This document shows positions 1 through 33,521 of a DNA stretch of 33,521 nt, piece by piece. Both the position numbers and the translations under genes were made by a program. Position 1 is the first letter of the stretch. Every line of letters starts with the position of its first letter. The stretch is taken from the NCBI GenBank assembly GCA_026391415.1, contig JAPLEL010000048.1, positions 1 to 33,521 of the forward strand, read 5' to 3'. Below the pieces are notes generated by a model. The model did not search any database. It was not told where the DNA came from and saw only the letters and a list, made by a program, of their open reading frames with translations. Source of the DNA: Bacteroidota bacterium. GTDB lineage: Bacteria > Bacteroidota > Bacteroidia > Chitinophagales > Chitinophagaceae.

Positions 1-738
1 GATGGTGATAGTTTAAGTATTGGTGGTAATCATACGATTCATTTATTGCGTAGAAACTTAGATGTAAATATCTTGATGTTTAATAACCAGATCTATGGTT
101 TAACCAAAGGGCAATATTCTCCAACCTCTGAGCAAAATAAGGTTACTAAATCAACGCCTTTTGGAAGTATTGACCATCCGTTTAATCCTTTGGCTTTGGC
201 TTTGGGCGCAGATGCTAGCTTTATAGGTCGTAGTATGGACAGAGACCCTAAGCACTTGCAGTTTATGCTAACTAGGTCTCACCAGCACAAAGGGTCTTCT
301 TTTTTAGAAATCTATCAGAACTGTAATATTTTTAATGATGGTGCTTTTGAAATTTTCACTGAAAAATCTACAAAAGCCGACCAAGGTTTATACTTAGAAC
401 AAGGACAACCATTAGTATTTGGCGCCAATCAACAAATGGGTATTAAAATAGATGGTTTAAAACCAGTAGTGGTTGAATTGAGTGATTCGGTTACCAAAGA
501 TGATTTGTGGATCCACGACGAAAAAGATTTTTACAAAGCACAAACTTTAGTAAGAATGTTCGACGATCCTAATAAAACAGGCGGTCATTTCCCTCGTCCA
601 TTTGGTGTTTTCTTTGAAGATGATAGGTCATGTTATGAAGATGCTATGGCTATGCAAATTGAAGAAACCATTGCATCAAAAGGCAAAGGCAATTTAGATA
701 AATTGATTCGTGGAAAAGAAGTTTGGGAGATCGTTTAA
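1..738 (+). CDS. korB: 2-oxoacid:ferredoxin oxidoreductase subunit beta (3' part)
   Basis: Beta subunit of a 2-oxoglutarate-type ferredoxin oxidoreductase. It binds thiamine pyrophosphate and, with an alpha subunit expected just upstream of the window, oxidatively decarboxylates a 2-oxoacid to acyl-CoA while reducing ferredoxin. The frame is open from base 1. The first residues read GDGDSLSIGGNH, the TPP/Mg-binding signature, followed by FNNQIYGLTKGQYSPTS, which is typical of KorB. The TTG at position 46 is internal and is not a start. The C-terminal region with the PRPFGVF segment appears complete. Its stop codon shares a TTTAAA with the convergent regulator gene (4-nt overlap). Substrate choice among 2-oxoglutarate, pyruvate and branched-chain acids cannot be settled from this half. 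Confidence 0.9.
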   Translation, partial: DGDSLSIGGNHTIHLLRRNLDVNILMFNNQIYGLTKGQYSPTSEQNKVTKSTPFGSIDHPFNPLALALGADASFIGRSMDRDPKHLQFMLTRSHQHKGSSFLEIYQNCNIFNDGAFEIFTEKSTKADQGLYLEQGQPLVFGANQQMGIKIDGLKPVVVELSDSVTKDDLWIHDEKDFYKAQTLVRMFDDPNKTGGHFPRPFGVFFEDDRSCYEDAMAMQIEETIASKGKGNLDKLIRGKEVWEIV

Positions 739-1391
739 ATTTGCGCAATATCATTTCTTACAGCATAGAGTACCAACCCTATTCTAGAAGAGACCCGCAA
801 TTTTTCAAATAAATTATCTCTATATCCATCAATTGTTCTTGGACTCAAGTACATGTCGTCTGCAATTTGCTTGTACGGCGCATCTGTACAAACGCGTTGC
901 AAAAAATCAATTTCCCGATCGTTTAAGGCAATTTTTTTTCGATAAAATCCTTGCGCATCTTCGTGTAGGTGATTGTTTATATTATCTATTAAATGGTGGC
1001 ACATTAGTTTATTTAGGTAAACACCTTTTTGCATTAAATGGTCAAGCGCTTCTTTAAGTTCTTTAGGGGCGCTATCTTTTAAAACATATCCTTTCGCCCC
1101 ATTCTTTAGCATTTTAATGATTGCTTTTTCATCATCGAGCATGCTAAGTGCAAGTACTTTTATTTGCGGATAATTAGTATGAATCCAGCTTGCCGTTTCG
1201 TATCCATTCATATCGCGCATGGTAACGTCTAAAATGACTATTTCAGGTAAATCATTTGGCATTAGAAGGGTGGTAAATTCTTTGCCACTTCTAGCTTCTA
1301 GAATAATAGTGTAATCAGGAAAGCTATTAACAATTGCTGCTAATCCTTCTCTAAAAAGGTCGTGGTCGTCTACAAGTGCAATTTTTGTCAT
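735..1391 (-). CDS. NarL/LuxR-family response regulator
   Basis: Cytoplasmic two-component response regulator of 218 aa. The N-terminal receiver domain (about residues 2-120) has the acidic pair D8/D9, phospho-acceptor D55 in VILDV, S83, and K105 in YVLKDS. A C-terminal LuxR-type helix-turn-helix (about 150-215) carries LNDREIDFLQRVC and YKQIADDMYLSPRTIDGYRDNLFEKL. No kinase lies next to it, so it is an orphan here. Its 5' side faces a 359-bp gap with a possible RNA gene on the other strand. Its 3' end overlaps korB by 4 nt in convergent orientation. The target genes are unknown. Confidence 0.9.
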   Translation of the reverse strand: MTKIALVDDHDLFREGLAAIVNSFPDYTIILEARSGKEFTTLLMPNDLPEIVILDVTMRDMNGYETASWIHTNYPQIKVLALSMLDDEKAIIKMLKNGAKGYVLKDSAPKELKEALDHLMQKGVYLNKLMCHHLIDNINNHLHEDAQGFYRKKIALNDREIDFLQRVCTDAPYKQIADDMYLSPRTIDGYRDNLFEKLRVSSRIGLVLYAVRNDIAQI

Positions 1392-1544
1392 GGAATTAAT
1401 TTTTTTTAAACAATTATTTGAATGCCAATTTCAATAATCTTCATTGATTTTTGCTAGCAGTTTTAACTGGAATTTCACCGTGTTTAAACTTTTGAAAATC
1501 AGTGATAACTATTATAGCTATTGGGGTTGCTGTTATATTTTTGA

Positions 1545-1658
1545 ACCGATAAACTGCTATTGGCTATTTCCCAATGCGCCTTTTTAGGTAGTCGGTTTTT
1601 CTAAGGGGTTACAAACTAGCATAAGGAGGTGGCAATGAGCCGCCTCTTTTATTTTTTT
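1545..1658 (+). ncRNA. candidate small RNA ending in an intrinsic terminator
   Basis: Candidate independent transcript. Nothing on the plus strand between korB and this point needs a terminator, since the upstream gene runs the other way, yet a strong terminator sits at 1623-1658. A possible -7 box TATTTTTG (1536-1543) would start an RNA near 1549. I see no good -33 box. The segment can form CCGAT/GTCGG (1546-1550/1591-1595) enclosing ATTGG/CCAAT. It matches no RNA family I recognise. Alternatively the transcript starts further upstream, or the hairpin is a chance structure. Confidence 0.35.
1623..1658 (+). terminator. intrinsic terminator, orphan
   Basis: An 11-bp stem (1623-1633 with 1639-1649, including two G-U pairs) closes loop AATGA and runs into ATTTTTTT. 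It faces the plus strand and lies upstream of the tsaC promoter, so it does not terminate any annotated gene. Confidence 0.75.
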
Positions 1659-1692
1659 GCAAGGTTGCCAATTGTTTTAAGCTTCTTATTTG

Positions 1693-1726
1693 TTTGGCAT
1701 TGTGCAGACCATTAGGTTTAACTTTG
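1693..1726 (+). promoter_or_regulatory. tsaC promoter
   Basis: TTTG at 1693-1696, a 22-bp spacer, then TAACTTTG at 1719-1726. Both match the Bacteroidota sigma-A consensus. Transcription would start near 1733, leaving an 18-nt leader before ATG 1751. This also argues against the TTG at 1730 as the start codon. Confidence 0.75.
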
Positions 1727-1750
1727 TAATTGACTATATCCGTTAATTAT

Positions 1751-2359
1751 ATGTTATTAGAAGTCCATCCATCTAATCCCAATCCCCGCTACTTGAAAAT
1801 GATAGTGGATTGTTTATTATCAGGTGGCGTGATTATATATCCTACTGATACGATTTATGGGTTAGGCTGCGATATTTTTCAGCACAAAGCCATTGAAAGA
1901 ATTGCAAAAATTAAACAAGTAGATCCAGCCAAAGCACAACTCAGTTTTGTTTGTTATGATTTGAGTGATTTAAGTAAGTACACAAAAAGTATTAGCACAC
2001 CATTATATAGAATGCTAAAAGATTATTTACCTGGTGCCTTTACTTTTATTTTACCTGCTAGTAAAGAAGTGCCAAAAATATTGCAGAGTAAAAAAAGCAC
2101 CATAGGATTAAGAATTCCAGACAATATGATTGCTAGAAGTATTGTACACGAATTAGGTCATCCTATTTTATCTGCTTCCTTACCCGGTGAAATGGTGGAA
2201 GAATACACCGATCCAGAATTGATTTACGAAAATTTTAAAAACCTTGTTGATATTGTTGTAGACGGAGGTATTGGTGGCATGGTTCCGTCTACCATTGTTG
2301 ACTGCACCAAAGACAATTATGAATTAATAAGAGAAGGTGCAGGAAAATGGGAAGAATAA
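1751..2359 (+). CDS. tsaC: L-threonylcarbamoyladenylate synthase
   Basis: Sua5/YciO/YrdC-family enzyme of 202 aa. It makes threonylcarbamoyl-AMP from threonine, bicarbonate and ATP for the t6A modification of tRNAs reading ANN codons. The family signature YPTDTIYGLGCDI sits at residues 30-42, followed by the RIAKIKQVDPAKAQLSF segment and RIPDNMIARSIVHELGHPIL near residue 140. The usual SANxSG is read as SASLPGE. ATG 1751 is chosen because it lies 18 nt behind a good promoter; an in-frame TTG at 1730 would overlap the start site of transcription. The C-terminal Sua5 domain is absent, so this is the short TsaC/YwlC form. It is monocistronic. Confidence 0.9.
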   Translation: MLLEVHPSNPNPRYLKMIVDCLLSGGVIIYPTDTIYGLGCDIFQHKAIERIAKIKQVDPAKAQLSFVCYDLSDLSKYTKSISTPLYRMLKDYLPGAFTFILPASKEVPKILQSKKSTIGLRIPDNMIARSIVHELGHPILSASLPGEMVEEYTDPELIYENFKNLVDIVVDGGIGGMVPSTIVDCTKDNYELIREGAGKWEE

Positions 2360-2394
2360 AAGACTAGTTTAAATTATAGGTACTAAAATAAAAA

Positions 2395-2433
2395 GTATAC
2401 ACAAATCGTCAAAAATTGACGATTTGTGTATAC
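2395..2433. repeat. perfect 18-bp inverted repeat, 3-nt loop
   Basis: GTATACACAAATCGTCAA at 2395-2412 is perfectly complementary to 2416-2433, with loop AAA. It lies between convergent tsaC and rnhB. Read on the minus strand it is followed by TTTTATTTT, so it can act as an rnhB terminator. On the plus strand its right arm contains the TTTG (2423-2426) of the promoter for the RNA at 2457, so it could equally be an operator. Confidence 0.85.
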
Positions 2434-2451
2434 GAATCTGCCGTATATTTG
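2423..2451 (+). promoter_or_regulatory. promoter of the G-loop small RNA
   Basis: TTTG at 2423-2426, a 17-bp spacer, and TATATTTG at 2444-2451: an exact match to the Bacteroidota consensus. The expected start near 2457 coincides with the first base of hairpin 1 of the downstream RNA. Confidence 0.7.
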
Positions 2452-2456
2452 TAATG

Positions 2457-2516
2457 ATATTTAATAACCGGGGGGGAATTAAATATTAAGTCTCGTAATA
2501 ACGAGGCTTTTTTTTG
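2457..2516 (+). ncRNA. candidate ~60-nt small RNA with seven-G loop
   Basis: Two hairpins back to back, with no protein-coding potential. Hairpin 1 pairs ATATTTAAT (2457-2465) with ATTAAATAT (2478-2486), a perfect 9-bp stem presenting the 12-nt loop AACCGGGGGGGA. Hairpin 2 pairs 2488-2496 with 2501-2509 (core CTCGT/ACGAG, loop AATA) and runs into eight Ts (2508-2515), an intrinsic terminator. A consensus promoter ends 5 nt upstream. Promoter, compact fold and terminator together make an independent transcript likely. The exposed G run suggests base-pairing to C-rich targets; that is inference. I do not recognise the family. Confidence 0.65.
2488..2516 (+). terminator. intrinsic terminator of the small RNA
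   Basis: A 9-bp stem 2488-2496/2501-2509 with one G-U pair and a 4-nt loop, merging into T8. It could also back up termination of tsaC. Confidence 0.8.
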
Positions 2517-2592
2517 CACAAATACTACTGATTTTCAAGTGATATTTTTAAATCTTACAAAATCCTAGAGGGCTTTACACAATTTAATAATT

Positions 2593-3174
2593 CTATTTTG
2601 GCAAAATAGAAAAGCTTATTCTGTGGTATTTACACAAGCCTTTTTTTGCAATAGCCTCTCTGTGATCTAGGGTTCCATACCCTTTATTTTTTTCCCATTT
2701 GTACACAGGAAATTCTTGGTGAATTTTTTGCATATATGCATCTCGATGGGTTTTAGCTAGTATGCTTGCTGCTGCTATTGAACTATATTTTCCATCTCCT
2801 TTAATAATGCAATGGTGTGTCATTTTTTTATATGGGGTAAATCGGTTACCATCAATAAGCAATAAGGATGGTTTTGTTTTTAAAGCAGCAATAGCCAAAT
2901 GCATTGCTTTAAAGGACGCTTTTAAAATATTTATTTGATCTATTTCATTATTGTCAACACTTGCTACAGCCCAAGCAATAGCCGACTGTTCTATTATATC
3001 TTTAAGAATTAGTCTATTTTTTTCGCTTACTTTTTTACTATCATTCAATAATGGATGATAAAAATTATTGGGTAAAATAACCGCCGCCGCAAATACAGGC
3101 CCTGCATAACAACCCCTTCCAGCTTCATCACAGCCTGCTTCTATTAGTTTTGATTGATAAAATGGTGCTAACAT
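2593..3174 (-). CDS. rnhB: ribonuclease HII
   Basis: Endonuclease of 193 aa that removes ribonucleotides and RNA strands from RNA/DNA hybrids in the cytoplasm. The signature EAGCDEAGRGCYAGPV lies at residues 12-27 with catalytic D16/E17. D108 sits in LLIDGN and another acidic residue in KGDGKYSSIAAASILAKTHRD (125-145). ATG 3174 is preferred, giving MLAPFYQSKLIEAG, the usual short N-terminus in this phylum. An in-frame upstream ATG at 3216 would add 14 hydrophobic residues with no family counterpart. It is divergent from ctaA and convergent with tsaC. The palindrome at 2395-2433 may terminate it. Confidence 0.92.
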   Translation of the reverse strand: MLAPFYQSKLIEAGCDEAGRGCYAGPVFAAAVILPNNFYHPLLNDSKKVSEKNRLILKDIIEQSAIAWAVASVDNNEIDQINILKASFKAMHLAIAALKTKPSLLLIDGNRFTPYKKMTHHCIIKGDGKYSSIAAASILAKTHRDAYMQKIHQEFPVYKWEKNKGYGTLDHREAIAKKGLCKYHRISFSILPK

Positions 3175-3249
3175 GGTACTAAAAGTGAGAATTCTTATTA
3201 ATACTATCAAATTCATTTTACAAATGCAAGGCCCAATTTAGTATACTAG

Positions 3250-3257
3250 TAACTTTG
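3250..3257 (+). promoter_or_regulatory. ctaA promoter -7 box
   Basis: TAACTTTG matches TAnnTTTG exactly. The expected start near 3263 leaves about 18 nt to ATG 3281. No clear -33 TTTG was found. Confidence 0.55.
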
Positions 3258-3280
3258 CGCTAGATTTTAATTCAAATACT

Positions 3281-4345
3281 ATGCAAACAAATGAACGGTC
3301 TTCTAAATTAATTGCCACTTGGTTATTAATTGGAGTAGGTATGACAGTGGTGCAAATTGCTTTAGGTGGAATTACCCGCTTAACCGGCAGTGGGCTTTCT
3401 ATTACGCAATGGGATGTGGTAACCGGCTCCCTTCCCCCATTAAACGAACAACAATGGCTGGTTGAATACAATAAGTATCGATTAACACCCCAATTTCAAT
3501 TGCTGAATTTTAATTTTAGTATCAGTGATTTTAAAATGATATTTTTCTGGGAATGGTTTCACCGTTTGTGGGCTCGTACAATTGGCTTGGTTTTTATAGT
3601 TGGCTTTGCTTTTTTATTAGTAAAAAAACATTTCAAAAAAGAAATGATAAAGCCTTTGTTGCTACTATTTGTTTTAGGCGGATTACAAGGTGCTATTGGT
3701 TGGATTATGGTTAAGAGTGGCTTAACTGGTGATGCAGTATATGTTCAGCCTACAAAATTAGCTTTACATTTTATTTTTGCAATGGGTTTGTTGTGTTATA
3801 CATATTGGTTTGCTTTATCGCTATTGGTTAAACCTTCAGAAATTATAGTAAATGCTTCAATTAGGAAATGGAATATCACTTTAATTCTGTTGATTGGATT
3901 TCAATTAATATACGGAGCATTAATGGCTGGCCACAAAGCGGCAAATGTAGCAGCTACTTGGCCGAGCATCAATGGTCGTTGGATTCCTGAACCTTTTTTA
4001 ACCAAAGAATCTTTTTTATTAAATACCATCAACAATAAATTATTCATTCATTTTGTACACCGTGGTTTAGCCTATTTACTTTTATTAATTATTGTGCTTT
4101 TTACTATTCAATTATTTAAAAAAACAGGAACCGCTCTATTCTATATTTTAAGGCCTTTGCCAATTGCAATTGTATTTGTACAAGTAATGTTGGGAATACT
4201 AACAGTACTATCAAGTGTTAAAATTGTTCCTGGCACTTGGGGCGTTTTTGAGTGGATGGCACAATTACACCAATTATTTGGGATGCTTTTATTATTGTCA
4301 TTGGTGTCATTGTTATTTGTGGTGCGATCACCAAAAATCTCTTAA
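3281..4345 (+). CDS. ctaA: heme A synthase (COX15/CtaA family)
   Basis: Integral membrane monooxygenase of 354 aa that converts heme O to heme A for aa3-type cytochrome oxidase. About eight hydrophobic segments are visible, from residues 10-30 through 320-350. The family motif EWFHR gives E91 and H94. Further conserved histidines that bind or position heme are H163 (ALHF), H257/H260 (HFVHRG) and H330 (QLHQLFG). The N-terminal GGITRLTGSGLSITQWDVV is characteristic. The long insertion with AATWPSINGRWIPE (about 224-237) fits the COX15-like branch seen in Bacteroidota and mitochondria. It stands alone here without oxidase genes, and is convergent with the lipid-kinase gene 22 bp away. Confidence 0.93.
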   Translation: MQTNERSSKLIATWLLIGVGMTVVQIALGGITRLTGSGLSITQWDVVTGSLPPLNEQQWLVEYNKYRLTPQFQLLNFNFSISDFKMIFFWEWFHRLWARTIGLVFIVGFAFLLVKKHFKKEMIKPLLLLFVLGGLQGAIGWIMVKSGLTGDAVYVQPTKLALHFIFAMGLLCYTYWFALSLLVKPSEIIVNASIRKWNITLILLIGFQLIYGALMAGHKAANVAATWPSINGRWIPEPFLTKESFLLNTINNKLFIHFVHRGLAYLLLLIIVLFTIQLFKKTGTALFYILRPLPIAIVFVQVMLGILTVLSSVKIVPGTWGVFEWMAQLHQLFGMLLLLSLVSLLFVVRSPKIS

Positions 4346-4367
4346 TACAAGTAGGGATATAATAAAT

Positions 4368-5288
4368 CTATTGTGGCTGAATTAAACGAAAGCAATTAGC
4401 AATAATTTGAATTTGAAATGCTTCTGCTGTTTCTCTTGGCTCTCCATCAATATGAAAAGGCGCGTATTTTTTATTTATAATTGTTAGGCTAGCAGTTTGA
4501 AAATATAGCACATTATTTTTGTTGATATTTTCTACTAATTCCGTTAATCGATTATTACCTCTAATTTGTTTGAGCACGGCAAATGGCATTTTTGCTTTGT
4601 GCATTTTTTGCACTACTACAATATCTAATAAGCCATCATTCAAAATAGCTTTTGGGGCAATGGTAAAATTGTTTCCAAATTGATTACTATTGGCTATGCT
4701 AATAAAATAAGCATCCGTATAAAATGAAAAATCATTTAAAATAATTTCAAATTGATAAGGCTGTGCTTTAAAATAGTTGATCAATCCTTGCTGAGTATAA
4801 GTCATTAAACCCCTCGCTGCTTTTGTAGAAAAATCATGGGCCACTTGCGCATCAAATCCAATTCCACTTAACATACAAGAGAATTGGTTGTTAATTAAAA
4901 ATGCATCTACAGGGCTAGCTTTGCCTTTAAGTATTAATTCAATTGCTTTTTTAAATTTTCTAGGAATTCCTGCGGCCAATGCCAAACCATTTCCTGAGCC
5001 AACAGGTATAATACCAAAGTTTACATTGGTTTCTTTTAGTGCATTTACAACTTGGTTAACGGTTCCATCACCACCAACAATTACAATATCTGTAATGGAT
5101 TCTTTTTCAATTTTATCAATTAGAAAATTATAATTACCTGCAGCATTGGTAGCATGGATTTCAAAATAGCAAGCATTTTTTTCCATTGCAACTTGTATCT
5201 CTTGCAATAGCACCTCTTTTTTGGTATTTCCAGAAATGGGGTTAACTAAAAAAATAATTTTTCGATTGCTGGCTAAGTCCATGATCAT
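4368..5288 (-). CDS. diacylglycerol/lipid kinase family protein (YegS-like)
   Basis: Probable cytoplasmic lipid kinase of 306 aa in the DAGK catalytic superfamily, phosphorylating a lipid or diacylglycerol-type alcohol with ATP. Near the N-terminus IIFLVNPISGN (11-21) and the nucleotide-binding GGDGTVNQV (72-80) are intact. PVGSGNGLA (95-103) replaces the more common GTGND motif, as in many YegS/BmrU proteins. The C-terminal sandwich domain includes NDGLLDIVVV and HIDGEPRE. It starts 15 nt after fabH on the same strand, so the two are likely cotranscribed, consistent with a role in membrane lipid metabolism. The exact substrate is unknown. Start could be M1 or M3. Confidence 0.85.
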   Translation of the reverse strand: MIMDLASNRKIIFLVNPISGNTKKEVLLQEIQVAMEKNACYFEIHATNAAGNYNFLIDKIEKESITDIVIVGGDGTVNQVVNALKETNVNFGIIPVGSGNGLALAAGIPRKFKKAIELILKGKASPVDAFLINNQFSCMLSGIGFDAQVAHDFSTKAARGLMTYTQQGLINYFKAQPYQFEIILNDFSFYTDAYFISIANSNQFGNNFTIAPKAILNDGLLDIVVVQKMHKAKMPFAVLKQIRGNNRLTELVENINKNNVLYFQTASLTIINKKYAPFHIDGEPRETAEAFQIQIIANCFRLIQPQ

Positions 5289-5303
5289 TTATTAGAAATT
5301 CAA

Positions 5304-6353
5304 TTACCATTTTAACAGCGCAGAAGCCCATGTAAAGCCACTTCCAAAAGCAGCTAGGCAAACTAAATCTCCGTCTTTAATTTTTCCATCTTCCCAAGCT
5401 TCACAAAGTGCTATAGGAATAGACGCGGCAGTAGTGTTGCCATATTTTTGAATATTATTATAAACCTGATTGTCGTTTAATTTTAATTTTTGTTGTACAA
5501 ATTGTGCAATGCGCAAATTTGCCTGATGTGGAATTAACATATTAATATCAGCAGGGCTGTAACCGTTTTTGCTTAATGCTTCTACAATCACTTCTGGAAA
5601 TTTAACTACTGCTTTTTTAAATACAGATGGCCCATCCATAAAAGGAAAATTTTGATTCTTGTCAATCATTTCGTGGCTCATAAACATATCGCCAATAGGG
5701 GCGTCGTTATAGGCTGCTACAGGAGTTTCCATCCAATGGTTGGCATGTGTACCAGGATTGTATTGCGCTAAAATCTCTGCACTTTCTCCATCACTATGTA
5801 AATGCGTACTTAAAATTCCTTGTCCTTCTTTTTCGGTTGGCTGTAACACAACTGCTCCTGCACCATCTCCAAATATAACAGAAACGTTTCTGCCCCTTGT
5901 ACTATAGTCCATACCAAAACTGTGTTTTTCTGCTCCAATTACCAATATGTTTTTATACATGCCTGTTTTTATAAATTGATCTGCAACACTTAATGCATAT
6001 ACAAATCCACTGCACTGGTTACGCACATCTAATGCGCCAACCTCTTTCATCTTTAATGCGCGTTGCACCAATACGCCACATCCTGGAAAAAAATAATCGG
6101 GCGATAAAGTTGCAAACACTATAAAGTCTATGTCTTGTGCTGTAATACCTGCTCTTTCAATGGCAATTTTTGCAGCTTCTACACCCATGGTGGTAGTGGT
6201 TTCTTCTGTTCTTTTTGCTATCCTTCTTTCTTTAATACCTGTTCTTTCTTGTATCCAAGCATCATCCGTTTCCATGTATTCTTTTAAGTCGTTATTGGTA
6301 ACAACTCTTTCTGGCAGGTACTTGCCTATTCCGGCAATTTTACTAAGTGTCAT
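5304..6353 (-). CDS. fabH: beta-ketoacyl-ACP synthase III
   Basis: KAS III of 349 aa. It condenses acetyl- or branched acyl-CoA with malonyl-ACP to start fatty acid synthesis. The catalytic triad is readable: C114 in NQCSGF, H276 in IPHQAN and N306 in YGNTTAAS. GDGAGAVVL lies at 162-170. It is about 30 aa longer than E. coli FabH, with an insertion around residues 195-235 common in Bacteroidota homologues. The branched-chain fatty acids typical of the phylum suggest branched starter units (inference). It leads a probable two-gene unit with the lipid kinase 15 nt downstream. A near-consensus -7 box lies at 6380-6387 (minus). Confidence 0.93.
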   Translation of the reverse strand: MTLSKIAGIGKYLPERVVTNNDLKEYMETDDAWIQERTGIKERRIAKRTEETTTTMGVEAAKIAIERAGITAQDIDFIVFATLSPDYFFPGCGVLVQRALKMKEVGALDVRNQCSGFVYALSVADQFIKTGMYKNILVIGAEKHSFGMDYSTRGRNVSVIFGDGAGAVVLQPTEKEGQGILSTHLHSDGESAEILAQYNPGTHANHWMETPVAAYNDAPIGDMFMSHEMIDKNQNFPFMDGPSVFKKAVVKFPEVIVEALSKNGYSPADINMLIPHQANLRIAQFVQQKLKLNDNQVYNNIQKYGNTTAASIPIALCEAWEDGKIKDGDLVCLAAFGSGFTWASALLKW

Positions 6354-6379
6354 AGCTAAGGTTTATTATTAGTAATGAG

Positions 6380-6387
6380 CGAAGTTA
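6380..6387 (-). promoter_or_regulatory. fabH promoter -7 box
   Basis: On the minus strand this reads TAACTTCG, one base off TAnnTTTG, 26 nt upstream of the fabH ATG. It lies in the 61-bp gap after the hydrolase gene, so fabH can be transcribed independently of it. Confidence 0.4.
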
Positions 6388-6414
6388 AGAGAATTTAATA
6401 TGGACGGTTGTGCT

Positions 6415-7410
6415 TTATTTGATGGGTTTCAGTTGCATAATTTCTTGTAAAAACTTAGCGGTTTCCATTTCAACACCTACAATATCTTTCGACAGAATAG
6501 GGGAAGTTAGTACATGATCGCCAGTATTGGGCATTGCTACTTGACGTTTTTTGTTTACAGGTGTTCTTAATTGCTCAAACATTTTTTTAGTTGCTGAGAC
6601 TTTTACAACGGTATCTTGATTTTTTTCGTCTTTGTAATAATATAAAGCCAATACTGGTAGCGTAACTGATTTAAAAGTGGTTTCAATCATTTTAGTTTCT
6701 AGTAGTTCTTCTATTTGGCTAGCAGCTTCTAATCGGTATTTGGTGTTCCAGTATGGGGCATACTGTGGGTTATTGGTTTTAATGATATTATAATTTGATC
6801 CCTTAACTATCCTAGCAATTTGGAGGCCCCATGGATTATTTATTAGTGGTGCATTAACATCATTAATAGCAATATTTGGCGAATACAAAACAAGGCCTGC
6901 TACCTCTGGATATGTTGCGGCTAGCTGAAGTGCCAATGTTCCACCTGTTGAGGTGCCCATTAAAATAACTTTATTGCCCAATTGCTTTCCTATAGCCAAT
7001 GCTTCTTTGGCACTTTCCCATAAATTATCTGTGGTTAAATTTATTAATGCATCAACCGTATCAATGCCATGTTGCGAAAGCCTTGATAAATAAAGGTTAC
7101 AGCCAAATTGCTTAGCAATATTTTTATGTACTGGAGCGCCTTCTTCTTTACTCGCACTAAATCCGTGTAAATACACAATGGCATAATTTGTTTTTTGTTT
7201 ACTTGTATCAGCCCAAATAATCTCTGCCTCATTATGTGGTTTTATAATATGTAGCGCTTCTTGTTTTTTTACATACAATTCTAATTCAATTGGGCTTGAT
7301 GGTATTGTTGGTAATTGCGAATTATAAATTGGTTTTGATGGATGTGGACCTAATAAATAGATGCCAAATAAAACAGCAACTACACCAATAAATATTTTAA
7401 AGTATTTCAT
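6415..7410 (-). CDS. membrane-anchored alpha/beta hydrolase
   Basis: Serine hydrolase of 331 aa with a single N-terminal hydrophobic segment (about residues 4-21), so probably anchored in the inner membrane with the catalytic domain outside the cytoplasm. The oxyanion region is YLHGFSASKEEG (80-91), nucleophile S154 lies in GTSTGG, an acid is D261 or D266, and catalytic H299 is in TGDHV. The closest familiar groups are carboxylesterases/monoacylglycerol lipases, but I cannot name a substrate. ATG 7410 is chosen; the longer frame from 7467 would put 19 extra residues before the signal-anchor. It is divergent from the acyltransferase gene at 7521. Confidence 0.8.
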   Translation of the reverse strand: MKYFKIFIGVVAVLFGIYLLGPHPSKPIYNSQLPTIPSSPIELELYVKKQEALHIIKPHNEAEIIWADTSKQKTNYAIVYLHGFSASKEEGAPVHKNIAKQFGCNLYLSRLSQHGIDTVDALINLTTDNLWESAKEALAIGKQLGNKVILMGTSTGGTLALQLAATYPEVAGLVLYSPNIAINDVNAPLINNPWGLQIARIVKGSNYNIIKTNNPQYAPYWNTKYRLEAASQIEELLETKMIETTFKSVTLPVLALYYYKDEKNQDTVVKVSATKKMFEQLRTPVNKKRQVAMPNTGDHVLTSPILSKDIVGVEMETAKFLQEIMQLKPIK

Positions 7411-7520
7411 ACATAATAGTTGAAGAATGAACTGTTCAATAAAATTAAATAAAAAACATTGCCCCAAGCTATTTAACTAGTTTGATAAAATAGGTATATT
7501 GGCATTACCAAAACCACAGC

Positions 7521-8642
7521 ATGCTTAAAACCCAACGATTTCTTGCACTCGATGTATTTAGAGGAATGACCATTTGCTTGATGATCATTGTAAATACGCC
7601 AGGCAATGAACTGACTTTTGCGCCTTTATTGCACGCAAAATGGCATGGGTTTACGCCTACCGATTTGGTTTTTCCATCATTCTTGTTTGCAGTAGGAAAT
7701 GCCCTGAGTTTTGTGCTTCCCAAATGGGAGGGGATGAGCCATTCAAGCATAGTTGCTAAAATAACCAAACGTACTACACTGATATTTTTATTAGGATTTT
7801 TAATGTATTGGTTTCCATTTCTTGAATTCAATGAGGCCAACCATTTAACCCTAATGCCTTTGAGTGAAACCCGCATTATGGGTGTGTTACAGCGTATTGC
7901 ACTATGTTATGGAATTGGTGCTTTATTAATATATTTCTTAAAAACACGACTGGCTATTATTACAGGAATTGCTTTTTTATTCGTTTACTGGATATTGTGT
8001 TTTTGGCTAGGAGATGCTGCTGATCCATTTAGCATGACGGGTAATGTTGGACACCATTTAGACCACTGGTTATTTGGCGAAGCACACTTGTATCATGGAG
8101 AAGGGATTGCTTTTGACCCCGAAGGATTATTAAGTACCATTCCCTCTATTGTTAATGTAATTGCTGGATTTGCAGTAGGGCAGTTTGTACAACAAAAAGC
8201 AAAACAATACGAAGGGCTAGCCAAATTATTATTATTAGGAGTGCTGCTAGTATTTCTAGCGTATTGTTGGAATATGGTATTTCCAATTAACAAAAAACTA
8301 TGGACATCATCCTTTGTTTTAATAACAGTGGGGCTTGATTGTATTATTTTATCGGCTATTATTTATTGGATAGATTTTGCTAAAAAAACTAAATGGACTT
8401 TTTTCTTTGAAGTGTTTGGTAAAAATCCTTTGTTTGTTTATTTGTTATCTGAAATACTAGTTACCTGTTTGAATTTGATCCCTATGGGCAAAAATGGCAA
8501 CCTATTCAACTGGTTATATATTAACATATTTAGTTATGCTGGAAACTATTTTGGATCTTTATTCTTTGCCTTATGCTATATGTTGCTTTGTTGGACTGTT
8601 GGTTTTTGGCTCGACAAACGCAAAATCTATGTTCGCGTGTAG
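7521..8642 (+). CDS. HGSNAT-like membrane acyltransferase (DUF5009/DUF1624 type)
   Basis: Polytopic membrane protein of 373 aa related to heparan-alpha-glucosaminide N-acetyltransferase, which moves acetyl groups from acetyl-CoA across a membrane to amino sugars. The N-terminal RFLALDVFRGMTICLMIIVN is the family hallmark. It is followed by HAKWHGFTPTDLVFPSFLFAVG, containing the histidine proposed as acetyl carrier, and RIMGVLQRIALCYGIGALL. About ten transmembrane helices are apparent. Bacterial members often sit with glycan-degradation genes, but here the neighbours are housekeeping genes. The natural acceptor is unknown. It starts 53 bp after the divergent frame and is followed 74 bp later by typA with its own promoter. 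Confidence 0.85.
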   Translation: MLKTQRFLALDVFRGMTICLMIIVNTPGNELTFAPLLHAKWHGFTPTDLVFPSFLFAVGNALSFVLPKWEGMSHSSIVAKITKRTTLIFLLGFLMYWFPFLEFNEANHLTLMPLSETRIMGVLQRIALCYGIGALLIYFLKTRLAIITGIAFLFVYWILCFWLGDAADPFSMTGNVGHHLDHWLFGEAHLYHGEGIAFDPEGLLSTIPSIVNVIAGFAVGQFVQQKAKQYEGLAKLLLLGVLLVFLAYCWNMVFPINKKLWTSSFVLITVGLDCIILSAIIYWIDFAKKTKWTFFFEVFGKNPLFVYLLSEILVTCLNLIPMGKNGNLFNWLYINIFSYAGNYFGSLFFALCYMLLCWTVGFWLDKRKIYVRV

Positions 8643-8669
8643 CTTTTACATTAACTTTTAAGTTGCCCA

Positions 8670-8699
8670 TTGCCCCTCGGTTGTAAAGACGTACCTTTG
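8670..8699 (+). promoter_or_regulatory. typA promoter
   Basis: TTG at 8670-8672, a 19-bp spacer, TACCTTTG at 8692-8699. The predicted start near 8706 leaves about 10-12 nt before ATG 8717, a very short leader. Confidence 0.65.
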
Positions 8700-8716
8700 C
8701 AGCCTTAAAAAAATAC

Positions 8717-10531
8717 ATGGAAATAAGAAACATTGCTATTATTGCTCACGTAGATCATGGCAAAACAACATTAGTAGATCGTATTCTACAAACTACAAAA
8801 GTATTCAGAGATAACCAAGACGCCGGTGAGCTCATCATGGACAGCAATGACCTTGAAAGAGAAAGGGGTATTACTATTTTCAGTAAGAATGCTGCGGTAA
8901 CTTATAACGGAGTTAAGATAAATGTAATTGATACCCCAGGTCACAGTGATTTTGGTGGAGAAGTTGAGCGTGTGTTGAAAATGGCCGATGGTGTAATTTT
9001 ATTAGTAGATGCATTTGAAGGACCAATGCCACAAACACGATTTGTATTACAGAAAGCTTTGCACCTAAACTTGCACCCTATTGTAGTAATCAATAAAGTA
9101 GATAAAGCCAATTGCCGCCCCGATGAAGTACACGATGCGGTTTTTGAATTATTCTTTAACCTCGATGCAACAGAAGAGCAATTAAATTTCTCTACTTTTT
9201 ATGGTAGTGGAAAAAATGGTTGGTTCAACGATAGCCTTATACAAACAGAAGATATTATTCCTTTAATGGATGGCATCATTAAATATGTACCAGCTCCAAA
9301 AGTTAACGAAGGAACTTTGCAAATGCAAATCACTTCATTAGACTATTCTTCTTTCTTAGGACGTATTGCCATTGGTAAAGTAACCCGTGGTAAAATCAAA
9401 GAAAGTCAAACAATTGCACTAGTTCAAGCCGACGGTTCTGTAAAAAGAAGCAAAGTGAAAGAACTATATGTGTTTGAAGGAATGGGTAAGCGTAAAGTTT
9501 CAGAAGTATTAACTGGCGATTTGTGCGCAGTTGTAGGATTAGATGATTTTACAATTGGTGATACAATTGCAGATATTGAAAATCCAGAAGGATTACCAAT
9601 TATTAGTGTTGATGAGCCTACTATGAGTATGACTTTCAGCATTAACAATTCACCTTTCTTTGGTAAGGACGGAAAATTTGTTACTTCTCGTCACTTGCGT
9701 GATCGCTTGATGAAAGAAACAGAAAAGAACTTGGCATTGCGTGTAGAAGATACCGATAGTGCAGATAGCTTTTTAGTTTTTGGTCGTGGTATTTTACACT
9801 TAGGTATTTTAGTTGAAACCATGCGCCGTGAGGGGTATGAGTTAACAGTTGGAAATCCGCAAGTATTGGTAAAACACATTGATGGAAAAAAACACGAACC
9901 TTTCGAGAACTTGGTAGTTGACGTTCCTGCCGATTTTAGCGGAAAAGTAATTGACCTAGTTACCCAACGCAAAGGCGAAATGCAAATCATGGAAAGCAAA
10001 GGTGAAATGCAACACCTTGAGTTTGAAATACCTTCGAGAGGTTTGATTGGTTTACGTTCTCAAATGCTTACCAATACTGCAGGGGAAGCTGTTATGGCGC
10101 ACCGTTTTATTGAATACAAGCCTTGGAAAGGACCAATTCCTGGAAGAAGTAATGGTGTGTTAATTGCAAAGTTTCAAGGAACAACAACTGCTTATTCAAT
10201 TGATAAATTACAAGACCGTGGCGCATTCTTTATTGAGCCAGGTGAAGAAGTATATGTTGGTCAAATTATTGCTGAGCATATTAAACCAGGTGATTTAAAT
10301 GTAAATGCGGTGGAGATGAAAAAACTAACTAACCACCGTGCAAGCGGTAGTGATGATAGCGTTCGTATCACTCCAAAATTGCAGTTTACTTTAGAAGAGT
10401 GTATGGAATATATTCAACAAGATGAGTGTATTGAAGTAACTCCTAAAATTATCCGTATGCGTAAAGTAGTATTAAACGAAGACGACAGAAAGAAGAGTTC
10501 TAAGAGCATGCAAAGTGAAGCTGTAAGCTAA
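8717..10531 (+). CDS. typA: ribosome-associated GTPase TypA/BipA
   Basis: Translational GTPase of 604 aa in the EF-G-like family that binds 70S ribosomes and helps ribosome assembly and stress adaptation. Switch and nucleotide motifs are intact: AHVDHGKTTL (10-19), the RGIT of switch I near residue 54, DTPGHSDFGGEVERVL (74-89) and NKVD near 128. Domains II, III and V follow, then the BipA-specific C-terminal domain with EFEIPSRGLIGLR, RSNGVLI and KKLTNHRASGSDD. Length and content match the family. Monocistronic, with its own promoter and terminator. Confidence 0.97.
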   Translation: MEIRNIAIIAHVDHGKTTLVDRILQTTKVFRDNQDAGELIMDSNDLERERGITIFSKNAAVTYNGVKINVIDTPGHSDFGGEVERVLKMADGVILLVDAFEGPMPQTRFVLQKALHLNLHPIVVINKVDKANCRPDEVHDAVFELFFNLDATEEQLNFSTFYGSGKNGWFNDSLIQTEDIIPLMDGIIKYVPAPKVNEGTLQMQITSLDYSSFLGRIAIGKVTRGKIKESQTIALVQADGSVKRSKVKELYVFEGMGKRKVSEVLTGDLCAVVGLDDFTIGDTIADIENPEGLPIISVDEPTMSMTFSINNSPFFGKDGKFVTSRHLRDRLMKETEKNLALRVEDTDSADSFLVFGRGILHLGILVETMRREGYELTVGNPQVLVKHIDGKKHEPFENLVVDVPADFSGKVIDLVTQRKGEMQIMESKGEMQHLEFEIPSRGLIGLRSQMLTNTAGEAVMAHRFIEYKPWKGPIPGRSNGVLIAKFQGTTTAYSIDKLQDRGAFFIEPGEEVYVGQIIAEHIKPGDLNVNAVEMKKLTNHRASGSDDSVRITPKLQFTLEECMEYIQQDECIEVTPKIIRMRKVVLNEDDRKKSSKSMQSEAVS

Positions 10532-10554
10532 ACCAAGCAGGTTTAATTATATTC

Positions 10555-10588
10555 AATCCCCGGTAATTCATTTTATCGGGGATTTTTT
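10555..10588 (+). terminator. typA terminator
   Basis: AATCCCCG (10555-10562) pairs with CGGGGATT (10577-10584) across a 14-nt loop and runs into a T tract. Confidence 0.85.
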
Positions 10589-10611
10589 ATGTGATGCTTG
10601 AATAAAGGGCA

Positions 10612-10662
10612 TAAAAAAACTAGCATTGTTATTTGATTACTCAAACAAACAACAATACTAGT
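10612..10662 (-). terminator. terminator of the exported-protein gene
   Basis: Stem 10619-10630/10651-10662 (12 positions, one mismatch) followed on the minus strand by seven Ts. It sits 18 bp beyond the gene at 10681-11100 and faces the typA terminator. Confidence 0.75.
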
Positions 10663-10680
10663 GTACTAATTACTTAAAAA

Positions 10681-11100
10681 CTATTTATTGTTAGACCTTA
10701 CTTCGGCAATTATTTTAGTACTAAATTTTATATCAAAAATTTCTTTGAATGATCCATTGTTTGTTTGGATCATAAAAGTCAATTTGCTTAAATCTTGGTC
10801 GTTTTGCAAGATGAATCTTTTATCAAATAATTTCTCGGAATATTTTTCTTGAAACAATGGCTCGCCATTTTCATCCAATACAAATACTCTAAAACTTTTT
10901 CCAGTTTCGTTGTTGAATTTTACATTGAAGAAAATATTTTCTTCAGTGGTTCCTACAAATTTCACTTCTACATTTTTAGACGTTGGATCGGTTTCATTTT
11001 TTGAAACTGTTGTTGCATTTGCAGAAAGTAAAAATATTACAGCAAATAAATTGCTTAATAAAAATCTTTTTGCGATGGTGTTAATGGTTTGCTTTTGCAT
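10681..11100 (-). CDS. small exported protein of unknown function
   Basis: Protein of 139 aa that I do not recognise by name. An N-terminal signal peptide covers about residues 1-29: basic start, hydrophobic FLLSNLFAVIFLLSANA, cleavage after ANA. The mature ~110 aa alternates beta-type segments (VEVKFVGTTEENIFFNVKF, KSFRVFVLDENGEPLFQEKY, KLTFMIQ) and has no cysteine, suggesting a single Ig-like beta-sandwich in the periplasm or at the surface. The FRVFVLDENGEPLF stretch resembles small secreted beta-sandwich proteins common in this phylum. It has its own terminator and no operon partner. Confidence 0.75.
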   Translation of the reverse strand: MQKQTINTIAKRFLLSNLFAVIFLLSANATTVSKNETDPTSKNVEVKFVGTTEENIFFNVKFNNETGKSFRVFVLDENGEPLFQEKYSEKLFDKRFILQNDQDLSKLTFMIQTNNGSFKEIFDIKFSTKIIAEVRSNNK

Positions 11101-11366
11101 AACTTTTTATTTTAAACATGAATAAATAAATACTTGATGGCACAAGCAATTTTGTTAGGCAAGCAATTGAATCTAAAATGGCTGAAGCAAGGCTTCGAAG
11201 TGTTAGATGAAGTAGCAGTATGATCGGAACAATCAATTGAATTTCATCGATCGCTATTTCAAGGGTTAATACTTATAACTAAAAAAGGTAACCTCCATTT
11301 AAGAAAATCACCTTGTTATTAAAAAGTTAATGGAGTGCAACTAAATGAATATCAGTTGTTTGAAAA
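11101..11366. other. intergenic region, no clear feature
   Basis: 266 bp between the 5' end of the exported-protein gene and the 3' end of obg (both minus strand). It contains a 28-codon ATG ORF at 11137-11223 (plus) with no promoter match or homology I recognise. On the minus strand AAGGT...ACCTT followed by Ts around 11284-11315 might weakly terminate obg. Confidence 0.4.
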
Positions 11367-12365
11367 CTATTTTTTATTTAGTGTTTCCCATAACAAATCT
11401 TTTAATTCTGTTAATCCTTTATTAGTAATAGAAGAAATAAATACCAATGGAATATTTGAAGGCAACTCCTTTGCAATGGCTGTTTTTAGTTCTTCGTCTA
11501 ACATATCAGACTTACTAACTGCAATTACAAAATCTTTTTGTAACATTTCTGGATTGTATTCTTTCAATTCATTTCTAAGAATTTCAAATTCTTTTTTATG
11601 GTCGTCACTATCTGCTGGAATTAAAAATAGCAAGGCAGAATTTCTTTCAATATGTCTTAAGAATCGATGCCCTAGTCCTTTTCCTTCTGCGGCTCCTTCA
11701 ATAATTCCGGGTAAATCTGCTATACAAAAAGATTTGTTATCGCGGTATTCTACCATGCCTAATTGCGGCTTTAAAGTAGTAAAAGCATAGTTGGCAATTT
11801 TGGGTGTAGCCGAAGTAATTACAGAAAGTAAAGTAGATTTTCCTGCATTAGGAAATCCTACCAAACCTATATCTGCCAATACTTTTAACTCTAAATTTTT
11901 CCAACCTTCAATGCCTGGTTCGCCGGGTTGTGCGTGTTCTGGAACTTGGTTAGTGGGTGTTGCAAAATTGCTATTACCCAAACCGCCTCTTCCACCACGC
12001 ATCCAAATAACTTCTTGTCCGTCTTCTAATATTTCAACTTCTATTTTTCCTGTTTCTTCGTCTTTTGCAATAGTGCCTAATGGTACTTCTATAATTACAT
12101 CTTCGCCATCTCTTCCAGTACAATTATTTTTACTGCCACGTTCTCCGTCTTCGGCCAATACATTTTTAAAATAGCGTAAATGCAATAGGGTCCATAAATT
12201 ACTGTTGCCTCTTAGTATAATATGTGCACCCCTTCCTCCATCGCCACCATCGGGTCCGCCCATTGCAGTTAATTTATTGCGCATTAAATGTTTAGCGCCT
12301 GGGCCGCCATGACCTGTTTTGCAAAAAATTCTTATATAATCAATGAAGTTATTTTTTTCTGACAC
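11367..12365 (-). CDS. obg: GTPase Obg
   Basis: Essential ribosome-assembly and stress GTPase of 332 aa acting on the 50S subunit. The glycine-rich Obg fold spans residues 1-160 ([36 protein letters not shown]). The G domain has GFPNAGKST (170-178), the [16 protein letters not shown] switch region and a SKSD guanine-specificity motif. It lacks the OCT C-terminal extension of Bacillus Obg. No rpmA or rplU lies beside it. A consensus -7 box lies on the minus strand at 12407-12414. Confidence 0.96.
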
Positions 12366-12406
12366 TGGGTAATTTAATTATTAAATGAATGCAATTGAAT
12401 ATATGG

Positions 12407-12414
12407 CAAAGTTA
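12407..12414 (-). promoter_or_regulatory. obg promoter -7 box
   Basis: Minus strand reads TAACTTTG, an exact TAnnTTTG match, 41 bp before the obg ATG. No obvious -33 TTG at the right distance. Confidence 0.5.
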
Positions 12415-12454
12415 CACTAATGTTTGCGGAAAGCAGCATCTATACGCTATTTGG

Positions 12455-12877
12455 CTATACAATGGCTTTGCCTGTTCTAAAACAAGTGCCTTTAAATACA
12501 GCCACTTTACTGCCAGCTTGATTGGTTATTGTTATTTGATACAAGCCTGTTGATTGACCATTATGAATTTCAGTAGTTTCCGCAGTAATCGTATCATTTT
12601 CATATACTGGTTTAATAAAATTAATAGCAGACTCTAATGTAACTGATGCCTTATTGCGACCATTACAGGCAAGTGCCAACGCAGTATCTGCTAAAGAGAA
12701 AACAATGCCTCCATGCGCTATTCCAATGGCATTGATCATTTCGGGTCTTATGCGTAATAATATTTTACTATATCCTTCTTTAATAGCAACTAATTCAACC
12801 CCTAACCATTGGCCAAACAAATCGTCTGCAATAATTTTTAATGCAATTTTATTGGCTAATTGGTCTTGTTCATTCAT
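12455..12877 (-). CDS. paaI: PaaI-family hotdog thioesterase
   Basis: Acyl-CoA thioesterase of 140 aa in the hotdog fold. The PaaI signature IAHGGIVFSLADTALALACNG spans 53-73, with the catalytic acid expected at D64. PaaI members release CoA from phenylacetyl/hydroxyphenylacetyl-CoA, but close relatives accept other aryl- or acyl-CoAs, so the substrate is not proven; no other paa genes are visible. It starts 1 nt after the tetR gene, so the two form an operon, implying control by that regulator. The CFRTGKAI C-terminus is normal. Confidence 0.85.
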   Translation of the reverse strand: MNEQDQLANKIALKIIADDLFGQWLGVELVAIKEGYSKILLRIRPEMINAIGIAHGGIVFSLADTALALACNGRNKASVTLESAINFIKPVYENDTITAETTEIHNGQSTGLYQITITNQAGSKVAVFKGTCFRTGKAIV

Positions 12878-12878
12878 G

Positions 12879-13478
12879 TTATAATGATTGGTTGGTTAAG
12901 CCACCTACTAAAATGGTTACCATATTTTCTTCTAATTCTGAAGCGCTAATTTTTTGTTTTGAACGGTGCCAACTTTCAATACCACTAATAGCATGTAAGA
13001 TGATTAATACTGCGGTTGCTGCATCAATTTTTTTTATTTCATTATTGTGGATACCCTGCTCAATAATTGCAGCAAATCTTTTGCGATAAATGCGTCGTTG
13101 GTTTTGAAAATTTGAAAGATATGGATCCGACAAATGTTTCCACTCTCTATCACTCACATATACTTCTTCGTAATGCTGAATCATTTCATTGATATGAAAG
13201 CGCAATAACTTTTCAATTTTTTCAATAGCTGTTGTGTTTTGAGATTCTACTTCATCCATCTTGTGTAAAAAACGATTGGCAACACTAAAGCATAATTCGT
13301 GTAATAATTCGGTTTTTGATTTGATATGGTTATACAAACTGGCCGCTTCTACACCCACTGCTTCGGCTAAATCGCGCATGCTAGCTGCTTTAAAACCTTT
13401 TTCTCTAAACAAAGCTGCTGCCTTGGTTACAATCACATCTTTTCTAGAGAGATGGTTGTCTGTTTTGATTCTTGCCAT
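12879..13478 (-). CDS. TetR/AcrR-family transcriptional regulator
   Basis: DNA-binding repressor of 199 aa. The N-terminal TetR helix-turn-helix covers about residues 14-60: VIVTKAAALFREKGFKAASMRDLAEAVGVEAASLYNHIKSKTELL. The C-terminal helical region (70-199) would bind a ligand, plausibly an acyl- or aryl-CoA given the thioesterase partner (inference). It is the first gene of a tight pair with paaI. An inverted repeat ACTAACG...TGTTAGC just upstream is the likely autoregulatory operator. Confidence 0.9.
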   Translation of the reverse strand: MARIKTDNHLSRKDVIVTKAAALFREKGFKAASMRDLAEAVGVEAASLYNHIKSKTELLHELCFSVANRFLHKMDEVESQNTTAIEKIEKLLRFHINEMIQHYEEVYVSDREWKHLSDPYLSNFQNQRRIYRKRFAAIIEQGIHNNEIKKIDAATAVLIILHAISGIESWHRSKQKISASELEENMVTILVGGLTNQSL

Positions 13479-13494
13479 AGCACGAAGATAAGAT

Positions 13495-13510
13495 ACTAAC
13501 GAATGTTAGC
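13495..13510. promoter_or_regulatory. putative TetR operator
   Basis: CTAAC-GAAT-GTTAG inverted repeat 17 bp upstream of the tetR ATG. A near-consensus -7 box TATCTTCG (minus strand, 13483-13490) sits next to it, so a bound repressor would block the promoter. A further half-site CGTTAGT lies near 13548-13554. Confidence 0.55.
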
Positions 13511-13656
13511 GGTATTTGGCTTGAAAAAACTTTTAATCGTTAGTTTTTGGGATACATTTTAGGGCCATTTTAAAGCGTTTTAAAATAGTAACCTCCTCCA
13601 TTAATGCATTCTACAGAAATACATTAGTTTCGCCGACCAACATTAAATTATATAAT

Positions 13657-14577
13657 ATGTCTTTAGTAGTAGTAGGATCTATGGCTTTTGATGCCATTGA
13701 AACCCCTTTTGGGAAAAGTGATAAAATTATTGGCGGCGCAGGAACTTATATTGCCTGGTGTGCCTCAAATTATACAGCTGTAAAGCAAATTTCAGTGGTT
13801 GGAGGTGATTTTCCTGAATCGGAACTTACGGCACTAACCAATAGAAATGTAGATTTAGAAGGGGTTCAAATTAAAAAAGACGAGAAAACTTTTTTTTGGA
13901 GTGGCCGCTATCATTTAGATATGAATTCGCGTGATACTTTAGAAACACAGTTGAATGTGCTAGAAAATTTTCAACCAGTTGTTCCCGAAAGCTACCAAGA
14001 TTGCGAGTTTTTAATGTTGGGTAATTTAGCTCCATCAGTTCAAAGAAGTGTGATTGAGCAATTAAAGAACAGACCTAAGTTAATTATCATGGATACCATG
14101 AATTTCTGGATGGAAATTGCCATGGATGACTTAAAAAAAACCATTTCAATGGTGGATGTTTTAATGGTGAACGACAGCGAAGCACGCCAATTAAGTGGTG
14201 AGTTTTCATTGGTAAAAGCCGCTAAGTCTATCTTACAAATGGGTCCTAAATACTTAATTATTAAAAAAGGCGAACACGGTGCTTTATTGTTCCATGAAAA
14301 TAAAGTTTTCTTTGCGCCAGCATTACCATTAGAAGAAGTGTTTGATCCTACAGGTGCAGGTGATACTTTTGCTGGTGGATTTATTGGTCATATTGCAAAA
14401 ACAAAAGATATCTCTTTCAATAATATGAAAACAGCTATTATAGTTGGTTCTGCAATGGCTTCTTTTTGTGTTGAAAAATTTGGCACACAACGTTTAAGAG
14501 AAATTAATAAAGCTGATATTGATAGTAGAATTGCAGAGTTTGTACAACTAGTAAATTTTAATATTGACCTAGTGTAA
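13657..14577 (+). CDS. PfkB-family sugar/nucleoside kinase
   Basis: Ribokinase-fold kinase of 306 aa that phosphorylates a sugar or nucleoside with ATP. The N-terminal GSMAFDAIETPFG and GGAGTYIAW substrate-side motifs are seen at 7-34. The C-terminal PfkB signature DPTGAGDTFAGGF spans 230-242 with catalytic base D236 and the anion hole GAGD. The substrate is not deducible. The first strand lacks the second glycine-rich motif of true ribokinases. It is monocistronic: a -7-like TAGTTTCG lies at 13625-13632, and the asd leader region begins right after it. Confidence 0.88.
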   Translation: MSLVVVGSMAFDAIETPFGKSDKIIGGAGTYIAWCASNYTAVKQISVVGGDFPESELTALTNRNVDLEGVQIKKDEKTFFWSGRYHLDMNSRDTLETQLNVLENFQPVVPESYQDCEFLMLGNLAPSVQRSVIEQLKNRPKLIIMDTMNFWMEIAMDDLKKTISMVDVLMVNDSEARQLSGEFSLVKAAKSILQMGPKYLIIKKGEHGALLFHENKVFFAPALPLEEVFDPTGAGDTFAGGFIGHIAKTKDISFNNMKTAIIVGSAMASFCVEKFGTQRLREINKADIDSRIAEFVQLVNFNIDLV

Positions 14578-14594
14578 TAGGTTGCATTGAAAAA

Positions 14595-14602
14595 TAATTT
14601 TG
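14595..14602 (+). promoter_or_regulatory. -7 box of the asd leader transcript
   Basis: TAATTTTG is an exact TAnnTTTG match, 18 bp after the upstream gene's stop. The start would be near 14608, about 30 nt ahead of the leader-peptide ATG. The -33 box is not clear. Confidence 0.55.
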
Positions 14603-14637
14603 GCATTCAAAAGGTTTCGCAATAGTTTCGCACCACA

Positions 14638-14682
14638 ATGATGATTTTAAAACATACAAAACGTACCAAGAAACCTCTCTAA
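14638..14682 (+). CDS. asd attenuator leader peptide
   Basis: A 14-codon ORF, MMILKHTKRTKKPL, ending in TAA. Nine of its 14 residues are Met, Ile, Lys or Thr, all made from aspartate semialdehyde, the product of the gene downstream. The critical codons cluster at 14656-14673 (Thr-Lys-Arg-Thr-Lys-Lys), just before the first RNA segment of the attenuator. This is the design of classical leader peptides such as those of thr and ilv operons. No Shine-Dalgarno is visible, as usual for the phylum. The peptide itself probably has no function beyond being translated. Confidence 0.7.
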   Translation: MMILKHTKRTKKPL

Positions 14683-14754
14683 AAGGAAGGTGACTCAACG
14701 TTGTGTATGCTGAATATACTTAGAGGCCTTCCCAAACTGGGGAGGCCTTTTTTT
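14673..14754 (+). promoter_or_regulatory. transcription attenuator of asd
   Basis: Three mutually exclusive pairings. Segment 1:2 pairs 14673-14679 with 14685-14691 (one mismatch). Segment 2:3, the antiterminator, pairs GGAAGG 14685-14690 with CCTTCC 14727-14732. Segment 3:4, the terminator, pairs 14722-14733 with 14739-14750. A ribosome stalled on the Thr/Lys codons would cover segment 1 and free segment 2 to pair with 3. A ribosome reaching the stop codon would cover 2 and let 3:4 terminate. A small hairpin GTAT/ATAC (14705-14708/14716-14719) fills the antiterminator loop. Confidence 0.65.
14722..14754 (+). terminator. attenuator terminator upstream of asd
   Basis: GGCCTTCCC (14725-14733), loop AAACT, GGGGAGGCC (14739-14747) with one G-U pair, then seven Ts. 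It might also end the upstream kinase transcript. Confidence 0.9.
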
Positions 14755-14832
14755 AGGCTCATCACAACAGATACAATTGTAGATAAAGAATCAATTAATT
14801 AATCAATTTCGTAAAAACAATCCCCAAGGGGG

Positions 14833-14838
14833 CGGAGG
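14833..14838 (+). promoter_or_regulatory. Shine-Dalgarno of asd
   Basis: GGAGG at 14834-14838, 7 nt before ATG 14846. Strong purine-rich sites are rare in this window and phylum. The preceding CCCCAAGGGG can form a small hairpin next to it. Confidence 0.5.
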
Positions 14839-14845
14839 TTAAAAA

Positions 14846-15802
14846 ATGAAAGTAGCCGTAGTAGGTGCCACTGGTTTAGTAGGTACTAAAATGTTGCAAG
14901 TATTAGCAGAACGTAATTTTCCAGTTACAGAAATTATTCCTGTAGCATCTGAAAGATCAGTGGGTAAGGAAGTGATATTTAAAGAGAAGTCATATAAGGT
15001 AGTTAGCATGGAAGATGCTATTGCAGCAAAACCTGCTGTAGCAATATTTTCTGCTGGTGGTAGTACTTCATTAGAGTGGGCGCCAAAATTTGCAGCCGCT
15101 GGTATTCGTGTAATTGACAACTCTTCTGCATGGCGCGTAAATGCCAATGTATTAACTGCAGAAGATTTTATTATTGCCAATCCAAATTGTTCTACTATTC
15201 AAATGGTGGTTGCATTACAGCCGCTACACTTAAAATATAAAATTAAACGTGTGGTAGTTAGCACTTACCAAAGTGTTACAGGCACTGGTAAAAAAGCAGT
15301 AGACCAACTCTTTAATGAGCGCAAAGGTATTGAAGGTGAGATGGCTTATAAATATGCTATTGACTTAAATGTGATTCCACAAATTGATGTTTTCTTAGAT
15401 AATGGTTACACCAAAGAAGAAATGAAAATGGTGAAAGAAACCAATAAAATTATGCAAGACGATAGTATTCGTGTAACGGCTACTACTGTTCGTATTCCTG
15501 TTGTGGGTGGTCATAGCGAAAGTGTGAATGTTGAATTTGAAAATGAATTCGATTTAGTTGAATTGACAAATGTTTTAAAAAATGCTCCAGGTATTATTGT
15601 TCAAAATGACGATGCCAATCAACTATATCCAATGCCTTTATGGGCACACGAAAAAGACGAGGTATTTGTAGGCCGTTTGCGCAGAGACGAATCACAAGAT
15701 AAAACTTTGAATATGTGGATCGTAAGCGATAATTTACGCAAAGGTGCTGCTACCAATGCTGTGCAGATTGCAGAATATTTATTAAGCAAGGGATTGTTAT
15801 AA
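14846..15802 (+). CDS. asd: aspartate-semialdehyde dehydrogenase
   Basis: NADPH-dependent enzyme of 318 aa converting aspartyl phosphate to aspartate semialdehyde, the branch point to lysine/diaminopimelate, threonine, methionine and isoleucine. The dinucleotide-binding VVGATGLVGTKML lies at 4-16. The active-site cysteine is C115 in NPNCST, and the acid/base histidine is H223 in VGGHSE. DNSSAWR (91-97) and GRLRRDES are family motifs. It stands behind a leader peptide, attenuator and Shine-Dalgarno site. Downstream it is convergent with DUF2461, 8 bp away. Confidence 0.96.
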   Translation: MKVAVVGATGLVGTKMLQVLAERNFPVTEIIPVASERSVGKEVIFKEKSYKVVSMEDAIAAKPAVAIFSAGGSTSLEWAPKFAAAGIRVIDNSSAWRVNANVLTAEDFIIANPNCSTIQMVVALQPLHLKYKIKRVVVSTYQSVTGTGKKAVDQLFNERKGIEGEMAYKYAIDLNVIPQIDVFLDNGYTKEEMKMVKETNKIMQDDSIRVTATTVRIPVVGGHSESVNVEFENEFDLVELTNVLKNAPGIIVQNDDANQLYPMPLWAHEKDEVFVGRLRRDESQDKTLNMWIVSDNLRKGAATNAVQIAEYLLSKGLL

Positions 15803-15810
15803 TTTTTTAC

Positions 15811-16482
15811 TTAGTCTTCCAAAGCCCTATTTAAAAACACAATCATAGGTTGTAATGCTTCAAAAGCATTACTAATATTTTTTACTAATGACTGCTCGGT
15901 TAGTTCCTTGTCTGTGATGGGCGCAATGGCTATCCAACTTTTTAATTTAATATACGCAATTGCAGGGTTGTCTTTTTCATATCCTTTGGGCTCACGGATA
16001 AGTGTCATGCCTTCAGATTTATCTAAATCAGTATACTGCGTTTTAAATTTTTTGGTAGATAAAATTTCATGAAACTCCGTCCAGTTATAATCAATTTCTT
16101 GTCGAACCTTTTTTAATTTGTCTGGTTCGGCCATGTACAAACCGCCACCTACAAAACTATTGCCACCTGGCTCAAAATGAAAATAGTAACCTGCTGTAAA
16201 TGATTTTTTTCCTCTACTATTAATGCTTGCACCCATATTAGTTTTATAGGGGGCTTTGTTTTTACTAAATCGAACATCCCTATTAATTCTAAAAATACAT
16301 TCCTTGGCAGTTAGTGTTGCAATCGATGCGTCTTTAGCACCATGCTTTTGAATAATTTGATCTACTAATTGTATGAAATCTAATTTAACTGTTTCGTAAT
16401 TTTTTCTATTTACATCAAACCACTCTTTTGAATTATTTTTTTTCAATTGTTTTAAAAATTGCAAGGAGTTTGTTTGTAGCAT
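15811..16482 (-). CDS. DUF2461 family protein
   Basis: Protein of 223 aa in the DUF2461 (TIGR02453) family, of unknown function. Recognisable features are FLKQLKKNNSKEWFDVNRKNYE near the N-terminus, FRINRDVRFSKNKAPYKTNMGA (about 67-88) and the FHFEPGGNSFVGGGLYM strand (about 101-117). No signal peptide or membrane segment. It lies 4 nt after the ligA stop on the same strand, so cotranscription is likely. The pairing with a DNA ligase does not by itself define a role. Confidence 0.88.
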   Translation of the reverse strand: MLQTNSLQFLKQLKKNNSKEWFDVNRKNYETVKLDFIQLVDQIIQKHGAKDASIATLTAKECIFRINRDVRFSKNKAPYKTNMGASINSRGKKSFTAGYYFHFEPGGNSFVGGGLYMAEPDKLKKVRQEIDYNWTEFHEILSTKKFKTQYTDLDKSEGMTLIREPKGYEKDNPAIAYIKLKSWIAIAPITDKELTEQSLVKNISNAFEALQPMIVFLNRALED

Positions 16483-16486
16483 AGTA

Positions 16487-18528
<2,042 letters not shown>

Positions 18529-18582
18529 GCAAATTAATTGGGCGATAAAGTTAAGTGCTAGATTGGATTAGAACAGCCTTAC

Positions 18583-18600
18583 TATGTAAAAGGTACACAT
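18583..18600. promoter_or_regulatory. putative operator 1 of the Nudix-type regulator
   Basis: TATGT-N7-ACACA (TATGTAAAAGGTACACAT), centre near 18591. It lies between ligA and the regulator gene, upstream of the regulator's start. Same architecture as the two sites before the amylase gene, suggesting autoregulation. Confidence 0.5.
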
Positions 18601-18668
18601 TATCTGATAATTTAGTAACTTGACCCCAGATTGTACAAAATAGCGATTGCTTTTTAACTTTTGTGGCC

Positions 18669-19406
18669 ATGAAAAAAAATTATCTAGAAAAAAACAAGCC
18701 CGAGCACCTGATAAAGGATGCTAAATTATTAGTGGTGAACTATCCAAAAGTGCCTCTAACAGTTGACTGTGTGATTTTTGGTTTTGAAGAAAACAAGTTG
18801 AAAGTATTGGTTATTAAGAGTGACTTGGAATATTACAAAGAACATTACTCCCTTTTGGGCGATATAGTCAAAGACAACGAAGAGTTAGACGAAGCCGCTT
18901 ATCGTATTTTAAAGGAGCGTACAGGCATGAACGATGTATTTCTAGACCAAGTAAGGGCTTTTAGCCATCCCAATAGACATCCAGGAGGCAGAGTTATTAC
19001 AGTTGCTTATTGTTCCTTATTAAATATTAACCACCATCAGTTAAAAATTCACGACAATGACCTTAACTGGCATAGTTTGTCTGATTTGGCTGAAATGGCG
19101 TTTGACCACAAAGAAATTGTGGACCAATGTTATGCATGGCTTCAAAAGCGCATTCAAGAACATCCACTAGGTTTCAATTTGCTCCCGGTTAAGTTTTCAT
19201 TGCGGGAATTACAAAATTTATACGAAGCTATTTTGGCTGTAAGCCTTGATAGGAGGAACTTTCGTAAAAAATTTGCCTCAATGGACTTACTAATTGACAT
19301 TGATGAAATGGAGCAAGATGTGCCCCATAGGCCAGGAAAATTATACAAATTCAACTTCGAGAAGTACGAGAAAAGTAAACGTAAATGGATAGGGATTGAT
19401 TTTTAG
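18669..19406 (+). CDS. Nudix-domain transcriptional regulator (NrtR/AraR-like)
   Basis: Cytoplasmic regulator of 245 aa with an N-terminal Nudix fold (about 25-150) and a C-terminal winged helix (about 165-235; LPVKFSLRELQNLYEAILAVSLDRRNFRKKF). The Nudix box GDIVKDNEELDEAAYRILKERTGM has lost the REUxEE glutamates (R-I-L-K-E-R), so hydrolysis is unlikely. This is known for NrtR-family sensors and their arabinose-type relatives in Bacteroidota. It directly precedes the amylase/sus locus, and palindromes of one type flank it, so it is the probable local regulator, sensing a sugar or nucleotide-sugar. ATG 18669 is preferred to GTG 18663: TAACTTTTG ends at 18663 and could leave an almost leaderless mRNA. 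Confidence 0.85.
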   Translation: MKKNYLEKNKPEHLIKDAKLLVVNYPKVPLTVDCVIFGFEENKLKVLVIKSDLEYYKEHYSLLGDIVKDNEELDEAAYRILKERTGMNDVFLDQVRAFSHPNRHPGGRVITVAYCSLLNINHHQLKIHDNDLNWHSLSDLAEMAFDHKEIVDQCYAWLQKRIQEHPLGFNLLPVKFSLRELQNLYEAILAVSLDRRNFRKKFASMDLLIDIDEMEQDVPHRPGKLYKFNFEKYEKSKRKWIGIDF

Positions 19407-19480
19407 ATGGTTAGAGCCACTATAGATCTTTTCTAATTAATAACGCTGCACGAAAAGGGAAAAGAAAAAAAATTTCTTTT

Positions 19481-19499
19481 TTGTGTAAAAAATACACAA
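19481..19499. promoter_or_regulatory. putative operator 2, amylase/sus promoter
   Basis: Perfect palindrome TTGTGTAAAAAATACACAA (TGTGT-N7-ACACA), centre 19490. It abuts the -7-like CAACTTTG at 19497-19504, where a bound protein would block or contact polymerase. Confidence 0.6.
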
Positions 19500-19508
19500 C
19501 TTTGTACC

Positions 19509-19531
19509 TAATGTGTTAATTCAACACATTA
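19509..19531. promoter_or_regulatory. putative operator 3, amylase/sus promoter
   Basis: TAATGTGTT and AACACATTA separated by AATTC, again TGTGT-N7-ACACA, centre 19520. The 30-bp centre-to-centre distance from operator 2 is about three helical turns, so both sites face the same side of the DNA. Confidence 0.6.
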
Positions 19532-19562
19532 AGCACGCAAACGATTGCGAACAAATTGCCTC

Positions 19563-22460
19563 ATGAATAGAATCTGCATAATACTGCTATTGCTTTGCTG
19601 TACATTTTACAGTCATGCGCAGCTATTAAGTTCAACACCAGATTTTATTCTCGAAACATCTAATAGTATTGATATTGTTGCTGATGCAACTAAAGGAAAT
19701 GCAGGCATTAAAGACTACGCCAATACCACAGATATTTATGTGCATATTGGTTGTATCACTTCTTTAAGTACTAGTTCATCTGATTGGAAATATTCGAAGT
19801 TTACTTGGGGCACTACCAATGTTTTGGCACAGTGCACTTATCTTGGTAATAATAAATGGAAATACACCATCACGGGTGGGTTGCGTACTTATTTTGGCAT
19901 TACTAATACAGCCGAAAAAATTTTAAAAATCGCTATCTTATTTAGATATGGTAATGGGAATACTAAACTTACCAATGCAGACGGTTCCGATATGTTCTTG
20001 ACGGTGTATGATAATGGGAATGCCGTTAGAATTACAGATCCTTTAAAACAGCCAACCTTTATTTCAATTCCAGAAACCATTACAAAAACAATTGGTAACT
20101 CAGTTGCTATAACTGCAAAAGCAGCAGCAGCAGCAGATTTAAAATTATATTTTAATGGTACGCAAATAGCAGCTCAAACAGCTGCAACAACTATTACAAG
20201 TGCTGCAACTATTTTAGTTAGCGGCAATCAAAGTATTGTTGCGGAGTCGGTTCTAGGTAGTTCTACACTTAGAGATACAGTGAATTTTTTTGTAGCCAGT
20301 ACTACAGTAATTGCGGCACTTCCAACAGGGGTGAAGCAAGGCATTAATTACGAACCTGGCGATACATCTGTAACACTTGTGTTGTATGCCCCACTTAAAT
20401 CAAGGGTTTCTGTGGTAGGTGATTTTAATAATTGGGTAGAAGGATCTAAATACCAAATGAATCAAACACCCGATGCAACTACATACTGGGTGCGCATTAC
20501 AGGACTAACACCCGCAACAGAATATAGTTACCAATATATAGTGGATGGTAGTTTAAAAACTGCAGACTATAACACTGAAAAAATCTTAGACCCTTCTAAC
20601 GACCAATATATTTCAGCCACTACTTATCCAAATTTAAAAGCCTATCCCACAGGAAAAACAACGGGTATTGTGAGCATCTTGCAAACGGCAAAACCTGCTT
20701 ACAATTGGCAAGTGGCTAATTTTAATAGACCCGATAAAAGGAACTTAGTAATCTACGAATTATTAATACGTGATTTTGTTACAACTCAAAATTTTCAAAC
20801 AATAAAAGATACATTAACTTATTTAAAAAGACTAGGGATAAATGCAATTGAATTAATGCCGTTCAATGAATTTGAAGGCAATAATAGTTGGGGATATAAT
20901 ACGAGTTTTTATTTCGCTCCAGATAAAGCCTATGGTACCGAAACGGCTATTCGTCAATTTGTTGATGAGTGCCACAAGCAAGGTATTGCAGTGATTATGG
21001 ATATGGTATTGAATCATTCATTTGGTCAATCGCCAATGGTGCAATTGTATTGGGATGCAGCCAATAGCAGACCAGCTGCAAATAGTCCTTGGTTTAATCC
21101 TATTGCAAAGCATCCGTTTAATGTAGGATACGATTTTAACCATGAATCACAAGCTACCAAAGACTTTACAGATAGAGTGATGGAGCATTGGTTAACCAAA
21201 TATAAAATCGATGGATTCCGTTGGGATTTATCAAAAGGGTTTACACAAGTTGATAATTTAAATAGTGTAAGCGCTTGGGGTAATTATGATGCAAGTCGTG
21301 TAGCTATTTGGAAAAGAATTTACGACAAAGAACAACTGCTATCTAGCAATGCCTATTGTATACTAGAGCATTTTGGTGGTAATCAAGAAGAGATTGAATT
21401 ATCTAATTATGGTATGCTATTATGGGGCAATTCTAACTATTCTTTTAACCAAGCAACCATGGGTTATAATAGTGGTTCAGATTTTCAATCAACTGTTTTT
21501 AATAGTAGCCAACGTGGATGGACAAAACCACATTTAGTTGGATATATGGAAAGCCACGACGAAGAAAGATTGGCTTATAAAAACACGGCTTATGGCAATG
21601 CAAATGGCGCTTATAATACCAAGGTTTTAGCCACCTCACTTAAGCGTAATGAAATGGCTGCTGCATTTTGGGCAATGATTCCTGGTCCTAAAATGGTATG
21701 GCAGTTTGGTGAATTGGGTTATGATTATGCTATTAATACTTGTAGCGATGGTGTTACCATAGATATCAATAATTGTAGATTAAGTTCAAAACCAATTCGC
21801 TGGGATTTTTATTCAAATGCAAGTCGTTTATCGCTCTATAATATTTACAAACAATTATTTGCTTTAAAACTTCGTCCAAATTATTTAAGTACATTCACTA
21901 CTACTAATTCAACCTATGATTTTGTAAGCAATCAAAAATGGTTGAAGCTTACTACCGATAGTTTGAATGTAGTTGTGATAGGAAACTTTGATGTTGTAGC
22001 AGGTAATGTGAGTATTGCATTTCCTAATACAGGTACTTGGTATAGTTATTTAACAGGAAGTACACGTAGTGCAACAGGTGCTATTGAAACAATTAGTTTA
22101 CAACCTGGCGAATATTATGTGTACACTAATAAAGATGTACGTAATTTAATTACTACTGCATTATTTCCAATAGCTGATATCAATTTGCAAATGCCATTAA
22201 GTATTTCACCTAACCCTGTAAATCAAAACGCTACTATTCGTTACGATTTACCTGAGAGCGGATTGGTCTCTATTCAAATTCGTAGCATTGACGGAAAAAA
22301 TAATCAATCAGTATTCAATGGATACCAAGCCAAAGGTTTGCATTCAATGAATTTGTATAATAATGCAACAAGTATTAAGCAATTTTCTACTGGCGCATAC
22401 TTGCTTCAGTTGCTAGTTAACGGCAAACAAAAAATTGAAAAATTTATCATTGAAAAATAA
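19563..22460 (+). CDS. exported GH13 alpha-amylase with T9SS sorting domain
   Basis: Predicted extracellular or surface alpha-glucan hydrolase of 965 aa. A signal peptide (MNRICIILLLLCCTF...SHAQ) is cleaved near residue 20. An N-terminal beta domain resembling DUF4961 spans about 20-150, an Ig-like region with a GCA-repeat-encoded Ala5 lies near 185-190, and a CBM48-like module with VSVVGDFNNWVEG lies near 275-350. The GH13 barrel has YELLIRDF, DMVLNHSFG, nucleophile D555 (GFRWDLSKG), acid/base E602 (ILEHFGG) and D666 (MESHDEE). The last ~75 residues (SISPNPVNQNATIRYDLPE ... KIEKFIIEK) are a T9SS type A sorting domain. ATG 19563 is chosen because the upstream TTG frame adds no signal-like residues. 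First gene of the sus unit. Confidence 0.93.
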   Translation: MNRICIILLLLCCTFYSHAQLLSSTPDFILETSNSIDIVADATKGNAGIKDYANTTDIYVHIGCITSLSTSSSDWKYSKFTWGTTNVLAQCTYLGNNKWKYTITGGLRTYFGITNTAEKILKIAILFRYGNGNTKLTNADGSDMFLTVYDNGNAVRITDPLKQPTFISIPETITKTIGNSVAITAKAAAAADLKLYFNGTQIAAQTAATTITSAATILVSGNQSIVAESVLGSSTLRDTVNFFVASTTVIAALPTGVKQGINYEPGDTSVTLVLYAPLKSRVSVVGDFNNWVEGSKYQMNQTPDATTYWVRITGLTPATEYSYQYIVDGSLKTADYNTEKILDPSNDQYISATTYPNLKAYPTGKTTGIVSILQTAKPAYNWQVANFNRPDKRNLVIYELLIRDFVTTQNFQTIKDTLTYLKRLGINAIELMPFNEFEGNNSWGYNTSFYFAPDKAYGTETAIRQFVDECHKQGIAVIMDMVLNHSFGQSPMVQLYWDAANSRPAANSPWFNPIAKHPFNVGYDFNHESQATKDFTDRVMEHWLTKYKIDGFRWDLSKGFTQVDNLNSVSAWGNYDASRVAIWKRIYDKEQLLSSNAYCILEHFGGNQEEIELSNYGMLLWGNSNYSFNQATMGYNSGSDFQSTVFNSSQRGWTKPHLVGYMESHDEERLAYKNTAYGNANGAYNTKVLATSLKRNEMAAAFWAMIPGPKMVWQFGELGYDYAINTCSDGVTIDINNCRLSSKPIRWDFYSNASRLSLYNIYKQLFALKLRPNYLSTFTTTNSTYDFVSNQKWLKLTTDSLNVVVIGNFDVVAGNVSIAFPNTGTWYSYLTGSTRSATGAIETISLQPGEYYVYTNKDVRNLITTALFPIADINLQMPLSISPNPVNQNATIRYDLPESGLVSIQIRSIDGKNNQSVFNGYQAKGLHSMNLYNNATSIKQFSTGAYLLQLLVNGKQKIEKFIIEK

Positions 22461-22497
22461 AACCCTATGAAAATAAAAAACCATATTCTATTTAAAT

Positions 22498-22512
22498 ATC
22501 CAGCGCCTGGAT
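22498..22512. repeat. small palindrome in the amylase-susC gap
   Basis: ATCCAG-CGC-CTGGAT, a perfect 6-bp hairpin 63 nt before the susC ATG, without a T tract. It overlaps the end of a 15-codon ORF (22467-22514). No TAnnTTTG promoter is visible in this 115-bp gap, so susC is probably read through from the amylase promoter. Confidence 0.45.
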
Positions 22513-22575
22513 GAATTAAAAGGGCCAAAAACAAAACTTATCATTAACAATTTTATCTATAAAAAACCACAATTT

Positions 22576-25575
22576 ATGAACATTAAACGATTGCTTTTTG
22601 CCTTTGTTGTTGTGATGCTCGCATTTGCTTTGCCAGCATTATCGCAAGACAAAGTGGTTACCGGAAAGGTAACAGACTCAAAAGATGGATCAGCGCTTGC
22701 AGGCGTATCCGTTTTAGTAAAAGGAACAACCATTGGTGTTTCAACCGATGCAAAAGGTGCCTTTTCAATTAAAGTTCCTGCTACTGCAAAAACCTTGGTG
22801 TTTAGCTCGGTGAGTTTTGGAACCAAAGAAATGGCTATTGTAGGTGGAAGCTTACAAGTGTCACTAGACCAAACCAATTCTGCTTTAAATGAAGTAGTTG
22901 TTATTGGATATGGTTCTGCTCGCAAAAAAGATTTAACGGGCTCTGTAACAACTGTTGGCTCAAAAGACTTTGTAAAAGGAGCCATAACTAGTCCAGAACA
23001 ATTAATCATTGGTAAAGTTGCTGGGGTTGCTATCACTTCTAATGGTGGTGCTCCAGGATCTGGAAGCACTATTCGTATTCGTGGCGGTTCTTCTTTAAGT
23101 GCGAGTAACGATCCATTGATTGTATTAGATGGTATGCCTTTAAGTAATGGCGGAATTTCTGGGGTTGCTAGTCCATTAAGTATGATTAATCCAAATGACA
23201 TTGAAACATTTACGATATTAAAAGATGCATCAGCTACAGCTATTTATGGTTCAAGGGCATCTAACGGGGTTATTTTAATTACTACTAAAAAAGGTAAAAA
23301 AGGTAAACCAACTTATAGCTTTAGTAGTCAATTATCTGCAGCAACCATTGCTAAAAAAGCAGATGTTTTAACTGCCGACCAAGTAAGAGCCATTGTTTTG
23401 GCAAATGCTAATTCTACCATTATTGCAAAAATGGGTACTGCTAATACCGATTGGCAAAATCAAATTTATCAAACCGCAATAGGTTCAGATAATAACTTGA
23501 GTGTTGCTGGTAGTATTAAAAATATTCCTTACCGTTTATCGGCTGGATATTTAAATCAAAATGGAATTTTAAGAACAGGAAATTTAGAGCGTACTTCTTT
23601 AGGATTAACGCTTAGTCCTACTTTAATGAACAACCATTTAAAGATTGATATTAATTTAAAAGGAACATCAAGCAAGAGCCGGTTTGCTAATCAAGGCGCT
23701 ATTGGTTCTGCTGTGTATTTTGATCCAACACAACCTATTTATTCAAGTAGTGCAAGATATGGTGGCTATTGGGAATGGTTAAATGCTAATAACTTTGCAA
23801 GCACTGGATTAGAAACACTAGCTCCTAGAAATCCATTAGGACAATTAATGCAAAGAAACGACAGAAGTAATGTGCAAAGAAGTATTGGTAATGCTGTGGT
23901 TGATTACAAATTACATTTCTTACCAGACGTTCATGCCGTATTAAATGTAGGGTATGATATTTCTCAAGGAACTGGAACTGTTATTGTGAATGATAGTGCT
24001 GCTGGTAGTTATAGAAGATTTAAAGATGCAGGTAGTGTGTTTCATGGTGGACAAAATACACAATACAAACAAACCAAAACCAATACTTACTTGAACTTCT
24101 ATTTAAACTATGCCAAAGATCTTACATCAATGGATAGTCGTATTGAAGCAATTGCAGGTTATGAGTACCAAGATTATAAATCAAGAAACAATAACTACGC
24201 AGATTTAACTTACGACAAAACAGTGGTTAGTACACCTAACTATGCTTTTGACGAACCTGAAAATGCATTGATTTCTTTTTTAGGAAGGGTAAACTTTACC
24301 TATAAAAATGCTTATGTATTAACTGCTTCGGTTCGTCGTGATGGATCATCTAAATTTAATCCAGATAATCGTTATGGTGTTTTTCCTTCAGCAGCATTTG
24401 CTTGGAAAATTAAAAATGCAAGTTTCTTAAAAAATGTAGATGCTGTATCTGATATGAAATTAAGAATTGGATATGGTGTAACTGGTCAACAAGACGGAAT
24501 TGGTAACTACGATTATATTTCTTACTATAATTTAGGTAGCGCAACTGCTAGCTATCAATTAGGTAATACGTATTATCAAATGTATCGTCCGGGTGGCTAT
24601 TACTTTAATAGAAAATGGGAGCAAACAGCTACCAAAAATATTGCCTTGGATTATGGTTTCTTAAACAATCGTATTACGGGTAGTGTAGAATATTACGATA
24701 AAACAACTTCTGATTTGTTGAATGAAATCAACCAACCAGCTGGTACCAATTTCTCAAACAAAATTGTAGCGAATGTTGGTAGCATGCAAAATAAAGGTGT
24801 TGAGTTTACAATCAACTACCAATTAATTCGTTCTAAGAATACTACTTGGGATATTGCTTTTAACGCAACCTACAACGAAAATAAAATTACCAAACTAACT
24901 ATCTCAGACGACCCTACTTATGCAGGTGCACGTTATGGTGGTATCTCTGGTGGTACTGGTAATACTATCTTGATTAATTCTGTAGGATATAATCGCGGAT
25001 CTTTCTTTGCATTCAGACAAGTCTACGATCCTAAAACAGGTAAACCAATTGACAATCTATTTGATGATGGCAATAGAGATGGTGTGATTAATGAAAAAGA
25101 TTTGTATCAATACAAAGGATCAGATCCTACCATGTTCTTTGGATTTAGCACAAATGTTACCTATAAAAAATGGAATTTCGGAACAGTTGTAAGGGCTAAT
25201 GTGGGTAATTATTTATACAACAATATCGCTTCTAGTTCAGGTACCATACGTAATATCATTAACCCACTTGGTTATGCCAATAATGGATCGACTGATTTAT
25301 TGTATACCAATTTTAGTGGTAATGGTACAAACTATTTCTTGTCTGATTATTATATTCAAAATGCCTCTTTCTTAAGAATGGATAACCTTTCATTTGGCTA
25401 TAACGTAGGAAAAGTTTTTAATAATAAAGCAAATCTTCGTTTTAGTGCCAATGTTCAAAATGTATTTGTAATTACTAAATACAAAGGATTAGATCCAGAA
25501 ATGAATGGCGGTATTGATAACAATTTTTATCCAAGACCTAGAACAATAGTGTTTGGTTTAAATCTTGATTTTTAA
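22576..25575 (+). CDS. susC: SusC/RagA-family TonB-dependent transporter
   Basis: Outer-membrane importer of 999 aa that moves oligosaccharides into the periplasm with energy from TonB. A signal peptide (residues 1-24, ending PALSQ) is followed by a carboxypeptidase-regulatory-like domain (VTGKVTDSKDGSALAGVSVLVKGT ... , about 27-105), the SusC-type box NEVVVIGYGSARKKDLTGSV (near 110-130), the plug with LIIGKVAGVAITSNGG and IRIRGGSSLSASNDPLIVLDG, and a beta barrel ending in FGLNLDF with C-terminal Phe. No STN domain, so no direct anti-sigma signalling. It forms a pair with susD 33 bp downstream. The maltooligosaccharide substrate is inferred from the neighbouring amylase. Confidence 0.96.
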   Translation: MNIKRLLFAFVVVMLAFALPALSQDKVVTGKVTDSKDGSALAGVSVLVKGTTIGVSTDAKGAFSIKVPATAKTLVFSSVSFGTKEMAIVGGSLQVSLDQTNSALNEVVVIGYGSARKKDLTGSVTTVGSKDFVKGAITSPEQLIIGKVAGVAITSNGGAPGSGSTIRIRGGSSLSASNDPLIVLDGMPLSNGGISGVASPLSMINPNDIETFTILKDASATAIYGSRASNGVILITTKKGKKGKPTYSFSSQLSAATIAKKADVLTADQVRAIVLANANSTIIAKMGTANTDWQNQIYQTAIGSDNNLSVAGSIKNIPYRLSAGYLNQNGILRTGNLERTSLGLTLSPTLMNNHLKIDINLKGTSSKSRFANQGAIGSAVYFDPTQPIYSSSARYGGYWEWLNANNFASTGLETLAPRNPLGQLMQRNDRSNVQRSIGNAVVDYKLHFLPDVHAVLNVGYDISQGTGTVIVNDSAAGSYRRFKDAGSVFHGGQNTQYKQTKTNTYLNFYLNYAKDLTSMDSRIEAIAGYEYQDYKSRNNNYADLTYDKTVVSTPNYAFDEPENALISFLGRVNFTYKNAYVLTASVRRDGSSKFNPDNRYGVFPSAAFAWKIKNASFLKNVDAVSDMKLRIGYGVTGQQDGIGNYDYISYYNLGSATASYQLGNTYYQMYRPGGYYFNRKWEQTATKNIALDYGFLNNRITGSVEYYDKTTSDLLNEINQPAGTNFSNKIVANVGSMQNKGVEFTINYQLIRSKNTTWDIAFNATYNENKITKLTISDDPTYAGARYGGISGGTGNTILINSVGYNRGSFFAFRQVYDPKTGKPIDNLFDDGNRDGVINEKDLYQYKGSDPTMFFGFSTNVTYKKWNFGTVVRANVGNYLYNNIASSSGTIRNIINPLGYANNGSTDLLYTNFSGNGTNYFLSDYYIQNASFLRMDNLSFGYNVGKVFNNKANLRFSANVQNVFVITKYKGLDPEMNGGIDNNFYPRPRTIVFGLNLDF

Positions 25576-25608
25576 TCTTAATACAAGTAATAACATAAAA
25601 AAATAATT

Positions 25609-27192
25609 ATGAAAAAGAATATTTTTAAAATCGTTATAACTGCGGCATTATTTGTGAGTGGCTTTGCATCTTGTACTAAGAAGTTAGACCTTCTTCCTAC
25701 AAATGATATTACAGCTACCCAAGTATATAGCACGCCTACCGGTTATAAACAAGCATTTGCCAAAGTTTATGGCAGTTTTGCTTTAACAGGAAATCAAGGT
25801 GGAGCGGGAAATGGAGATATCCAAGGAATAGATGAAGGAACATCCGACTTTTTACGTTTGTTCTGGAAAGCACAAGAACTAAGTACCGAAGAAGCAGTGG
25901 TTTCTTGGGGAGATCCTGGTATTCAGGATTTTCACAACATGAACTGGTCTTCAAGTAATCCAATGTTAACTGGATTATATTATCGTTCTTACTATCAAAT
26001 CACTTTGTGTAACGACTTCATCAACCAAGCTTCTGATGCTAATTTAGCCTCAAGAGGAATTACTGGCGCTGATGCCGATGCAATTAAAGTTTTTAGAACT
26101 GAAGCTAGATTTTTAAGAGCTTACCAATATTGGGTAATCATGGACTTGTTTGGAACTGGGCCTTTTGCAACTGAAAAAGATGCACTAGGTTCTGTTATGC
26201 CAGAACAAGCAAGTAGAACGCAATTATTTACTTATATTGAGTCTGAATTAAAAGCCATTGAAACGCTTTTGGTAGACGCTAAGAAAAACGAGTATGGTCG
26301 TGCCGACAAAGCTGCTGCATGGTCTTTGCTTTCTCGTGTTTATTTAAATGCAGCTGTGTATACTGGAACACCAAAATGGACTGAAGCAGCCACCTATGCT
26401 AAAAAAGTAATTGATGCAGGCTATGCTTTAATTCCAAATTATACCCAACTAATGTTAGCGGATAATAATTTAAACACTAGTGAATTTATTTTAACCATTA
26501 ACTACGATGGTTTAAAAACGCAAAACTGGGGGGGTACTACTTTTTTAACACATGCACCTATTGGCGGATCAATGACCGCTTCTGCTTTTGGAGTTGATGG
26601 TGGATGGAGTGGTATTCGAACTACTAGTAGTGTTCCTGCATTGTTTCCAGATATTACAGGAACTGCCGACAAGCGTTCGCAGTTTTATTCTTCAGGACAA
26701 AATTTAGATATTTCAGACCTAACTTCTTTTAAAGATGGGTATGCAATTACTAAGTATAAAAATATTACTAGAACTGGTGCTGCTGGTTCAAGCTTATCAT
26801 TTACTGATATTGATTTTCCATTGTTTCGTTTAGCAGAACAGTATTTAATTTATGCCGAAGCTGCTACTCGTGGCGGTGGTGATGCAACTATTGCATTAGG
26901 ATATATTAATACACTACGCACGCGTGCTTATGGAAATGCTACAGGAAACATTACAGCAGCTCAATTAACAACCAACTTTATTTTAGATGAGCGCGGACGT
27001 GAATTGTATTGGGAAGGTTTTAGAAGAACTGATTTAGTTCGTTATAACAAATTTGTTGAATCTACTTATCTATGGCCATGGAAAGGCGGCGTGAAAAGCG
27101 GTACTTCCGTTAGTTCATTTAGAAAAGTATATCCAATACCTTCTTCTGATATTTCATCAAACGTGAAATTGGTTCAGAATCCAGGATATTAA
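25609..27192 (+). CDS. susD: SusD/RagB-family glycan-binding lipoprotein
   Basis: Surface lipoprotein of 527 aa that lids the SusC barrel and captures oligosaccharides. A lipoprotein signal ends at C22 (VSGFASCTKKLDLLP). The TPR-like helical body includes YYRSYYQITLCNDFINQ and RFLRAYQYWVIMDLFG; the C-terminal SusD domain includes LFRLAEQYLIYAEAATRGG and LDERGRELYWEGFRRTDLVRYNKF. A run of seven Gs (26528-26534) encodes Trp-Gly-Gly and is unusual in this AT-rich context. It follows susC and is separated from the susE-like gene by an 11-bp perfect hairpin. Confidence 0.95.
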   Translation: MKKNIFKIVITAALFVSGFASCTKKLDLLPTNDITATQVYSTPTGYKQAFAKVYGSFALTGNQGGAGNGDIQGIDEGTSDFLRLFWKAQELSTEEAVVSWGDPGIQDFHNMNWSSSNPMLTGLYYRSYYQITLCNDFINQASDANLASRGITGADADAIKVFRTEARFLRAYQYWVIMDLFGTGPFATEKDALGSVMPEQASRTQLFTYIESELKAIETLLVDAKKNEYGRADKAAAWSLLSRVYLNAAVYTGTPKWTEAATYAKKVIDAGYALIPNYTQLMLADNNLNTSEFILTINYDGLKTQNWGGTTFLTHAPIGGSMTASAFGVDGGWSGIRTTSSVPALFPDITGTADKRSQFYSSGQNLDISDLTSFKDGYAITKYKNITRTGAAGSSLSFTDIDFPLFRLAEQYLIYAEAATRGGGDATIALGYINTLRTRAYGNATGNITAAQLTTNFILDERGRELYWEGFRRTDLVRYNKFVESTYLWPWKGGVKSGTSVSSFRKVYPIPSSDISSNVKLVQNPGY

Positions 27193-27199
27193 TAATAGT

Positions 27200-27229
27200 A
27201 GCAGAAAGAATTTAAACCTTCTTTCTGCT
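27200..27229 (+). promoter_or_regulatory. intercistronic hairpin between susD and the susE-like gene
   Basis: AGCAGAAAGAA (27200-27210) pairs perfectly with TTCTTTCTGCT (27219-27229) across loop TTTAAACC, 7 nt after the susD stop. It is followed by TAATAAAAATT, a poor T tract, so it suits mRNA 3'-end protection or partial termination better than full termination. Confidence 0.65.
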
Positions 27230-27260
27230 TAATAAAAATTAACTCAATAAAATAATTGTT

Positions 27261-28097
27261 ATGAAATCAATCATCTCAAAAATATTTTTCATAAGCGCCG
27301 CGGCTTTATTGTTCGGCTCTTGTAAGAAAGATGAAGCACAGCAGATATTTGCAGGTGGTAAAGCGCCTGTTCTTGCGGCTTCTGTATCAGGAACCATTCC
27401 ATTGTCTTTTGCAGTGGAAGACCAATTAGGTGTAAACTTTACATGGACAAATCCAAATTATCAATTTGGAAATGGCATCAGTTCCCAAGACGTTACTTAT
27501 GCTATGGAAATTGACAAATCGGGCAATAATTTTGCAGGCGCAAATAAAGTAACTATTTCTATTGCAAAAGATTTAGGAATAGTATACACGCAAAAGCAAT
27601 TTAATATTGTATTGAGTGCTTTGAAATTTACAATTGGTGTAGCATCTAGTATTGATGTACGTATTGTTGCAACTATCAATAATGTAGAAGCTACTAAACT
27701 CACTTCAAATACATTAGTTTTTTCTGTAACAACCTATAATCCTCCTCCAAAAGTAGCAGTACCAGCAGGTGGCGTTTTGTACTTGGTGGGTAGTGCAACT
27801 GCAGGTGGATGGACAAATCCAGTTCCGGTTCCAACACAACAATTTACCAAAGTAAGCAATACACTTTATACCATCACAACAACATTAACTGGTGGACAAG
27901 AATACTTATTCTTGCCTTTGAATGGCGATTGGGGTCATAAGTTTGCTTGTAACAAAACGACTGCGCCTCCTTCAGGAGAAGCAGGTGGCGTTTTTGGCTA
28001 TGATTTTGCTGACAATTTCCCTGGACCAGCGGCTAATGGAAAATATAAAATAGATGTTGATTTCCAAAGCGGAACTTATACAGTAACTAAACAATAA
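27261..28097 (+). CDS. SusE-like starch-binding lipoprotein
   Basis: Surface lipoprotein of 278 aa. The lipoprotein signal ends at C20 (ALLFGSCKKDE). A SusE-type Ig-like domain covers about 30-155 (FTWTNPNYQFGNG ... YAMEIDKSGNNFAG). One C-terminal carbohydrate-binding module covers about 170-278 (LYLVGSATAGGWTNPVPVP ... LFLPLNGDWGHKF ... YTVTKQ), whose GGW and GDW tryptophans are candidates for stacking on glucose rings. The adjacent gene has three copies of the same module. Part of the sus unit; it would help hold alpha-glucan at the cell surface. Confidence 0.85.
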   Translation: MKSIISKIFFISAAALLFGSCKKDEAQQIFAGGKAPVLAASVSGTIPLSFAVEDQLGVNFTWTNPNYQFGNGISSQDVTYAMEIDKSGNNFAGANKVTISIAKDLGIVYTQKQFNIVLSALKFTIGVASSIDVRIVATINNVEATKLTSNTLVFSVTTYNPPPKVAVPAGGVLYLVGSATAGGWTNPVPVPTQQFTKVSNTLYTITTTLTGGQEYLFLPLNGDWGHKFACNKTTAPPSGEAGGVFGYDFADNFPGPAANGKYKIDVDFQSGTYTVTKQ

Positions 28098-28155
28098 TTT
28101 TTTAAAAGATAGAATTGATAAGCAGTTATGAATTCATCTAACTAAAAAAACACTT

Positions 28156-29955
28156 ATGAAATATTTATTAAAAATTAGCTTGTTTACTGTAATGCTTGCA
28201 ACAGTATTCACGGCTTGTAAAAAAGTCGATAATTTGCCATTTTATGCAAATGGCACTGCGGTAGTTTTAACTGGCTCATCGGCTAATATTACACCAACAC
28301 CAAGCGATTCAAGCAAAGTGGTTGCAACATTTTCTTGGACAAATCCTAATTATGCAACAGACTCAAACACTCAAAAATTTATTTTAGAGATTGATTCTAC
28401 TGGTCGTAATTTTTCTAAATCAACAGTTAGTATTGTTATTGGCAAACCTAGTATCTCTTTTACTGGTCAACAATTAAACAATATTTTAGCAGCATTTGGT
28501 TTTGCAGGAGGCCAAACTTTTTCATTCGATATTAGAGTTACTTCTTCTTATGGTAACAACAACGAACAATTGAAATCGAATGTGCTTTCAGTTAAAATAT
28601 CTTCTTATTTAGTACCTATAACCCTTGTGCCGTCTTCTACAGCAGACCTAACATTATTGGTAACTAATGCAAGTAATAAGGCTATTTCATTCAACTGGAA
28701 TGAAAGCGGGTACGGTACTAATGTAATTAACTATGCTTTGCAAATGGATGTAGCTGGTAATAACTTTGCTACTCCACAAGTGCTAAAAACTGGCACTACT
28801 TTAAATTCAAGCATTACAGTGAATGACTTAAATTCTTTGGCAATTGCTGCGGGAATTATTGGGGGCACTAGTAAATCAATGGAGTTTAGAGTGGTAAGTT
28901 ATTTGGGAACAACCTATGTAACCAAAATGGTTACTTCAAATGTGGTTTCGGTTAAAGTAACTACGTTCACCCCAGTGCCACCGGCATTGTATATTGTAGG
29001 TGATGCAACTGATGGCGGATGGAGCAATCCAGTTCCTTTGCCTTCGCAACAGTTCTCTAGAATTGACGCAGTTTCATATGGTATTGTTGTGAAATTAATT
29101 GCTGGAAAGAGTTATTTAATGTTACCAACTAATGGCGATTGGGGTCGTAAATATGGCGGTGCAAGTGCAACAGGTGGTGCTTTATTAGCTGATAATGCTG
29201 TGCCTGGTTCTAACACACCGGCGCCTGCAACTACTGGAATGTATCAAATAGTTGTCAACTTCCAAACAGGAACTTACACTGTTAAGCCATTTATTAATAC
29301 CATCCCTACTGCTTTATTCATTGTAGGTGATGCAACCGATGGTGGATGGGCTAATCCAGTTCCAGTTCCTTCTCAACAATTTACCAAAATTGATGGCGCC
29401 TCATTTGGTGCAGTTGTAAAATTAACTACCGGAAAATCTTATTTATTCTTGCCTGTAAACGGAGACTGGGGTAGTAAATTTGGTGGTGCTAGTGCAACGG
29501 GTGGTCCTTTATTAGCTGATGGCGCAGTACCTGGTTCAAATACACCAGCGCCTACTGCAACAGGGTACTATCAAATCATTGTGAACTTCCAAACAAATAC
29601 ATACACCGTTACTCCTTATTTAGGACCAGTTCCGCCACCAAGCAATTTGTACATTGTAGGTGATGCAACTGCAGGTGGATGGAATAATCCAGTACCAACT
29701 CCTTCACAACAATTTACGCGCATTAGTTTAACGAACTTTCAGTTGACTATTCCATTAACTGCAGGAAAGGGCTATGTGTTTTTACCTTTAAATGGGGATT
29801 GGTCGAAAAAATTTGGTGGAACTAGTGCAACTGGTGGAACCATTTTAGCTGATGGTGCAGTACCAAGCTCAAATACGCCATCACCTGCTGTAAGTGGTAC
29901 TTATTTGATTGATGTGAATTTCTTAACCGGACAGTATACGCTTACAAAACAATAA
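28156..29955 (+). CDS. SusE/SusF-like lipoprotein with three tandem glucan-binding modules
   Basis: Surface lipoprotein of 599 aa. The signal ends at C21 (ATVFTACKKVD). Two Ig-like SusE-type domains follow (about 35-150 and 155-270; FSWTNPNYATDSN, FNWNESGYGTN). Three ~100-aa modules start near residues 277, 387 and 498, each with LYIVGDAT-GGW-NPVP-PSQQF near the start, a GDW loop in the middle, and ATGG-LAD-AVP-SNTP before the last strand. The modules are very similar to one another, also at DNA level, indicating recent duplication. Last gene of the unit, ended by the terminator at 30001. Confidence 0.88.
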   Translation: MKYLLKISLFTVMLATVFTACKKVDNLPFYANGTAVVLTGSSANITPTPSDSSKVVATFSWTNPNYATDSNTQKFILEIDSTGRNFSKSTVSIVIGKPSISFTGQQLNNILAAFGFAGGQTFSFDIRVTSSYGNNNEQLKSNVLSVKISSYLVPITLVPSSTADLTLLVTNASNKAISFNWNESGYGTNVINYALQMDVAGNNFATPQVLKTGTTLNSSITVNDLNSLAIAAGIIGGTSKSMEFRVVSYLGTTYVTKMVTSNVVSVKVTTFTPVPPALYIVGDATDGGWSNPVPLPSQQFSRIDAVSYGIVVKLIAGKSYLMLPTNGDWGRKYGGASATGGALLADNAVPGSNTPAPATTGMYQIVVNFQTGTYTVKPFINTIPTALFIVGDATDGGWANPVPVPSQQFTKIDGASFGAVVKLTTGKSYLFLPVNGDWGSKFGGASATGGPLLADGAVPGSNTPAPTATGYYQIIVNFQTNTYTVTPYLGPVPPPSNLYIVGDATAGGWNNPVPTPSQQFTRISLTNFQLTIPLTAGKGYVFLPLNGDWSKKFGGTSATGGTILADGAVPSSNTPSPAVSGTYLIDVNFLTGQYTLTKQ

Positions 29956-30000
29956 TTTAAATATTGTATCGCTTCTAAAACGGTACTAATTCTAATAAAT

Positions 30001-30038
30001 AAACGGTAGTGGGGCTTCCCTACTACCGTTTGTTTTTT
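30001..30038 (+). terminator. terminator of the amylase/sus unit
   Basis: A 14-bp stem (30001-30014 with 30018-30031, one G-U pair) with loop CTT and a following TGTTTTTT. The strongest terminator in the window, 45 bp after the last sus gene. Confidence 0.92.
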
Positions 30039-30094
30039 AATTGGCTTCAAGCATTTTTAAAACATTGCTTACATTGCATAAATAACTATTTGAT

Positions 30095-30970
30095 ATGCTG
30101 TATTCAATGACAGGTTACGGAAGGGCTGAACAAAACATTAATGGGAAAACCTTTTTGGTTGAAATCAAGTCATTAAATGGCAAACAGTTTGATTTAAGGT
30201 TAAATATTCCATCGCTATTAAAACCATTTGAATTTGAAGTTCGCAACCTCTTAAGCGAAGGATTACAAAGAGGCAGTGTGGAATGTATTATTACACTCAA
30301 ACAAAATGGTGCTAGTAAGCCTGTTTCTATTAATACCGATTTAGCCAAAGCCTATTACCATTCTGTTTCAGAATTAGCTGCAGAATTGCATATTGAAACG
30401 GGCGATATTTTAAGCACTATTTTAAAATTACCAGATGTTGTTACTGCATCAACAGAAATATTAACGGATGATGAATGGAAGGGATTTTCACTGGTGTTAA
30501 AAGAAGCGATTGGACTATTGAATGCCCATCGCATAGACGAAGGAAAATCATTAGAGGCCGACTTATTACTACGTTTAAAAAATATAGAAGAGCAACAAGC
30601 ATTAATTGTAACGCTTGAACCACAGCGCCGACTCCGCATACGTGAAGGTCTTTTAAAATTGTTGGAAGAAAATGTGGGCAAAGAAAATTACGACCCAAAT
30701 AGGCTTGAACAAGAATTGATATATTACATTGAAAAAATTGATATTAGTGAAGAGCAGGTTCGATTAAATAATCATTGCAAATATTTTAGAGATATTTTAC
30801 AAGAAAAGGAGCCTAGTAAGGGCAAAAAACTTTCTTTTATTTTGCAAGAATTCGGACGAGAAATTAATACCACAGGTTCAAAAGCGAATGACGCTGCTAT
30901 GCAAAAAGCAGTCATTCTAATGAAGGATGAACTTGAAAAAGCAAAAGAACAAATATTAAATGTTTTATAA
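30095..30970 (+). CDS. yicC: YicC/YloC family endoribonuclease
   Basis: Protein of 291 aa in the YicC family, cytoplasmic; family members are reported to be endoribonucleases affecting small-RNA and mRNA decay. The N-terminal MLYSMTGYGRAE and KSLNGKQFDLRLNIP match the family start exactly, and the C-terminal region (DUF1732-like) has KLSFILQEFGREINTTGSKANDAAMQKAVILMKDELEKAKEQILNVL. Length is normal. It begins 57 bp after the sus terminator and is followed closely by gldH; guanylate kinase, a frequent neighbour, is not visible here. Confidence 0.92.
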   Translation: MLYSMTGYGRAEQNINGKTFLVEIKSLNGKQFDLRLNIPSLLKPFEFEVRNLLSEGLQRGSVECIITLKQNGASKPVSINTDLAKAYYHSVSELAAELHIETGDILSTILKLPDVVTASTEILTDDEWKGFSLVLKEAIGLLNAHRIDEGKSLEADLLLRLKNIEEQQALIVTLEPQRRLRIREGLLKLLEENVGKENYDPNRLEQELIYYIEKIDISEEQVRLNNHCKYFRDILQEKEPSKGKKLSFILQEFGREINTTGSKANDAAMQKAVILMKDELEKAKEQILNVL

Positions 30971-31008
30971 AATTGCGCCAATTGTATCTTTATAAAAATT
31001 TCAGGTCG

Positions 31009-31473
31009 GTGAAAAATATTTTCTATAGTTTTTTTTTAATATGTTGCTGTTGGTCTTGCAACAGTTTAGATGTTTTTGAAAAGAATGTTTTCTTTCCTAA
31101 GCATGAGTGGGCATCTAATAATCAACCTAGTTTTGAATTTCAAATTATTGACACTGTGGCTAGTTATCATATTTATGTAGTTATTCGCCACGAAGACGCT
31201 TTTCGATATAAAAATCTTTGGTTAAATATTACCACACAAGCGCCTAATGATAAGCCTCTTGTACAAAAAGTAAATTTGGCTTTGGCCAATAATGCCAATG
31301 GTTGGCTTGGAACTGGAATGGATGATGTGTTTGATCATCGTATTAGAATTACCCAATCTCCTATCCATTTAAAAAAAGGAACCTATCGTTTTACGCTGCA
31401 ACAAATTATGCGTGAAGACCCCTTAATGTATTTATTAAATGCTGGCATACGTGTAGAAAAAACAAAGCTATGA
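31009..31473 (+). CDS. gldH: gliding motility lipoprotein GldH
   Basis: Lipoprotein of 154 aa from the GldH family, required for gliding and type IX secretion function in Bacteroidota. The GTG start gives MKNIFYSFFLICCCWSC, a good lipoprotein signal with the acylated cysteine expected at C17; the TTG at 30973 would add 12 residues before it. Family landmarks are DVFEKNVFFPKHEW, DTVASYHIYVVIRHEDAFRYKNLWLNI, GWLGTGMDDVFDHRI, and QQIMREDPLMYLLNAGIRVEK. Its stop overlaps the kinase start by 4 nt (ATGA), so the three genes are translationally linked. It fits the T9SS-targeted amylase upstream. Confidence 0.85.
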   Translation: MKNIFYSFFLICCCWSCNSLDVFEKNVFFPKHEWASNNQPSFEFQIIDTVASYHIYVVIRHEDAFRYKNLWLNITTQAPNDKPLVQKVNLALANNANGWLGTGMDDVFDHRIRITQSPIHLKKGTYRFTLQQIMREDPLMYLLNAGIRVEKTKL

Positions 31474-32447
31474 TTGGCTTTCAAAAGAAAAAACTTGTTT
31501 TAGTATCAGTTGTTTACTGGTTTTTGTTATCCTATATGTTGGCCGCATTACTATGGTGGTTTATTGCGCTAGAAAAACAAAATAGACTAATTGCTAATAT
31601 TCGTTTAGGCGAGTTTAAAAAAGACGATATTTCCTATATACTTAAGGTTGCAGAAGTTGAATCGGCGGCAAAAAGAAAAACCATACAATATATTGGAGAA
31701 GGCCTAACTTTTTTGGGCTTAATTATGTTTGGGGCTGTATTTGTATTTAGAGCTACCCGACGTCAAATTAGGTTATCGCACCAACAACAAAATTTCATGA
31801 TGGCGGTAACGCATGAATTAAAAACACCTATTGCCGTTACACAATTAAATTTAGAAACCTTACAAAAACGGCAACTAGATGATGGAACGAAACAAAAATT
31901 AATTGTAAATACACTTCAAGAAGCCAATAGATTAAATACGCTTTGTAACAATATTTTATTTGCTTCTCAACTTGATGCAGGCATTTATTCAAAACATTTG
32001 CAAGAAATTAATTTTACCGATTTAATTCATGGATGTATAGATGATTTTAGAATCAGGTTTCCACAGCGAATATTTGAAGAAAAAATTAATGAGCATATTT
32101 ATTTACACGGAGAACCCTTATTGCTTCAATTGCTAGCGAATAACCTAATAGACAACGCACTTAAATATGCGCCCAAAGAACAGCCAATTTTATTATCGTT
32201 ATCTGAAATTGAAAACCATATTCATTTCAGTGTGATAGATCAAGGACAAGGGGTGCCCGATGTAGAAAAGAAAAATATTTTTGACAAGTTTTATAGAATT
32301 GGTAATGAAAATACGCGTCAGGCAAAAGGTACAGGGCTTGGTTTATATCTGTGTAAAAAAATTGCTCAAAGCCATAAAGCAAACATTTCTATGACAGACA
32401 ATAACCCGCAAGGCAGTAATTTTACCGTAATATTTAAACACGCATGA
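31470..32447 (+). CDS. sensor histidine kinase
   Basis: Membrane histidine kinase of 325 aa. Two transmembrane helices (about 8-33 and 75-94) flank only ~40 periplasmic residues, with no recognised sensor domain. The H-box is FMMAVTHELKTPIAV with H115. The ATPase domain has NNLIDNALKYAP (N box, N229), VIDQGQGVP (G1), FDKFYRIG (F box) and GTGLGLYLCKKIA (G2). It overlaps gldH upstream and the response regulator downstream by 4 nt each. The short loop suggests sensing within the membrane or through a partner such as the adjacent lipoprotein (inference). Confidence 0.93.
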   Translation: MIGFQKKKLVLVSVVYWFLLSYMLAALLWWFIALEKQNRLIANIRLGEFKKDDISYILKVAEVESAAKRKTIQYIGEGLTFLGLIMFGAVFVFRATRRQIRLSHQQQNFMMAVTHELKTPIAVTQLNLETLQKRQLDDGTKQKLIVNTLQEANRLNTLCNNILFASQLDAGIYSKHLQEINFTDLIHGCIDDFRIRFPQRIFEEKINEHIYLHGEPLLLQLLANNLIDNALKYAPKEQPILLSLSEIENHIHFSVIDQGQGVPDVEKKNIFDKFYRIGNENTRQAKGTGLGLYLCKKIAQSHKANISMTDNNPQGSNFTVIFKHA

Positions 32448-33148
32448 GTCAAGCAATAGCCAATATATTATTAGTTGAAGACGAAGAAAACTTGCACGAG
32501 GCCCTTAAATTAAACCTTGTAATGGAAGGGTATTCTATCACTTCTGCTTTTGATGGAACGGCTGCTTTAAAAGCAATAGCCAATGAATATTTCGACCTCA
32601 TTATTTTAGATATCATGCTGCCTGAAATTGATGGGATTAGTATTATTGAAACGGTTCGTGTAAATGCAAATGAAGTACCCATTTTAATTTTAAGTGCAAA
32701 AAACGCAAGTGCAGATCGGGTACTAGGTTTAAAAAAAGGTGCCGACGACTATTTAACCAAGCCCTTTAATTTAGAAGAGTTATTACTGCGCGTTGCGAAA
32801 TTAATTGAAAAAAATAAAAAGCTACAAGTAAAAGATGCTATTGGAGATGTGTATGAATTTGGCATTAATAAAATAGATTTCAAGGCGCAAAATGCACTAA
32901 CCTGGAATGGTGAAACGGTAGATTTAAGTAAAAAAGAAGCAATGCTTTTAAAGCTGTTAATTGAAAACAAAGGAGAGGTGGTTACCCGCGAAAAAATTTT
33001 ACAAGTAGTTTGGGGCTATAATGTATATCCAACAACCCGTACTATTGACAACTTCATCTTAAACTTCCGAAAATATTTTGAAGACGATAGCCGAAATCCC
33101 AAGTATTTTCATTCTGTAAGGGGGGTAGGCTATAAGTATACTAGTTAA
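32444..33148 (+). CDS. OmpR/PhoB-family response regulator
   Basis: Transcription factor of 234 aa, the partner of the overlapping kinase. The receiver domain (about 7-120) has the acidic pair E12/D13 in VEDEEN, phospho-acceptor D56 in LIILDIMLPEIDG, and K106 in YLTKPF. The C-terminal winged helix (about 135-233) shows DLSKKEAMLLKLLIENKGEVVTREKILQVVWG and TIDNFILNFRKYFEDD ... FHSVRGVGYKY. Target genes are unknown; the arginase-family gene 63 bp downstream is on the same strand but may have its own promoter. Confidence 0.94.
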   Translation: MSQAIANILLVEDEENLHEALKLNLVMEGYSITSAFDGTAALKAIANEYFDLIILDIMLPEIDGISIIETVRVNANEVPILILSAKNASADRVLGLKKGADDYLTKPFNLEELLLRVAKLIEKNKKLQVKDAIGDVYEFGINKIDFKAQNALTWNGETVDLSKKEAMLLKLLIENKGEVVTREKILQVVWGYNVYPTTRTIDNFILNFRKYFEDDSRNPKYFHSVRGVGYKYTS

Positions 33149-33211
33149 ATCTGCCTCAAAAAATACAATAAACACCAATAAATTTCGTTTGAAGAGTTCC
33201 AAATAGCTATT

Positions 33212-33521
33212 ATGTCTGTTCAAACCATCATCGATTTTCTAGACCCTGTAAATATTGCTTTCTTATCTAATGATGAAGGATTTAAGGAGACTCAATTGGG
33301 CAAACATATTTCGGTTTACGATGAATTCTTTCCAGATATAAGTCATGCAGATATTGTTTTGGTAGGATGTGGTGAAATGCGCGGTGCGGGCATAGAATTA
33401 ACCAGTACAACTGCACCAGATGCTATTAGGGCTGAATACTACAAATTATTTCATTGGCATACCGAAGTGAACGTAGCTGATATAGGAAATGTAAAATCGG
33501 GTGCTACATTAGAAGATACTT
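33212..33521 (+). CDS. arginase/formimidoylglutamase-family protein (5' part)
   Basis: First 103 codons of a ureohydrolase-family protein that runs off the window. Visible text includes FLDPVNIAFLSNDEG, HADIVLVGCGEMRGAGI and VADIGNVKSGATLEDT, which resemble the N-terminal part of Bacteroidota formimidoylglutamase/arginase proteins (a GCxExRG motif and a DIGN segment before the metal sites). The metal-binding DAHxD and SxDxD motifs would lie beyond the edge, so function (arginine, agmatine or formiminoglutamate hydrolysis) is open. A -7-like TAAATTTC lies at 33179-33186, about 25 bp upstream. Confidence 0.7.
   Translation, partial: MSVQTIIDFLDPVNIAFLSNDEGFKETQLGKHISVYDEFFPDISHADIVLVGCGEMRGAGIELTSTTAPDAIRAEYYKLFHWHTEVNVADIGNVKSGATLEDT

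Follow-up and report, generated by a model that had tools for sequence, protein, structure and literature searches.

Closest described systems

FasX and RNAIII are small RNAs (sRNAs) of Firmicutes whose genes adjoin those of a kinase and a LytTR-family regulator. The RNA described here, referred to as the G-loop RNA, has the same kind of neighbours in its usual carriers; it differs in that FasX and RNAIII are much longer RNAs from another phylum, and in that its own gene lies between those of the kinase and the regulator. The FasX model (RF02384) scored 20.6 bits, short of its gathering score, which is 100.

RepG of Helicobacter pylori targets a homopolymer in an mRNA leader and is encoded beside a response-regulator gene (PMC8295292). 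The G-loop RNA shares the response-regulator neighbour and a homopolymer-type loop that, as proposed here, would pair with a run of a single base in the leader of an mRNA. However, RepG reads a length-variable G repeat in the mRNA with its C/U-rich terminator loop, whereas here the Gs are in the first hairpin and nearly constant in length, and no sequence relation between the two RNAs was seen. GsrN of Caulobacter, too, recognises mRNA leaders through a 5′ loop made up of one type of base: its C-rich loop acts on the G-rich katG leader and enhances translation (PMC5869019). Relative to GsrN the polarity is reversed, and GsrN is an enhancer controlled by the general stress sigma factor, not by LytTR. 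In Bacteroides thetaiotaomicron, GibS and FopS pair with translation-initiation regions, including that of the SusC porin mRNA (PMC11697453), which is the kind of site at which the G-loop RNA is proposed to act; they do so with a single-stranded 5′ seed, and FopS belongs to a 14-member paralog family, whereas the G-loop RNA presents a loop and has a single copy in the genome studied. By analogy, its mode of action would be closest to that of RepG or GsrN, the bases being swapped, and its place beside a LytTR system is like that of FasX and RNAIII.

A search of Rfam 15 returned no match in the window at the gathering threshold, the best low scores being far below the cut-offs. Membership of a known RNA family is therefore rejected, in agreement with the initial annotation, which had recognised none.

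The locus in the window

The window (the whole stretch of 33,521 nucleotides that was analysed) comes from a genome of the GTDB genus Sediminibacterium (Chitinophagaceae). The features around the RNA gene are the following:

1730..2359, plus strand: Sua5/YciO-type gene, upstream context (ORF)
2395..2433, no strand assigned: perfect 18-bp inverted repeat that encloses the -33 box of the sRNA (sequence, terminator scan)
2423..2426, plus strand: -33 promoter box TTTG (sequence; consensus in PMC6847099)
2444..2451, plus strand: -7 promoter box TATATTTG (sequence; most relatives have a TAnnTTT-like box equally far from the hairpin)
2457..2486, plus strand: first stem-loop, 9-bp A+U stem and 12-nt loop AACCGGGGGGGA (fold, z-score, compensated changes)
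2463..2480, plus strand: 18-nt conserved core AATAACCGGGGGGGAATT (exact in about a dozen other genomes)
2488..2515, plus strand: intrinsic terminator, hairpin 2488-2509 and T8 2508-2515 (sequence, fold, terminator scan)
2593..3216, minus strand: RNase HII gene, convergent, context (ORF)

The two promoter boxes are 17 nt apart and both fit the TTTG / TAHHTTTG consensus, and the span 2423-2451 is a predicted Bacteroidota sigma-A-type promoter. When the -7 box is numbered as in F. johnsoniae, from T-12 to G-5 (PMC6847099), the predicted +1 falls at 2456 ± 1 and coincides with the start of the hairpin, whose arms (2457-2465 and 2478-2486) enclose the loop at 2466-2477. The two-hairpin fold has a z-score of -5.45, and none of 200 shuffled sequences folds as well. 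Every sequence feature that the initial annotation had described (the promoter, the stem-loop with its 12-nt loop, the T8 terminator and the convergent neighbours) is present. It had not noticed the inverted repeat at 2395-2433, which occupies the place of the direct repeats found in relatives and doubles as a terminator-like hairpin for minus-strand transcription from the RNase HII gene. The arms of this repeat (GTATACACAAATCGTCA.../...TTGACGATTTGTGTATAC) contain TACACAAATCG, which resembles the TTCACAAA repeat of the relatives, but inverted.

Upstream of Sua5, at about 1540-1655 on the plus strand, lies a second conserved non-coding element with a structured core followed by (A)GGGGTTACAAAC and an intrinsic terminator at 1623-1649. 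It stands before Sua5 in many Sediminibacterium loci, recurs at L013, L018-L020, L022, L026-L028, L112, L115, L117-L119, L121 and L123, has no Rfam match, and looks like either another sRNA or a terminator-controlled Sua5 leader. Two rmuC-like leaders (L224 in G096 and L229 in G166) contain GGTTTGTAACTCCCAAT, a 17-nt complement, with G-U pairs, of the AUUGGGGGUUACAAACC of this element (-26.8 and -23.5 kcal/mol, respectively); the complement was not found in the rmuC-like leader of G035.

Conservation and covariation of the hairpin

Among the matches listed, the core AATAACCGGGGGGGAATT is exact in at least four genomes (G061, G096, G097 and G121), with further exact copies in G035 and G063. Thirteen stretches came out of a scan of 84,980 species genomes: 12 lie in Bacteroidota and have the hairpin, and a single one, without it, is in Paenibacillus. 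Some of these 12 are the same genomes as those just named, and the total is about a dozen other Sediminibacterium genomes. A covariance model of the hairpin found matches in this genus only, among 399 genomes of the order and under strict filters that lose weak matches, and a wide distribution is rejected on that basis.

The stem varies by compensated changes (C-G to U-A, U-A to A-U and G-U to U-A, as well as A-U to G-C in G017). Its covariation score is 0.321 against 0.117 in shuffled alignments, no shuffle out of 500 reaches it and sliding the helix destroys the signal; because the shuffle control leaves relatedness in, the score is supportive and does not amount to a probability. Across the kinase-type loci, L115 and L121 included, the loop has a mean pairwise identity of 1.00 and the stem one of 0.81-0.92, compared with 0.78 for the -7 region and 0.43 for the spacer. 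The loop is invariant save for G6 in G094, one A inserted directly behind the G run of G166 and the degenerate loop of G154, so the earlier expectation that the G run would be prone to length change does not hold: nearly every copy has G7. The test of conservation on which the initial annotation had staked its reading was passed, since the -7 region, the stem, the G loop and the terminator downstream all recur at the loci of relatives. The conserved structure and accessible seed expected of a trans-acting base-pairing sRNA are both present, and the 18-nt core is likely the pairing (seed) region.

The two-component neighbourhood

The usual gene order in carriers is Sua5 - kinase - G-loop RNA - regulator - RNase HII, a LytTR two-component link that the first reading had overlooked. 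The kinase has His_kinase and Y_Y_Y domains (Y_Y_Y/LytS-type) and the regulator has Response_reg and LytTR domains. An ortholog of the regulator occurs in 13 of 147 genomes of the genus, and a fourteenth, G003, carries a 46% paralog only. Every covered kinase-regulator gap of the close orthologs (9/9: G035, G063, G096, G097, G121, G139, G155, G166 and G154) contains the hairpin, degenerate in G154; in G136 and G027 contig ends interrupt the gap, and hairpin complements were found on their other contigs. In the divergent G100 and G130 (regulator 67%; L136 and L137), the gap holds a different, long and perfect-looking hairpin with apex GTAATGGGGGGCATT and G6 instead of the G7 hairpin, and therefore the position and the G-run loop recur without alignable sequence.

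Behind the RNA promoter of relatives there are direct repeats, TTCACAAA-N13-TTCACAAA, with a 21-nt period and mismatches in some copies. LytTR sites described in the literature consist of 9-bp direct repeats, mostly with 12 bp between them, and lie about 10 bp upstream of the -35 box (PMC6193735); the spacing at the RNA equals the published one, and the repeats, lying upstream of the promoter, form a putative LytTR operator. The regulator may bind them and activate the RNA. Similar pairs precede other genes in G096, G166 and G121, as well as rmuC-like genes in G096, G166 and G035, and the regulator gene of G035 has a pair of its own between the terminator and its start. Because counts of such pairs show, in most genomes, only a slight excess over a reversed-pattern control, individual sites are tentative. 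LytTR-type repeats are also seen upstream of two truncated tRNA-like units (GGGGGGTTAGCTCAGTTGGCTAGAGC...) at L222 (G096) and L230 (G166); at L222 these units are followed by an apparently complete tRNA.

The RNA is encoded beside the kinase and the regulator at the kinase-type loci, but not in the window genome (G000), at L115 and L121 or in the S. salmoneum group. Between Sua5 and RNase HII of the window, L115 and L121, it is the sole recognised feature, the kinase and the regulator being absent. L115 and L121 retain the direct repeats; G000 lacks the pair and has the inverted repeat together with the complete -33/-7 promoter. No ortholog of the regulator was found elsewhere in G000 (assembly 91% complete), and in the closest relatives examined (L116 and L135 from G139; RNase HII 93%) kinase, regulator and repeats are all present. 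Compensated changes in the stem beside an unchanged loop suggest that selection probably acts on the RNA even where the regulator is missing; and since the two-component genes and the operator repeats are gone from the locus and a full promoter is present, it is probably made constitutively in the window species.

Candidate targets

The best candidate comes from the S. salmoneum group (G061, G094 and G017), where a hairpin with the same loop, inside a longer stem and followed by T6 on the same strand, is found at a different locus that lacks the two-component genes. About 2.2 kb separate it from the start of a gene whose 179-aa product carries a type IX secretion tail (Por_Secre_tail); a kelch-like gene and a DUF2721 gene (annotated in G061) lie between them. 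The start region of the Por_Secre_tail gene is CCCCCCCGGTTATGAAA, and in CCCCCCCGGUUAUG a perfect complement of 13 nt extends into the AUG: CCCCCCCGGTTAT is the perfect complement of AUAACCGGGGGGG and covers the first two bases of the start codon. The duplex predicted for the G7 loop has an energy of -28.6 to -28.8 kcal/mol, and the match of G094 is shorter because its own loop is G6. The 17-nt start site is identical in the three genomes (17/17), while the flanks of G017 match those of the other two at 38-39 of 50 positions upstream and 38 of 55 downstream (69-78% identical). By the author's rough estimate from base composition, the start site shared by the three genomes is not near chance level.

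The window genome gave no leader match for CCCCCGGTTA, CCCCGGTTA or TTCCCCCC, nor for the 9-nt CCCCGGUUA; among the matches listed, the complements searched for fall there either in the RNA gene or on the antisense strand of coding sequences. The earlier proposal that the RNA acts on C-rich mRNA sites is supported in the S. salmoneum group by the start-codon complement, but not in the genome for which it was made.

Other carriers offer single 10-12-nt leader matches that are near, or not far from, chance: in G121 an outer-membrane-type protein (CCCCCGGTTATT), and in G096 a TonB receptor (CCCCGGTTATT, 45 nt before the ATG) and a PAS kinase (CCCCCGGTTA, behind repeats). An 11-nt leader match across a dozen genomes is about what chance would give, again by a rough base-composition estimate. 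Several candidates were rejected: a target shared by the kinase-type clade through TTCCCCCC, as the matches are mostly antisense to coding sequence; CCCCGGTTATTAATATTTAA, common to G063, G096, G097 and G154, which marks where a coding sequence ends (NPGY-stop); CCCCCGGTTAATAGCACG, which among the matches listed is antisense to a pantothenate-kinase-like coding sequence; C runs adjoining the kinase-type loci, which are not conserved as leaders; and the C5 run of the rmuC-like leader of G096, lost in G166 and G035. A cluster of C7-C10 tracts with A/T runs between them (TTCCCCCCC...AAAAAAA, repeated) lies on the minus strand of L217 (G035:C89, around 5550-5755).

Proposed mechanism and alternatives

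Judged by its sequence features, the locus appears to encode a genuine small regulatory RNA of the freshwater bacterium Sediminibacterium that had not been catalogued before. The reading preferred here, which we consider somewhat better than evenly supported, is that of a stand-alone, LytTR-controlled, trans-acting sRNA of about 60 nt whose G loop pairs with C-rich initiation regions. In most carriers the regulator would probably switch the RNA on through the two TTCACAAA repeats, whereas in the window species, with kinase and regulator missing at the locus, synthesis would probably be constitutive. The first hairpin would display the invariant loop, the second serving as terminator, and AACCGGGGGGGA would pair with C-rich stretches in or near translation-initiation regions, the secreted protein being the best candidate so far. 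Such pairing may block initiation and repress translation. In Bacteroidota it is the structure of the mRNA near the start codon, and not Shine-Dalgarno pairing, that tunes initiation (PMC6847099), and for this reason covering the AUG should be effective.

Clearly less probable, though ahead of the other alternatives, is a real RNA whose invariant G loop binds a protein or serves as a sponge (for example, for an RRM-type RNA-binding protein of Bacteroidota), with mRNA pairing incidental. RRM-type proteins bind sRNAs in Bacteroides (PMC11697453), no leader target was found in the window genome, and the loop is invariant across species whose candidate targets differ between clades, none being common to them, which is more conservation than shifting targets would demand. 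This explanation accounts poorly for the 13-nt start-codon complement conserved near the RNA in three genomes.

It is unlikely that the hairpins form a cis-acting leader, that is, a terminator-attenuator ahead of the response-regulator gene with the G hairpin as sensor. At the kinase-type loci the terminator does precede the start of the regulator gene by some 35-150 nt, in the same orientation; an attenuator, however, should always precede a co-directional regulated gene, and in G000, L115 and L121 the RNA persists without one, the next gene being the convergent RNase HII. The hairpin of the S. salmoneum group sits elsewhere, and in G035 a separate repeat pair stands between the terminator and the start of the regulator gene. 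Since it stayed where kinase and regulator are absent, the RNA is probably more than a regulator leader; it has a predicted promoter and a terminator of its own, independent of a coding gene, as expected of a trans-acting sRNA.

Similar G runs in repeat-like palindromes elsewhere could suggest a DNA element or a plain terminator devoid of RNA function (a repeat, the end of an insertion element or chance). This is very improbable given the 18-nt identity in about a dozen genomes, the covarying stem and the -7 box at a fixed distance. The RNA is single-copy in the window genome, where the other G-run matches are pantothenate-kinase-like codons (ATTAACCGGGGGGGATAT) or palindromic ends (CCGGGGGGTATTTTTACCCCC), and a multi-copy family is rejected, as is an element of phage or virus, for which no match was found. 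Least credible of all is pairing of the G run with the anti-Shine-Dalgarno end of 16S rRNA to act on ribosomes, because, even if the ribosomes of the phylum retain that sequence though the mRNAs lack its partner (PMC6847099) and the G run could pair with CCUCC, it would need neither the conservation of the flanking AUAACC...AAU nor an exact CCCCCCCGGUUAU complement.

Significance

Few Bacteroidota sRNAs have known partners, and the literature search found none with a known partner in Sediminibacterium. The homopolymer-loop sRNAs compared here have C-rich loops that read G-rich mRNAs, whereas the G-loop RNA displays the Gs instead. It offers a testable regulator, the LytTR protein, and a testable target, the exact 13-nt start-codon complement, and the species that keep the RNA though the regulator is absent from the locus provide a natural experiment. 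Tentatively, and with less assurance than the preferred reading itself carries, the RNA may represent a new class of sRNA in a phylum with little use of Shine-Dalgarno pairing: a LytTR-switched, G7-loop antisense RNA that would shut off mRNAs of secreted or surface proteins at C-rich start sites, that would sometimes be linked to its target in an RNA-target cassette (S. salmoneum group), and that in some species may have outlived its two-component system and gained a constitutive promoter.
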